DNA of 52,738 nt from positions 1-52,738 of the forward strand of contig CANQTH010000008.1 of NCBI GenBank assembly GCA_947626795.1. Reading direction: 5' to 3'. Position 1 is the stretch's first letter. Each line of letters begins with the position of its first letter. The notes under the pieces are model-generated. The model did no database searches, had not been told where the DNA came from, and was given only the letters and a program-made list of their open reading frames with translations. A program made the translations under genes and the position numbers. Of the stretch, positions 1-52,738 are shown piece by piece. Source of the DNA: an uncultured Lachnospiraceae bacterium (GTDB lineage Bacteria > Bacillota > Clostridia > Lachnospirales > Lachnospiraceae).

Positions 1-504
1 TTGGTTTGTTTCTGGTATTCTGCAATGACTTACAAAAATACGCTGGATTGCTGTCCTTTGCCGAACGGCAAATTGATATGAATTCGAGACTCGCTTACAA
101 GTCTCACTTGCGATCGCGGCATTTGCCAAAGGAACAGGCAGGCTTGCCCTTCTGGCTCATTGTCCGCGTAAATAAGAATGCACGACCGTGCATGGCATGA
201 TTATACACCGGGGATCCTGGGCTGTCAAGGAAGAAAATGCAGCGGTAACGTAACAGTTGTAACAGTTCAGCCCAGGACTTTGCACTTGCTGCAAAGTCCG
301 TAAGAACGTGTAAATTTTGCCGGGTTGGAATACGGCTCTTTGCCGAAGGCAAACTTGAAATGAGCCGGATTCCGTAACTGTGAGGCCGAAGGCTGAACTG
401 TTACTAACCGTTCCCCTTCCGGCTTCCCTTGAGTTCCGCGGCCGATTCTGCTATAATCTTCGCAAAAGGACAAAACGGCCGAAGTGCCGGGAAAGGAGCC
501 ATCC
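1..504. other. Non-coding leader region with hairpins and one palindromic repeat
   Basis: No convincing gene is present; the short open frames have no ribosome site and run through palindromes. Visible structures are a TTTGCC/GGCAAA hairpin near 56-73, an imperfect GAGACTCGC...AAGTCTC hairpin near 84-104 that resembles one at 20954-20975, a GCACG/CGTGC hairpin near 180-191, and a full copy of the dispersed repeat at 259-404. The gene upstream of the window edge is not visible. Confidence 0.6.
259..404 (+). repeat. Dispersed palindromic repeat, full copy A (MITE-like)
   Basis: 146 bp bounded by a perfect 14-bp terminal inverted repeat (GTAACAGTTCAGCC / GGCTGAACTGTTAC). Inside, from the left: a 9-bp hairpin GGACTTTGC/GCAAAGTCC, a spacer around TTTTGCC, a hairpin TTTGCC-GAA-GGCAAA nested inside a longer GAATNCGGCTC/GAGCCGGATTC stem, and a GGCCGAAGGC stem at the right end. 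Taken here as the reference orientation. It lies 100 bp upstream of the 505-765 gene. No transposase frame, so if mobile it is non-autonomous. Confidence 0.85.
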
Positions 505-765
505 ATGCGCATCTGGTTCAAGATATTCAAAGACAACCGTCTCCTTAGAGACGCCGTCGTCACGGATGACGGCGACGACACCCGCACCCACAAGATCTTC
601 CATGCATTGGAACGCGTCTGCTACGAATTTGATTTAGGGAAGCCAATCTGGCTGGACGCCACCGTCACGGAGTTCAAGCGTCACGCCAAGGCGCGCTTTT
701 CCCAGGACAATTTCGTGGAGCCGATCGACTTCGACTTCCTGGAGATCCACGTTATCGAAGAATGA
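505..765 (+). CDS. Small conserved hypothetical protein (86 aa)
   Basis: An 86-residue cytoplasmic protein of a type commonly seen in Lachnospiraceae; I recall no function. It has no signal peptide or membrane helix, is rich in charged and aromatic residues, and ends in an acidic tail (FLEIHVIEE). The start is taken at the ATG at 505 because an AAAGGAG ribosome site lies 8 nt upstream; the in-frame ATG at 484 lies upstream of that site and would put the ribosome site inside the coding region. It converges on the rRNA methyltransferase gene with stop codons only 9 nt apart and no terminator between them, so the two transcripts must overlap. A palindromic repeat and no clear promoter lie upstream. 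Confidence 0.8.
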   Translation: MRIWFKIFKDNRLLRDAVVTDDGDDTRTHKIFHALERVCYEFDLGKPIWLDATVTEFKRHAKARFSQDNFVEPIDFDFLEIHVIEE

Positions 766-774
766 GGCGACCGC

Positions 775-1557
775 TTAACGGGCGTCTCCCCGCCTCTGCC
801 TGTTCGCCTCATACATGAGCAGCGCGGCCGCGACCGCGGCGTTCAGCGACTCCGCCTTCCCTTCCAGCGGGATCTTCACGCGGCAGTCCGCCAACTCCGC
901 GATCCCGGGGCTTAGCCCCCTCGCCTCGTTCCCGATGAGGAATCCGGTCGGTTTCCGATAATCCGGATCCCCGTAATATGTCGTCCCCTTCAAATGCGCG
1001 GCGTACATGGATATGCCCCGGCGCTTCAGTTCCCGGATGCATCCGGATAAGTCCGGCGTGGAAAAAAACGGGATGCGGTACAAAGAACCCATCGCCGCCC
1101 GCGCCACCTTGGGATTGAAGACGTCCACGGTCGTATCGTCCATCAAAACGCCCGTCGCGCCCGCGCCCTCCCCGGCCCTTAGCATCGTCCCCAGGTTGCC
1201 CGGGTCGCGGATCCCCTCCAGGATCAAAAGATGCGGGTTCTCTCCCAGCAGGTCCTCCAGCTCATATTCCATCATTTCCACGAGACGCAGGATCCCCTGC
1301 GGCGCCTTTGTGTCGCAGGCCGCCTCGAACACCCGGTCCGACACCGTCTCGTACGGGAGCCCCTCTAAGGCCTCCCGGCTGCCCTCCGAGGCTAAGAACG
1401 ATTCCGAGACATACGTCGCCCGGACGGACCCGTGCGGGGCCTCCTGGCACAATTTCAGCCCTTCCACGACAAAAACCCGCTGTTCATAGCGGGCTTTTGC
1501 CTTTTTATTCAATTGGACGATCCGTTTCATCTGGCGATTCGCAGAACTTGTGATCAT
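775..1557 (-). CDS. TrmH/SpoU family RNA 2'-O-methyltransferase
   Basis: A SPOUT-class enzyme expected to transfer methyl from AdoMet to a ribose 2'-OH of rRNA or tRNA. The N-terminal substrate-binding part (about 1-90) starts MITSSANRQMK, typical of the family. The three SpoU motifs are all present in the C-terminal half: NLGTMLRAGEGAG (about 120-133, with the Arg usually involved in catalysis), GFLIGNEARGLS (about 205-216) and KIPLEGKAESLNAAVA (about 228-243). Length 260 aa is normal. The start is placed at the second ATG because the first ATG (1569) overlaps the AAAGGATG ribosome site. It is last in the minus-strand run after pfkA (15 nt gap). The exact target nucleotide cannot be read from sequence. 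Confidence 0.9.
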   Translation of the reverse strand: MITSSANRQMKRIVQLNKKAKARYEQRVFVVEGLKLCQEAPHGSVRATYVSESFLASEGSREALEGLPYETVSDRVFEAACDTKAPQGILRLVEMMEYELEDLLGENPHLLILEGIRDPGNLGTMLRAGEGAGATGVLMDDTTVDVFNPKVARAAMGSLYRIPFFSTPDLSGCIRELKRRGISMYAAHLKGTTYYGDPDYRKPTGFLIGNEARGLSPGIAELADCRVKIPLEGKAESLNAAVAAALLMYEANRQRRGDAR

Positions 1558-1572
1558 ATCCGCGCCCATCCT

Positions 1573-2547
1573 TTATACGCTTAAGCTCTTGCAGATCTCA
1601 AACTGATATTCCGGGATCTCTTTTTGCATCGCGAGCGCCTCGTCAATGTCAAAGTCCACGAAATCCCCGTGGCGGTATCCGACCACGCGGTTCGACTTGC
1701 CCTGGCAGAGCAGATCCACGGCATACGCCCCCATCGTGGACGCGTACACGCGGTCCTTGCAAGTCGGGCTGCCGCCGCGCTGCATATGGCCTAAGATGCT
1801 CGCGCGCGTCTCAAGCCCGGTAGCCGCCTCAATGCGGCGCGCCATGCTCGCGGAATGCCCGATGCCCTCCGCATTGATGATGATATGATGCTTCTTCCCC
1901 TGCTTGCGGTTCCTTATGATGTTATTGACCAGCTTCTGCTCGTCATAGTCGTATTTTTCCGGAAGGAGGATGTCCTCCGCGCCGTTGGCGATGCCGCACC
2001 ACAAAGCGATATATCCGGCCCCGCGCCCCATGACCTCGATGATGGAGCATCGCTCATGGGAAGTCGATGTGTCGCGCACCTTGTCGATGGCCTCCATCGC
2101 CGTGTTGACCGCCGTGTCGAACCCGATCGTGTATTCCGTGCAGGCGATGTCAAGGTCGATCGTCCCCGGGATCCCGACTGTGTTGATCCCGTTGGCCGCC
2201 AGTTTCTGCGCGCCCTTGAACGAGCCGTCCCCGCCGATCACGATCAGCCCGTCGATCCCGTGCTTCCGGCAGACCTCCGCGCCCAGCTTCTGGCCCTCTT
2301 CCGTCATGAATTCCGGGCATCGCGCCGTCTGCAGGATCGTGCCGCCGCGCTGGATCGTGTCGGAGACGCTCCTCGCCTCCAGATCCACGATCTCTTCCTG
2401 AAGAAGCCCGGCATATCCCCGCTTAATTCCCTTCACTTTCTTCCCATTGGAAATCGACTGCCGCACCACCGCGCGGATCGCCGCATTCATCCCCGGCGCG
2501 TCGCCACCGCTTGTCAGCACGCCAATTGTCCCAATCTCTTTTGCCAT
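1573..2547 (-). CDS. pfkA: ATP-dependent 6-phosphofructokinase
   Basis: Phosphorylates fructose 6-phosphate to fructose 1,6-bisphosphate in glycolysis. 324 aa, the usual bacterial PfkA length. Visible motifs: the nucleotide loop LTSGGDAPGMNAAIR at the N-terminus, GGDGS at about 105-109 (the Gly after GGD marks the ATP rather than the PPi class), the catalytic segment PGTIDLD at about 127-133, MGRGAGYIAL, and LGHMQRGGSPT near 290. The catalytic and Mg-binding Asp residues are kept, but the residue between them is Leu where E. coli PfkA has Asn (TIDND). The start is at ATG 2547, with GGAGGG 8 nt upstream; the upstream in-frame start has no ribosome site. It follows dnaE by 44 nt, so it is probably in the dnaE transcript. 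Confidence 0.95.
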   Translation of the reverse strand: MAKEIGTIGVLTSGGDAPGMNAAIRAVVRQSISNGKKVKGIKRGYAGLLQEEIVDLEARSVSDTIQRGGTILQTARCPEFMTEEGQKLGAEVCRKHGIDGLIVIGGDGSFKGAQKLAANGINTVGIPGTIDLDIACTEYTIGFDTAVNTAMEAIDKVRDTSTSHERCSIIEVMGRGAGYIALWCGIANGAEDILLPEKYDYDEQKLVNNIIRNRKQGKKHHIIINAEGIGHSASMARRIEAATGLETRASILGHMQRGGSPTCKDRVYASTMGAYAVDLLCQGKSNRVVGYRHGDFVDFDIDEALAMQKEIPEYQFEICKSLSV

Positions 2548-2591
2548 GTCTGTTCCCTCCTGTCTTGCCAAAATTCTGCCTTACTCCCATT

Positions 2592-5500
2592 TTAATCTCT
2601 TTTTTGCAGATTTTCAATACTCTTTTCTACAACTTCCACATTATTTTCGCCAAGGAACGCCTTGAGCCGCTCCGCCGTCTCCGGCCTTACCCGGACGTTT
2701 TTGCCGATGGGAAGACGCTTCACCTGCTTTTGCCTGGAAATATAGATCACGACACCGTCGCCGCCAGGCCCTTCCGCCTGATAAAGGCCCGCGCCCAGAA
2801 TCTCCATGACGCGCGCTTCTTTCTCATGGTACGCTTCTTTCGTCGGGAACTGAAGCCAAAGCTCCCTGCCCGCTTCGTCGAACGCGTGGATCTTCTCGCA
2901 GATCAGCTTGCCGTCCCTCTCTTCCTCCGCGGCGACGCGCCCCTTCACGAAGATCTTCCCGTCCGGCTCCAGCAGACGGCTGTACTTCTCATACTGCCGC
3001 GGGAAGACGACGACCTCCGCCGTCCCCGCCAGATCCTCCAGCGTGAGGATCGCCATCGCCTTGCCGTCCTTCGTATATTTCACGTTCTTTTCCAGGATCA
3101 TGCCGCCTAAGATCGCGGTTTCCCCGTCGGCCGCCCGCATCTGCCCGCTCTCTTCCTCCAGCATGAGATCCGCCGCCGTGCGGGTAATGTTCTTGCGCCA
3201 TTTCCCCTCGTACTCCTCCAGCGGGTGGCCGCTGATGTAGATCCCCAGGACTTCTTTCTCAAACCCTAAGTACGTCTCCTTCGCATACTCGCCCACGTTC
3301 GGCAGCTTCACTTCAAAATCCGCTTTTTCCGCTTCCCCCGCCAGGTCGAAGAGCGTGATCTGCCCCGCCATCGTGTTCTTCCGGTCCCGCGCAAGGTCGT
3401 CCATGATGGAGGCGTACGCCATCATGGCCTGCTTGCGCGTCGCCCCCAGGCAGTCCAAGGCCCCGGCCTTGATCAGGTTTTCCACCGTGCGCTTGTTGAT
3501 CTCCTTGTCCGCCATGCGCGTCAGGAAATCCTTTAAGCTGGTGAATTTCCCGCGCTCCTTCCGCTCCTCGCAGAGCTTCCCGATGAACGCGTGGCTGACG
3601 CTCTTGATCGCGGACAGCCCGTAGCGGATCGCGTCCCCGGAAACGGAAAAGCCGCTCTCGCCCTCGTTGACGCTGGGGGAAAGCACCTGGATCCCCATCT
3701 GCCTGCAGGTGAAGATATACTCGGAGACTTTCGACACATGATCCATGACGGAACTCATCAGCGCCGCCATGTATTCCAACGGATAATAATATTTCAGATA
3801 CGCCGTCTGGTACGCCACGACCGCGTACGCCGCGGCGTGAGACTTATTGAACGCGTATTTCGCGAAATCGGTCATCTCGTCGTAGATCTTATTGGCCGTG
3901 CTTTCGCTGATGCCGTTGCGGATGCATCCGGGGACGCCCTCCTCCTCGTTGCCGTAAACAAAATTCCGGCGTTCCTTCTCCATGACGGACGCCTTCTTTT
4001 TCGACATCGCCCGGCGCACCAGGTCGCTGCGCCCCAGCGTGTAGCCCGCAAGGTCCCGCACGATCTGCATGACCTGCTCCTGATATACGATGCAGCCGTA
4101 CGTCGGCGCGAGGATCGGCTCTAGCTGCGGGCAGTCGTACGTCACGGAATCCGGGTTGTCCTTCCCCGCGATATAAGCCGGGATAAAATCCATGGGTCCC
4201 GGCCGATACAGCGCGATCCCGGCTATGATGTCCTCTAGGCTCTGCGGCTTCAATTCCTTCATGAAGCTCTTCATCCCGGAACTTTCTAACTGAAACACGC
4301 CCTCCGTCCGGCCCGTCCCGATGGAGTCCAGCACCGCCTTGTCCTTAAAGTCGATCTTGTCGATATCCAGGCTCACGTCCCAGCCCGCGCGGATCATGTT
4401 GACGGCGTTCTGCAGGACTGTCAGGTTCCGAAGCCCCAGGAAATCCATCTTCAAAAGCCCCAGTTCTTCTAACGTCGTCATCGTGAACTGCGTCGTCACG
4501 GCGCCGTCCGCCCCGCAGGAGAGCGGAACGAACTCGTCGATCGCCTTAGAGCTGATGACGACCCCAGCCGCGTGCATGGACGCGTGCCGCGGCAGCCCCT
4601 CTAAGCGCCTCGACATATCGATCAGGCGCTTGACGGTCCCGTCGCTCTGGTAGAGCGTGAAAAGATCCCGGTTCGCCTTTAGCGCCTTGTCAATCGTGAT
4701 CCCAATCTCCATCGGGATCTGTTTGGCGATGTTGTCCACAAACGCATACGGCAGATCCATCACGCGCCCGACGTCCCGGATGACCGCCTTGGCCGCCAGC
4801 GTCCCGAACGTGACGATCTGCGCTACCCGGTCCTCGCCGTATTTGCGGCTCACGTAATCGATGACCTCCTGCCTGCGCTCCACGCAGAAATCAACGTCGA
4901 TATCCGGCATCGTCACGCGCTCCGGGTTCAGAAAGCGTTCAAAGATCAACTGGTAGCGCACCGGGTCGATGTTCGTGATCTCCAAAACGTACGCCACGAC
5001 CGAGCCTGCCGCGCTCCCGCGCCCCGGCCCCACCGCGATGCCGTTTTTCCTGGCGAAGTGGATGAAGTCCCACACGATGAGGAAATAATCCACATAGCCC
5101 ATCTGCCTTATGATCCCAAGCTCGTACGTCAACTGCCGCTCCAATTCCGCGAGCGGGACGTCCTTCGCCCGGTCGGGGATCTTCACCATGCCGTCCTTCG
5201 CCGGATACCTGCGCGCGAACCCCTCCCGGCACAGCTCGTTTAAGTATTCCCAGGACGTGTACCCTTCCGGCACGTCGTATCTGGGCAGCTTCGGCACGCC
5301 GAACTCGATCTCCACGTTGCAGCGTTCCGCGATCTTCGCCGTATTCTCCAAAGCCTCCGGCGCATAGGGGAACAGTTCCGCCATCTGCGCTTCCGATTTC
5401 ACGAAATACTGCCCGCCCTCGTAGCGCATCCGGTTCTCGTCGGAAAGCTTTTTCCCGGTCTGGATGCAGAGCAGGATATCATGCGGCTCCACGTCCTCCG

Positions 5501-6134
5501 CGTACGTGTAATGCACGTCGTTCGTCGCCACTAAGGGAATGCCCGTCTCGCTGCTTAGCCGGAGGAGCTGCTGGTTCACGTTCTGCTGCTCCAAGATCCC
5601 ATGATCCTGCAGCTCCAGGAAATAATTTCCATGCCCGAACGTCCTCTCGTGCCAGAGCGCCGCTTCCCTCGCCTCTTCGTAGGCTCCCCTGGCAAGCAGC
5701 TTCGGCACTTCCCCGGCAAGGCAGGCGCTTAAAGCGATCAGCCCCTCATGGTAAGCCTCCAGAACTTCCCGGTCCACCCGGGGCCGATAATAATATCCTT
5801 CCGTGAACCCGCGCGAGACGACCTTCATCAGGTTGTGATAGCCCTTGTCGTTTTCCGCAAGCAGGATCAGGTGGAAATACCTCTCTTCCCCCGCCGTCTG
5901 CTCCCGGTCAAACCGCGACCCCGGCGCGACGTAGACCTCGCAGCCTAAGATCGGCTTGACGCCCGCCGCCTTCGCCGCGCGGTAAAAATCAATGACGCCG
6001 TACATCACGCCATGATCCGTGATCGCCGCAGCGTCCATGCCCAGCTCCTTCACGCGGGCGACGTACTCCCCGATCTTGTTCGAGCCGTCCAAAAGACTGT
6101 ACTCCGTATGGACGTGCAGATGCGCAAACGCCAT
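2592..6134 (-). CDS. dnaE: DNA polymerase III subunit alpha
   Basis: Replicative polymerase of the C family, DnaE type, 1180 aa. N-terminal PHP domain begins at once (HLHVHTEYSLLDG, then ITDHG). The palm contains GPGRGSAAGS (about 369-378) and the catalytic PDIDVDF (about 410-416). The helix-hairpin-helix tandem follows, and a C-terminal OB fold begins near AILGGMILEKN with the strand motif LTLEDLAGTAEVVVFP. In Clostridia it works beside PolC. The start is ATG 6134, preceded by GGAGGGAGG at 2-10 nt; the 31 extra upstream residues of the open frame lack a ribosome site. Its neighbours are the ABC ATPase 135 nt upstream and pfkA downstream, an arrangement with dnaE directly followed by pfkA that is common in Clostridia and other Firmicutes. 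Confidence 0.97.
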   Translation of the reverse strand: MAFAHLHVHTEYSLLDGSNKIGEYVARVKELGMDAAAITDHGVMYGVIDFYRAAKAAGVKPILGCEVYVAPGSRFDREQTAGEERYFHLILLAENDKGYHNLMKVVSRGFTEGYYYRPRVDREVLEAYHEGLIALSACLAGEVPKLLARGAYEEAREAALWHERTFGHGNYFLELQDHGILEQQNVNQQLLRLSSETGIPLVATNDVHYTYAEDVEPHDILLCIQTGKKLSDENRMRYEGGQYFVKSEAQMAELFPYAPEALENTAKIAERCNVEIEFGVPKLPRYDVPEGYTSWEYLNELCREGFARRYPAKDGMVKIPDRAKDVPLAELERQLTYELGIIRQMGYVDYFLIVWDFIHFARKNGIAVGPGRGSAAGSVVAYVLEITNIDPVRYQLIFERFLNPERVTMPDIDVDFCVERRQEVIDYVSRKYGEDRVAQIVTFGTLAAKAVIRDVGRVMDLPYAFVDNIAKQIPMEIGITIDKALKANRDLFTLYQSDGTVKRLIDMSRRLEGLPRHASMHAAGVVISSKAIDEFVPLSCGADGAVTTQFTMTTLEELGLLKMDFLGLRNLTVLQNAVNMIRAGWDVSLDIDKIDFKDKAVLDSIGTGRTEGVFQLESSGMKSFMKELKPQSLEDIIAGIALYRPGPMDFIPAYIAGKDNPDSVTYDCPQLEPILAPTYGCIVYQEQVMQIVRDLAGYTLGRSDLVRRAMSKKKASVMEKERRNFVYGNEEEGVPGCIRNGISESTANKIYDEMTDFAKYAFNKSHAAAYAVVAYQTAYLKYYYPLEYMAALMSSVMDHVSKVSEYIFTCRQMGIQVLSPSVNEGESGFSVSGDAIRYGLSAIKSVSHAFIGKLCEERKERGKFTSLKDFLTRMADKEINKRTVENLIKAGALDCLGATRKQAMMAYASIMDDLARDRKNTMAGQITLFDLAGEAEKADFEVKLPNVGEYAKETYLGFEKEVLGIYISGHPLEEYEGKWRKNITRTAADLMLEEESGQMRAADGETAILGGMILEKNVKYTKDGKAMAILTLEDLAGTAEVVVFPRQYEKYSRLLEPDGKIFVKGRVAAEEERDGKLICEKIHAFDEAGRELWLQFPTKEAYHEKEARVMEILGAGLYQAEGPGGDGVVIYISRQKQVKRLPIGKNVRVRPETAERLKAFLGENNVEVVEKSIENLQKRD

Positions 6135-6269
6135 ATTCCTCCCTCCGATCCCAAATCCGGCCGTCGGCATCCCCTCGGCGCGCCCGGAGATCCGCTCCGC
6201 CTCCGGCTTCTCTGCCGCGGATCCCATCCGTTCCCGACCGCCTTTCGCGGGGCGGATCCCCGCCTGGCC

Positions 6270-7007
6270 CTACAGGACTTTCGACAAAAATTCCCGCAGC
6301 CGCTGGTTTTTCGGGTTTCCGAAAAATTCCTCCGGCGCGTTCTCCTCGCAGATGACGCCCTCGTCTATGAACAGGACGCGCGACGCCACTTCCCGCGCGA
6401 ACCCCATCTCATGCGTGACCACGACCATGGTCATGCCGTCCTTCGCAAGCTCCCGCATCAATCCTAAGACTTCCCCGACCATCTCCGGATCCAGCGCCGA
6501 CGTCGGCTCGTCGAACAGCATGACGTCCGGGTTCATGGCCAGGGAACGCGCGATGGCGATCCGCTGCTTCTGCCCGCCGGAAAGCATCGCGGGATAGGCG
6601 TCCGCCTTTTCCGGAAGCCCGACGCGCTCCAACAGCTCCATCGCGCGCCTGCCCGCCTCTTCTTTCCCCATCAGGCCGAGCTTTACCGGGGCAAGCGTGA
6701 TGTTGTCCCGGATCGTCAGATTGGCGAACAAGTTGAACTGCTGGAATACCATCCCGATCTTCTGGCGGACTTCATCGACGTCCACGCCCGGGGCCGTGAT
6801 CTCCTTCCCTTCAAACAGGACGCTCCCGCCCGTCGGCGTCTCCAACAGGTTCAGCGAGCGCAGGAACGTGGACTTCCCGCAGCCGGAAGGCCCGATGATC
6901 GCCACGACCTCCCCGCGCCGGATCTGCGTATGGATGCCGCGCAGCACCTTGTGGCCGCCAAAGCTCTTCTCAAGCCCCCTCACTTCAAGCAATACCTCAC
7001 CGTTCAT
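6270..7007 (-). CDS. Polar amino acid ABC transporter, ATP-binding protein
   Basis: ATPase of a GlnQ/HisP-type importer, on the inner face of the membrane. About 245 aa. Motifs in order: Walker [11 protein letters not shown]-loop VFQQFNLF, signature LSGGQKQR, Walker [15 protein letters not shown]-loop, and the switch histidine in VVTHEMGF. Two starts are possible: ATG 7007 (10 nt after GGAGG, preferred) and GTG 7013 (4 nt). Either overlaps the 3' end of the permease gene (stop at 6997), which indicates translational coupling. With the permease and the binding protein it forms a complete three-gene importer; the substrate is not certain, though cystine, glutamine or another polar amino acid is typical. 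Confidence 0.95.
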
Positions 7008-7686
7008 TGGCACGAAGCCTCCTCTCCAGACGGTTTACCCCATAAGAGAGGACCGTCACCATCAGCAGGTAGATCAGGGCGACTAAGATCAGCGGCATGA
7101 ACGCAGAGAACGTGATCCCGCGGATGATGTCGCCGCCATGCGTCAAGTCCGTCAGCCCGATATAGCCGCTGATGGATGTCTCCTTCAGCAGGACGATAAA
7201 TTCATTGCCCAGCGCCGGAAGCACGTTCTTAAACGCCTGCGGCATGACGATGTAGCGCATGGTCTTCCGGTAATTCAGCCCTAAGCTCCGGCCCGCCTCA
7301 AACTGCCCTTCGTCCACGGACATGATCCCGGAGCGGACGATCTCCGCCACGTACGCGCCGGAATTTAACCCGAACGCCGCCACCGCCGCGAACACCTTCG
7401 ATACGTTGACCGACGCGAACACCACGTAATAGATGATCAATAGCTGCACCATCGTCGGCGTCCCGCGCACTACGGTAAGGTACACGCGGCAGACGGCGTT
7501 CGCCGCCTTCATATGCCCCGTCTTGTCATGGTTGGAACGGATGATCGCCACAAGAAAGCCCAGGGCGATCCCGACGAGGGCCGCCAAAAACGAGATCAAG
7601 ACCGTGTTGCCAAGCCCCTCCAGGATATAGCGATACCGGTCGTCCTCTATGAAATTCAATGAAAACTCATCGATTATCTTCTGCAA
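6997..7686 (-). CDS. Polar amino acid ABC transporter, permease protein
   Basis: Integral membrane subunit of the HisM/GlnP family, 229 aa, with about five hydrophobic segments (for example around [18 protein letters not shown] and [17 protein letters not shown]). The cytoplasmic EAA loop that docks on the ATPase is readable as [20 protein letters not shown], about residues 130-150. Only one permease is present, so the transporter probably uses a homodimer. It sits 11 nt after the binding-protein gene and overlaps the ATPase gene. Confidence 0.95.
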
Positions 7687-7697
7687 TGGCGCTCCTC

Positions 7698-8498
7698 CTA
7701 TTTTGCCCTTACAATGATCACCTGCTTCGCCTGCGCGTAAGTGTCCGTGAAATCAACCGTCTTGAGCCGATCCTCCGTGACAGTCATCCCGGCCACCCCG
7801 ATATCCGCTTTCCCGGACTGGACCGCGTTGATGATCGCGTCGAAATCCATGTCCACGATCTCAAGCTCCATCCCCAGCTTATCCGCAACGGCCAAAGCCA
7901 TCTCCGCGTCGATCCCGACGATCTTGCTCCCGTCGTAATACTCATACGGCTTGAACGCCGCGTTGGTCGCCATCGTCAGCGTGCCGTTGGGGCGTTCCGT
8001 GCCTTCCGGAGACTCGTACGGGCAGGTCCCCTGCGTGTCGTCCCCGATGTAATTCGCCTCGATCTGCTCTAACGTGCCGTCTTCTTTCAGCTCCTTTAAC
8101 GCCGCGTTGATCTTCTCTTTCAGATCCGCATTGTCCTTGGAGATCGCGATCGCGTATTCCTCGTTCGCGTACTCGGTATCCAACAGCTTCAGGTCGTCGT
8201 TCTGCTCCACGAACGCCTTCGCCGGCTCGGAGTCAATGACGACGCAGTCGATCTTCCCCTGTTTTAAGGACTGAACCGCGTCCGAGCCTTTCTTGTACCG
8301 CTCGATCGTCGTCTCGGAATCCTCCTCAAACTCGTCGGTCACATACGTGTCCCCGGTCGTCCCGAGCTGCACGCCGATCTTCTTTCCCGCCATGTCCTCC
8401 ATGGAATGCACCTGGTTCTCCGGCACGCCGCCGCACCCAATAAGCCCGAGCGCCATCGCGCCCGCGAGCAAAACTGCTGTGATTCTGTTCTTTTTCAT
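7698..8498 (-). CDS. Polar amino acid ABC transporter, substrate-binding lipoprotein
   Basis: Family 3 solute-binding protein, 266 aa. The N-terminus MKKNRITAVLLAGAM is a lipoprotein signal with lipobox LIGC (cysteine near residue 22), so the mature protein should be lipid-anchored outside the membrane. Two lobes are visible: KKIGVQLGTTGDTYV for the first strand and GTLTMATNAAFKPYE for the ligand-contact region, followed by GIDAEMALAVADKLG and DIGVAGMTVTEDR, both family hallmarks. The start is ATG 8498 with AGGAGG 6 nt upstream. It is the first gene of the transporter operon and probably of the run through dnaE. The ligand cannot be assigned. Confidence 0.95.
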   Translation of the reverse strand: MKKNRITAVLLAGAMALGLIGCGGVPENQVHSMEDMAGKKIGVQLGTTGDTYVTDEFEEDSETTIERYKKGSDAVQSLKQGKIDCVVIDSEPAKAFVEQNDDLKLLDTEYANEEYAIAISKDNADLKEKINAALKELKEDGTLEQIEANYIGDDTQGTCPYESPEGTERPNGTLTMATNAAFKPYEYYDGSKIVGIDAEMALAVADKLGMELEIVDMDFDAIINAVQSGKADIGVAGMTVTEDRLKTVDFTDTYAQAKQVIIVRAK

Positions 8499-8595
8499 AA
8501 TGATTCCTCCTGTCATCCAATGCCGGGGCCGCCCCCGGATCCCTATTCCTTTTGCGCAACGATTCAGCCCCGCGGCTTCCCCGTTACCCTTTTGT

Positions 8596-8624
8596 ATCTT
8601 ATACTAAATGGGAAAAAATTGCAA
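8596..8624 (-). promoter_or_regulatory. Possible promoter of the ABC transporter operon
   Basis: On the minus strand TTGCAA is followed after 17 nt by TAAGAT, about 100 nt upstream of the binding-protein start. The alternative TATAAG has a 15-nt spacer. Both are imperfect, so the call is weak. Repeat copy B lies directly upstream. Confidence 0.4.
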
Positions 8625-8646
8625 TGGTTTCCCAAAAATCAAATCC

Positions 8647-8743
8647 ACTTTGCCTTCGGCAAAGAGCCGGATTCCCACTCGGCAAAATTTACATATTCTT
8701 ACGGACTTTGCGGCAAGTGCAAAGTCCTGGGCTGAACTGTTAC
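8647..8743 (-). repeat. Dispersed palindromic repeat, partial copy B
   Basis: 97 bp matching the repeat from its TTTGCC/GGCAAA hairpin to the GTAACAGTTCAGCC terminus, on the minus strand; the other terminus is missing. It begins 5 nt after the stop codon of the PEP/pyruvate-binding gene (reading with that gene) and ends just before the ABC operon promoter. The GGACTTTGC hairpin is intact with a small loop change. Confidence 0.8.
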
Positions 8744-8748
8744 TCCAC

Positions 8749-11331
8749 TCAACCTTCCTCGCTCTCGCCGCGGGATCCGCCCATCAGGCAGAGCAGGGCC
8801 TCGCTCTTCATGTCGTGGTAGAGGCAGGCGCCAATCCCGGACACGCAGTAGACGCCCAGGATCTGACCGATCTCCCCGTCGTCCGGGCAGAAGTCCGTCA
8901 GGAGGTTGGGCAGCCCCTTCACCTTCTCCGGCGCATACGCCAGCGTCTTCTCGTTCTCAAATACCGCGGCGTACAAAATATCCCCTTCCACCAGATCCTG
9001 GAAAATATGGCTGCCGTACGAAAGCTCCGGCATATAGCCCGCCCGCGACTCCGACACCTCGCAGATCACGTCAAACTCGCTGATGTCCGAGAAGCTCGTA
9101 GGCACGCCAAGCTCCGGCGAAGACGTCCCGATCCGCCCCGGCGCCAGCAGCATCAGACGCTTCCCGCTGTCCCGGAAATGGCGGTTGATCGTCCCGATCG
9201 CCCTCGCCACGCGGTATTTTTCGTTGTACTCCATCTGGTAGTAGCCGACCGGGTCCACCAGCACGACATAATCCAGCATGATCTTTTTCGACAGCCCCAT
9301 CGACGCATGGCTGCACGCTAAGAACACCTGATCCGGGCTTACGTCCCGCGGCATGGCGACCGTCTCCCGGTCGTGCGCCACCTGCAGGGGGCGGCACTGG
9401 AGCAGGTTGATGATATATTCTCCGTTCTCCGACAGGTTGATGGTGTATTCGATATCGACCGGATACTGGTACTCCTCCTGGATCACGGCCAAAAGCTCCC
9501 GCATATCCGCCATCAGCCCGGCGTTCCTCACAAGCCCCGCGCACGACGCGAAAAGCACGTCCCGCCTCTGCCCCCGGTTGCGGAACGCCGTTTCCGCATC
9601 GGTGTCATGCTCGAACAGGAGGCGCCGCAAGTAAGTGGGAAGCCGCTCCTCGACCCAGGAGACGTCCTTCCCCTCGAACTCCCCTTTCTCCAAATCGATC
9701 ACGTCCACCCGTCGCTGCGAGAACTGGTGCCTCTCGCTGCTGGTGACTGCCGTCACCAGTTCCGGCCTGTCCAAATTGACAAGGCGCGGATACGATCCCT
9801 GCACCCGGTCCACCGCCCCCGTCCCAAGCCCCATGACAAGCCGCAGCATCCCGGCCTTCGGGTCGATCTCCTCAAAGCAGCGGTACGGGCTGTAGGAATA
9901 GCCCACCCCCGCCGTGCAAGGCATGAAAAATTCCCCATAACGCGACCCGGACACGCGCTGCACCAGGATTGCCATCTGCTCATCCCGTCCGGCCAATCCT
10001 CGTCGCAGGCGGTAATCCAGGGCGGACGCGCTCATCGTGCTTGCATAGACCGTCTTCACCGCTTCCTCAAATTCATGCAGCCGCTCCTCTATGCTCCCGC
10101 TGTTGGCGCAAAAAACAGAATCGTATTTTCCTGCGAACGCATTCCCGAACCCGTCCTCCAAAATGCTGCTGGAGCGCACGATGATCGGATCCTGCCCATA
10201 GTAATCCAGCAGGCGCAGGAACTGCTCCCGCTCCGTGTCGGAAAAGCTGCCCTTCCGGAAGCATTCCGCAAACGCCGGGGCAAGGCTGAAATATTCCTCC
10301 TTCTCCCGCTGCCGGACGCGGAGGTCCCAGAAGTCGTTATGCACGATAAACGCGTAAAAGACGTCCGATCCAATATAAAAGGAGTCATGCGGCTCTAATT
10401 TCGCATACAGCCCCGGCGCCTTATTTTCGATCAGCTTCCGCGCCAAAAGCATCCCGCAGGCCTTCCCGCCGATCATGCCCGTCCCGATCATGCGGCCCCG
10501 GATCTCAAAATAATCCTCCGGCCCAAAATGCGCCTTGATCAGCTTGCGCATCCGGTCGTCGCGCGTCATCATGATGTCGCACATCCTGCCGCACGCGTCC
10601 GACACGTCCATCCCCTGGCGGTACAACCGGTCCCAACTGTCCACGTTCTGATCCGCCTCCGAGACGCGGCCGTCATTCATCGCCCGGTAGAAGCGGCTCA
10701 CCTGCACGCCCTCCTCCAGCGGCAGGAACGCGCCGCTCTCCCTGTCGTAGGCGTGCGGCAAAAACATCGTCTCGGAATAGCGGTTCCAGACCTTTAACGG
10801 CCTCACATACACCTGCGGGCCATCCGAATACACGTCCAAAAGGAGCTGCGTCGTGTCCCGGATCTTTGCGATCGCCTTAAAGGAATGCTTCCCTCGGATC
10901 AGCGGGAAAAAAGCCACCGTGTCCAACTGGAACAGGAACGGGCAGGTGACGCGGAAAAAGTTCCCCATCATCAGATCCGTCGCCCATGCCGTCTGCAGCT
11001 CCGAAAGGCAGTCGAACACATAAAAGGCGTCCCGCCCCTCGCGCTCGATCAGATTATGTATCTTAACCGTGAAATCCTCAAAACGGTGCGACAGTTCCAC
11101 CGGGATGATCCGCAGCCCGTCCCGTGCCTCCAGCAAAGGCTCGTGGGAAGCGAACCGGATATAGACCAGATTCCGCCCGTCCCGGATCGCCTGCTCCACA
11201 TAAGGGTTCAAGAATAACTGAAATTCTCTTAAATTTGTCACCTGCCATACCACGTTGTCCCCCAACCGGATATTGTCAAGGGCCTTGTCCATCTCCGGTA
11301 TGCCGGATGACACACGTTCAAATGCCGCCAT
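8749..11331 (-). CDS. PEP/pyruvate-binding domain protein with degenerate KaiC-like N-terminus
   Basis: 860 aa, cytoplasmic. The C-terminal two thirds carry the ATP/pyruvate-binding (PPDK_N) fold: GTGMIGGKACGMLLA at about 283-297, DPIIVRSSSILEDGFG at 381-396, AFAGKYDSVF, then the late strand NLLQCRPLQ. I see no swivelling His domain (TXGGXXSHAA) and no PEP-binding barrel, so it is not a full PEP synthase or pyruvate phosphate dikinase. The first 180 residues look like a RecA/KaiC domain: SGIPEMDKALDNIRLGDNVVW has the family's entry motif, and FYVFDCLSEL at 103-112 a Walker B-like strand, but the Walker A GxxxxGKT is absent. A possible role is phosphotransfer or sensing without hydrolysis by the N-domain. 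The gene stands alone, divergent from the CPBP gene. Confidence 0.8.
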   Translation of the reverse strand: MAAFERVSSGIPEMDKALDNIRLGDNVVWQVTNLREFQLFLNPYVEQAIRDGRNLVYIRFASHEPLLEARDGLRIIPVELSHRFEDFTVKIHNLIEREGRDAFYVFDCLSELQTAWATDLMMGNFFRVTCPFLFQLDTVAFFPLIRGKHSFKAIAKIRDTTQLLLDVYSDGPQVYVRPLKVWNRYSETMFLPHAYDRESGAFLPLEEGVQVSRFYRAMNDGRVSEADQNVDSWDRLYRQGMDVSDACGRMCDIMMTRDDRMRKLIKAHFGPEDYFEIRGRMIGTGMIGGKACGMLLARKLIENKAPGLYAKLEPHDSFYIGSDVFYAFIVHNDFWDLRVRQREKEEYFSLAPAFAECFRKGSFSDTEREQFLRLLDYYGQDPIIVRSSSILEDGFGNAFAGKYDSVFCANSGSIEERLHEFEEAVKTVYASTMSASALDYRLRRGLAGRDEQMAILVQRVSGSRYGEFFMPCTAGVGYSYSPYRCFEEIDPKAGMLRLVMGLGTGAVDRVQGSYPRLVNLDRPELVTAVTSSERHQFSQRRVDVIDLEKGEFEGKDVSWVEERLPTYLRRLLFEHDTDAETAFRNRGQRRDVLFASCAGLVRNAGLMADMRELLAVIQEEYQYPVDIEYTINLSENGEYIINLLQCRPLQVAHDRETVAMPRDVSPDQVFLACSHASMGLSKKIMLDYVVLVDPVGYYQMEYNEKYRVARAIGTINRHFRDSGKRLMLLAPGRIGTSSPELGVPTSFSDISEFDVICEVSESRAGYMPELSYGSHIFQDLVEGDILYAAVFENEKTLAYAPEKVKGLPNLLTDFCPDDGEIGQILGVYCVSGIGACLYHDMKSEALLCLMGGSRGESEEG

Positions 11332-11385
11332 ATCGCCGCCTCCTCTTTTCCTTTTTATGTAATATCGGAATCTTTCCGATATTTT

Positions 11386-11530
11386 GTAACTGTTCAGCCT
11401 TCGGCTTCACAGTTACGGAATCCGGCTCATTTCAAGTTTGCCTTCGGCAAAGAGCCGGATTCCCACTCGGCAAAATTTACACGTTCTTACGGACTTTGCA
11501 GCAAGTGCAAAGTCCTGGGCTAAACGTTAC
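11386..11530 (-). repeat. Dispersed palindromic repeat, full copy C
   Basis: 145 bp, inverted relative to copy A, running from GTAACTGTTCAGCC to GGGCTAAACGTTAC. The nested TTTGCC/GGCAAA and GGACTTTGC/GCAAAGTCC stems are perfect. It lies in the divergent promoter region upstream of the PEP/pyruvate-binding gene, and the start of another copy follows it immediately. Confidence 0.85.
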
Positions 11531-11566
11531 GGAATCCGGCTCATTTCGCTTTTCCTTTTCATGCCC

Positions 11567-11745
11567 ATATGGTATAATGTCGATAGACATTATACCGCCC
11601 GGAGCGCGAGCGGAGTGGCATCCAGCGCCACATACCGTATCTGCGGAGCAGATATGGTATAATAACGAGGAAAGCGCCGATGACGCTTGCGTCAAGAGGC
11701 ATTTGACGAGTATCTCCATCGAGACGATAGTCGAGATGGTATAAT
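11567..11745 (+). promoter_or_regulatory. Three successive palindromes carrying extended -10 motifs
   Basis: TGGTATAAT (an extended -10, TGnTATAAT) occurs three times facing the CPBP gene, at about 11570, 11655 and 11737. The first is part of a perfect 11-bp stem GGTATAATGTC/GACATTATACC (11571-11596, loop GATA). The second closes a 13-bp stem ATACCGTATCTGC/GCAGATATGGTAT (11632-11660) with one mismatch. The third has a weaker CCATC/GATGG pairing. No good -35 box accompanies any of them. They may be stacked promoters for the CPBP gene, operators, or remnants of a repeated unit. Confidence 0.45.
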
Positions 11746-11830
11746 AGCCTCAGATCGCGGGCGCATTCCATAACAGAGAAGCCTCCTGCTTTTCTGTTAC
11801 GCGCGGCCCGCCCAGAAAGGAAGTATTGCC

Positions 11831-12700
11831 ATGAAAATCTTAAAAAAAATCGGAAGCGTCTTATTCTGCCTTCTTCCCGTGCTTCTTGCCTTCGGCATCC
11901 AGCTTGCCGTCTCATTCGCCGGGATCCTGCTGCTCATAGCCCTCGCCGTGCTGCCTGACCCGGCCATCCTCTCCGACGCCGAAAGGCTGATCCGCGTCGT
12001 CAGTTCCGCCATTGACGACAGCCAGTTCTTCACCCTGCTGTCCGCCATTTACGCCGTGACGGCCGCCCTCGCCCTGGGATTTTGGTACTGGTGGGGATTT
12101 GTCCGCAAAAACCGGCCGCACCGGAAGGCGTCCTCCCTCCTGAACCTGCGCATGCTCGCCGGGCTGATTCTTTTAGCCTTTGGGCTGCAGTACTTATCCA
12201 ATTATCTGGTCGCCCTCCTTGCCGCCGTCAACCCTGCGTGGCTCGACTCCTATGAAAAACTGATGGAGAGTGCCGGGTTTGGCGAGGTGACGCCCCTGAT
12301 CGTCCTTTACGGCGTCATCATCGCCCCGATCAGCGAAGAGCTGATCTTCCGCGGCGTCACCATGCGATACGCCTTAAAGGCCATGCCGTTTTTTCTGGCG
12401 AATCTCTTCCAGGCGTTCCTGTTCGGCCTGTTCCATGGAAATATGATCCAGGGGACGTACGCCTTCGTCGCCGGGCTGTTCCTTGGCTACGTCTGCTACG
12501 CGGGCGGCAGCCTGTTTTTATCCATCCTGTTCCATCTCCTGTTCAACCTATTGGGGACGTTCCTGCCGGAGGCTTTCTTTTACGCCGAAGATTCCATCCC
12601 CCTGCACCTGCTCATCCTGGTCGCTTCCGCCGGCGTGACGGCGGCGGGTCTCTTCCTCTACCGGACGGGCGCGAAAGCGCAGCGCCAGACGGCGTCCTGA
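11831..12700 (+). CDS. CPBP family intramembrane glutamic endopeptidase
   Basis: Membrane protein of 289 aa with about seven or eight hydrophobic stretches. The CPBP (Abi/CAAX-like) core is clear: EELIFRG with Glu169, Glu170 and Arg174, then FGLFHGN with His202, then FHLLFNLLG with His235, the residues that form the metal-free or metal active site in the Rce1-like family. Roles known for relatives include protein maturation and bacteriocin self-immunity, but nothing here shows a substrate. An AAAGGA site lies 8 nt before the ATG. The gene is monocistronic, ends in its own terminator and is preceded by the unusual palindrome region. Confidence 0.88.
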   Translation: MKILKKIGSVLFCLLPVLLAFGIQLAVSFAGILLLIALAVLPDPAILSDAERLIRVVSSAIDDSQFFTLLSAIYAVTAALALGFWYWWGFVRKNRPHRKASSLLNLRMLAGLILLAFGLQYLSNYLVALLAAVNPAWLDSYEKLMESAGFGEVTPLIVLYGVIIAPISEELIFRGVTMRYALKAMPFFLANLFQAFLFGLFHGNMIQGTYAFVAGLFLGYVCYAGGSLFLSILFHLLFNLLGTFLPEAFFYAEDSIPLHLLILVASAGVTAAGLFLYRTGAKAQRQTAS

Positions 12701-12726
12701 AAATCCCGCCTGCTTCCCCATTCTTC

Positions 12727-12748
12727 AAGGCCCGCCCGCGGGTCTTTT
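12727..12748 (+). terminator. Terminator of the CPBP gene
   Basis: Stem AAGGCCCG/CGGGTCTT (8 bp including one G-U) with loop CCCG, followed by a short T run (TTTT overlapping the stem end), 27 nt after the stop codon. Confidence 0.7.
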
Positions 12749-12755
12749 CCCATCT

Positions 12756-12801
12756 GACAAAAATATGGCATGAGATCCTTTCCCCGGGCCTCATGCCATA
12801 T
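12756..12801 (-). terminator. Terminator of the SCIFF-secDF operon
   Basis: Perfect 12-bp stem ATATGGCATGAG/CTCATGCCATAT (12763-12774 and 12790-12801) followed on the minus strand by a TTTTTGTC tract, 26 nt after the secDF stop. Confidence 0.85.
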
Positions 12802-12826
12802 CTGTCTTGCAAAATCTTATATTCCT

Positions 12827-14971
12827 TTATTTCTTCGCAAACTTCGTCCGGAAAATATACCACAGCGCGCCCGTAATGCATACGGAAGAATATGCGCCGC
12901 AGATAATGCCCACCATCAGCGGGAGCGCGAACTCTTTGATCGAGGTAACGCCCAGGATAAAGATCATGAATACCGTGATGAAGGTCGTCAGGGAAGTATT
13001 GATGCTCCTCGTCAGCGTCTGCGTGATGCTTCGGTTCGCCACTTCCATCAGACTATCCGGATCCGACCTCTTCGCGCCGCCCAAATTCTCGCGGATGCGG
13101 TCGAAGATGACGATCGTCGCGTTAATGGAGTAACCCACGATCGTCAGCATGCATGCGATAAAGGTGTTCCCGACCGACACGCGCGCCAGCGCATAGAACG
13201 TAAGCACCACCAGCACGTCATGCAGCAGCGCGATCACGGCGCTCCCCGCAAAACGGATGTCCTTAAACCGGAACCAGATATAGATCAGCATACAGATCGT
13301 CGCGATGATGACCGCCCAGATCGCGTCGGACTTCATTTCCGAGCTGACCGTCGAGCTGATATTCTCCGCGGTGATCCCGCTCTCATCGACGTCGAACTCA
13401 TCTTCCAGCACCTGATTCAGCTCTTCACGCTCGGACAGCTCCAGGGATCGCGTCTTGATCACGACCTGGTTCGTCCCTTCGATCTTCTGCGTCTGCACGT
13501 TGCCGTCCTTCGTGATGTCCTCCACCAGCGGAACGACCTTCTCGTCGATCTCCTCAATGGAATAATCCTCGTTGAACGTCACGGTCGTGGACGTGCCGCC
13601 CACGAAATCCAGGCTGTAATTCAGGATGTTGTTGCCGTTCGCGCCGTTGACCGCCATCGCGACGAAGCCCACGCAGATGACTGCCGCGGAGATCGCCAGG
13701 AAGACCACGCGCTTGCTCAAGAAATTGATGGTCTTGCGCTCCTTCGCCATGCCGTAGAACTTCACGTCCTTCGCGCCAAGCGCATAGAAGCACCTCATCA
13801 GCCAGCGCGTTACGACCAGGGCCGTGAACATGGACAGCACGATGCCGATGCCGAGCGTGTAAGCGAAGCCCTTGACCGAGCCGGATCCGCGGATCCCCAG
13901 CACGACGGCCGCGATCAGCGTCGTGATATTGCCGTCCACGATCGCGGAAAGGGCTTTCTCATAGCCTACCTTGATCGCGGAGCTTGTCGATTTCCCGGCC
14001 GCGATCTCCTCCCGGATCCGGGCGAAGATGATGACGTTCGCGTCGACCGCCATGCCGATGGAAAGGATGATCCCGGCGATGCCCGGCAAAGTCAGCGTGA
14101 TGTCAAAGATCCACAGTGCCCAGATCGTCAGCGCAGAATAAAGGACGAGCGCAAGGCTGGCCGCAAAGCCCGGAATGCGGTACGTCACGATCATGAACAG
14201 CATGACCAGAATCAGGCCGATCAGCGCCGCCGTCAGGCTCGTGGAGATCGCCTCTTCTCCCAACTGCGCGCCGACCACCTTGGAATGGATCTCTTCCAGC
14301 TCCAAAGACAGCGAGCCGATGCGGATCGTGGAGGCCAGCTCTTTTGCCGCGTCATAGCTCTCCATGTTCTCGATCACAGCGCTGCCGCCGCTGATCTCTG
14401 CATTTACCGTCGGGCTGCTGATGACCTCCCCGTCGTAAACGATCGGCATCGTCTTCCCGACGTTCGCGGCTGTCGCCGCCTGGAACTTTTCCGCGCCCTC
14501 GCTCGTTAAGGTCAGCTCCACCACATACTGGCGCATGCCCGTATTGTCATTGTAGGAGTTGGGCTGCGCGTCCGAAATGTCCGTCCCGCTCACGAGCGTG
14601 TTCCCGTCCTCGTCCTGGAACTCTAAAGAACCCGGCTTGCCAAGCTCCTCCAAAATGGCGTTCGCGTCAGAAACGCCCGGGATCTCGATGTTGATGCGGT
14701 TATTGCCTTCCTGGTACACGGAAGCCTCCGTGCTGTACGCCTCCACACGCTTCTGCAGCTTGTAGACGGTGTCGTCCATGTCCTCGCTGGACGGATTCTC
14801 GTCAACCGCCTGGTAGGTGATGCTCACGCCGCCCGCCAGGTCCAGGCCCAGCTTGATGTTGCGGCTCTCGCCCACGCCGACCGTCGAGACGATCGTCCCT
14901 GCATACCAGGTCATCCCGGCCATAATTGCCAGGATCAGGACCAGAATCCCTAATGCATTACTTTTTTTCAT
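12827..14971 (-). CDS. secDF: SecDF protein-export membrane protein (SecD-SecF fusion)
   Basis: RND-type accessory subunit of the Sec translocase that uses the proton motive force to pull exported proteins outward. 714 aa, the SecD half (about 1-405) and SecF half (about 415-714) fused in one chain. SecD signs: N-terminal helix ILVLILAIMAGMTWYAG, the D1 motif LGLDLAGGVSITYQ (about 41-54), and the segment AGIILSIGMAVDANVIIFARIREE in TM4. SecF signs: LDFVGGTSTTV and GYSINATIVIFDRIREN. Starts at ATG 14971 with GAGAGGAAG upstream. It lies 95 nt downstream of the SCIFF maturase in the same direction, with no terminator between, so cotranscription is likely. Confidence 0.96.
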   Translation of the reverse strand: MKKSNALGILVLILAIMAGMTWYAGTIVSTVGVGESRNIKLGLDLAGGVSITYQAVDENPSSEDMDDTVYKLQKRVEAYSTEASVYQEGNNRINIEIPGVSDANAILEELGKPGSLEFQDEDGNTLVSGTDISDAQPNSYNDNTGMRQYVVELTLTSEGAEKFQAATAANVGKTMPIVYDGEVISSPTVNAEISGGSAVIENMESYDAAKELASTIRIGSLSLELEEIHSKVVGAQLGEEAISTSLTAALIGLILVMLFMIVTYRIPGFAASLALVLYSALTIWALWIFDITLTLPGIAGIILSIGMAVDANVIIFARIREEIAAGKSTSSAIKVGYEKALSAIVDGNITTLIAAVVLGIRGSGSVKGFAYTLGIGIVLSMFTALVVTRWLMRCFYALGAKDVKFYGMAKERKTINFLSKRVVFLAISAAVICVGFVAMAVNGANGNNILNYSLDFVGGTSTTVTFNEDYSIEEIDEKVVPLVEDITKDGNVQTQKIEGTNQVVIKTRSLELSEREELNQVLEDEFDVDESGITAENISSTVSSEMKSDAIWAVIIATICMLIYIWFRFKDIRFAGSAVIALLHDVLVVLTFYALARVSVGNTFIACMLTIVGYSINATIVIFDRIRENLGGAKRSDPDSLMEVANRSITQTLTRSINTSLTTFITVFMIFILGVTSIKEFALPLMVGIICGAYSSVCITGALWYIFRTKFAKK

Positions 14972-15066
14972 GGTTTCTTCCTCTCTTGTCTTTATTTTTC
15001 AGGAAACGCTTCCTCAATCTGCGTCCCCCTTCCGCGATCCGGAACGTCCGGGCGTCCGGCAGAAGA

Positions 15067-16446
15067 TCACTCCGCGAGCGCGGCCTTTATCATGATGGCG
15101 CATTCCACGCGCTTGCGCTGCAGCTCGCAGCCGATCTCGTAAACGTCCGCGATGTTCCCATGGAACTGGTAGGAATTGGCCGCGCAGCCTCCGCTGCAAT
15201 AAAACCTCGCGAAACAATTCCTGCACTTTTCCTTCGCATATACATTACAACACTTAAATTCATTTTGCAACTCTATATTTTGAATTCCTTCGTACACGTT
15301 CCCCATGAGGAACCCTTCCTGCCCCACGAACTGGTGGCAGGGATACAGATCCCCCCGCGGCGTGACCGCAAGATACTCCGTCCCTGAGCCGCAGCCGGAT
15401 AGCCGCTTCGCCACGCAGGGGCCGCCCTCTAAGTCGATCATGAAATGGAAGAACTGGAAGCCCTCGCGCCGGGATGGGTCCGGCTCTTTCCGGTCGCGCT
15501 TTTCGCGCTCTACCATCTCCGCGGCGAGCTTGTCGTACTCCGCAAAAAGGTACGGCAGATCCTCTTCCCTGATCGCGTAGCTTTCCGTCGGCTGCGCCAC
15601 CACAGGCTCGACGGAGATCTGCCGGAACCCCAGGTCCGCCAGATGCAGGACGTCCCTGGAAAAATCCAGGCTGTCGTGCGTATAAGTCCCCCGGACGTAA
15701 TATTTTTCCTGCTTCCTGCGCTTTGCGAACTCCAAAAACTTCGGCGTGATGAGGTCGTAGCTCCCCGCGCCGTTCGGGAACGGGCGCATCTTATCGTTGA
15801 CTTCCTTCCTGCCGTCGAGGCTCAGCACGACGTTCGCCATCTCGCGGTTGCAGAACTCCATGGCCTCCTCGTCCAAAAGCACGCCGTTCGTCGTCAGCGT
15901 GAAGCGGAAGTTCTTGCCGTGGGACTTCTCCAGCTCCCGCCCGTACGCCACAAGCTGCTTTACCACCCCGAAATTCATCAGCGGCTCCCCGCCGAAGAAA
16001 TCGACTTCCAGATTGCGGCGGTTCTTGGAATTCGCGACCAAAAAGTCCAGCGCGGCCTTCCCCACCTCAAACGGCATCCGCTCCCGCCTGCCATGATACT
16101 CGCCCTCTTCCGCGAAACAATAGCGGCAGGCGAGGTTGCAGTCATGGGAAACGTGCAGGCACAGCGCTTTCACGACAGTCGGCCGCTTAGCGAGCCGCCC
16201 GATGTACCCCTCGTAGGCGTCCTCCGTGAAAAGCTGCCCGGACTCCTTCAATTCCCGCAGCTCCCCGTAGCCTTCCTCGATCTCCTCCTTCGGGTAACGC
16301 TGGCAAAGGCTGCGCACGATCTCCTCTTTTGTGCTTCCCTCAAACAGCGGGATCATGTCATAGGCCAGATCGTCGACCACATGCACCGCCCCGCTGTTCA
16401 CATCCAAGACAATGTTATACCCGTTGTTCTTATACTGGTGAACCAC
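15067..16446 (-). CDS. Radical SAM SCIFF peptide maturase
   Basis: Installs a Cys-Thr thioether cross-link in the SCIFF peptide encoded just upstream (CteB of Clostridium thermocellum is the studied member). 459 aa: an N-terminal PqqD-like recognition domain (about 1-85, beginning VHQYKNNGYNIVLDVNSG), the radical SAM core with CNLACRYC (Cys103, Cys107, Cys110) and FFGGEPLMNF, then a SPASM domain with CGSGTEYLAVTPRGDLYPC and a final CRNCFARFYCSGGC cluster for auxiliary Fe-S centres. The start is a GTG at 16446 with GAGGAAGG just upstream; this gives the family's usual N-terminus, and 11 upstream residues of the open frame are excluded. It lies 87 nt after the peptide gene, separated by a hairpin. 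Confidence 0.95.
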   Translation of the reverse strand: MVHQYKNNGYNIVLDVNSGAVHVVDDLAYDMIPLFEGSTKEEIVRSLCQRYPKEEIEEGYGELRELKESGQLFTEDAYEGYIGRLAKRPTVVKALCLHVSHDCNLACRYCFAEEGEYHGRRERMPFEVGKAALDFLVANSKNRRNLEVDFFGGEPLMNFGVVKQLVAYGRELEKSHGKNFRFTLTTNGVLLDEEAMEFCNREMANVVLSLDGRKEVNDKMRPFPNGAGSYDLITPKFLEFAKRRKQEKYYVRGTYTHDSLDFSRDVLHLADLGFRQISVEPVVAQPTESYAIREEDLPYLFAEYDKLAAEMVEREKRDRKEPDPSRREGFQFFHFMIDLEGGPCVAKRLSGCGSGTEYLAVTPRGDLYPCHQFVGQEGFLMGNVYEGIQNIELQNEFKCCNVYAKEKCRNCFARFYCSGGCAANSYQFHGNIADVYEIGCELQRKRVECAIMIKAALAE

Positions 16447-16482
16447 TGCCCTTCCTCGCTTTCTAAGCCGGAACTGCAAACG

Positions 16483-16506
16483 ACCGCTCGTCTGGGCGAA
16501 CGGTCC
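16483..16506 (-). promoter_or_regulatory. Hairpin between SCIFF peptide and maturase genes
   Basis: GACCG-TCG / CGA-CGGTC imperfect stem, without a U run. It could be a partial attenuator that keeps the precursor transcript more abundant than the enzyme transcript, or an mRNA 3'-end stabiliser. Confidence 0.4.
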
Positions 16507-16533
16507 ATTGCAAAATGTATGGCTTTTCTCCTG

Positions 16534-16674
16534 TTATTTGTTCTCGCAGCTCTGGTTCCCCACCGTGCAGCTTGTCTTGCATGCGGACTGGCAGGAAGTC
16601 TGGCATTCCCCGCAGCCGCCCTTGCGCACCGTGTCCTGCAGCCTCTTTGTGCTTAATGTTTTTACGTGTTTCAT
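16534..16674 (-). CDS. SCIFF (six-cysteine-in-forty-five) ranthipeptide precursor
   Basis: 46 aa, beginning MKHVKTLSTKRLQDTVRKGG and ending NQSCENK. The six cysteines are at 21, 24, 28, 32, 36 and 43, the SCIFF pattern. Thr37 is kept; in the C. thermocellum homologue the maturase links Cys32 to Thr37, so the same bond is expected here. The family is near-universal in Clostridia, and its function is still unknown. The N-terminal 20 residues serve as leader/recognition region. An AAGGAAG site precedes the ATG. The genes follow the usual order of peptide, maturase, SecDF, which invites but does not prove a link to export. Confidence 0.96.
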   Translation of the reverse strand: MKHVKTLSTKRLQDTVRKGGCGECQTSCQSACKTSCTVGNQSCENK

Positions 16675-16708
16675 CTTCCTTACTTCCTTTCTATGCAATA
16701 ATAGTGTT

Positions 16709-16737
16709 AGTATAACACATTTTTCCCCATATGGAAA
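16709..16737 (-). promoter_or_regulatory. Promoter of the SCIFF operon
   Basis: Minus-strand TTTCCA, 17-nt spacer, TATACT; the -10 ends 35 nt before the SCIFF start codon. The -35 box is weak. Confidence 0.55.
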
Positions 16738-16762
16738 GAAAAAATTAGGAAAAGTTTACACC

Positions 16763-16836
16763 GTAACTGTGAAGCCTGGTCAGGGCCGTTCAGCCTCCGG
16801 CTTTCCTGTTGCGGCAGTCGGAAAGCCGAACGGCCG
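16763..16836. repeat. Diverged repeat copy D and strong inverted repeat
   Basis: Begins GTAACTGTGAAGCC, like one end of the dispersed repeat, then forms a GCCGTTC...GAACGGC stem with inner GGCTTTCC/GGAAAGCC pairing. It sits between the 3' end of the TIGR04086 gene (7 nt away) and the SCIFF promoter, and may serve as the terminator for the former, though no U run follows. Confidence 0.55.
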
Positions 16837-16843
16837 CCATGGC

Positions 16844-17251
16844 CTAGCTCGCCATCCCCCCGGCCATCCCGGACGCCGCGCATAAGGCAAATGTCGTGAC
16901 GGCCCGCGCTAAGTCCATGCTGACCCCGCGCTGGAACGCGACCGAACCGATCACCAGCACCAAAAAATAGCACCCGCCCATCGCCATCCCCCACAAGAAC
17001 CGCCTGGATCTCATGGTCTTCCCGGCAAGAAATCCGCCGATGAACCCGGACGCCACGTAAATGACGACGATCCCGATGGAGACCGCGCCTTCGCTCAGAT
17101 GCATCTTGTAGAGCAGGGCGGCCAGTGCCAGGAGCAGCGCGCCCGTCACAAGATACATCGCCAGCAGGATCTTTAAGACGGACAGCACCGACGCCCCCGT
17201 CCTCCCCTCCTCCTGCCTGGGATCTTTTTTGATCTTCTTTCCCTTTCCCAT
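16844..17251 (-). CDS. TIGR04086 family membrane protein
   Basis: 135 aa with a basic N-terminus and about four transmembrane segments (around ILLAMYLVTGALLLALAALL, SIGIVVIYVASGFIGGFL, FLWGMAMGGCYFLVLVIGSV and TTFALCAASGMAGGM). The family was defined in Clostridia, where it is repeatedly found beside the SCIFF and Sec accessory genes, as here; its role is unknown. AAAGGAGG lies 6 nt before the ATG. The gap to the SCIFF promoter holds repeat copy D. Confidence 0.85.
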   Translation of the reverse strand: MGKGKKIKKDPRQEEGRTGASVLSVLKILLAMYLVTGALLLALAALLYKMHLSEGAVSIGIVVIYVASGFIGGFLAGKTMRSRRFLWGMAMGGCYFLVLVIGSVAFQRGVSMDLARAVTTFALCAASGMAGGMAS

Positions 17252-17356
17252 AAGTTCCTCCTTTTCCCTCTATCATCTTATTCCGCCTCCCACCCAAGTA
17301 TGCCAAGCCATCGCAAAGTTTGTAATAGTTCCTCCTTACGGATTTTCAGAAACTTC

Positions 17357-17385
17357 TTGCAAAACGGCCCGGCTTCCGCTATATT
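17357..17385 (+). promoter_or_regulatory. Promoter of the CNNM/CBS gene
   Basis: TTGCAA, 17-nt spacer, TATATT; start codon 55 nt downstream of the -10. A GCCGG/CCGGC-rich leader hairpin lies between. Confidence 0.6.
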
Positions 17386-17439
17386 ATAGGAAACGCCGGC
17401 CGAAGCTTTCCGGCCCCGGCGATCTTCCAGGAAGGAGCG

Positions 17440-18702
17440 ATGCACTTGGACACAAGCGACGCCTTACAGATACTCATCGTGGTCGTCTTGCTGCTGCTCT
17501 CCGCCTTTTTTTCCTCCGCGGAAACAGCCCTGATGACCGCCAGCAAGATACGGCTCCGCGGGATGGCGGAGGAAGGGAACAAAAAAGCGAAAAAAGCTCT
17601 GGAGATCACGGAAGACCCCAACAAGATGCTGAGTGCCATCCTGATCGGCAACAACATCGTGAACCTGTCGGCATCGTCCATCCTGACCGCCCTCGCCATG
17701 AAAGCGTTCGGGAGCGCGGGCGCGGGGCTTGCGACCGGGGTCCTGACGGTGCTGGTCCTGATCTTTGGCGAGATCTCCCCTAAGACCCTCGCCACGATCC
17801 ACGCCGACCGCATCTCCCTTGCCTACGCGGGCGTGATCAGCCTGCTGATGAAGCTGCTCACCCCCGTCATTTTCCTGATCAACAAGCTCTCCGGCGGGTT
17901 CCTCCGGCTGCTCCACGCCAACGCCGACGGCGCGCCGAGCGCCATGACGGAAGACGATCTGCGCACGATCGTGGACGTGGGCCACGAGGAGGGCGTCATC
18001 GAGACGGAGGAGCGCGAGATCATCAACAACGTCTTTGATTTCGGGGACGCGCAGGCCAAGGAAGTCATGATCCCCCGCATCGACATGACGTTCGCGCAGA
18101 TCGACAGCACGTACGACGAGCTGATCGCCATTTTCCGGGAGGACAAGTACACCCGGCTTCCCGTCTATGAGGATTCGACGGACAACGTCGTCGGCATCGT
18201 CAACATGAAGGATCTGCTCTTATGCGAGGACAAGGAGCGGTTCTCGGTCCGCAGCATCCTGCGCAAGCCTTACTACACGTACGAGCATAAGAATACGGCC
18301 GACCTTTTCATGGAAATGCGCAAGTCCTCCATCAACATCGCAATCGTCTTAGACGAATACGGCGCGACCGCCGGGCTTGTCACGCTGGAGGACCTGTTGG
18401 AGGAGATCGTCGGGGAGATCCGCGACGAATACGATATGGACGAGGAAGAACCCATCCAGAAGCTGAGCGAATCCGAATATATCGTAAAAGGTTCCATGAA
18501 CCTGGAGGATTTCTGCAGCCGCCTGGGCCTGGACTTAAATTCCGAAGATTACGACTCTATCGGCGGCTACCTCATCGGCCGCTTGGACCACCTGCCGGAA
18601 ACGGGCGAATCCATCACCACGCCGGAAGGGGTGTCCCTGCGCGTGGAGGCCGTGGAAAAGAACCGCATCAGCAAGCTGTTCGTGCATCTCCCGAAGTCTT
18701 GA
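17440..18702 (+). CDS. CNNM/CorC (hemolysin-family) membrane transporter
   Basis: 420 aa. An N-terminal DUF21/CNNM membrane domain (about 1-190, with helices such as ILIVVVLLLLSAFFSSAETAL and the family motif FGEISPKTLA) is followed by paired CBS domains (about 205-330, beginning EVMIPRIDMTFAQ and including YGATAGLVTLEDLLEEIVGEI) and a C-terminal CorC_HlyC domain (about 340-420). Relatives handle Mg or Co, mostly in efflux; older databases call them hemolysins. AAGGAGC lies just before the ATG. The TGA stop is embedded in the promoter of the next gene. Confidence 0.93.
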   Translation: MHLDTSDALQILIVVVLLLLSAFFSSAETALMTASKIRLRGMAEEGNKKAKKALEITEDPNKMLSAILIGNNIVNLSASSILTALAMKAFGSAGAGLATGVLTVLVLIFGEISPKTLATIHADRISLAYAGVISLLMKLLTPVIFLINKLSGGFLRLLHANADGAPSAMTEDDLRTIVDVGHEEGVIETEEREIINNVFDFGDAQAKEVMIPRIDMTFAQIDSTYDELIAIFREDKYTRLPVYEDSTDNVVGIVNMKDLLLCEDKERFSVRSILRKPYYTYEHKNTADLFMEMRKSSINIAIVLDEYGATAGLVTLEDLLEEIVGEIRDEYDMDEEEPIQKLSESEYIVKGSMNLEDFCSRLGLDLNSEDYDSIGGYLIGRLDHLPETGESITTPEGVSLRVEAVEKNRISKLFVHLPKS

Positions 18703-18727
18703 CATTTTTTGGGCAAAGTTATATAGT
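18699..18727 (+). promoter_or_regulatory. Promoter of crotonase-proC, overlapping the upstream stop codon
   Basis: Perfect TTGACA at 18699-18704, 17-nt spacer, TATAGT. The TGA stop of the CNNM gene (18700-18702) lies inside the -35 box, so upstream translation runs into it. Confidence 0.78.
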
Positions 18728-18742
18728 AAACATACGAATCCT

Positions 18743-18769
18743 GTAACTATCCAGCACCTTCATAGTTAC
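18743..18769. repeat. Short palindrome in the crotonase leader
   Basis: GTAACTAT/ATAGTTAC arms (8 bp, perfect) separated by 11 nt, 34 nt upstream of the start. The GTAAC/GTTAC ends recall the dispersed repeat, of which it may be a minimal relic. Confidence 0.5.
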
Positions 18770-18802
18770 CAGATCACTTATATTTTTTAGGAGGTTTTAC
18801 CC

Positions 18803-19597
18803 ATGAACAATTTAAAATTAGACGTAGCGGATCAGATTGCCGTCCTCACGATCAGCAGGCCTGGCGCGCTGAACGCGTTAAACAGCGAGACGCTTGACGA
18901 GCTGAATGCCGTCCTGTCTGAGATCGAGGCGCGGGACGACGTCAAGGTCGTCATCCTGACCGGAGGCCCGGACAAGAAGGACAACCCGTACAAATCTTTC
19001 GTCGCGGGCGCGGACATTGCCGAAATGGTGAACTTCAGCGCGGCTGAGGCGCGCGCGTTCGGCATGAGGGCCGCAGAGCCGTTCTTCAAGCTGATGAATA
19101 TGCGCCAGGTGACGATCGCCGCTGTCAACGGCTTCGCGCTCGGCGGCGGCTGCGAGATCGCCATGGCGTGCGACATCCGCATCGCTTCCGACAACGCGAC
19201 CTTCGCGCAGCCGGAAACCGGGCTTGGCATCATCCCGGGCTTCGGCGGCACACAGCGCTTAGCGCGCTTAGTCGGCATGGGCCGCGCGAAAGAGATGATC
19301 TTCACCTGCGACAACATCGACGCGCAGGAAGCATACCGCATCGGCCTTGTCAACAAAGTCGTCGCAAAGGAAGAATTGATGGACACTGCCAAGAAGATGG
19401 CCGCTAAGATCATCTCCAAGGGCAGCTACGCCGTTTCCATCGCAAAGGCCGCGATCAACAACGGCTACGACATGGACATCAAGAACGCGGTTGAGATGGA
19501 AGCGAACCTGTTCGGGATCACCTGCTCGACTCATGACAAGAAGGAAGGCATGACCGCTTTCCTTGAGAGAAGGGCCGCTGACCTGACTGATTTCTAA
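18803..19597 (+). CDS. Enoyl-CoA hydratase/crotonase family protein
   Basis: 264 aa, cytoplasmic. Probably hydrates a short-chain enoyl-CoA such as crotonyl-CoA (Crt of butyrate formation), but substrate cannot be fixed from sequence. The oxyanion-hole segments are FVAGADIAEM (about 71-80) and NGFALGGGCEIAMACD (about 110-125); the two catalytic acids expected in hydratases are present in GGGCEIA and QPETGLGIIPGFGG. Length is standard. AGGAGG lies 11 nt before the ATG. Only 2 nt separate it from proC, so the two are cotranscribed. No thiolase, dehydrogenase or butyryl-CoA dehydrogenase gene accompanies it, unlike a normal crt locus. Confidence 0.9.
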   Translation: MNNLKLDVADQIAVLTISRPGALNALNSETLDELNAVLSEIEARDDVKVVILTGGPDKKDNPYKSFVAGADIAEMVNFSAAEARAFGMRAAEPFFKLMNMRQVTIAAVNGFALGGGCEIAMACDIRIASDNATFAQPETGLGIIPGFGGTQRLARLVGMGRAKEMIFTCDNIDAQEAYRIGLVNKVVAKEELMDTAKKMAAKIISKGSYAVSIAKAAINNGYDMDIKNAVEMEANLFGITCSTHDKKEGMTAFLERRAADLTDF

Positions 19598-19599
19598 AA

Positions 19600-20406
19600 A
19601 TGGACGGGCAGATCGCATTCCTTGGCGGAGGCAATATGGCGAGCGCGATCATCGGGGGGCTTCTCTCCTCCGGGATCGCCGGGAAAAATCAGATCGTCGC
19701 CACCGCCAAGACAGAAAAAACCGTCGCTTCCCTGCAGGAGCGGTTCGGCATCCGCGCGACGCAAGACAACCGGGAGGCCGCAAAGCAGGCGGATATCCTC
19801 TTCCTTGCCGTCAAGCCCCACCTTCTCGCGGAAGTTATCGCGGAAGTAAAGGACGACGTAAAAGACGCATTGGTGATCTCGATCGCCGCCGGGAAATCCA
19901 TCGCCGCGATCGAGGGACTCTTTGGCCGCGAGCTGAAATTGCTGCGCGCCATGCCCAATACGCCCGCGCTGATAGGCGAGTCCATGAGCGCGCTCTGCGC
20001 GAACAGCCAGGTGACAGAGGCCGAGCTTGCGCAGGCCGTCGCGATCTTTGAGAGCTTCGGGAAATGCGAGGTCGTCCCGGAAGGGCTGATGGACGCCGTC
20101 GTCGGCGTGTCCGGCTCCTCTCCCGCCTATGTCTACCTGTTCCTAGAGGCCATGGCGGACGCGGCCGTCGCGGACGGGATGCCGCGCGCGCAGGCATACA
20201 AATTCGCCGCGCAGTCCGTCCTCGGCTCCGCAAAGATGGTTCTGGAGACCGGGACGCACCCAGGCGCGCTCAAAGACGCCGTATGTTCCCCCGGTGGCAC
20301 GACGATCGAGGCCGTCGCCGTCCTGGAGGAAAAAGGGCTGCGGGACGCTGTCATCAGCGCGCAGCGCGCCTGCGTAAGGAAATCAAAAGAAATGAGCCGC
20401 GCGTAA
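19600..20406 (+). CDS. proC: Pyrroline-5-carboxylate reductase
   Basis: Last step of proline synthesis, reducing pyrroline-5-carboxylate with NAD(P)H. 268 aa, standard length. N-terminal Rossmann loop FLGGGNMASAIIGGL (about 7-21), AVKPH in the first half, MPNTPALIGE at about 118-127, and the C-terminal dimer/active-site signature HPGALKDAVCSPGGTTIEAV (about 220-239). It starts 2 nt after the crotonase stop and depends on a ribosome site inside that gene. A strong hairpin follows. Confidence 0.96.
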   Translation: MDGQIAFLGGGNMASAIIGGLLSSGIAGKNQIVATAKTEKTVASLQERFGIRATQDNREAAKQADILFLAVKPHLLAEVIAEVKDDVKDALVISIAAGKSIAAIEGLFGRELKLLRAMPNTPALIGESMSALCANSQVTEAELAQAVAIFESFGKCEVVPEGLMDAVVGVSGSSPAYVYLFLEAMADAAVADGMPRAQAYKFAAQSVLGSAKMVLETGTHPGALKDAVCSPGGTTIEAVAVLEEKGLRDAVISAQRACVRKSKEMSRA

Positions 20407-20433
20407 CGGCCGATCAGATGGGAAAAGGCTCCC

Positions 20434-20510
20434 GGCTCGATCCGTAATGGGCATCGAGCCTTGATCCTAAGAAAAGGCACTTCCGAATCGCTCGGAAGCG
20501 CCTTTTCTTA
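20434..20510 (+). terminator. Double hairpin terminator after proC
   Basis: A first stem GGCTCGAT/ATCGAGCC (20434-20460) is followed by a near-perfect 18-bp stem TAAGAAAAGGC...GCCTTTTCTTA (20468-20510) with inner CTTCCGA/TCGGAAG. The A-rich and T-rich arms let it work in both directions, so it can also stop transcription of the convergent PqqD-like gene. Confidence 0.85.
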
Positions 20511-20555
20511 TGTCTCAGGATCCGGAAGCCAGGCTCCGCAACGGAATTCCCTGTT

Positions 20556-20924
20556 TCAGTCAGCCTGCCCCTTCCCTTTCACCTTGTTCGCATATACGAT
20601 GAAGTGATTGTTGTGCAAGATCTTGACAAACTGCGCCAGCCGCCCATAAATCGGCTCAGCCTGCTCCCCGAACCGCTGCCTTACTTTCACGCCGATCTCA
20701 TAAATGGAGCTTGCCCCATCCATGTTCTCCCAGACGAACGTCCCAAACTCATCCAGCTCAATATAGCTGTACTTGGGCTTCTTGAAGAAGACCTGGGCCA
20801 GCTTGTTGATGACGCCCCTGTTATGCACCTTGATCTCCACCATGCCCTTCTGGTTCTTTTTCCACTCATACAGGGCGTTCGGGCGCGGGACGTAATCCAG
20901 ATAGTTCTCCTTCTTTTTTGACAT
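20556..20924 (-). CDS. Orphan PqqD-like protein
   Basis: 122 aa. Residues about 35-115 match the PqqD / RiPP-recognition winged-helix fold (NRGVINKLAQVFF, ELDEFGTFVWENMDGASSIYEIGVKVRQRFG). Such domains bind leader peptides and hand them to a radical SAM enzyme or cyclase. No radical SAM gene or peptide is adjacent; the nearest is the SCIFF maturase, which already carries its own PqqD-like domain. AAAGGAAAG lies before the ATG. It follows OPT in the same direction across a hairpin-rich 160-nt gap. It could serve another locus or be a stand-alone regulator. Confidence 0.75.
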   Translation of the reverse strand: MSKKKENYLDYVPRPNALYEWKKNQKGMVEIKVHNRGVINKLAQVFFKKPKYSYIELDEFGTFVWENMDGASSIYEIGVKVRQRFGEQAEPIYGRLAQFVKILHNNHFIVYANKVKGKGQAD

Positions 20925-20953
20925 CTTACTTTCCTTTTTTCTTCTCTTTATTC

Positions 20954-21036
20954 AAGACTCGCTTGCGAGTCTTGGCGCAAGATTCGGGTCTGCTCCCGCA
21001 GACATCTTCTGTTCCGAATCTCTGCGCATCTTCGCG
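20954..21036. repeat. Cluster of hairpins upstream of the PqqD-like gene
   Basis: A 10-bp stem CAAGACTCGC/GCGAGTCTTG with a TT loop (20954-20975) is followed by a GCGCAAGATTCGG...CCGAATCT-TGCGC stem that encloses GTCTGC-TCCC-GCAGAC. The first stem resembles the imperfect one near 84-104. No U run, so these look more like mRNA structure or repeat remnants than terminators. Confidence 0.5.
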
Positions 21037-21040
21037 GAGC

Positions 21041-21130
21041 GTTTATCAGATGGGGGATTGACTCCCACCACTGATACCCGTATGTTACTTCCCGCCTATA
21101 GATTTGGGAGTCTTCCCCCGTCTGATAAAC
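21041..21130. repeat. Inverted repeat spanning the OPT stop codon
   Basis: Arms 21041-21067 and 21105-21130 are inverted copies (GTTTATCAGA...GACTCCCA) differing at about three positions. The right arm encodes residues near the OPT C-terminus (GFIRRGKTPKS), so the left arm looks like an inverted duplicate of the gene's own end. Confidence 0.7.
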
Positions 21131-23010
21131 CCTACTAATGTCGCGCCAAGCAGGGCGAAGAACACCAGGCCGCCGATATTCCCCAGGCTGAATCCAAATT
21201 TCTCGGACAAGTCGATCGCATTGCCCAAAGACCCGTTCCCGAACGGGATGATCGCAAATACCGCGAGCAGGATGCCGACTAAGCCCTCCCCGGCGATCAG
21301 GCCGGAGGAATACAGCACGCCGTTCTCCACCTTCTCCTTGCGCTCGTCCTCGGACGCCATCTTTTTCTTATCAAAGTAAAGCCGGATCAGGCCGCCCACG
21401 ATCATCGGCGTGCTCAAATGGATCGGCAGGTACAGGCCCACGGCAAACGGAAGCACCGGGATTCCAAGGATCTCTACAACGATCGCGATCCCCACGCCGG
21501 AAAATACGAGAGTCCAGGGCAGGTTGCCGCCCATGATGCCCTCTACCACCATCTTCATCAGGGTCGCCTGCGGCGCCGGAAGCTCTGTGGAGCCATAGCT
21601 CCAGGCCGCGTTCAGCAGGTACAGCACGCCGCCGATCGCGATTGCGGAAACAACTACGCCGATCAGCTCGCCCGCCTGCTGCTTCCACGGAGTAGATCCT
21701 ACCAGGAAGCCCGTCTTCAAGTCCTGGGACGTATCCCCCGCGATCGCCGCGATGATGCAGATGACGGATCCGATCGCAATGGACGCCACCATCCCGCTCA
21801 TCCCGACCGTCCCGGTCGCCTTGAGGATCATCGTGGTGATCAGAAGCGTCGCGATCGCCATGCCGGAAACCGGGTTATTGGAGCTTCCCACGATGCCTAC
21901 CATGCGGGAGGACACCGTCGCGAAGAAGAAACCGAACACGATGATTATGATCGCGCCCAGGAGGTTCACCGGGATCGCCGGGATCAGCCACATCGCGATC
22001 GCCATGACGCCGATGCCCAGGATCACGAAATTCATCGGGATATCCTTGCTCAGGCGGTTGTTCGCCTCATTCCCCTTGCTGCCATATCCTTTCATGGCCT
22101 GCCGGAACGTCTTCACGATCAGCGGGAGGTTCTTGATCAGGCTGATGATGCCCCCGGCCGCAACCGCGCCCGCCCCAATGTAGCGGATATACGAGGACCA
22201 GATGCCCCACGCGCCCAGCTCGGAGATCGGCGCGTCCGCCGGGTAGATGGTGAGGTCGCCGCCAAAAAGCGCGATCAGCGGCATGATGACGAACCAGCCG
22301 ATCGTGCCGCCCGCCAGCAGATAAGACGACACCTTCGCCCCGCAGATATAGCCTACGCCCAAGAGCGCCGGAAGCACGTCCATCCCGATGCCGGATCCTT
22401 TGTAAGACTTGATCTCAAAATCCACTTCGCTCGGGAACACCTTCAACCCGTCCGTGATGAATTTGTAAAGGGCCGCGATCCCGAGGCCCGCGAATACGAC
22501 GCCCGCCTTCGAGCCGCCCTCTTCGCCCGCCACCAATACTTCCGCGCACGCCTTTCCTTCCGGGTACGGCAGCTTGCCATGCTCCTGCACGATCAGCGCG
22601 CTGCGCAAGGGGATCATGAACAGCACGCCGATCACGCCGCCAATCAGCGCGATCAACGCGATCTCTACCAGAGACGGCATCGCGTCCCCTTCTTCCGCCG
22701 CCCACATGAATAAGGCCGGAAGTGTGAAGATCGCGCCTGCCGCGAGGGATTCCCCCGCAGAGCCAATGGTCTGCACGATATTGTTCTCCAAGATGGAATC
22801 CCGCCTTAGGACAAAGCGGATGATCCCCATGGAAATGACCGCGGCCGGTATCGAGGCCGATACGGTCATCCCGACTCTCAACCCCAGATACGCATTCGCC
22901 CCGCCAAAAATGACCGCGAGGATAATGCCCAAGATCACTGAGGTTGGCGTAAGTTCCGGCAGCACTTTGTCCGCCGGAATATACGGCTTAAATTCAGTTT
23001 CATGATTCAT
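21085..23010 (-). CDS. OPT family oligopeptide transporter
   Basis: 641 aa, roughly 14-16 hydrophobic segments. OPT transporters move small peptides or metal chelates by proton symport. Family signs include the N-terminal ELTPTSVILGIILAVIFGGANAYLG-type start, GKLPYPEGKACAEVLVAGE, and AGDTSQDLKTGFLVGSTPWKQQ (about 420-441), a hallmark of the bacterial OPT/PTR2 group. The substrate is unknown. GGAGG lies before the ATG. Its promoter is divergent from that of the amylase gene. The last 15 codons lie within or next to an inverted repeat. Confidence 0.93.
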   Translation of the reverse strand: MNHETEFKPYIPADKVLPELTPTSVILGIILAVIFGGANAYLGLRVGMTVSASIPAAVISMGIIRFVLRRDSILENNIVQTIGSAGESLAAGAIFTLPALFMWAAEEGDAMPSLVEIALIALIGGVIGVLFMIPLRSALIVQEHGKLPYPEGKACAEVLVAGEEGGSKAGVVFAGLGIAALYKFITDGLKVFPSEVDFEIKSYKGSGIGMDVLPALLGVGYICGAKVSSYLLAGGTIGWFVIMPLIALFGGDLTIYPADAPISELGAWGIWSSYIRYIGAGAVAAGGIISLIKNLPLIVKTFRQAMKGYGSKGNEANNRLSKDIPMNFVILGIGVMAIAMWLIPAIPVNLLGAIIIIVFGFFFATVSSRMVGIVGSSNNPVSGMAIATLLITTMILKATGTVGMSGMVASIAIGSVICIIAAIAGDTSQDLKTGFLVGSTPWKQQAGELIGVVVSAIAIGGVLYLLNAAWSYGSTELPAPQATLMKMVVEGIMGGNLPWTLVFSGVGIAIVVEILGIPVLPFAVGLYLPIHLSTPMIVGGLIRLYFDKKKMASEDERKEKVENGVLYSSGLIAGEGLVGILLAVFAIIPFGNGSLGNAIDLSEKFGFSLGNIGGLVFFALLGATLVGFIRRGKTPKSIGGK

Positions 23011-23053
23011 TCCATGCTCCTCCTTTATTGATTTTTGAATGTGTTACCCCGTC

Positions 23054-23082
23054 ATTATAAACAAAACCGTCACGTCTGTCAG
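23054..23082 (-). promoter_or_regulatory. Promoter of the OPT gene
   Basis: Minus-strand CTGACA, 17-nt spacer, perfect TATAAT, 43 nt before the start codon. Confidence 0.68.
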
Positions 23083-23123
23083 CCAAAAAACCAACAATCC
23101 GCACAAAGGATATGGCATACCCC

Positions 23124-23152
23124 TTGCCATAATCCGCATTTCTCTTTATAAT
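23124..23152 (+). promoter_or_regulatory. Promoter of the amylase gene, with a leader hairpin
   Basis: TTGCCA, 17-nt spacer, perfect TATAAT. A perfect 7-bp hairpin GACCTTA-TCCC-TAAGGTC (23165-23182) starts close to the expected transcription start and ends 8 nt before the ribosome site; it may be an operator or an mRNA-stabilising structure. Confidence 0.75.
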
Positions 23153-23204
23153 AGGGGGAAGAACGACCTTATCCCTAAGGTCAGAAGGAAGGAGCTTATG
23201 GATC

Positions 23205-24515
23205 ATGTGGGCATATGAAAGCGTATTTTATCAAATTTACCCCCTGGGGCTGTGCGGCGCGCCTTTTGAGAACGACGGCGTGGCCGAAAGCCGCATCTTA
23301 AAAGTGAAGGACTGGATCCCGCACCTGGAGAAGCTTGGCGTGAACGCCGTTTATTTCTCCCCGCTGTTCGAATCCGACACGCACGGGTATAACGCCAGGG
23401 ATTATCGGAAGATCGACGTCCGCCTGGGTACGAACGAAGACTTCAAGGAGGTCTGCGACGCGCTGCACGAGGCTGGCATCCGCGTCGTCTTAGACGGCGT
23501 GTTCAACCATGCCGGGCGCGGCTTCTTCGCGTTCCAGGACGTGCTGGCGAACCGCGAGAACTCCCGCTACAAGGATTGGTTCCATATCAACTTCGGCGGC
23601 AATTCCAATTATGGCGACGGGTTATGGTACGAAGGCTGGGAAGGCAATTACGACCTGGTAAAATTAAACCTCCGGAACGAGGAAGTCATCCAATACCTCT
23701 TCGAGAGCGTCTCTTTCTGGGTAAAGGAGTGGGGGATCGACGGCCTGCGCCTGGACGTGGCCTATTGCCTGGACCACGACTTCGTAAGGCGGCTGCGCGG
23801 CCACTGCGACAGCTTAAAAGAAGACTTTTTCCTGGTGGGCGAGATGCTCCACGGGGACTACAACCAGCTTGTGAACGATTCCATGCTGCACTCCGCCACG
23901 AACTACGAGTGCTACAAGGGGCTGTATTCCAGCTTCAACTCCATGAACTTATTCGAGATCGTCCACTCGCTGCTGCGCCAGTTCGGGCCGGAGAACTGGA
24001 CGCTCTACCGCGGAAAGCACCTGCTCAGCTTCGTGGACAACCATGACGTCACGCGCGTCGCCAGCATCCTTGGCAATCCCGCGCACCTGCCGCTCATCTA
24101 CGCGCTGTGCTTCGGTATGCCCGGGATCCCCTGCATATACTACGGAAGCGAATGGGGCGTGAAAGGGAACAAGTCCGACGGCGACCCGTCCTTGCGCCCG
24201 GCGTTCGATACGCCGGAATGGACGGACCTCACCGACTGGATCGCCATGCTCGCAAAGGCAAAAAAATCCTCCGAAGCCTTAAACTACGGAGAATTTCGTT
24301 CGGTCGTCCTGACCAACAAGCAATGCATTTTTGAGCGCAAGTCCGCAAATGAGCGCGTCCTGGTGGCCATCAACGCGGACGGCGAGCCTTACACCGCACA
24401 TTTCAACGCGGAATGCGGGCAGGCGGTCGACCTGATCACAGGGAAACCGCACGACTTTGGCGGCGGGAGCGAGCTGCCCCCCTACAGTGCTTATTTCTGG
24501 AAATGCGAACGCTGA
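23205..24515 (+). CDS. GH13 alpha-amylase family glycosidase
   Basis: 436 aa with no signal peptide, so intracellular, probably acting on maltodextrins or glycogen. The conserved GH13 regions are DGVFNHAG (region I), GLRLDVAYCLD (region II, nucleophile Asp), GEMLHGD (region III, acid/base Glu) and FVDNHDVTR (region IV). It lacks an extra N-terminal domain, and the C-terminal beta domain is short. The specific activity (amylase, neopullulanase-like, glucosidase) is open. AAGGAG lies 11 nt before the chosen ATG; an ATG 7 nt earlier is out of frame and stops at once. Its 3' end overlaps the convergent ThrE gene by 25 bp. Confidence 0.92.
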   Translation: MWAYESVFYQIYPLGLCGAPFENDGVAESRILKVKDWIPHLEKLGVNAVYFSPLFESDTHGYNARDYRKIDVRLGTNEDFKEVCDALHEAGIRVVLDGVFNHAGRGFFAFQDVLANRENSRYKDWFHINFGGNSNYGDGLWYEGWEGNYDLVKLNLRNEEVIQYLFESVSFWVKEWGIDGLRLDVAYCLDHDFVRRLRGHCDSLKEDFFLVGEMLHGDYNQLVNDSMLHSATNYECYKGLYSSFNSMNLFEIVHSLLRQFGPENWTLYRGKHLLSFVDNHDVTRVASILGNPAHLPLIYALCFGMPGIPCIYYGSEWGVKGNKSDGDPSLRPAFDTPEWTDLTDWIAMLAKAKKSSEALNYGEFRSVVLTNKQCIFERKSANERVLVAINADGEPYTAHFNAECGQAVDLITGKPHDFGGGSELPPYSAYFWKCER

Positions 24516-25768
24516 ACCCATTTCCCTAATCGGTTGAACCACCCCTGCGGGAGCGCAAGCCCAAAGATCATGCCGAGCGCGATCGCCCCGGCGATCTTAA
24601 AGGCTTCGATCCCCTTTTCCATAAAGCTGGCCAGGTTGCCCACGATCAGGTAATACGAGGCGTAATAGATCCCGGCTCCCGGCACCAGCGTAAAAATGCC
24701 TGTCACCAAAAATACGGTGCCAGGCATTTTCCGTATCGCGGAAAGGACCCGCGCCGCCAGCGTGAGCGCTAAGGCCGCCCACATACAGGAGATCGCGGGA
24801 CCCATGCCGCGCTCCATGCAATAGATGTAGGCCATCCAGCCAAGCGCCCCGTTCAGGGCGCAATACGGATACTCGCCCTTCGGCACATGGAACAGGACCG
24901 CAAACGCCATGGTGGCCGCCATCGCCACGGCCGCCTGGACGCATACCCCGCCGACGCCAAGGGCCGTATTGTAATCCCTGGCCGTCTCATAGAGCGGGAG
25001 CATCCCGCCGCCTAACAGTTGGCACGCCTTGATGGCCGCGCCGACCCCGATCGCGATGCATATGCCCGTCAAAAGCGCGTCAAACAGCCGGATGCTGCCG
25101 GAGAGGTAATCGCCGTCGAACAGCTCCCGGATCGCCGTCGTCAGAGCCACGCCCGGCATCAGCCGCATGATCCCGCCAATGATGGTCTTGTCGTACAAGA
25201 TCCCCGCCCCCATCCAATATAAGAGCAGGCTTCCCGCCGTCACAAGCGCGCTCCCCGCGATATTCACGATAAATTTGGACGTGCGCCCGTTCGAGGCAAG
25301 GGACAGGAACGCCTGCAGGAGCATCCCTAAGAAAAACGAGACGACGCTGTCCACAAGCCGCGCGCCCAAAAGATAGGCGAACCCCGCGCTTCCGACGCCG
25401 CAGGCAAGCGCAAGGGCAAGGCCCGGCGCCTGCGCCGATCCCCTGCCCCGCCCCAGCCTCTGGAACGCCTGCGCCATGCCGCACTCTCCGGTGCAGATCT
25501 CCCGCGATAGCTGGTTCATATCCGCGATCTTTTGCAGATTCACTTCCCCGATCGGGACGTAGCGCACCATGCTCGCCGCGTCCTCCTGTCTCTCATTGAC
25601 CGTCGCGAAGATGCCGTTCGTCACGACGAAGACATGGTAATCCCGGATCCCATACGCTTCCAGGATGCGCCCTACCGTCTCCTGCACGCGGTAGATCTCG
25701 CCGCCGCTTTCCAACATCGTCTCCCCGATGGAAACCGCCAAATCCAATGCTTTCTTACTTCCCGGCAT
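24491..25768 (-). CDS. Threonine/serine exporter, ThrE family
   Basis: 425 aa, with the two ThrE domains in one chain. The N-terminal soluble part and first membrane block (about 1-260) contain the family sequence GETMLESGGEIYRVQETVGRI and the N-terminal active region; the C-terminal ThrE_2 block (about 285-415) carries further helices (for example FLVTGIFTLVPGAGIYYASY). Relatives export threonine and serine using the proton gradient. ATG 25768 is the best start. It overlaps the amylase gene tail-to-tail by 25 bp, and no terminator is visible between them. Confidence 0.9.
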   Translation of the reverse strand: MPGSKKALDLAVSIGETMLESGGEIYRVQETVGRILEAYGIRDYHVFVVTNGIFATVNERQEDAASMVRYVPIGEVNLQKIADMNQLSREICTGECGMAQAFQRLGRGRGSAQAPGLALALACGVGSAGFAYLLGARLVDSVVSFFLGMLLQAFLSLASNGRTSKFIVNIAGSALVTAGSLLLYWMGAGILYDKTIIGGIMRLMPGVALTTAIRELFDGDYLSGSIRLFDALLTGICIAIGVGAAIKACQLLGGGMLPLYETARDYNTALGVGGVCVQAAVAMAATMAFAVLFHVPKGEYPYCALNGALGWMAYIYCMERGMGPAISCMWAALALTLAARVLSAIRKMPGTVFLVTGIFTLVPGAGIYYASYYLIVGNLASFMEKGIEAFKIAGAIALGMIFGLALPQGWFNRLGKWVQRSHFQK

Positions 25769-25795
25769 ACTGCCCCTTTCTCATTCCGAAGCTTC

Positions 25796-25827
25796 GCAAC
25801 AGTTCAGCCTTCCGGCTGCCCTGTTGC
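25796..25827. repeat. Minimal dispersed-repeat relic E
   Basis: GCAACAG...CTGTTGC arms around AGCC-TTCC-GGCT, equal to the fused outer ends of the dispersed repeat with the middle lost. It lies 27 nt upstream of the ThrE start. Confidence 0.6.
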
Positions 25828-25894
25828 GGAATCTTCTTCTTTTTCCCTGCCCTGCCTTGACTGCGCGCGCAGGATCCCGAACGGCAAAGGCCGC

Positions 25895-27598
25895 TTAGGA
25901 CTTCCGTTTCCCGGCCGCGGAATCTTCCTCTTTTTCCTTACACTGCTTCAACAGCGCGTGCAAGATTCCCAATAGCAGGAACAGGTTCGGCGTGATGAAC
26001 ACGGTCGGGTTATTTACCATCCCCTGCATAAGGTAGCTGAACAAAGCCGCCACGCCAATGATCGCCGCCGGGCAGCTCCCCGACGCCTTGGCCGATTCCA
26101 CCAGCGTGCTGATCTGCGCGCCGAAGTAAGCGATCGTGCCGAAGATCCCCGTGATGGACAAAAAGAGAAGCAGCTCATTATGCGGGTCGATGACGCGCAC
26201 CGGAAGGGTATTCATGATCTCGCCCTGATACTGATAGAGGAACTGATGGAAGCAATTCAGCCCATATCCGAAAAACTTCCGCCCCAATGGGAGCTGCTTC
26301 CATGCCAGAACCGTCTGTTTCCAGAACAGCCCGCGGCTGCTCCCGAACTCATCCGTCAGCTTTAAAAGGTTCATCCACTGAAACGTCCCTTCCCACTGCT
26401 TTTCCGCATCCAGGTTCGCGACAAAGAACAGCACGACGGCAAGCGCCACAAACGCGCCAAAGACCGCGAAGATCACATTCCTGACCTTGCGGTATGGGAA
26501 ATCCCATCCCTTCTTCTCAGCCGTCCGCGCCGCAAAAAGCCCCGCGCCGAACACGACCGCCTCAAGGAGCAGGAGCGTCCCGCTCGTCAAAATCTTCTGG
26601 AACGTCCCGGCCTGGAACAGCCCTACGCGGAACGCCTTCCCGTAATCCGCCTCATTGAAGAACAGCGCAATAGATAATTTCATGAGCAGGCTGCTCCCAA
26701 AGAACAGCAGGCACAGCTCAAAAAATCTCGCCATGCGCTTGTGGTCCTTCATCGCGAACCAGAACATGACAAGGAAGGACGTCCCCGCCCCGATGATCCA
26801 GCTATCGGCGTTGGTCGCGTAAGAGCCGTAAAAGCAAAGCACGAGGAACGCGCCGTAAAGGATCTTATTCTTCCTCTCATTTTCCAAAAAGTACAGCGCC
26901 ATGCCCACCGGAAGGACAAAGCACGCGTAATTGGCGCACGCGTCAATATTCCCGATCGTACTGATAAAGGACGGGTAATCGCTCTCCACCAGGTTCGTGT
27001 ACATACCCAATGCGTCGATCCCCCAGAAATTCAGGGCCGCCAGCAAAAACACTGCTGCGTTCCCCGCTAAGAACACCTTCACCATCCACGGTTTGAACCG
27101 CAGGTACTTTCCCAGAAGGAAATACGTCGCAATGCACAGCAGGTACACGTTCGCGCCTAATTTCCTGGCGTCCGTTCCCAGAAAGGATTCCCCTGGATAT
27201 ACGGAAAACACCGTCGCGATGATCACGGAAACGAGGAACATGAGCATGAACCAGCTCCTGGCCGGAACAGCGCGCAGCGCCTCTTTCACGCCGCCTTCCG
27301 GCAGCAGGCTTTTAAAGCCGCCTTGCTTCTCCGCCACGTTCCCCTTCCCGATCCTGCTCTCCATCTGCACCCGTTCCCGCGTGTCCTGAAGCCAACCGAA
27401 CCCGGCAAAGATGATCTCCAATGCCAAAAGCCCTCCGGCGGACGCCCGGAAAAATATCAGCTTCGCGCTGGAAATGTCAATGTAATTATCCTGGTAAAAC
27501 AAGGGGAACAGCCCCACCATGAGGATGATGAAAAAGGCCGCGGCCCCTTCCTGGAACATCTCCATGATGCTAAATTCCTGCTTTTTCTTCTGCTTCAT
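25895..27598 (-). CDS. O-antigen ligase-like membrane protein
   Basis: 567 aa with about 12 hydrophobic segments and a long loop before the final helices. The Wzy_C/WaaL-type signature region includes GRKFFGYGLNCFHQF followed by VIDPHNELLLFLSITGIFG (about 480-500), where the His-Asn-Glu motif is expected to act in glycan transfer. Relatives ligate or polymerise lipid-linked glycans, or in Firmicutes modify surface polymers. No glycosyltransferase or flippase cluster is adjacent. AGGAGG precedes the ATG. It follows the Big2 surface protein by 50 nt, with a probable terminator between them. Confidence 0.82.
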   Translation of the reverse strand: MKQKKKQEFSIMEMFQEGAAAFFIILMVGLFPLFYQDNYIDISSAKLIFFRASAGGLLALEIIFAGFGWLQDTRERVQMESRIGKGNVAEKQGGFKSLLPEGGVKEALRAVPARSWFMLMFLVSVIIATVFSVYPGESFLGTDARKLGANVYLLCIATYFLLGKYLRFKPWMVKVFLAGNAAVFLLAALNFWGIDALGMYTNLVESDYPSFISTIGNIDACANYACFVLPVGMALYFLENERKNKILYGAFLVLCFYGSYATNADSWIIGAGTSFLVMFWFAMKDHKRMARFFELCLLFFGSSLLMKLSIALFFNEADYGKAFRVGLFQAGTFQKILTSGTLLLLEAVVFGAGLFAARTAEKKGWDFPYRKVRNVIFAVFGAFVALAVVLFFVANLDAEKQWEGTFQWMNLLKLTDEFGSSRGLFWKQTVLAWKQLPLGRKFFGYGLNCFHQFLYQYQGEIMNTLPVRVIDPHNELLLFLSITGIFGTIAYFGAQISTLVESAKASGSCPAAIIGVAALFSYLMQGMVNNPTVFITPNLFLLLGILHALLKQCKEKEEDSAAGKRKS

Positions 27599-27608
27599 CG
27601 CTTCCTCC

Positions 27609-27647
27609 TAAAACGCGCCGACCGATCCAATCGTTCCGCAAGGCGCG
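27609..27647 (-). terminator. Probable terminator after the Big2 protein gene
   Basis: CGCGCC/GGCGCG stem enclosing a GATCGGTC-like inner helix, followed on the minus strand by TTTTA. It abuts the ribosome site of the next gene, so it could also act as an attenuator. Confidence 0.6.
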
Positions 27648-27648
27648 C

Positions 27649-28902
27649 TCATCTTATTACTTTTACATTAAATTCTGCCTTCACGCCGCTTTTCATCGTC
27701 ACGGTGACAGTCGCCGTCCCGACGCTCCGTCCCCTTACTTTCCCGGAGTCCGTCACTGTCGCGACGCTTGTGTCGGACGATCTGCAGGACTTGATCTTGT
27801 CCCCCGCCACCAGGGAGAACTTCACTGCGATCTGGACTTTCTTGCCCACGCGGACAGTCGCGGACGTCCTCTTTAACACGACGCCCGGAACCGTGATCTT
27901 GCATTCCGCTCTCTTCCCGCTGGAAGTCTTTACCACGATCGTCGCCGTCCCGGCCTTTTTCGCCGTCACGATCCCAAACGCGTCCACTGACGCCACTTTC
28001 TTGTTAGTGCTTTTCCACTCGACGATATCCGTCGACGCGGCCGGGGACACGGACGCCTTGAGCTTTAACGTCTTCCCAACGGCAAGGCGCGCCGTCTTCC
28101 GGCTGAGCTTTAAGCTCTTCGCGTCCAGCGGCTTCTTGGAGACGACGACCTTCACCGTCGCTTTTTTCCCGCTGGATGTCTTGGCCGTTACCGTCGCCGT
28201 CCCGGCCCGCTTCGCCGTTATGACGCCGCCGGAGACTGCGGCCACGCCCGGCTTCGAGGATTTCCAGGAAATCTTGTCCGTCGTGTCCTTGGGCTTTACA
28301 GATGTGCTGATCTTCGCGCGCGCGCCCTTAGCCAGATAGATCTTCTTCTTATTTAAGGCGATCTTCGTCGCGGGGACTTTCACAGTTACCTTGCAGGTCG
28401 CGATGAACCCACCGTCTTCCGCCCGCGCCGTGATCTTCGCCGTGCCGACCGCCTTGGCCGTCACTTTTCCGTTCTTCACCGTCACGGTCTTTTTATTTGA
28501 AGTCGTCCACGAAACGCGCTTATTCGTCGCGTTCGCCGGAAGCACGGTCGCCTTTAGCGTGGCGGATTTCCCTTTCTTCAAAGTGAGGCTCGACTTGTTC
28601 AGCTTAATGCCCGTCGCGCGCACTGCTTTGCTGCCGCTATCTTTGCTGCCGTCGTCCTTGCTTCCGTCATCTTTACTCCCGTCGTCCTTGCTGCCGTCGC
28701 TCTTGCTCCCGTCGCTTTTGCTCGCGTCGTCCTTGCTTACGTCCTGCGCGGCGCTTTCCCCGCGGCTCTCCCAGGCTGCGCCGCCCTGCCCAAACGCGCG
28801 CGCGTCCGCCGGAAACGCGGCCAGGCACACGGCCAGCGCCAAAAATCCTGCCAAAAACGCCCTTCCATTTTTCTTTTCCTTGCCCTTCCTTAACCCTGCC
28901 AT
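27649..28902 (-). CDS. Secreted protein with Big2 Ig-like domains and Asp-Ser-Lys linker
   Basis: 417 aa. A basic start and hydrophobic stretch (FLAGFLALAVCLAAFPADARA) form a Sec signal with probable cleavage after ADARA. A linker of eight five-residue SKDDG/SKSDG units follows (about 55-95), then four consecutive Big2 domains, each starting with a KLNKSSLTLKKGKSATLKA-like strand and ending in GTATVTAKTSSG-type sequence. No LPXTG, SLH or other anchor is present, so it is probably released or bound through charge; the mature protein is very lysine-rich. The start at ATG 28902 has AAAGGAGG 7 nt upstream. The nearly consensus promoter suggests high expression. Confidence 0.88.
   Translation of the reverse strand: MAGLRKGKEKKNGRAFLAGFLALAVCLAAFPADARAFGQGGAAWESRGESAAQDVSKDDASKSDGSKSDGSKDDGSKDDGSKDDGSKDSGSKAVRATGIKLNKSSLTLKKGKSATLKATVLPANATNKRVSWTTSNKKTVTVKNGKVTAKAVGTAKITARAEDGGFIATCKVTVKVPATKIALNKKKIYLAKGARAKISTSVKPKDTTDKISWKSSKPGVAAVSGGVITAKRAGTATVTAKTSSGKKATVKVVVSKKPLDAKSLKLSRKTARLAVGKTLKLKASVSPAASTDIVEWKSTNKKVASVDAFGIVTAKKAGTATIVVKTSSGKRAECKITVPGVVLKRTSATVRVGKKVQIAVKFSLVAGDKIKSCRSSDTSVATVTDSGKVRGRSVGTATVTVTMKSGVKAEFNVKVIR
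28625..28744 (-). repeat. 15-bp tandem repeat coding for the SKDDG linker
   Basis: About eight units of a 15-bp repeat in frame. Copies differ mainly at third positions, so the array has been kept at protein level; its copy number is likely to vary between strains. Confidence 0.85.
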
Positions 28903-28946
28903 ATGCAATCCTCCTTTGCATAACGCTCCCTGCTCATATTGCTTTG

Positions 28947-28975
28947 ATTATAATCGCTTTTTTGCCCTTTGTCAA
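28947..28975 (-). promoter_or_regulatory. Consensus promoter of the Big2 protein gene
   Basis: Minus strand TTGACA, 17-nt spacer, TATAAT: both boxes perfect. Confidence 0.85.
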
Positions 28976-29001
28976 TCCAGCCGGGCTATGCCTCCGTCCT
29001 C

Positions 29002-29050
29002 ACAGTTACGGACTTTGCAGCAAGTGCAAAGTCCTAGGCTAAACTGTTAC
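29002..29050 (-). repeat. Dispersed palindromic repeat, partial copy F
   Basis: 49 bp holding the GTAACAGTTTAGCC end and the GGACTTTGC/GCAAAGTCC hairpin. It encodes the last residues (NSLA) and the TAG stop of the alarmone synthetase gene. Confidence 0.8.
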
Positions 29051-29684
29051 CGTCCTGGCTCTGTTCCTTCCTGGCCTGCAGGATGGCCTCGTTGAGGGAA
29101 AGCATTTTCGCGTCCAGCTTCGACACGATCCCGGCGCACTCCCGCAGGTCGCGGCTGATATACTCCGGCGCGTTCCCTTCAAATTTGTAGTAGATCTTGT
29201 GTTCCAGGCTCGCCCAGAAATCCATAGCGATCGTCCGGATCTGGATCTCCACCTTCGTGTCTACGACGCCATCCGTCAAAAAGATCGGAACCGTCACCAG
29301 CATATGGTAGCTCTTGTAGCCGCTTTCCTTCGGCTTCTTGATATAGTCCTTGATCGAGACTACCGTCAGGTCGTTCTGCCTGCCGATCATTTCAGCCAGG
29401 CGGTAAATATCGGAAGTGAACGAGCAGACGACCCGGATCCCCGCAATGTCGTTGACATGGCGCACCATGTTGTCAATGGTGCTTTCGTACCCATGGCGCT
29501 TCAATTTTTTCACGATGCTCTCCGGCGTCTTGATCCTGGACTTAATGTATTCGATCGGATTGTAATTGTGTATATGGCGAAATTCATCGTTTAAGATATC
29601 CAGTTTCGTGCCGACTTCCTTCAAAGCGGAATTATATAAGAAGATCACCGTCTCCCAACTGGCTGCCCCTTCGTTAAATTTCAC
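29034..29684 (-). CDS. Small alarmone synthetase (RelQ/YjbM-like)
   Basis: Transfers pyrophosphate from ATP to GDP/GTP to make (p)ppGpp. 216 aa, the small-synthetase size: only the RelA/SpoT synthetase fold, with no hydrolase, TGS or ACT domain. Motifs: DIAGIRVVCSF (substrate loop), KDYIKKPKESGYKSYHMLV (about 118-136), and VEIQIRTIAMDFWASLEHKIYYK (about 150-172), with the catalytic Glu of EIQIRT. GTG start with GGAAAG upstream. It follows the aminotransferase by 22 nt, so it probably shares its transcript. The C-terminal four residues and stop come from repeat copy F, replacing whatever the original end was. Confidence 0.92.
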   Translation of the reverse strand: MKFNEGAASWETVIFLYNSALKEVGTKLDILNDEFRHIHNYNPIEYIKSRIKTPESIVKKLKRHGYESTIDNMVRHVNDIAGIRVVCSFTSDIYRLAEMIGRQNDLTVVSIKDYIKKPKESGYKSYHMLVTVPIFLTDGVVDTKVEIQIRTIAMDFWASLEHKIYYKFEGNAPEYISRDLRECAGIVSKLDAKMLSLNEAILQARKEQSQDGNSLA

Positions 29685-29706
29685 TTCTTTCCACCCTTTC
29701 CGTACC

Positions 29707-30993
29707 CTACTTCCCTTCTAAGATCTTCTCGATACTCACGAGCTTCACGCAAAGAACCAAAACGTCCGTCGCGATCTCTAAGTCCTCTAACGTCGGATAA
29801 GTCGGCGCGATGCGGATGGTAGAATCCTTCGGGTCCTTCCCATAGGGGTAAGGCGCGCCCGCTGGGGTCATCGTGACGCCCGCCTTCTTCGCCTTCGCCA
29901 CGATCGCCTTCGCGCAGCCCTCCAGCGCCTCGAACGCGATAAAGTACCCGCCCTTGGGCGCGATCCATGTCCCGATGTCCCTGCCCTTCAATTCCCGGTC
30001 AAAGGTATTGAGGATCAGCTCAAACTTCGGCCGCAGGATGGCCGCGTGCTTGCGCATATGCTCCGTCAGCCCGTAAATATCCTTAAAAAACCGTACATGG
30101 CGCAGTTGGTTCACCTTGTCATGCCCGATCGTCGCCATCTGCATCTGCTTCTTGATCTCCACCAGGTTATTGGCGGACGCGGCGATCGCCGCCACACCGG
30201 ATCCCGGGAAGCTGATCTTGGACGTGGAGCAGAATTTGTATACCATGTCCGGGTTGCCCGCCCGCTTGCATTCCGCTAAGATCTCCACCAGATTGTCCTG
30301 GTCGATGTCGTAGAGATGATGCACGCCGTAAGCGTTGTCCCAGTAGATGCGGAAATCCTTCGCGGCCGGCCTTAACCTGGCAAAACGGCGCACCGTCTCG
30401 TCGGAATACGTGATCCCCTGCGGATTGGAGTATTTCGGCACGCACCAGATCCCCTTGATGGCCTCGTCCCTGCTCGCCAGATCCTCCACCATGTCCATGT
30501 CCGGCCCGGTCGGGAGCATCGGGACGTTGATCATCTCGATCCCAAAATATTCCGTCATGGAAAAATGCCTGTCATATCCCGGGACAGGGCATAGGAATTT
30601 TACCCGGTCCAGCTTGCACCAGGGCGTGCTGCCCATCACCCCGTGCGTCATCGACCTTGAGATCGTGTCGAACATGATATTCAGGCTGGAATTGCCAAAA
30701 ATAATGATGTTGTCCGGATGGCACTCGATCATGTCGCCCAACAGGACTTTCGCCTCCTGGATGCCGTCCAGCACGCCGTAATTGCGGCAGTCCGTCCCGT
30801 CCTCGCAGCTTAGGTCCGAATCGCTGTTCAGCACGTCCATCATCCCCATCGACAGGTCGAGCTGCTCCGCGGACGGCTTCCCCCTGGACATATCCAGCTT
30901 CAGCCCGCTGTTCGCATATTTCCGATAAGCCTCTTCCAGGCCCGCTTTCTCCTGAAGTAATTCCTCTTTGCTCATTTCCTGATATGATTGCAT
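29707..30993 (-). CDS. Aspartate aminotransferase-type PLP enzyme
   Basis: 428 aa, class I/II fold of the subgroup represented by Corynebacterium AspT (Pfam Asp_aminotransf). Visible PLP contacts: IIFGNSSLNIMFD, PKYSNPQGITYSDE, WDNAYGVHHLYD (Asp and Tyr of the cofactor site), and CSTSKISFPGSGVAA with the Schiff-base Lys (about residue 252). The C-terminal substrate Arg is expected in STIRIAPTYP. Likely reaction: aspartate with 2-oxoglutarate. AGGAGG lies 9 nt before the ATG. First gene of a unit with the small alarmone synthetase. Confidence 0.88.
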   Translation of the reverse strand: MQSYQEMSKEELLQEKAGLEEAYRKYANSGLKLDMSRGKPSAEQLDLSMGMMDVLNSDSDLSCEDGTDCRNYGVLDGIQEAKVLLGDMIECHPDNIIIFGNSSLNIMFDTISRSMTHGVMGSTPWCKLDRVKFLCPVPGYDRHFSMTEYFGIEMINVPMLPTGPDMDMVEDLASRDEAIKGIWCVPKYSNPQGITYSDETVRRFARLRPAAKDFRIYWDNAYGVHHLYDIDQDNLVEILAECKRAGNPDMVYKFCSTSKISFPGSGVAAIAASANNLVEIKKQMQMATIGHDKVNQLRHVRFFKDIYGLTEHMRKHAAILRPKFELILNTFDRELKGRDIGTWIAPKGGYFIAFEALEGCAKAIVAKAKKAGVTMTPAGAPYPYGKDPKDSTIRIAPTYPTLEDLEIATDVLVLCVKLVSIEKILEGK

Positions 30994-31109
30994 CGCGATA
31001 TCCTCCTGTGTCTCCCCTCCTGCATATTCCCGCAGGCAGCGCGCCGACGCTTCGCACAGCGGCCGCCGCGGGGCGATAGATCCTTATCCTCATTACCCCA
31101 ACAGCTTCT

Positions 31110-31138
31110 ATTATGCATCATCCCGCAAAAAATGTAAA
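31110..31138 (-). promoter_or_regulatory. Promoter of the aminotransferase-alarmone synthetase unit
   Basis: Minus-strand TTTACA, 17-nt spacer, CATAAT. The leader to the start codon is about 115 nt. Confidence 0.62.
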
Positions 31139-31167
31139 GTGTTTTCTTGGCCGCCAGCAGGTTAGGC

Positions 31168-31199
31168 GTAACCGTTCAGCCTTCCGGCTTCACAGTTAC
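31168..31199. repeat. Minimal dispersed-repeat relic G
   Basis: GTAACCGTTCAGCC-TTCC-GGCTTCACAGTTAC: the two outer ends fused into a 32-bp hairpin. The rarA stop codon (TAA, 31196-31198) lies inside it. Confidence 0.7.
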
Positions 31200-32518
31200 G
31201 GCTGCGAGCGGTAAGACTCCAGCCGCTCCTTGATCTGCTTCTCATACCCGTTCTCCGTCGGCTCGTAAAGCTTTAAGTCCGTAAGCCCGTCCGGGAGGTA
31301 CTGCTGCCGCACATAATGGTTCGGGAAATCATGCGCGTAGAGATATCCCGCGCCGCGCCCCAATTTCTCCGCCCCCCTGTAATGGGCGTCCCGTAAATGG
31401 GCCGGGACCGGCGCCGTCCGCACCGTCCCAACGACCTCCATCGCCTTGTCGATCGCCACGCACGCCGCGTTGCTCTTCGGCGCGCCCGCAACGTAGGACG
31501 CCGCCTGCGAAAGGATGATCCGCGCCTCCGGCATCCCCACGCGCTCCACCGCCTGCGCCGCGCTCACCGCCACCGTAAGCGCCATCGGATCCGCGTTCCC
31601 CACGTCCTCAGAAGCGCAGATCATGATGCGCCGCGCGATGAACTTGACATCCTCCCCGGCATAAAGCATCCGCGCCAAGTAATAGACCGCGGCGTCCGGG
31701 TCCGAGCCGCGCATGCTCTTGATAAACGCGGAAATCGTATCGTAATGGTTATCCCCGTCCTTGTCATAGCTAACGACCCGCTTTTGGATGCATTCCGACG
31801 CGACGTCCAGCGTAATATGGATCTTGCCGTCCTCGCCTTTCGGCGTCGTGAGGATCCCAAGCTCGACCGCCGTCAGCGCGGCGCGCGCGTCCCCGTTCGC
31901 CATGTCCGCCAAAAAATCCAGCGCGTCCTCTTCTAAGTCCGCATGGTACGCTCCCATGCCCTTCTCTTCGTCCGTCACGGCGCGGATCAGGATCGTCTTG
32001 ATCTCATCCTTCCCAAGCGGCTTCAGCTCAAAGACGACCGAGCGCGACAGCAGCGCCCCGTTCACCTCAAAATAAGGGTTTTCCGTCGTCGCCCCGATCA
32101 GGACGACCGTTCCGTCCTCCACGAACGGAAGGAGGTAATCCTGCTGCCCCTTATTGAACCTGTGGATCTCGTCGATGAACAAGATCGTCTTTTTCCCGTA
32201 CATCCCCTGCCTGTCCTTCGCCTGGCGCACGACCTCCTCCATGTCCTTTTTCCCGGCGGCCGTCGCGTTGATCTGGCAAAATTCCGCGCTGGTCGTGTTG
32301 GCGATGACTTTCGCCAGGGTCGTCTTCCCCGTGCCGGGCGGCCCGTATAAAAGGATGGAGCTTAGCTTATCCGCCTTGATCGCGCGGTAAAGCAGCTTAT
32401 CCTTCCCGATGATGTGCTGCTGCCCTACGACTTCCTCAAGCCTTGAGGGACGCAGGCGGCTTGCCAGCGGAGATTCTTTTTTCTGGTTCTGCTCACGCAT
32501 ATATTCAAATAAGTCCAT
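31196..32518 (-). CDS. rarA: Replication-associated recombination protein A
   Basis: AAA+ ATPase of the RarA/MgsA/WRNIP1 family that acts at stalled forks together with SSB. 440 aa. Walker A GPPGTGKTT (about 58-66), Walker B ILFIDEIHRFNKGQQD (about 110-125), sensor 1 GATTENPYFEV, sensor 2 Arg region ANGDARAAL, then the C-terminal tetramerisation part with ARRIMICASEDVGNADP and GAGYLYAHDFPNHY. All motifs are intact. GAGGAG precedes the ATG. Confidence 0.96.
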   Translation of the reverse strand: MDLFEYMREQNQKKESPLASRLRPSRLEEVVGQQHIIGKDKLLYRAIKADKLSSILLYGPPGTGKTTLAKVIANTTSAEFCQINATAAGKKDMEEVVRQAKDRQGMYGKKTILFIDEIHRFNKGQQDYLLPFVEDGTVVLIGATTENPYFEVNGALLSRSVVFELKPLGKDEIKTILIRAVTDEEKGMGAYHADLEEDALDFLADMANGDARAALTAVELGILTTPKGEDGKIHITLDVASECIQKRVVSYDKDGDNHYDTISAFIKSMRGSDPDAAVYYLARMLYAGEDVKFIARRIMICASEDVGNADPMALTVAVSAAQAVERVGMPEARIILSQAASYVAGAPKSNAACVAIDKAMEVVGTVRTAPVPAHLRDAHYRGAEKLGRGAGYLYAHDFPNHYVRQQYLPDGLTDLKLYEPTENGYEKQIKERLESYRSQP

Positions 32519-32536
32519 CCATTTCTCCTCATTTAT

Positions 32537-32707
32537 CTATACAACATGATCCTTCAGCCACGGGACGCGCCCCAAAACCGCCGAGACTGCCAGGGAGGCC
32601 GCCGCGACAGTCAAAAAGATCAGCGGGACGGACAGCAGCGGGTGCAGCACCACCGTGTCCAGCCCATGCCTTTGCAGGCATTCGAGTGATATCCCGACCT
32701 GACTGAC
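32537..32707 (-). pseudogene. Possible C-terminal remnant of a membrane protein
   Basis: The open frame ending at 32537 finishes with a hydrophobic helix (PLIFLTVAAASLAVSAVLG) and a basic tail RVPWLKDHVV, with codon use like neighbouring genes. This resembles the last helix of acyltransferase-3 type membrane proteins. Nothing upstream supports a full gene: a rarA promoter and repeat DNA follow at once. It may be a decayed gene end left in the rarA leader. Confidence 0.35.
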
Positions 32708-32715
32708 CTGTTTCA

Positions 32716-32744
32716 GTATACTACAGAAGCTGTGGATAGTCAAA
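32716..32744 (-). promoter_or_regulatory. Promoter of rarA
   Basis: Minus-strand TTGACT, 17-nt spacer, TATACT, giving a leader of about 190 nt. Confidence 0.65.
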
Positions 32745-32756
32745 TTCCAGATCGTC

Positions 32757-32879
32757 TGGATCTCCGGTTCCCACGGGCTTTGCCGCAAGGCTGCTGCCCG
32801 GAAGCAGGCATGCCATCCCACGCTGGATCTCCGGTTCCCACGGGCTTTGCCGCAAGCGCAAAATCCTGGGCCAAGCGTC
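32757..32879 (-). repeat. Rearranged dispersed repeat H with 34-bp direct repeats
   Basis: Two perfect 34-bp copies (32757-32790 and 32823-32856; period 66) of CTGGATCTCCGG...GCCGCAAG. The right one continues into GCGCAAAATCCTGGGCC, matching the dispersed repeat's terminal hairpin in diverged form. It directly follows the deacetylase stop codon. Confidence 0.75.
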
Positions 32880-33686
32880 TCAATCGAACAAGATCTCGTC
32901 CACCGTCACGAACACGTACCCTTCCCGCTCCAGCGCGTCGATGATCTGGAACGCGGCCTCCACGGAAGACTCTGACGCGTCGTGCAGCAGGATGATGTCG
33001 TTCTCCCCCACTTCGGCAAGCGCCCGCTCTACGACGGTATCCGCGTCCCCCACCTTCCAGTCGAGCGGATCGACGTCCCACAGCACCTCGATCATTTTTG
33101 TCTCAAAATCCAGGTCGTCCTTCCAGCTCCCGAACGGCGGGCGGATATACTGCGGGGTCTTGCCCGTGGCTGCGCGGATGGCCTCGTTCGCCCTGCCCAC
33201 CTGGCGCGCCGCGTCCGCGTCGCTTAAATTCTTCAAATCCACATGGTCGTAAGAATGCGTCCCGATCAAATGCCCGCCGTCCGCGATCTCCTTTGCTATG
33301 TCGGGATACAGCTCCACCTGGCTGCCCAGCAAAAAGAACGTCGCATGGACGCCCCTTTCCTTTAAGCCTTCCAAAAGCGGTTCCGTATACTCGGGATTCG
33401 GGCCGTCGTCGAACGTCAGCGCGACTTTCTTCTTCTCCTCCTGGGCGCCCGCAAGGCCTTCCCCTTCCGCCTGAGCGCCCGCTTCCGTCCCGCTCCCATA
33501 GGCCGCGCCGGAAAAGCTCTGTAAGATCTCCTTTCTACGCCCTGCGCTGCTAAATGCCGCTCCCGCCGCAAGGCAGACGCAGACCGCGTCGAACATCATG
33601 CATTTTTTCCAAAAGCCCGATGCCGCGCGGCCGCGTAACATATGTTTCCATCTCTTCCATTTTCCCATTTCAACCACCGATGCCAT
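32880..33686 (-). CDS. Polysaccharide deacetylase family protein
   Basis: 268 aa, membrane-anchored or secreted: a basic N-terminus and hydrophobic stretch (MFDAVCVCLAAGAAFSSA) precede a low-complexity linker and a NodB domain (from about 85). Motifs: LTFDDGPNP (metal Asp and catalytic Asp), GTHSYDHVDL (metal His pair), RPPFGSW, DPLDWKVGD, and IILLHDASE. All catalytic positions are present, so it should deacetylate N-acetylglucosamine or muramic acid in surface glycans. The start is uncertain: ATG 33686 or ATG 33668, neither with an ideal ribosome site. It lies 56 nt after the PdaA-like gene, so the two deacetylases may be cotranscribed. Confidence 0.9.
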   Translation of the reverse strand: MASVVEMGKWKRWKHMLRGRAASGFWKKCMMFDAVCVCLAAGAAFSSAGRRKEILQSFSGAAYGSGTEAGAQAEGEGLAGAQEEKKKVALTFDDGPNPEYTEPLLEGLKERGVHATFFLLGSQVELYPDIAKEIADGGHLIGTHSYDHVDLKNLSDADAARQVGRANEAIRAATGKTPQYIRPPFGSWKDDLDFETKMIEVLWDVDPLDWKVGDADTVVERALAEVGENDIILLHDASESSVEAAFQIIDALEREGYVFVTVDEILFD

Positions 33687-33742
33687 GCCCTCGCGTATTT
33701 CCCTCTAATATATGGCCCCGAGGCTGCATTTATGCGCCTGTT

Positions 33743-34546
33743 TTAGATCGGAAGCTCGTCGAGGGAGCGGAACGTGTACCCCATGGCCTCCCATTTCGTC
33801 AGAAGCTCATCCAAGATCTCCCCGTTGGTCTTAGACGTATTGTGCAGCAGCACAATCGCGCCCGGATGCACGCGCTTTAACAGCTTGTCGAACGCTTCCT
33901 CGTGCGTCGGCTGGTTATCCTGCTCCCAGTCCACATAGGCAAGGCTCCAGAACACCGTCCGATAGCCCAGCTCCTTCGCCGCCTGCAGGCTGCTTTTGCT
34001 GTATTTTCCCTGTGGCGGCCGATAATATTTTTCCATCGGCTTCCCGACCGTCTTCTCATACAACGCTTCCAGCTCCCCTAATTCCTTCGCGAACTCCTCT
34101 TTTCCCATCTGCGACATATCGGGATGGTGGTAGCTGTGGTTGCCCACGATATGCCCTTCCGCCACCATGCGCTTTACCAGGTCCGGGCTGTCCGTCAGGT
34201 AATTCCCCACAACGAAAAAAGCCGCCTTCACCTTGTGCTTCTTCAAAGCATCCAGGATCGCCGGCGTATTCCCGTTCTCATACCCGCAGTCAAAGGTCAG
34301 GTAGAGGACTTTCTCCTGTGTATTTTCCGCATAGCACGCGCCATACTCTGCCAATTCCTCATATGTGGCGTTCGCCACTGGAGGCTTCCCTTCCTCCTGG
34401 AAGCTCAGCCCCCAATTTTCCGTTTCCTGCCGGATCGCCGCCCCCATCGCCGGCACGGCCCGCGCCGCGAGCCTCCCGATGGAAAAAGATCCCGCGAAGA
34501 TCCCGAGCAGGAGCAGGAACGGCTTCCATTTCCACGTCTTTCCCAC
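33743..34546 (-). CDS. PdaA-like delta-lactam-biosynthetic deacetylase
   Basis: 267 aa with an N-terminal signal-anchor (FLLLLGIFAGSFSIGRLAA). The NodB domain has LTFDCGYENGNT, where PdaA proteins replace the usual FDDGP, then GNHSYHHPDM, YYRPPQGKYS, FWSLAYVDWEQD and IVLLHNTSKTN. This pattern is that of PdaA, which removes the acetyl group from muramic acid so that muramic delta-lactam forms in the spore cortex; it implies a spore-forming host. GTG start with a GGGGGA site 6 nt upstream. A second deacetylase follows. Confidence 0.88.
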   Translation of the reverse strand: MGKTWKWKPFLLLLGIFAGSFSIGRLAARAVPAMGAAIRQETENWGLSFQEEGKPPVANATYEELAEYGACYAENTQEKVLYLTFDCGYENGNTPAILDALKKHKVKAAFFVVGNYLTDSPDLVKRMVAEGHIVGNHSYHHPDMSQMGKEEFAKELGELEALYEKTVGKPMEKYYRPPQGKYSKSSLQAAKELGYRTVFWSLAYVDWEQDNQPTHEEAFDKLLKRVHPGAIVLLHNTSKTNGEILDELLTKWEAMGYTFRSLDELPI

Positions 34547-34609
34547 GAAAGATCCCCCATTGCTTTTTTATCACTATATTTCTCCGCGCGGGCAACTATG
34601 ACAGGAAAT

Positions 34610-34755
34610 GTAACCGTTCAGCCCAGGACTTTGCACTTGCTGCAAAGTCCGTAAGAACGTATAAATTTTGCCGAGTGGGAATCCGGCTCTTTGCCGAAGG
34701 CAAACTTAAAATGAGCCGGATTCCGTAACTGTGAAGCCGAAGGCCGAACTGTTAC
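34610..34755 (+). repeat. Dispersed palindromic repeat, full copy I, with flanking direct repeat
   Basis: 146 bp from GTAACCGTTCAGCC to GGCCGAACTGTTAC, same orientation as copy A and very close to it in sequence. The flanks carry ACAGGAAATGTAAC on both sides; taking GTAAC and GTTAC as the ends, AGGAAAT (7 bp) is directly repeated, as a target-site duplication would be. Confidence 0.87.
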
Positions 34756-34774
34756 AGGAAATGTAACGCTTGCT

Positions 34775-35599
34775 CTAAACGCCCGCCTCGATCAGCTTAT
34801 CCGACCGCAGGATATGGTTGGACAGCCAGCCGAACAGAAATTCCATCAATTCCTCCAAATACTCCTGCTGATTCTTGTCGATCTGCTCAAGATCCAGCTC
34901 CTCCAGCTTGGCCACAAACGCCTGATGCGCCATTTTCTGCGCTTCTAAGCCCGGATATCCGATGCTCTCCATATACTCTTCCTCGTCCTGGAAATGCTCC
35001 TCCGTATACTGCTTCAGCTTCGCCAGCACTTCCACGATCCGGTCAAACTTGTCATGGACAAACTCTTCCTTTACCAGATCGTTCGCCTCGCGCACGATCT
35101 CAAAAAGCGTCTCATGCTCCGCGTCGATCAGCGCGACGCCCGTCCGGTACTCATCTGTGAAGGCGCACGGATCCGCCATCTCGCGCCATTCCTTTAACGG
35201 GGGCATCTTCCCGATCATGATGTCGCTGCTCAAGATATGCTGGTACAGCCAGCGCACTAAGAAACGCAGCAGGTTGTCCAGCGCCTCGTGCTGGTTTTCC
35301 AGATCCTCGATATTGTAAAAATCCATCTTATAGAGTTTTTCCCGGAAATCCATGTGCTGCTTCTTCTGGTATTCCAGCTCCGGGTCGTTGATCGCCGCCA
35401 TATACGCCTCCTCATTGGCGAAATGCGTGACGGCATAGTCGCCAAGCTCCTTGAGCACGGCGCGCACCTGGTTATACTTATCCTCCAGCATCTCATTTTT
35501 CAGCAAGTCTTCCGTCTGGTTGATCAATTCAAATAACCTCTCATGCTCGTCGTCAATCTTCTCAATCCCAGTCAGGCATTCTTCCGTAAATCGATACAT
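34775..35599 (-). CDS. Tandem bacteriohemerythrin
   Basis: 274 aa made of two hemerythrin four-helix bundles (about 1-130 and 148-272). Each has the iron-ligand pattern: domain 1 with DDEHERLFE, HFANEEAYM, HMDF, then HILSSDIMIG; domain 2 with DAEHETLFE, HFQDEEEYM, HQAF, then HILRSDKLIE. Such proteins bind O2 or iron in a di-iron site and are used for oxygen sensing, scavenging or delivery. No signalling domain is attached. AAAGGAGGAG lies before the ATG. The double arrangement is less common than single-domain forms. Confidence 0.92.
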   Translation of the reverse strand: MYRFTEECLTGIEKIDDEHERLFELINQTEDLLKNEMLEDKYNQVRAVLKELGDYAVTHFANEEAYMAAINDPELEYQKKQHMDFREKLYKMDFYNIEDLENQHEALDNLLRFLVRWLYQHILSSDIMIGKMPPLKEWREMADPCAFTDEYRTGVALIDAEHETLFEIVREANDLVKEEFVHDKFDRIVEVLAKLKQYTEEHFQDEEEYMESIGYPGLEAQKMAHQAFVAKLEELDLEQIDKNQQEYLEELMEFLFGWLSNHILRSDKLIEAGV

Positions 35600-35642
35600 C
35601 TTTGCTCCTCCTTTCCGCTGCTTTTGCCATTAAGAAATCCTA

Positions 35643-35687
35643 TTCTTACGGGCTTTGCAGCAAGCGCAAAGCCCTGGGCCGAACTAC
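35643..35687 (-). repeat. Dispersed palindromic repeat, partial copy J
   Basis: Contains a GGGCTTTGC/GCAAAGCCC hairpin (compensating changes relative to GGACTTTGC/GCAAAGTCC) and the terminal TAGTTCGGCC. The TAG stop of the DJ-1 gene (35684-35686) is made by this end. Confidence 0.75.
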
Positions 35688-36235
35688 TGCCTGAAAACAA
35701 TCTTTTCCGCAAGCTCCTCCGCCGTCTTCTCATCCAGCAGGTAAGCGACCAGGCGCAGGGAAAACGGGATCGCCGTCCCCATCCCGCGGCTGGTGATCAC
35801 GTTGCCGTCTTCCGCCACTTCCTCATACACGACGTCTGCGCCTTCCAGCTTTCCTTCAAAGCCCGGGTAGCAGGCTGCCTTCCTGCCCTTTAAGATCCCT
35901 TCCTGCCCAAGGACGCTCGGTGCGGCGCAGATTGCGGCCACGAGCTTCCCTTCCTCTGTGAACGCGCGGGCGGTCCCGCACACGCCCTCATGCTTCCCTA
36001 AGTTCGTCGTCCCTTCCAGCCCGCCGGGCAGCACGACCCCGTCCAGACCGGAAAGATCCGTATCCTCATACAGCGCGTCCGCCAGGACGCAGATCTTGTG
36101 GGAACCGACGATCTCTTTTTTGCCCATGACAGAGATCGTCACCGCCTCCAGCCCGGCGCGGCGCAAGATGTCCACGACCGTCAGCCCTTCGATCTCCTCA
36201 AACCCGTCCGCTAAAAAAATCCCGATTTTCTTCAT
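35684..36235 (-). CDS. DJ-1/PfpI family protein
   Basis: 183 aa, ThiJ/PfpI fold. Reads KKIGIFLADGFEEIEGLTVVDILRRAG at the start (conserved Glu in DGFEEIE), VLPGGLEGT at about 69-77, and AAICAAPSVLG with the nucleophile-elbow Cys near residue 103. Relatives are glyoxalases/deglycases, chaperones or redox sensors; DJ-1 type is the best guess. GGAGG lies 5 nt before ATG 36235, so the GTG upstream is rejected. It follows the esterase by 18 nt. The stop codon is formed by repeat copy J. Confidence 0.88.
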   Translation of the reverse strand: MKKIGIFLADGFEEIEGLTVVDILRRAGLEAVTISVMGKKEIVGSHKICVLADALYEDTDLSGLDGVVLPGGLEGTTNLGKHEGVCGTARAFTEEGKLVAAICAAPSVLGQEGILKGRKAACYPGFEGKLEGADVVYEEVAEDGNVITSRGMGTAIPFSLRLVAYLLDEKTAEELAEKIVFRQ

Positions 36236-36253
36236 GATAACCTCCACCTTCCA

Positions 36254-37216
36254 TTATGCTCTTTCCCTGGCCGCGCCAGTCCGCCCTTGCCTGGGCTTCC
36301 CCGGCCTTCCGGCCACTGTGTCAAAATACCGCCCGACTTCACGCCAGGCCGCCTTCGATTCCGGCATCATCAGCATGCCCATCTGGAAATCATGGAACAT
36401 CCCCTCGTAAATATGGAGCCGCACCCGCACGCCCTGGCGCTTCGCCTTGTAAGCCACCCCGATGGAATCGCTTAGGAGCATCTCGTCCGAACCTGCCTGC
36501 AGGAGCATGGGCGGGAAGCCCCAATACTCCCCGAACATCGGCGAGATGAACGGATCGCCCGGGTCGTGCGTCCCGACATAATCCCGGTTGTAGATCAGGC
36601 TGTCCCTCGTATTCCCGAACAGCACGTCCCGCCCGTAATTATCTTCATAAGAAGGGCCGCTGGCCGTCAGGTCCGCCCAGGGGGACATCAGGACCAGCCC
36701 GCCGGGCAAGCGCATGTCCAATGACTTCAGCTTCATGCAGAGCGCGAGCGCAAGCCCGCCGCCCGCCGAGTCCCCGGCCACAAAGATCTGCCTGCCGCTC
36801 CAGCCCTGCCCCCGCAGCCAGCGGTAAGCCTCCAGCGCGTCCTCTAACGCCGCGGGATACGGGTTCTCCGGCGCGACGCGGTAATCCACCGTCAAGACGC
36901 CCATCCCCCTGCTCGCCTCGCAGTAAAGCCCCGCGAAGGAACGGTAAGCGTTGCGCATCGCCCCAATGTAGCCGCCGCCATGGAGCTGCAAGATCACGTA
37001 ATCCTCCCTGGGGGATTCCTTCCGCTTCAGGTATTCCATCTGAAAATGAGGCATCCGGATCTCCTCTAAGGAAAAGCAATCCGGGCATTTCCACTTCGGC
37101 TCCACCAGCTTCTTGCGCAGCTCCCCCGTCTTGATCTTCCTCCCGATCAGGTTGTCGTTCGTCACATGGGCGATCAGATCGCGGATCACCCGTCCCCGTA
37201 TGCTGACTTCTCGCAT
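36254..37216 (-). CDS. Alpha/beta hydrolase, HSL-type esterase
   Basis: 320 aa, cytoplasmic. Hormone-sensitive-lipase family signs: oxyanion hole HGGGYIG, nucleophile elbow GDSAGGGLA, acid in GSDEMLLSDS and the catalytic His in YEGMFHDFQM. Substrate is likely a short-chain ester. The start is placed at ATG 37216 (MREVSIRGRV) with GGAAGAAAG upstream; the 32 extra residues upstream are unlikely. It forms a run with DUF6320 and an alcohol-acyltransferase-like gene, a combination I recognise as recurrent in Lachnospiraceae, suggesting joint handling of an esterified product. Confidence 0.87.
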   Translation of the reverse strand: MREVSIRGRVIRDLIAHVTNDNLIGRKIKTGELRKKLVEPKWKCPDCFSLEEIRMPHFQMEYLKRKESPREDYVILQLHGGGYIGAMRNAYRSFAGLYCEASRGMGVLTVDYRVAPENPYPAALEDALEAYRWLRGQGWSGRQIFVAGDSAGGGLALALCMKLKSLDMRLPGGLVLMSPWADLTASGPSYEDNYGRDVLFGNTRDSLIYNRDYVGTHDPGDPFISPMFGEYWGFPPMLLQAGSDEMLLSDSIGVAYKAKRQGVRVRLHIYEGMFHDFQMGMLMMPESKAAWREVGRYFDTVAGRPGKPRQGRTGAARERA

Positions 37217-37304
37217 CTTTCTTCCATCCCTTCTGCAGTAACAGCCCTGCCTTCCCGCCTGCCAATTCCCCGCGTCCTTACGGGATGCCGCTTTTTGCGC
37301 CGCC

Positions 37305-37973
37305 TTATACATGGAATCTCCGCTTCAGTTCCGCCTTCGCCTTGCGGTCGCCGAAGATCAGCGTCCCCAGCAGGAGGCAGGCCGACAGCGCGGCGGCCAC
37401 GACCGTGAGGATGGGGCTTGTGATGATCTTCAAGCGCCACAGCAGGAGGCAGGCCGCTGACGCCGCCGTCGTAAGGAGCTGCATCGGGATATAGCTCTGC
37501 CAGTGCGAAAGATTCACCAGCATCAGCACGATCACCGTCGCGTCCAGGAACAGGACCGCCGCCGGAAGGACATAATTCACCGACCACCCGCGATAGCCCA
37601 GGATATTGTCCGTCAAGATCACCAACAGCACCGCCCCGACGATCTGCACCAGGATCACCGCCTGATAGCCGTTATGCTTCTGCAGGGAGGCTTTCAGCGC
37701 GACATACAGGTACAGGATGCCGATGCCGCTGATGGCGGACCACCAGACGCCGTGAAAGTTCAAGTAATTGACCGCAACCAGCGCCGCCTCCGTGATGATC
37801 GCCAGATAGCTGTAAAGGCGGATGATGAACACCCGCTTCCGCAAGACCGACTTCACGTCCGGGTAAGCCCCGCCTCCCGTCTCTTCCCCCGACGCCTCCA
37901 AAACGCTGCTGCAGAGCGGGCAGACCGCCGTATCGTCCAAGATCTCCACTTTGCAATTCCTGCATTTTCTCAT
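37305..37973 (-). CDS. DUF6320 membrane protein with N-terminal zinc ribbon
   Basis: 222 aa. The N-terminus MRKCRNCKVEILDDTAVCPLC is a four-Cys zinc ribbon. About six transmembrane segments follow from residue 50 to the end, finishing with a basic tail RKAKAELKRRFHV. Function unknown. GGAGG lies 7 nt before ATG 37973. It is placed between the acyltransferase-like gene and the esterase, which suggests a transport or scaffolding role for them (inference only). Confidence 0.8.
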   Translation of the reverse strand: MRKCRNCKVEILDDTAVCPLCSSVLEASGEETGGGAYPDVKSVLRKRVFIIRLYSYLAIITEAALVAVNYLNFHGVWWSAISGIGILYLYVALKASLQKHNGYQAVILVQIVGAVLLVILTDNILGYRGWSVNYVLPAAVLFLDATVIVLMLVNLSHWQSYIPMQLLTTAASAACLLLWRLKIITSPILTVVAAALSACLLLGTLIFGDRKAKAELKRRFHV

Positions 37974-37994
37974 TCCAAAACCTCCGTCCGCAAA

Positions 37995-38180
37995 CGCGTC
38001 AGCTCTCATACACCCCGTTCGTCTCCGCAAGTGCCCGGATCCCGTCCTCCGCGAGCCGCCGGAAAAGCGCGTCAGCTCTCATACACCCCGTTCGTCTCCG
38101 CAAGCGCCCGGATCCCGTCCTCCGCGAGCCGCCGGAAAAGCGCGTCAGCTCTCATACACCTCCGCGAGCCGCCGGAAAAA
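37995..38180 (-). repeat. Tandem triplication of the acyltransferase gene's 3' end
   Basis: Two complete 73-bp copies (37995-38067 and 38068-38140) differ by one base and lie directly downstream of the gene's own end (from 38141). Each copy ends in the same GTGTATGAGAGCTGA. The in-gene version lacks 33 bp that both copies have and has two extra T residues in its T run. Confidence 0.9.
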
Positions 38181-39401
38181 AGCGCGCTGCACGGAAACAT
38201 CCGCAAGGCTGCTGCTGACCGTAAACACCAATGTGTCCCGGTACGAGCAGATCGTCCCCTTGATGGACTGCCCCTTCGACATGGACAAGAACGCGTGGAA
38301 ACCCTCGATGTATTCCTGATACTCCTCCCGGACCTGGATCTTCCCGATGTTCGTGACCGTCGTCGTGTTCGCCAGCGCGCTCTTGCGGTAGACCGAGCGG
38401 ATCGCGATATTTTTCAAAAAGAGCGGGACGGCCCGCAAGATGAAATTCTTCTCATTCGAGACGTTGTAAGCGAACAGGTTCTCCAAATGCTCCCGGTTGA
38501 TCTGGCTGCGCAGGCTCTCCGCGACGATCCCGACCACTTCCTCGAACGTGTACGTCTCTTTTTTCGGATGGAACACCGCCGAGACGATCACAAAGAAATT
38601 CTTCATCGTGATCGAGTCGAAATACGGCCGCAGGTTCACCGGGACGCAGGAGCTGATCGGCCTCCTGCTCGGCATCCCGTGCAGGCATTCCTGATAAATG
38701 CCCCACAGAAACGCCGCCACCAGGTACTCGTTGATGGACGCCCCGTAACGGCGGCACACTTCCTTCAGCTCCGGGATCGGCAGGTAGACGTGCATGATCC
38801 CGATCTCCGAAGGCCCGAGCTTCTCCCCTTTTACCAGGAAGGCGCGCCTCGTCTCATATTCCTTCTTATGCCCCTTCTTATAATTCCGAAGGTAGCTGTC
38901 CTCCCGGTTCAGGGAGGTGTCGCTGCAAAGGCCGTCGCCCAGCTTTTCCTGCAGCGCGGGATGCGCAAGCCGAAGGTACTGGTACGTCAGCTCCTTTAAG
39001 AACGTGATGCCGCCCATCCCGTCCGTCAGCACATGGAACACTTCCAAATTGATCCGGTTCTTGTAATAATTGACCCGGAACAGGTAGTGCCGGTTGCTGT
39101 TCGGCGAGATGTACTGGCAGGGATAGCGGTATTCCTTCTTCACTTTGGGCGCGGGCTTCTCGTTCGCCTCAAAATAATACCAGAACATTCCGTACCGGAT
39201 GCGCACCTTGAAGACCTCGAACTTGGGCAGCACGCGGTCCAACGCCTCCTGGAGGAGTTCCTGCGAGACTTCCTCCTTTAAGACGACGGAGATCCGGTAC
39301 ACGCTGCTCATGCTCTCCCCGGCGATCACCGGGAACAGCTTCGCGGTATTGTCCAGCTTATCCCATTTCAGTTCCCGTTGTTCCCTTCTTTTCCGACCCA
39401 T
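38145..39401 (-). CDS. Condensation-domain-like alcohol acetyltransferase family protein
   Basis: 418 aa, of the CoA-dependent acyltransferase superfamily that includes alcohol acetyltransferases, PapA proteins and NRPS condensation domains. The catalytic HXXXDG is present as HVLTDGMGG (about 133-141). The downstream structural segment SSCVPVNLRPYF matches the family's DFGW-side region in position. It probably joins an acyl-CoA to an alcohol or hydroxyacyl acceptor. Start at ATG 39401, after a G-rich stretch. The C-terminus ...FFRRLAEVYES is shorter by 11 residues than the two duplicated copies would encode in that frame (DGIRALAETNG missing). Confidence 0.82.
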   Translation of the reverse strand: MGRKRREQRELKWDKLDNTAKLFPVIAGESMSSVYRISVVLKEEVSQELLQEALDRVLPKFEVFKVRIRYGMFWYYFEANEKPAPKVKKEYRYPCQYISPNSNRHYLFRVNYYKNRINLEVFHVLTDGMGGITFLKELTYQYLRLAHPALQEKLGDGLCSDTSLNREDSYLRNYKKGHKKEYETRRAFLVKGEKLGPSEIGIMHVYLPIPELKEVCRRYGASINEYLVAAFLWGIYQECLHGMPSRRPISSCVPVNLRPYFDSITMKNFFVIVSAVFHPKKETYTFEEVVGIVAESLRSQINREHLENLFAYNVSNEKNFILRAVPLFLKNIAIRSVYRKSALANTTTVTNIGKIQVREEYQEYIEGFHAFLSMSKGQSIKGTICSYRDTLVFTVSSSLADVSVQRAFFRRLAEVYES

Positions 39402-39424
39402 AGGCAGCCCCCCAGACGCCCGCC

Positions 39425-40744
39425 TCAAATCTGCGTTTCCACGAAAATGTCATAAATTGCCCGGATTGCTTCCTCAAAATCGCTGTTCGTCACGCCGATG
39501 ATGATATTTAGCTCGCTTGATCCCTGGTCGATCATCTTCACGTTCACGTTCGCATGGGCAAGCGCGGAGAAGATCCGCCCGGCCGTCCCCCGCGTGGACC
39601 GCATGCCGCGCCCCACGACCGCGATCAGCGCCAGGTTCCCCTCCAGGTCGATGCTGTCCGGCTGCGCAAACCGATGGATCGCGGACAATACCTGCTGCTC
39701 CTTGCCCTCAAATTCTTCCTGATGCACGAATACCGTGAAGGTGTCGATCCCGGAAGGCACATGCTCGAACGAGATCCCGTTTTCCTCAAACGCGGCGAGA
39801 ACCTTCCGGCCGAACCCAACCTCGGAATTCATCATATCCTTCTCAATGTTGACCGCGACGAAGCCTTTCTTGCCCGCGATCCCCGTGATCGTATAATCCG
39901 GCTGGCGGCAGGTGCTTTCCACGATCAGCGTCCCCTCGTCCTCCGGGGCGTTCGTATTGCGGATATTGATGGGAATCCCCTCTCTGCGCACCGGGAACAC
40001 GGCGTCCTCGTGAAGCACGGTCGCCCCCATATAAGAAAGCTCCCGAAGCTCCCGGTACGTGATGACCTTAATGACCTTCGGATTCTTGATGATCCCAGGG
40101 TCCGCGATCAAAAACCCGGACACGTCCGTCCAGTTCTCATAGATGTCCGCATGGACGGCCTTCGCCACGAGCGAGCCTGTGATATCGGACCCGCCCCGGG
40201 AGAACGTCTGGATCGAGCCGTCCGCCCTCGCCCCGTAAAAACCTGGGATCACGGCGTATTCGCAGCCCTTCAGGCGCGCGGAGAGCAGCTCGTTCGTCGT
40301 CTCCGCGTCAAAATCCCCATTGTCCTTAAAACGGATCACTTCCGCGGCGTCGATGAACGAAAATCCAAGGTACTGCGCCATGACGATCCCGTTCAGATAT
40401 TCCCCGCGGGAGGCCGCGTAGTCCCTGCCTGCCTTTTTCGCGAAATTCTCCGCGATCGTCTCAAATTCCCCGCTTAGCGAAAACGTCATGTTCAAGCCGT
40501 TTAAGATCGCCTCGAAGCGGCTCTGGATCTTCTTGAGCGTCCCCTTAAAATCCTCCTCCGCTTCCGCCTGCGCGTAGCACTGGTAAAGCAGATCCGTCAC
40601 CTTCGTGTCCTTCGCGTTGCGCTTCCCCGGCGCGCTCGGCACCACGAACCGCCTTGCCTTATCCTCCTTTATGATCTTCCCCACTTTGGAAAACTGCCCC
40701 GCGCTCGCCAAGGAGCTTCCGCCAAATTTCACTACTTTTGTCAT
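39425..40744 (-). CDS. Aspartate kinase
   Basis: First step of the aspartate family pathway (lysine, threonine, methionine, DAP). 439 aa. N-terminal kinase: KVVKFGGSSLASAGQF, then FSRGGSDITGSLVA (about 187-200); C-terminal pair of ACT domains from about 290 (FVAVNIEKDMMNSEVGF and LALIAVVGRGMRSTRGTAGRIF), so feedback by an amino acid is expected, but which one is not readable. Starts at ATG 40744 or the ATG 12 nt earlier; the former agrees with relatives. It follows trmD by only 24 nt, an unusual partner. Confidence 0.95.
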   Translation of the reverse strand: MTKVVKFGGSSLASAGQFSKVGKIIKEDKARRFVVPSAPGKRNAKDTKVTDLLYQCYAQAEAEEDFKGTLKKIQSRFEAILNGLNMTFSLSGEFETIAENFAKKAGRDYAASRGEYLNGIVMAQYLGFSFIDAAEVIRFKDNGDFDAETTNELLSARLKGCEYAVIPGFYGARADGSIQTFSRGGSDITGSLVAKAVHADIYENWTDVSGFLIADPGIIKNPKVIKVITYRELRELSYMGATVLHEDAVFPVRREGIPINIRNTNAPEDEGTLIVESTCRQPDYTITGIAGKKGFVAVNIEKDMMNSEVGFGRKVLAAFEENGISFEHVPSGIDTFTVFVHQEEFEGKEQQVLSAIHRFAQPDSIDLEGNLALIAVVGRGMRSTRGTAGRIFSALAHANVNVKMIDQGSSELNIIIGVTNSDFEEAIRAIYDIFVETQI

Positions 40745-40768
40745 CTTTCCAACCATAAGGCGCCCGCC

Positions 40769-41506
40769 TTATTTTTCCTTTCCTAGATAGTCATGCAGCC
40801 ATTCCCGCTCCGCCTCGCTTAGCTCCGCCCGCTCTAACAGGTCCGGGCGGCGTTCCAGCGTTCTTAGGATGGACTGCTCCCTGCGCCATGCCTCGATCTT
40901 TTTATGATGGCCGGACAACAGGACGTCCGGCGTTTTTTTTCCATTCCACTCTTCCGGCCTGGAATACTGCGGGTATTCCAAAAGGCCGCCCTCGAAGGAT
41001 TCCGCCGCGCCGGACTCCCCGTTGCCAAGCACGCCCGGGACCATGCGCGAGATCGCGTCCACCATCACCATGGCCGGAAGCTCGCCCCCGGTCAGCACAT
41101 AATCCCCGATGGAGATATGATCGGTGACGATCTCCTCCAGCACGCGCTCGTCGATCCCCTCATAATGCCCGCAGAGCAGGATCAGATCCTCCTCCTGCGC
41201 GAGACGTTTCGCGCATTCCTGGTCAAAGACGCTTCCCTGGGGCGTCGCGTAGACGCAGCGCGGGCGTTTCCCGATCCGCTCCACGACGGAACGCCAGGCG
41301 TCGTACACCGGCTGCGCCTGCATCAGCATCCCCGCGCCCCCGCCGTACGGGTAATCGTCCACCCTCTGATGCTTATTCGCCGCATAATCCCTGATATTGA
41401 CCGCCTCGATCCGCAACAGGCCCGCGTCCACCGCGCGCCCAATGATGCTGGCGCATAGCCCGCCCATCACCATCTCCGGGAACAGCGTAAGTATATAAAA
41501 ATTCAT
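40769..41506 (-). CDS. trmD: tRNA (guanine-N1)-methyltransferase
   Basis: Makes m1G37 in tRNAs with G36. 245 aa, standard. The trefoil-knot AdoMet site is read in [33 protein letters not shown] and [18 protein letters not shown]. The start at ATG 41506 ([12 protein letters not shown]) is the family start and has AGGAT upstream; the 43 residues read upstream come from duplicated rimM end sequence. It follows rimM after a 174-nt gap full of repeats. Confidence 0.97.
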
Positions 41507-41525
41507 ATCCTGCCCTTCCATCGCA

Positions 41526-41713
41526 GGCAAGCGGGCCTGGCCGTCCAACCCCTGCCCGCCCTTCCGTAAAAAGGATGTGATGATCCCGCCGCCCATCATC
41601 GGCAAGCGGGCCTGGCCGTCCAACAGCCCCGCCATGAGGCGGACGCGGAATGGCGTAGACGACGAAACCGTGGACGCGGCCTAGCCGTCCAACAGCCCCG
41701 CCATGAGGCGGAC
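41526..41713 (-). repeat. Duplicated rimM 3' end between rimM and trmD
   Basis: A 34-bp segment in the rimM end (41680-41713) recurs at 41611-41644 with a single change, which turns the TAG stop into CAG. A 25-bp piece GGCAAGCGGGCCTGG... occurs at 41526-41550 and again at 41601-41625. In frame these read LLDGQARLP twice ahead of trmD. Confidence 0.85.
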
Positions 41714-42226
41714 AGCCATCCGGCCCCGCCCGATGTCAACGTCCAGGACGCAGTCCCGGATCGCCGGGAGGAGAAGCTCCCCGCGCCCGCCCGGCACGCG
41801 CGGCGCGAACGGGGAATCCTCCGGCACCTGGACGACGTACACGTCGTTCGCCCCGGTCTGGATCACGTCCTTCACCTTTCCCAGAACCTGCCCGTCTTCC
41901 GTGACGGCCTCTATCCCGATCAGATCCGCGATGAAATACTCGCCTTCCCCGCATTCCACCGCGTTTTCCCTCGTCACAAAAAGGCCCTTGCCCTTATATT
42001 TTTCAATGTCATTGATGCTGTCGATCCCCTTGAACTTCAAAATGACCAGATTCTTAAAAAACCTGGCTTGGGAGACTTCCAGCTCCACGTTCCCCTCCCC
42101 GGCGTCCAGCCACACGCTCTTCAGCTTCTCGAAGCGCCTCGCATCGTCCGTCGTGGGGAACACCTTTACCTCGCCTTTCAGCCCATGCGTCGAGGTAATA
42201 ACGCCTACCTGCAGTAAATCCTCCAT
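41681..42226 (-). CDS. rimM: Ribosome maturation factor RimM
   Basis: 30S assembly factor that binds ribosomal protein S19. 181 aa: N-terminal barrel with VGVITSTHGLKGEVKVFP (about 7-24), then the PRC barrel with LIGIEAVTEDGQVLGKV and DVIQTGANDVYVV (about 106-135). Ends RLMAGLLDG, close to the usual RimM end. AAAGGAG lies 6 nt before ATG 42226. Its stop codon differs by one base from the copy of its own end located downstream. Confidence 0.96.
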   Translation of the reverse strand: MEDLLQVGVITSTHGLKGEVKVFPTTDDARRFEKLKSVWLDAGEGNVELEVSQARFFKNLVILKFKGIDSINDIEKYKGKGLFVTRENAVECGEGEYFIADLIGIEAVTEDGQVLGKVKDVIQTGANDVYVVQVPEDSPFAPRVPGGRGELLLPAIRDCVLDVDIGRGRMAVRLMAGLLDG

Positions 42227-42348
42227 GCGCACTCCTTTTGCCGCGCCTGACGCAAAAGGGCTGACGCGAAAACGGAATCCCGCTTTGCCCAGCCCGCCTT
42301 TGCCGCAATCCCTTTGCAGATCCGGCTGCGCATCCTTGCGACGCGGTA

Positions 42349-42576
42349 TCACACGATATCCACGATCACTTTTTTGTCGCTCTTGGCAGCCGCCGCCTTT
42401 ACGACGGAGCGGATCGCCTTCGCGATCCTTCCCTGCTTGCCGATCACTTTTCCCATGTCTGCTTGGGCGACACGTAATTCCAGTACGATAGATCTCTCAT
42501 TCTCCGTCTCTGTAACCGCAACTTCTTCTGGATGGTCCACAAGCGCCCTTGCAATTACTTCCACTAATTCTTTCAT
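42349..42576 (-). CDS. khpA: KH-domain RNA-binding protein KhpA
   Basis: 75 aa, a single type II KH domain with the GXXG-type loop GKVIGKQGRIAKAIR (about 42-56). KhpA pairs with KhpB/Jag in Firmicutes and influences RNA stability, cell elongation and division. Located in the standard place between rpsP and rimM; 18 nt after rpsP. GAGGTGG lies 5 nt before the ATG. Confidence 0.95.
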   Translation of the reverse strand: MKELVEVIARALVDHPEEVAVTETENERSIVLELRVAQADMGKVIGKQGRIAKAIRSVVKAAAAKSDKKVIVDIV

Positions 42577-42594
42577 TACGCCACCTCACGAAGA

Positions 42595-42837
42595 TTATTT
42601 CTCGATGCCGGCCAGCTTGAAGATCTTCCCGACCGCATCCGTCACCTGCGCGCCGTTCGCCAGCCATTTCTTCGCCAATTCCTCATTTACATGAAATTCG
42701 CTCGGATCCTTGGTCGGGTCGTATGTCCCGATCTCCTCGATGAACTTCCCGTCCCTCGGGGACCTGGCGTCAGCTACAACGATCCGATAGAAGGGAGCTT
42801 TCTTTTTCCCCATTCTCCTTAACCTGATCTTTACCAT
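42595..42837 (-). CDS. rpsP: 30S ribosomal protein bS16
   Basis: 80 aa, standard. Reads [18 protein letters not shown] and ...[16 protein letters not shown], both fixed in S16. The start is ATG 42837 with GGGAGGTGAG upstream; the 19 residues read before it are not part of the protein. Confidence 0.98.
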
Positions 42838-42911
42838 TTTTCTCACCTCCCGGCTTTTCTTTTTTATGATTTGTATCAGGGCCATGCCTGGCATTGCCCT
42901 GTTACTTGCTC

Positions 42912-44267
42912 TTACAATCCAAAGGGCAGCTTGAACCCGCCCCTGCGCCGTCCCTTGCCCCCCATCAGGTTCGGAAGCTGCTTCATCATCTTCCGGGACT
43001 GCTCAAACTGCTTCACCAGGCGGTTGACCTCGCTGATATCGACCCCCGCCCCCCGCGCGATCCTGCGCTTCCTGCTCGGGTTCAATATGGACGGCTTCGC
43101 GCGCTCCTGCGGCGTCATGGAATAAATGATGCCCTCGATCCGCGCCATCCGCTTCTCGTCCATGGCATTTTCGATCTCCTCGATCTGGGAGCTGCTGATC
43201 CCCGGCATCATCTTCAGCATGCTGGAAATGCCCCCCATCTTGTTCATCTGCGCCATGGATTCCAGATAATCGTCGAAGCCGAACTCGGCCTTCGCCATCT
43301 TCTGCTCCAGCTCGCGGGCCTTCTCCTCGTCGATCGTCTCCTGCGCCTTCTCGATCAGCGTCAGGACGTCGCCCATGCCCAAGATCCGGTTCGCCATGCG
43401 GTCGGGATAGAACTGCTCCAGATCCGAGAGCTTCTCGCCCATCCCGACGTACAGGATCGGCTTGCCCGTCACCGCGCGGATGGAAAGTGCCGCGCCGCCC
43501 CTCGTGTCGCCGTCCAGCTTCGTTAAGACGACCCCGTCGACCCCGATCTTCTCCTCGAACGACGTCGCCACATTGACGGCGTCCTGGCCCGTCATGGCGT
43601 CCACGACCAGGATCGTCTGGCCCACTTCCACCTCGCCCTTGATCTCCTGCAGCTCGGCCATCATCTCCTCGTCGATATGCAGCCGCCCCGCGGTATCCAG
43701 GATCAGGACGTTGCATCCCGCCGCCCGGGCATGTTCGAGCGCCGCCTTCGCGATATTGGCGGGCTTATGCTTATCGCCCATCGAGAACACTTCCACGCCC
43801 TGCTTCTCCCCGTTGACCTGGAGCTGCCGGATCGCGGCCGGGCGGTAAACGTCGCAGGCCGCCAGCAGCGGCTTCCTGCCCTTCTGCTTCATCTTCCCGG
43901 CGATCTTCGCCGCGGTCGTGGTCTTGCCCGCGCCCTGCAGCCCGACCATCATGATGACGGTGACTTCCCCGCCCGGCCGCAAGGCGATCTCCGTCGTCTC
44001 CGACCCCATCAGGGAAACCATTTCCTCGTTCACGATCTTTACCACCATCTGGCCGGGATTCAGGCCGTTCATGACGTCCTGCCCGACGGCGCGCTCCTGC
44101 ACGGCTTTCACGAACTGCCGCACGACCTTGAAATTGACGTCCGCCTCCAACAGCGCGAGCTTTACCTCTTTTAACGCTGTCTTCACGTCTTCTTCCGTCA
44201 GAAGCCCCTTGCTGCGCAGGGACTTGAATATATTTTGTAATTTCTCGGACAAGCTGTCAAATGCCAT
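42912..44267 (-). CDS. ffh: Signal recognition particle protein
   Basis: GTPase that targets membrane and exported proteins to FtsY. 451 aa. N domain 1-85; G domain with [10 protein letters not shown] (about 107-116), DTAGRLHID and [10 protein letters not shown]; Met-rich M domain from about 325 ([14 protein letters not shown] and [11 protein letters not shown] for RNA binding). ATG 44267 gives the family's [10 protein letters not shown] start; ATG 44273 overlaps the ylxM stop in an ATGA arrangement and is the alternative. The genes are translationally coupled. Confidence 0.97.
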
Positions 44268-44269
44268 GC

Positions 44270-44605
44270 TCATAACTCCTCTAATATCTCATTCGAGATC
44301 GCCGCGATCTCCGCCATGGCCCCGTCCGCCCGGCAGCCTCCGGTAAGGGCCTGGATCCTGGCGATCTTCTCCTTGATCTTCAAAAAACGTTCCAAAAGGT
44401 GCAGCCGCTCCTCATACCCTTCCAGGACCTTGTCGCAGCGCCGCACTAAGTCATGCACGCCCTGGCGGCTGATCCCGGCTTCCTGCGCGATCTCGCTCAA
44501 GGACAGGTCGTTTAAAACAAAATCCTCGTAAACGCCCCGCTGGTGTTCCGTCAGCAGCTCCCCGTAAAAATCATAGAGGTAGGTCTGCATCACTTTCTTT
44601 TCCAT
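44270..44605 (-). CDS. ylxM: YlxM family DNA-binding protein (SRP-associated)
   Basis: 111 aa helix-turn-helix protein always found next to ffh; in streptococci it modulates SRP activity. Reads [13 protein letters not shown] and [26 protein letters not shown] (sigma-70 region 4-like HTH, about 37-62). Start at [13 protein letters not shown], 6 nt after AAGGTG. First gene of the ylxM-ffh-rpsP-khpA-rimM-trmD block. Confidence 0.93.
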
Positions 44606-44621
44606 CCGCATCACCTTGGGT

Positions 44622-44650
44622 ATCATACAACAAAAGGAACGGTGTGTCAA
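44622..44650 (-). promoter_or_regulatory. Promoter of the ylxM-ffh operon
   Basis: Minus-strand TTGACA, 17-nt spacer, TATGAT. The -10 ends 17 nt before the ylxM ATG, so the leader is only about 10 nt. Repeat copy K begins 18 bp upstream of the -35 box. Confidence 0.75.
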
Positions 44651-44668
44651 GTATTTTTTCTTTACATC

Positions 44669-44814
44669 GCAACTGTTCAGCCTTCGGCCTCACAGCTGCG
44701 GAATCCGGCTCATGGAAAGTTTGCCTTCGGCAAAGAGCCGGATTCCCACTCGGCAAAATTTACACGTTCTTACGGATTTTGCAGCAAGTGCAAAGTCCTG
44801 GGCTGAACTGTTAC
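44669..44814 (-). repeat. Dispersed palindromic repeat, full copy K
   Basis: 146 bp from GCAACTGTTCAGCC to GGCTGAACTGTTAC, inverted relative to copy A, between the divergent ylxM and PPi-PFK promoters. The flanks TTTACATC and TTTACAGC match in 7 of 8 positions, a possible target-site duplication. Confidence 0.87.
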
Positions 44815-44859
44815 TTTACAGCACATCCGAAAATTTTTCTGGTCTTTCCGCGCAAGCTG

Positions 44860-44868
44860 TGCTATAAT
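44860..44868 (+). promoter_or_regulatory. Extended -10 promoter of the PPi-PFK gene
   Basis: TGCTATAAT at 44860-44868, an extended -10, with no clear -35; start codon 42 nt downstream of the -10. Confidence 0.6.
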
Positions 44869-44910
44869 AGGGAACGTTAGAGTAAAATTACACATTGGAG
44901 GAATATCATT

Positions 44911-46140
44911 ATGAATGGAAATGTTATTGTAGGGCAATCCGGCGGGCCTACCGCCGTGATCAATTCCAGCCTGGCCGGGGTCTTTCGCACGGCCATCGAC
45001 CGCGGCGCGAAGAAAGTCTATGGGATGCGCTACGGGATCCAGGGGCTGCTGGACGAGATGTACGTGGACTTGTCTGATTACATCAAGAACGAGCTTGACA
45101 TCGAGATCTTAAAACGGACGCCGTCCGCTTTCCTCGGCACCTGCCGTTACAAGCTTCCCTCCATCCATGAGGATCAGAATATCTACGAGAAGATCTTCGA
45201 GATCCTGGACAAGCTGGAGATCGAATGCTTCATCTACATCGGCGGCAACGATTCGATGGACACCATCAAAAAGCTCTCCGACTACGCGATCTTGATGGGA
45301 CATCCGCAGAAATTCGTCGGCGTTCCGAAGACCATCGACAACGACCTCGCGCTGACCGACCACACGCCCGGCTATGGCAGCGCGGCGAAATATATCGCGA
45401 CGTCCATTAAGGAAGTGATCCGCGACGGTAACGGCTTCTCCTATGACAAGCAGCTTGTCACCGTGATCGAGATCATGGGCCGCAACGCGGGCTGGCTCAC
45501 CGGGGCGGCCGCTCTCGCGAAGGGCGAGGACTGCGAGGGCATCGACCTGATCTACCTGCCGGAAGTCGCTTTTGACCCGGATTCTTTCTTAGAAGAAGTC
45601 ACGTCCCTCTTAAAGACGAAGAACACGGCGTTTGTCGCGATCTCCGAAGGGATCCGCATGGCGGACGGCACTTATGTCAGCGAGGCGGGCGGCGGCTCCG
45701 ATTATGTCGACGCATTCGGGCATAAGCAGCTCACAGGCTCCGCCACTTACCTGGCGAACCTGATCAGCAGCAAAGTCGGCTGCAAGACGCGCGCCGTGGA
45801 ATTCAGCTCCCTGCAAAGAAGCGCGTCCCACTTAGCTTCCCGCGTGGACATCAACGAGGCGTTCATGGTAGGCGGCGCGGCCGTCAAGGCTGCGGACGAA
45901 GGCGACAGCGGCAAGATGGTCGTGATCGACCGCGTTTCCGACGATCCGTACCAGTCCGCGACCGGGGTATACGACGTTCACAAGATCGCCAACGGAGAGA
46001 AACTCGTCCCGAGGGATTGGATCAATGAAAAAGGCACATATGTCACGCAGGATTTCATCGACTACGTGCGCCCGCTGATCCAGGGCGACTACCCGTGCGT
46101 CATGGTAAACGGCCTGCCGCGCCATCTGTACCTGAAATAA
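44911..46140 (+). CDS. pfp: Pyrophosphate-dependent phosphofructokinase
   Basis: Reversible phosphorylation of fructose 6-phosphate using PPi. 409 aa. GQSGGPTAVINSSLAG at the N-terminus, GGNDSMDT (about 110-117) with Asp where ATP enzymes have Gly, and PKTIDNDL (about 138-145) with the Lys that marks PPi use. MGRNAGWLTGAAALA and the C-terminal GVYDVHKIANGEKLVP are also family-like. GGAGG precedes the ATG. Alone in its unit, with its own promoter and terminator. The window thus holds both types of PFK. Confidence 0.94.
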   Translation: MNGNVIVGQSGGPTAVINSSLAGVFRTAIDRGAKKVYGMRYGIQGLLDEMYVDLSDYIKNELDIEILKRTPSAFLGTCRYKLPSIHEDQNIYEKIFEILDKLEIECFIYIGGNDSMDTIKKLSDYAILMGHPQKFVGVPKTIDNDLALTDHTPGYGSAAKYIATSIKEVIRDGNGFSYDKQLVTVIEIMGRNAGWLTGAAALAKGEDCEGIDLIYLPEVAFDPDSFLEEVTSLLKTKNTAFVAISEGIRMADGTYVSEAGGGSDYVDAFGHKQLTGSATYLANLISSKVGCKTRAVEFSSLQRSASHLASRVDINEAFMVGGAAVKAADEGDSGKMVVIDRVSDDPYQSATGVYDVHKIANGEKLVPRDWINEKGTYVTQDFIDYVRPLIQGDYPCVMVNGLPRHLYLK

Positions 46141-46156
46141 GATATCGGTTTTCCCC

Positions 46157-46198
46157 GGGCGTCCGGCGGGCCATATGCCTGCCAGGCGCCCGTTTTTT
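46157..46198 (+). terminator. Terminator of the PPi-PFK gene
   Basis: About 15 bp of GC-rich stem (GGGCGTCCGGCGGGC with GCCTGCCAGGCGCCC, one mismatch and two G-U pairs), loop CATAT, then GTTTTTTC. Confidence 0.92.
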
Positions 46199-46218
46199 CA
46201 TGGGATGGATGCTTTCGA

Positions 46219-46365
46219 GTAACAATTCAGTCCAGGACTTTGCACTTGCTGCAAAGTCCGTAAGAACGTGTAAACTTTGCCGAGTGGGAATCCGGATCTT
46301 TGCCAAAGGCAAACTTTCCATGAGCCGGATTCCGCAACAGGGCAGCCGGAAGGCTGAACTGTCAC
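46219..46365 (+). repeat. Dispersed palindromic repeat, full copy L
   Basis: 147 bp from GTAACAATTCAGTC to GGCTGAACTGTCAC, same orientation as copy A, with diverged ends but intact inner stems. It is the last copy in the window; none occurs in the following 6.3 kb. Confidence 0.85.
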
Positions 46366-46492
46366 TTCAAATAAGAAAAAGGCTTGTTTTATAACACCAA
46401 ATGGAGTAAAATACCGTCGTATAGCTATTGCACCAAAAGCATACGCCTTTTGGTATAGATCAAATGTCGAAAAGCGAAAAAGAGGCAACACG

Positions 46493-46999
46493 ATGGGAAA
46501 AACAAAAACTGTACGGAACCTGGCATTCGCATTTGCCGTCATTTTAGGGCTTAATTTTATTTTGGGCGGCACGCTGCCCACTTATGCCGCTGGCATTTCA
46601 GAGGAAGATGAATCTGACGACGATGCGGTGGAAGCGGAAAAGAAGCTGGTTCAGTACAGCAATGACTGGATCGTTCTGCAGTATGACGACGAAAAGGGCG
46701 ATCCGACCCAGTTCGATATTACTTACATGGGGAAAACACCCGAGGAGCTGGAGACAGAAGGGCTGGAAATGCAGTATCGGCCGATATACAAAAGCGATGA
46801 AAACCAGATTATTCGCTGGTATTCATGGTATAATTTATCTAACTGCATTACAGAAGAAAGCCTATCTAATATTTATTCAACTAATTATACATTCGACTTT
46901 CCCCATTTTACAAGGTTTCCCAAACCTTTCATATCAGAAAATCAACTGTTTTCCCTTGTTTTTGCCCTCACCGGGTTGAAACAAGGGAAAATTTTTTAA
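46493..46999 (+). CDS. Secreted hypothetical protein, probably cut by the mobile element
   Basis: 168 aa in the present frame. A clear signal peptide (basic start, FAVILGLNFILGG, cleavage near PTYAA) is followed by an acidic, aromatic-rich region (LVQYSNDWIVLQYDDEKGD). No family recognised. From about 46840 base composition becomes AT-rich, and the frame then reads through a 13-bp terminator-like palindrome and ends one base past the integrase stop, which no normal gene would do. The true C-terminus was therefore probably displaced by element insertion, or the last part is fortuitous. AGAGG lies 7 nt before the ATG. Confidence 0.6.
   Translation: MGKTKTVRNLAFAFAVILGLNFILGGTLPTYAAGISEEDESDDDAVEAEKKLVQYSNDWIVLQYDDEKGDPTQFDITYMGKTPEELETEGLEMQYRPIYKSDENQIIRWYSWYNLSNCITEESLSNIYSTNYTFDFPHFTRFPKPFISENQLFSLVFALTGLKQGKIF
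46949..46997 (+). terminator. Terminator-like palindrome at the element's left end
   Basis: Perfect 13-bp stem TTTTCCCTTGTTT/AAACAAGGGAAAA with a 17-nt loop, followed on the plus strand by TTTTTT. It separates the host-side gene from the convergent integrase and may lie at or beside the attachment site. Confidence 0.75.
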
Positions 47000-48294
47000 C
47001 TGCCACCCACCACTTTATCCAAAAGCCTTGCAGAAGTCCGCTTTGCCTCTCTGGTTGCATGGGCATATACATTCATTGTGGTACTCACATCCGAGTGTCC
47101 GAGAAGTTCCTGCACATCCTTTGGCGAGGCACCCCCACAGAGCAGGTTGCTGGTGTAGGTGTGGCGTAACATGTGGAAATGAAAATCCTCCATATCCGGC
47201 ATTTCCCTCTGGATTTTCCGGCATACGCTGCTTACGGTCATGGGAGTTTCACATGCCCCGTCATGCCGCAGGCATACAAGGAAAATTTCTTCATAATCCA
47301 CCGGAACATCATCCGTATTCTGTAGGGTGTAAACTTCATAGTAATTACGCCCTTTCTCTGTTACCTGTCTGTAATAATTATGGCGGTAGAGTTCCCCGTA
47401 GCGGAAGCGTTCCCTGTGCTGTTCCCTTTTCGCTTTTTTTAATATCTCCGCTAAAGTATTTCCAAAATCCACAGTACGGATTTTTTTGCGTTTGGTTGTG
47501 CCAAGCTCCAGCCTGTGCCTTGCACTGTTATAACGCATACTCCGCCTTACCGTCAGATACTGTTCCTCAAGGCTGATGTCCTGCCATGATAATCCGCATA
47601 CTTCCCCGATACGGAGCCCGGTATAATAAGCTATCTGTATCGGCAGGATGGCAGGGTTGCCTTTCTTTCCAAGCAAATCCAGAATGTCCAGATACTGCTT
47701 ATGGGTAATGGTTGGTATTTCTGTTTCCTGCTCACATATCTCTGAGAAAATTTCCACATCTTCCCTGCCTGTCCTCATTACCACATACTGCATGGGATTG
47801 AACGTGATATAGTGTTTTGGGAATACTGCAAAACGGAACGCCCCATGCAGCACTGCCGACACTTGAAGCATATAGCCTTTGCTGTATGCCTTTACCGTTG
47901 TACCGTCTGCTTTTGTGCCGCCAAAGCTCAACAGGTCAATAAATTCCTGCAGATGTTCCGCTGTGACGGTTTTCAGTTTACGGTCAGTGATGGGGTGTTT
48001 CCTTATCTGCCGGATGATGGTCTGGTAACTCATTACCGTACCGTTGCTTAATGTTCCCGGCTTTACTTCTTCTTCCATCCACTTGTCAAGCATATCCCCA
48101 AGTGTGAGGTTTTCCACTCTGGCAACAAACCTCTTTTCCTCATAGTCCTCCATTGCCTTGCGGAGCATTTTCTCTGTTTCTGACTTGCTTTCTGTACCTG
48201 CATACTCCTTCTGCACCAGATTTCCGCTTTCGTTCTCCACATAAAAGCGGTAGTACCATTTCTTTCCTTTTTTTCTAACAGAACCTTTTGCCAT
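46996..48294 (-). CDS. Tyrosine-type site-specific integrase
   Basis: 432 aa, Tn916/phage-type. N-terminal AP2-like arm-binding domain (KGKKWYYRFYVENESGNLVQKEY), core-binding SAM-like domain (about 65-180), catalytic domain with Arg in TGLRIGEVCGLSW (about 234), Lys near GTTKRKKIRTV, His-X-X-Arg in HMLRHTYTSNLL, and LGHSDVSTTMNVYAH with the nucleophile Tyr (about 412). All catalytic positions are present, so it should be active. It reads outward towards the host junction, as is usual for integrases at an element end. AAGGAAGGAG precedes the ATG. Confidence 0.95.
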   Translation of the reverse strand: MAKGSVRKKGKKWYYRFYVENESGNLVQKEYAGTESKSETEKMLRKAMEDYEEKRFVARVENLTLGDMLDKWMEEEVKPGTLSNGTVMSYQTIIRQIRKHPITDRKLKTVTAEHLQEFIDLLSFGGTKADGTTVKAYSKGYMLQVSAVLHGAFRFAVFPKHYITFNPMQYVVMRTGREDVEIFSEICEQETEIPTITHKQYLDILDLLGKKGNPAILPIQIAYYTGLRIGEVCGLSWQDISLEEQYLTVRRSMRYNSARHRLELGTTKRKKIRTVDFGNTLAEILKKAKREQHRERFRYGELYRHNYYRQVTEKGRNYYEVYTLQNTDDVPVDYEEIFLVCLRHDGACETPMTVSSVCRKIQREMPDMEDFHFHMLRHTYTSNLLCGGASPKDVQELLGHSDVSTTMNVYAHATREAKRTSARLLDKVVGGS

Positions 48295-48381
48295 AATAAA
48301 ATCTCCTTCCTTAATTGCAATCGGAACTGTTGAAATGCTTGTCTGCGTGTAGGCATATCAAAACTCCGGCTGCACTGGTTA

Positions 48382-48993
48382 TCAGTCAGGATATTCCCTT
48401 AACATGGCAGAGATACGGTTGCGTGCCACCTTGTCATCGTCACTGTAGCCATTGATGATTTCACTAACCGCATGGATGGTGTTGACGGAGTGCTGGATTT
48501 CCCTCTGAAACATCATGTGGTTAAATTCATTCCCATCCTCAAAGCCGATGGTTTTGGCGATTTTCTCATTGTCAGCATTGTCCCCATACTGGTTGCAGGC
48601 TCTTTCAAAAGATACGGAAAATTCCTTATAGCATTTTAGTAGCAGTAATAACACATCTTTAGAAAAATCAGAATCCTTATTTCCCAAGTCAAAAGTAAGG
48701 CTGCCGGAAATCTGCTCAAAAACACTTTTGATAAGATAATCCCTGTTATCCGTAATGACGGTTTCCTTTTCCTCTGTTTCGCCTTTCAGCCATGCCACCG
48801 ATACGTGGAGTGCATCCGCAAGACCTTCAATGATGATTTTCTTTTCATTATCAATCGTGCCACGCTCATAACGCAGGATAGTGGACTTGTTGACACCGAG
48901 GCAGTCTGCAATGTCCTGTCCCGACAAGCCAAGCTCCAGCCTGCGTTCTTTTGCCCTGCTCCCAATGACTTTACGCAATTCCTTGTCTGCCAT
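48382..48993 (-). CDS. XRE family transcriptional regulator
   Basis: 203 aa. N-terminal lambda-repressor-like HTH (about 10-65: LELGLSGQDIADCLGVNKSTILRYERG), with DALHVSVAWLKGE, followed by a C-terminal helical domain without a recognised protease motif. Likely controls the element's integration/excision genes. AAAGGAGG lies 10 nt before ATG 48993; the longer frame upstream is rejected. Its gene lies between the integrase and the divergent excisionase. Confidence 0.9.
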   Translation of the reverse strand: MADKELRKVIGSRAKERRLELGLSGQDIADCLGVNKSTILRYERGTIDNEKKIIIEGLADALHVSVAWLKGETEEKETVITDNRDYLIKSVFEQISGSLTFDLGNKDSDFSKDVLLLLLKCYKEFSVSFERACNQYGDNADNEKIAKTIGFEDGNEFNHMMFQREIQHSVNTIHAVSEIINGYSDDDKVARNRISAMLREYPD

Positions 48994-49021
48994 AGTAAGC
49001 GACCTCCTTTCCTCTGTTACC

Positions 49022-49050
49022 ATAATAACACAGAAAAAAGAATAAGGCAA
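49022..49050 (-). promoter_or_regulatory. Promoter of the XRE-integrase unit
   Basis: Minus-strand TTGCCT, 17-nt spacer, TATTAT, 28 nt before the XRE start. Confidence 0.6.
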
Positions 49051-49087
49051 TAGGCAACTTTATAAAATTTTATTAGTTGCAAAACAC

Positions 49088-49116
49088 TTGACAAAAGAAA
49101 TATGACCGTCTATAAT
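49088..49116 (+). promoter_or_regulatory. Consensus promoter of the excisionase gene
   Basis: TTGACA, 17-nt spacer, TATAAT, both perfect. Divergent from the XRE promoter, with only about 37 bp between the two -35 boxes. Confidence 0.85.
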
Positions 49117-49131
49117 AGGCGGTGCAATATG

Positions 49132-49146
49132 GTTGCATAATGCAAC
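49132..49146. promoter_or_regulatory. Candidate XRE operator palindrome
   Basis: GTTGCAT-A-ATGCAAC, a perfect 7-1-7 palindrome 15 bp downstream of the excisionase -10. A matching half-site GTTGCAA lies at about 49075 between the divergent promoters, so one repressor could cover both. Confidence 0.55.
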
Positions 49147-49168
49147 AAAAAGTAAAGGAGGGGTGTAT

Positions 49169-49387
49169 ATGACGGAAACGAAGATTGGAATGACGATTGA
49201 GGAATCTTCCGAGTACACAGGAATCGGCAGGAACACCATGCGGAAACTGGTGGAATGGAATAAGCTGCCTGTCCTGCGTGTCGGGAGGAAAGTCATTATC
49301 CGCAGGGACATTTTAGAGCGTTTTATGGCTGTCAATGAGGGCAGAAACCTACGGAACGAGCGAGATGTCAAAGCGGTCAGAAACTGA
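49169..49387 (+). CDS. Excisionase family DNA-binding protein
   Basis: 72 aa winged-helix protein of the Tn916 Xis/helix_turn_helix_17 type: MTIEESSEYTGIGRNTMRKLVEWNKLP for the HTH and VLRVGRKVIIRRDILERFM for the wing. It should bend the element ends and bias the integrase towards excision. AAAGGAGGGG lies before ATG 49169, and the upstream 12 residues of the frame are rejected. A hairpin CAGCCG-TAA-CGGCTG follows at 49394-49408. Confidence 0.92.
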   Translation: MTETKIGMTIEESSEYTGIGRNTMRKLVEWNKLPVLRVGRKVIIRRDILERFMAVNEGRNLRNERDVKAVRN

Positions 49388-49450
49388 AAAGGACAGCCGT
49401 AACGGCTGCCCTCATGGTAACCAGAACTTTTCTTTGGGCATGGCAGGAAT

Positions 49451-49944
49451 GGTGTGGTTTTGGTGTATGAATGATGTAGTTTATTTCTACGACGTTCCTA
49501 CATCATTTTTGGGAAACCTACACCATTCCCACATCATTTTGGGCAATGTCTACACCAAACCTACACCATGATAAAGAACAGTGGTTTGCAGAAAGGATTT
49601 TCTACATCTTTTCTACATTAAAAACTATATCATTTTCCCAAAAAGTGATAGCAAAACTATATCGTTGTCAGCAGGATAAGTTAAAGTGTTGGAAACTGGC
49701 TATATCGTTCCTATATCAGAAAAGGGAAATGCTATATCTGTACTATATCTGTCTTGGCAAAAACTATATCACTGCTATATCATTCTGGAGAATGAAGGCG
49801 ACAGAACGCAGAAAGATATGGAACAGTTGTATCACAGTTCTATACCCTGTTTGATACAAGTGAAAAAAGATATAGAACAGTCATATCACTGTCCTATATC
49901 TGGATATATCACTTTTGCAGAAAGCTCTACCACAGTGCTATACC
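49451..49944 (+). repeat. Helically phased heptamer array, consensus CTAYAYC
   Basis: Three reverse-oriented heptamers GGTGTGG, GGTGTAT, GATGTAG start at 49451, 49462 and 49473. Then forward heptamers start at 49487, 49498, 49518, 49529, 49550, 49561, 49602, 49613, 49625, 49657, 49700, 49711, 49732, 49743, 49764 and 49775, with more scattered variants to about 49944 (a perfect CTATATC at 49894). Spacings are 11, 20-21, 32, 41-43: close to whole turns of the helix. The sequence shifts from CTACACC on the left through CTACATC to CTATATC on the right. This fits a multi-site protein-binding array such as replication iterons, a partition site or a relaxosome accessory site. Confidence 0.85.
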
Positions 49945-50082
49945 CTGCCGGATATTGACATAAGCAGATACGGCACCAGGTTAATTTTCTTGTTGATGAT
50001 AGTTTTTACTGTAGAAGAATATCGCAGACCTGTCACTTTTTGCCCTAAGAGAAGTTCCCTGTTAAGCCCTCGGCGTTTGAGA

Positions 50083-50235
50083 GCGAAATACACCCATCGC
50101 ACAAATCAGAGATTTGTACTCCGGGTATTTCGCCCTGCCGGGAGCAAATTCACGCAGGCGTGAATTACAAATGCTGACGCATTTGCAGCAGTGCCAGAAA
50201 TGGCACAGGGTTCGTAACCGGACACCTAAGTGTCC
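50083..50235 (+). other. Run of hairpins upstream of the relaxase; candidate oriT
   Basis: In order: GCGAAATAC/GTATTTCGC (50083-50133) enclosing ACAAATC-AGA-GATTTGT; AATTCACGC-AG-GCGTGAATT (50147-50166); CAAATGC-TGAC-GCATTTG (50168-50185); GTGCCA-GAAA-TGGCAC (50191-50206); GGTT-CGT-AACC (50209-50219); GGACAC-CTAA-GTGTCC (50220-50235). The region ends 10 nt before the relaxase ribosome site. Transfer origins are normally just upstream of their relaxase genes and rich in inverted repeats, so it is the best oriT candidate here. A structured mRNA leader is the alternative. Confidence 0.6.
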
Positions 50236-50258
50236 ACTCACAGGGGGAGGTGTGCTGT

Positions 50259-51923
50259 GTGCAGAGAAATTCTTTTATCCAGATGTCAAAGCTGAGCAAC
50301 GTGCGGGGACGCATTACTTATATTTCCAGCCACGCAAAGCAGGAAAATTTATATGCAGTATATGAAACAACGGAGCGTTCTTTCTGGAAAGAGCTTGCCC
50401 TGTGTAACCGGCATACGTTTCAAAAAAGCGGTACAGAGGGGAAATGTATTGAGGCAAGGGAACTGATTATTGCCCTGCCGGAAGATTTGGTGCAGTATGA
50501 GCCGGAGTATGTTTTGGAACAGTTTACCAAGCATTTCAAATACAGATATGGTGTGGAGTGCATTTCTGCCCTGCACCATAATAAGGCAAAGACCAACTAC
50601 CATATCCATCTGATATTTTCGGAAAGGAAACTTCTTGATGAGCCGGTAATTAAGACTGCCGCCAGAAGCATGTTTTATGATGAGAAAGGGAAACGTGTGC
50701 GTACCAAGAAAGAGATTTTAGATGAAAATGGTGCTATCCGTAAGAAATGCAGGGTTATCAAAAAAGGGGAAGTTTATGAGAAGATGCTTTTTACCATCAA
50801 AAATAAGCGGTTCAAGCAGGAGGGCTTTTTGGAGGAAGTGAAACAGGATTTTACTGCATTTATCAATACTTTTGTTTTTGACGAGAAGAAAAAACTGGCG
50901 GTGTTTGATAAGCAAAGCCCCTATCTTGCCACGAAGAAGATAGGGAAGAATAACCCAAAAGAAGAACAGATAAAGACGGATAACTGGGCAAGGATGGAGT
51001 GGAACCGTACCGTTGACAGGGCATTGGTGGAGGGAATCAGCCGGGAGGAGGTTTTGCAGGTTAAGAGAGAAGAAATCACAGAGAAGGTGCGGGAATCGGT
51101 TCACAAGTGGGGAAACCGACCTTGGTTTTTCTTTTCGATTGTTACCCATGCAGTGGATATTTTGTCTGCCCTGATTGGGAAGATACGGGAACAGTTCCGA
51201 AAGATTACTGCTTTCTTTGAAAAAGACAGAAAGGACACTGCACCTGTAGAAAGCATAAAAAATGTTCCACTGGTTGGACCTTTGGTCCAAGAAGCAGAGA
51301 AAACAATCATACGGGCAGATGTTGCAGCCACGTCACAAAAAACGGAGTTAAAGCCGGAATCAGAAGCACAGATAGCAGATGTATCACAAACAGTATCTAT
51401 TTTAGGGATAAAAGAAAAAACTGTTTCTGATTCTGCCGAAATGACAAAGGAATATGAATCAAAAATAAGTACAAATCTTGAACCACAGAATGACGATATC
51501 CCGCCAAGACCAGAGTTTTCTATGGATATGGAGGAATATGATAAGATACAGGGCATATATAAACAGTTGGTAAGACAGGAGAATGCTGTCCTTACCTGTG
51601 AAAAGGAATTGGGGCAGTTACGGCAGGATTTACTTCTCTGTACTGGTGTATTTCAAGGGAAACGTAGAAAGGAACTGCAAGGGCAGATAGCAAATAAGGA
51701 ACAGCAGCTAGCAGATGCGAAACAACGTCTGGGGGATATCGTTAAAGGGTATGGTTATCCGAGTGTGGATTCGTTTATGGGAATTTATCGTAATACAAAA
51801 ACGGATTATGCTGATTATACCAAGCAGTTGAAGGAATGGGGAGAGAAGTATGGTATGAGGTATGTGAAACGGGAGTTTGAGGAAAGGGGGGAATCATATC
51901 CGCATAAGTCTAATAGCAGATAA
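50259..51923 (+). CDS. MobL-type relaxase
   Basis: 554 aa. The N-terminal relaxase domain (about 1-270) includes KLSNVRGRITYISSHAKQENLY (shortened: KLSNVRGRITYISS), GTEGKCIEARELIIALPE and the metal-binding HNKAKTNYHIHLIFSER with its His-X-His. A candidate catalytic Tyr is in RITYISS. The C-terminal half is a long charged region with coiled-coil character (about 440-530). It should nick the element's oriT and lead the strand through a helper mating channel; no type IV secretion genes are visible, so the element may be mobilizable only. The start is either GTG 50259 (GGAGG 8 nt upstream) or ATG 50283, which gives the family's MSKLSNV. Confidence 0.85.
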   Translation: MQRNSFIQMSKLSNVRGRITYISSHAKQENLYAVYETTERSFWKELALCNRHTFQKSGTEGKCIEARELIIALPEDLVQYEPEYVLEQFTKHFKYRYGVECISALHHNKAKTNYHIHLIFSERKLLDEPVIKTAARSMFYDEKGKRVRTKKEILDENGAIRKKCRVIKKGEVYEKMLFTIKNKRFKQEGFLEEVKQDFTAFINTFVFDEKKKLAVFDKQSPYLATKKIGKNNPKEEQIKTDNWARMEWNRTVDRALVEGISREEVLQVKREEITEKVRESVHKWGNRPWFFFSIVTHAVDILSALIGKIREQFRKITAFFEKDRKDTAPVESIKNVPLVGPLVQEAEKTIIRADVAATSQKTELKPESEAQIADVSQTVSILGIKEKTVSDSAEMTKEYESKISTNLEPQNDDIPPRPEFSMDMEEYDKIQGIYKQLVRQENAVLTCEKELGQLRQDLLLCTGVFQGKRRKELQGQIANKEQQLADAKQRLGDIVKGYGYPSVDSFMGIYRNTKTDYADYTKQLKEWGEKYGMRYVKREFEERGESYPHKSNSR

Positions 51924-51935
51924 TAATACAATACA

Positions 51936-51989
51936 AAAAAACAAGGTGTACTACAATTGGGGGGATTCCCCCATTATTGCGTACACCTT
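51936..51989 (-). terminator. Terminator of the right-end minus-strand unit
   Basis: AAGGTGTAC/GTACACCTT stem (51943-51951, 51981-51989) enclosing TGGGGG-GATT-CCCCCA, followed on the minus strand by TTTTTTTGTATTG. It lies between the convergent relaxase gene and the membrane protein gene. Confidence 0.88.
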
Positions 51990-52022
51990 AATGAAACTGC
52001 ATGGAAATATAAAGAAAATGCA

Positions 52023-52310
52023 TTATTTGAAATGTAACAATGAACCTATATATAATAATGATATTCCAATAATTGCAATTGTAATTGCGACTACAGCTAT
52101 TAAATCTTCTCTCTGTTTCAATGTTCGATATAACTGTATATTTTCGACTAATAATGTTATCAAAAATATTAATATTAAATCATAGCTGATTTTTCTTGAT
52201 AATAAATTCAAAATAACAAATGTGCATAAAGAAATTTTTATTATCATTAATGTATATTTTGAGTTAGAATTTATTATATCCATATCATTTTTTATATTAT
52301 ATTTATTCAT
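52023..52310 (-). CDS. Small three-helix membrane protein, possible immunity protein
   Basis: 95 aa, very AT-rich codons. Three hydrophobic segments: about residues 19-38 (YTLMIIKISLCTFVILNLL), 43-60 (YDLILIFLITLLVENIQLY) and 70-92 (IAVVAITIAIIGISLLYIGSLL). No family recognised. The ATG begins one base after the TGA of the upstream gene (TGATATG), so translation is coupled and the two products are probably made in fixed ratio. Small multi-helix membrane proteins in this position often protect the producer of a secreted bacteriocin; that function is inferred from context only. Confidence 0.6.
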   Translation of the reverse strand: MNKYNIKNDMDIINSNSKYTLMIIKISLCTFVILNLLSRKISYDLILIFLITLLVENIQLYRTLKQREDLIAVVAITIAIIGISLLYIGSLLHFK

Positions 52311-52311
52311 A

Positions 52312-52738
52312 TCATTTCCCTAGCCTCTTTTTTATTTTCTTTATTGCTGAACCTAATTTACAATTATTATAAACACTATCTACTCCAGAAATTGTAGCCG
52401 CCAAAGTTAATAACGTCTTTGCAACAGCAGTTGATTTTTCTGTTATACTTGTTGCCCCAATAAGCAATTGTGCTGTTTCTTTTATGCCACCAAGCTCTTT
52501 AATATATTTTTTGATTTTAACAAGTTTTGTGGCAGCAAAAATTGTTGTTCCGATAACCCATGCAATAGAACCAACACACTTTGTGACTTGCCATACAGAT
52601 GGATCGGCAACAACAGGGAATGCGGTATTTTTATCGAAATCTACTGTTTGATAAATGTTATTGCCATCAATTGTATAGAATGTGTTGAGATTATTTCCAT
52701 TTGCATCCTTTGCCCATGGTTTGTCAATAATATATATT
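52312..52738 (-). CDS. C-terminal part of a secreted-type protein, bacteriocin-like (partial)
   Basis: The frame enters from beyond the window and gives the last 141 residues. It reads YTIDGNNIYQTVDFDKNTAF then PVVADPSVW, a connector I associate with secreted Gram-positive proteins, then a hydrophobic stretch around CVGSIAWVIGTTIFAATKL, a basic KIKKYIKELGG, a second apolar region (TLLTLAATISGVDSV) and a basic tail KKIKKRLGK. The hydrophobic and cationic tail suits membrane attack. No catalytic motif is seen. It is followed, with 1 nt between stop and start, by the small membrane protein. Composition is clearly more AT-rich than the relaxase and integrase genes. The N-terminus, and any signal peptide, lies outside the window. 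Confidence 0.6.
   Translation of the reverse strand, partial: IYIIDKPWAKDANGNNLNTFYTIDGNNIYQTVDFDKNTAFPVVADPSVWQVTKCVGSIAWVIGTTIFAATKLVKIKKYIKELGGIKETAQLLIGATSITEKSTAVAKTLLTLAATISGVDSVYNNCKLGSAIKKIKKRLGK

Follow-up and report, generated by a model that had tools for sequence, protein, structure and literature searches.

A phased heptamer array beside the putative transfer origin of a Lachnospiraceae mobilizable element matches an ICE array and may be a parC-like centromere

What could read a long array of phased heptamers lying between the excisionase gene and the putative transfer origin of a mobilizable element (IME)? The stretch of DNA analysed here (the window) is contig C8, 52738 bases of the 2.89-Mb, 144-contig genome G000 of an uncultured Lachnospiraceae bacterium. 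Its last part, starting near 46.9 kb, contains part of an IME with the order int (-), XRE (-), xis (+), array, oriT-like region and MobL (+) (Table 1). The element is cut by the contig end and its right end is absent from the contig. A sequence-only reading had described the array and suggested a partition centromere, an iteron origin or a relaxosome site.

Table 1. Features of the IME part of the window
Feature	Position	Strand	Basis
Tyrosine integrase gene int	46996..48294	-	Pfam PF00589 E=2.7e-28; gene order same in relatives
XRE-type regulator gene (listed ORF; true start probably an internal ATG)	48382..49050	-	HTH_3 E=2.9e-07
Excisionase gene xis (HTH_17 / Tn916-Xis)	49169..49387	+	TIGR01764 E=2e-11 and PF09035 E=1.6e-06 for ORF 49133-49387
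Reverse head, three heptamers at exact 11-bp steps (CCACACC, ATACACC, CTACATC)	49451..49479	-	all three exact CTAYAYC in L026, L027, L028, L091
Forward array, many 11-bp pairs recurring every 31-32 bp; CTACACC-type first, CTATATC-type later	49487..49781	+	spacing kept in L026, L027, L028, L091, partly L029; heptamer and spacing set as in ICE L142
Distal part, inverted and direct CTATATC/CTATACC sites around AGATATRGAACAG...CTATA	49809..49957	.	whole or partial in L026, L027, L028, L029, L091
oriT-like region, conserved inverted repeats GCGAAATACACCC...GTATTTCGC and TAAGTG-like motif before MobL	50067..50245	+	start motif CCCTCGGCG[TC]T in xis-MobL gaps
MobA/MobL-family relaxase gene	50250..51923	+	PF03389 E=2.4e-10; relatives found

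Phasing and conservation of the array

The 515 bp at window 49441-49955 contain 18 exact CTAYAYC heptamers, 16 forward and two reverse, whereas 5000 dinucleotide-preserving shuffles averaged 0.31 and never exceeded 4, which confirms the excess of sites over shuffled controls. A looser heptamer pattern gives 25 sites at 49451-49957. The forward sites are spaced by 20, 32, 11, 41, 23, 32, 43, 11, 21, 11, 21, 11, 65, 54 and 44 bp. For these 16 exact sites the best period is 10.75 bp (R=0.90), placing them on one helical face, and the maximum of R over 10.2-11.0 bp, 0.87, was matched by none of 5000 random placements with a minimum spacing of 7 bp. The window array thus has the short repeats in helical register expected of a parC. 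The earlier proposal that the sites lie on one DNA face holds, with a period nearer 10.75 than 10.6 bp.

The same reading had given the array a head of three reverse sites at 11-bp steps. These are present (49451, 49462 and 49473), although the first two are not exact CTAYAYC; in relatives L026, L027, L028 and L091 all three sites are exact, so that the head can be taken as real and conserved. The remaining sites had been taken as forward, but from 49815 onward orientations are mixed. The shift from CTACACC to CTATATC along the array is present and seen again in relatives. In a search of the host genome the array DNA was the single match. Five 11-bp heptamer pairs occur in that genome, four inside the array and one on contig C29 upstream of a host gene, which looks like chance.

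Among 101 surveyed loci of relaxase relatives (L003-L103), dense CTAYAYC arrays occur in five, L026, L027, L028, L029 and L091, with 9 to 20 sites per 600 bp; the others have at most three sites each. All five arrays sit between xis, where it is present in the sequence, and the oriT-like region. Absence of spacing conservation in related elements had been named as grounds for giving up the array, and here spacings stay near whole turns (11, 21, 31-32, 41-44 and 75) despite gain and loss of sites. The same slot holds other motifs in other IMEs, namely TCAACTGA and CTATCAT types in L030, L034, L045 and L065, TGGTATG in L040, and GTCCACCCA and others in L006.

The oriT-like region has a wider distribution. 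Of 64 xis-MobL gaps, among which the window counts three times, 59 have the exact start motif, with or without arrays; L026 has no exact copy. Near-duplicates, one N-containing gap and, with one exception, gaps with <60 bp ahead of the motif were filtered out; of the 34 retained, 33 exceed 120 bp. The TAAGTG-like motif of the region may resemble MOBQ nick sites. The gap is <300 bp in 18 relatives, and 17 of these keep the oriT-like signature with no room for an array. Past MobL, window 51923-52738 is an AT-rich cargo end with no nameable genes that ends with the contig; downstream of MobL, relative L091 has VanZ, two-component and group II intron maturase genes. Three 5-10 kb MobL-relaxase elements deposited as unverified human-stool bacteriophage (L122, L123 and L124; MT836902.1, MT836879.1 and MT838331.1) are probably IMEs of the window's kind.

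The same array in a conjugative element

A triple-site pattern search of 397 genomes of the family gave four positives: the window's own, G339 (L091), G367 (at a contig edge) and G270. The G270 array lies inside a conjugative element (ICE), L142, in the order RadC, TOPRIM/DUF3991, array, GGGGTTTTAGGGG...CCCCTAACC motif, unknown gene, MobC, VirD2-like relaxase and DUF3801 (Pfam). This ICE is Tn1549-like. The GGGGTTTTAGGGG...CCCCTAACC motif is taken as its putative oriT. G367 has a second, mixed CTATATC/CTACACC array at the edge of contig C26 (L140:8194-8680), some kilobases past recombinase and IS66-like genes (by eye), and no listed L142-ParR match. In G270, two GGTGTAG repeats 12 bp apart lie near the ICE left end (L186:6400-6900; contig C4 near 141.5 kb), with an oriT-like GGGATTTCAGGGG...CTCCTGAC stretch slightly beyond.

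The window and L142 arrays have common heptamers, identical 11-bp units CTACACCATTC and CTACATCATTC, and the same 11/21/32-bp spacing. Between the window IME segment and the 16-kb L142 stretch the sole blastn alignment (E<=1e-3) is 28 bp, within the arrays. An array that matches a conjugative element's in otherwise dissimilar DNA, as expected of a helper mimic, was thus found. Shared 8-mers over 528 IME x ICE array pairs gave 16 pairs with scores >=120, not independent as related IMEs repeat, against none with reversed ICE arrays (ICEs L169, L172, L178, L181 and L182 were outside the 528 pairs). The window-L142 score is 234, and the best reversed score of the window is 66. At a threshold of >=80 there are 40 real pairs and 20 reversed-control pairs.

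Against shuffles, three IME-ICE motif classes emerged: CTACACC with L142 (z 21-28), TCAACTGA with L177 (z up to 19) and TGGTATG with L170 (z 13, one IME). For the TCAACTGA class the reversed L177 array scores up to 112 versus 106-196 for the real one, and in blastn tests of one IME each from the L177 and L170 classes nothing aligned. Given these results and the control scores at lower thresholds, the case for an IME-ICE match depends on motif together with spacing, and it is firmest in the class to which the window belongs. Several IME arrays (e.g. L067, L098 and L039) had no match among the ICEs compared. The array DNA gave no match in plasmids or phages, nor did L142 ParR in plasmids. Window 49487-49781 holds two motif subtypes in one array, CTACACC then CTATATC. 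Since the L142 array is of the CTACACC/CTACATC type only, the CTATATC part may answer to another, unseen ICE.

Arrays are usual in this slot of the ICEs. Our ICE set has 21 loci, 20 MobC relatives from 15 of 250 genomes plus L142, and 20 of them carry an array by script or eye, none being seen at L157/L181. The script flagged 15 of the 21, L158 and L161 on scattered words; the arrays of these two and five more were judged by eye. Motifs are mostly private (GTGGGGGC, TGGTAG, TGAGTGA, TTGGATTAA etc.), direct or inverted and often in 32-bp units. An exact copy of GGGGTTTTAGGGG, the putative ICE oriT motif, is present at 11 of the 21 loci, and variants were seen by eye at others. Directly after the oriT-like motif of the ICE (L142:8596-9144 and counterparts) lies a fast-diverging gene without a Pfam match, with 23-33% identity to its counterparts where matched versus mostly 45-60% for neighbour genes.

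ParM, a ParR-like protein and other candidate readers

The ICEs encode a ParM-like actin (ALP_N E=5.2e-12 and 4.2e-11; PDB Alp12 E=2.1e-07) followed by a small protein that we call ParR-like for its position after parM, its size and an N-terminus that by eye is RHH-like; searches of Pfam, NCBIfam and PDB sequences gave these proteins no credible match. In the L142-type ICE the ParR-like gene lies at 146681-147121 of G270 contig C4. ParM is present in 14 of the 19 upstream stretches, besides L142 and L177, and all 16 also have a ParR-like match. Four of the five stretches without ParM reach the contig edge within 4-8 kb (L209, L211, L219 and L221); the fifth, L223, is an 18.5 kb stretch. In the two ICEs measured, the array lies 8 and 10.5 kb from parMR. 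Searches by tblastn (E<=1e-3) matched neither ParM nor ParR in L026, L027, L028, L029, L091 or the window, where the contig stops inside the element. A parC would share its element with parM and parR; the matching ICE shows this arrangement, and the part of the IME in the window does not.

Does the array change with ParR? Over 13 ICEs, array similarity in 7-mers correlates with ParR similarity (Spearman 0.47, p=0.0075), as it does for the first 60 residues of ParR (0.51, p=0.003) and for ParR with 8-mers (0.39, p=0.0125), versus 0.15 (p=0.18) for MobC. For ParM alone the value is 0.27 (p=0.06), and about 0 given ParR. This set leaves out L172 and L182, near-duplicates of L169 and L178, and L164, whose ParR was misread by script and is present by tblastn. 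A 15-ICE version gave 0.43 (p=0.003) for ParR and 0.10 for MobC. Thus in both versions array sequence and ParR change together, as for a parC, and near-identical ParR proteins go with the same array motif (L169/L172 and L178/L182). The relaxase value (0.30, p=0.067) includes misread start points (identities 0.03-0.07) and is not usable as a control. Two other ICE proteins were considered as readers and rejected. The DUF3801/PcfB protein has an FtsK-gamma-like domain that is conserved over ICEs with different arrays; the N-terminal strand of MobC is common to several ICEs with different motifs, and its correlation is not significant.

Homologues of L142 ParR at E<=1e-12 occur in three of the 397 family genomes: G270 itself, G188, and G192 (27%, with a stop). 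In the order, one of 392 genomes had a homologue, again G188. For G188, whose ParR is 70% identical, an array was predicted beforehand; the contig with the ICE stops short of the predicted place, and a search of the genome gave no phased array. The window genome G000 has no homologue of L142 ParR (E<=1e-12), TOPRIM (E<=1e-30) or MobC, and G339 and G367, which have the array and not this ICE, are outside the three genomes with a ParR match. Because the ParR search had no match in G000, G339 or G367, the helper with cognate ParR in the same cell that a mimic would lead one to expect was not seen there; helpers may be transient.

Some MobL elements carry partition-like genes. L022 has, in order, a recombinase, a ParR-like gene, a GACGGCA array, an oriT-like region and MobL, with no ParM in its 3.9 kb by tblastn nor by eye among ORFs in the first 12 kb of the contig. 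L068, L069 and L072 have ParM matches, L068 and L072 also a ParR-like gene by eye, and L068 has short repeats and an oriT-like region ahead of MobL. Elements of the L022/L068 type would be intermediate forms, and the window type one that has kept only the array.

Partition by a helper, and other readings

A relaxosome enhancer is one alternative, which we hold to be rather unlikely: a helper's ParR-like protein would bind the array beside oriT and promote nicking or docking while taking no part in segregation. It would fit the position of the array, which adjoins an oriT-like region in IMEs and ICEs alike, the order parR-array-oriT-MobL in L022 with no ParM recognised nearby, and the stimulation of relaxase and transfer by ParM and ParR of R1 described in PMC4949242. 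However, none of the 16 ICEs with ParM lacks a ParR-like match, suggesting a partition pair. A relaxosome role, suggested earlier, is moreover not required, because 17 of the 18 gaps <300 bp keep the oriT-like signature without room for an array; the array may still act in transfer through ParR.

An iteron origin, bound by a replication initiator and copied by IMEs from ICE arrays for replication by the helper, seems improbable. Phased repeats and an inverted head are iteron-like, and a TOPRIM/DUF3991 primase-like gene precedes the array in 18 of the 21 ICE loci. In some viral contigs, too, CTACACC arrays lie beside P4/D5-like primase-helicase genes by eye (L105:10929-11200, L106:4124-4313, L107:7932-7960 and L121:38-66), and these are possibly phage origins. 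But the genes scanned in the window, which lacks the right part of the element, include no initiator, and array similarity tracks ParR. We rejected the phage link of CTACACC arrays: 17 viral stretches, several of them near copies, stand against 5 and 6 for two control heptamers, two of the 5 being on the same contigs.

It is very improbable that the IME's own Xis or XRE reads the array, as Xis/BldC-type head-to-tail filaments on direct repeats one turn apart. The array adjoins xis, recombination directionality factors bind such repeats (PMC7498355), and the XRE DNA-binding helix differs between the window type and other IMEs (compared without the fragments L030, L034, L041 and L045); but the Xis helix region is nearly invariant across IMEs with differing arrays, its stretch TGIGRNT[ML]R[KND]LV[EDK]W varying at three places only, and neither Xis (E<=1e-3) nor XRE (E<=1e-10) has a match in G270, where the ICE with this array resides. 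Because at least three motifs occur among six IMEs whose helix stretch is identical, Xis is unlikely as the reader, and the change of its recognition helix with the array motif that filaments would call for was not found. XRE is unlikely as reader on the ICE side and less clearly so on the IME side, because its helix differs between IME groups.

We therefore return to the partition centromere, the best supported of the three earlier guesses, since both ParM and a ParR-like protein are encoded by the ICE that has this array, and motifs track ParR. Judged from sequence comparison, the window array is rather probably a parC-like centromere array that matches those of helper ICEs and would let an IME without parMR use the helper's ParM and ParR. 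The array, its conservation, its match in motif and geometry to the ICE array, parMR in the ICEs and the tracking of ParR by array similarity are read from the DNA; from these we infer ParR binding, an RHH fold of ParR, an effect on partition or transfer, and the identity of the helper. The array would be of type II (ParMRC), like those found beside the putative oriT of Tn1549-like ICEs in this bacterial family. ParR from the ICE would bind heptamers on one DNA face, one site per helical turn, and tie the array DNA to ParM filaments. Because the IME array matches the ICE array, the helper's ParR and ParM would act on the excised IME circle as well, which would be stabilised, placed at the helper's transfer pore, or both.

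Arrays of heptamers have a precedent in plasmid biology. The omega repressor of pSM19035, an RHH protein, binds adjoining WATCACW heptamers, and the sequence-only reading had drawn this comparison. The likeness goes as far as heptamer sites, here for a putative RHH protein. It fails in detail: the sites here are CTAYAYC at 11-bp steps and not adjoining WATCACW, and the window's part of the element has no ParR-like match.

Actin-type partition systems come closer. ParR proteins bind repeats of 10-20 bp with family-specific recognition, which in pCW3-like plasmids decides incompatibility (PMC9426499). There, parC of R1 and of Clostridium perfringens pCW3-like plasmids likewise consists of short ParR-bound repeats (11 bp in R1), possibly mixed direct and inverted; it usually lies upstream of parM on the same plasmid, whereas the window element has an array without parMR. 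The distances of 8 and 10.5 kb from parMR also differ from most known parC. A further likeness is srpMRC of SXT/R391 ICEs (PMC4489591): ParM, a functional ParR (SrpR) described as without homology to known ParR, and centromere-like repeats in the oriT intergenic region. However, srpC lies directly upstream of srpM with four 13-bp repeats, while the array here is longer, ICE-specific and 8-10.5 kb from parMR. Par proteins can also stimulate conjugation (PMC4949242 and PMC12421886).

For an element that borrows a centromere, the nearest case is SGI1, a mobilizable element whose parS-like sites are copies of its helper's centromere and hijack the parABS partition proteins of helper IncC (PMC10954446). 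By that account SGI1 uses type I ParABS with two copies, whereas here we see type II-like ParMR, long phased arrays and Lachnospiraceae-type IMEs. New relative to SGI1 are the type II-like system, the arrays beside oriT and the motif classes by which different IMEs match different ICEs; the use of helper proteins is shown for SGI1 and would apply here. Among the top matches in the open-access literature we found no report of type II-like centromere mimicry by an IME.

To our knowledge, the only mobilizable element so far known to mimic a centromere is SGI1, and there the system is type I ParABS. If the proposal holds, such mimicry would extend to actin-type ParMR in common gut Firmicutes, and partition sites would be tied to transfer origins in ICEs and IMEs alike. 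Under the same proposal IMEs could be linked to their helpers from sequence, which IME biology has so far lacked, and the link would be testable by simple binding and stability assays. We raise more tentatively that MobL IMEs might combine several parC-like arrays, each with its private motif, into sets of helper-recognition cassettes that answer to the ParRs of different ICE families. It would then be ParR-parC recognition, rather than oriT alone, that helps decide which IME a given ICE can carry, and centromere sequences would be drawn into an arms race.
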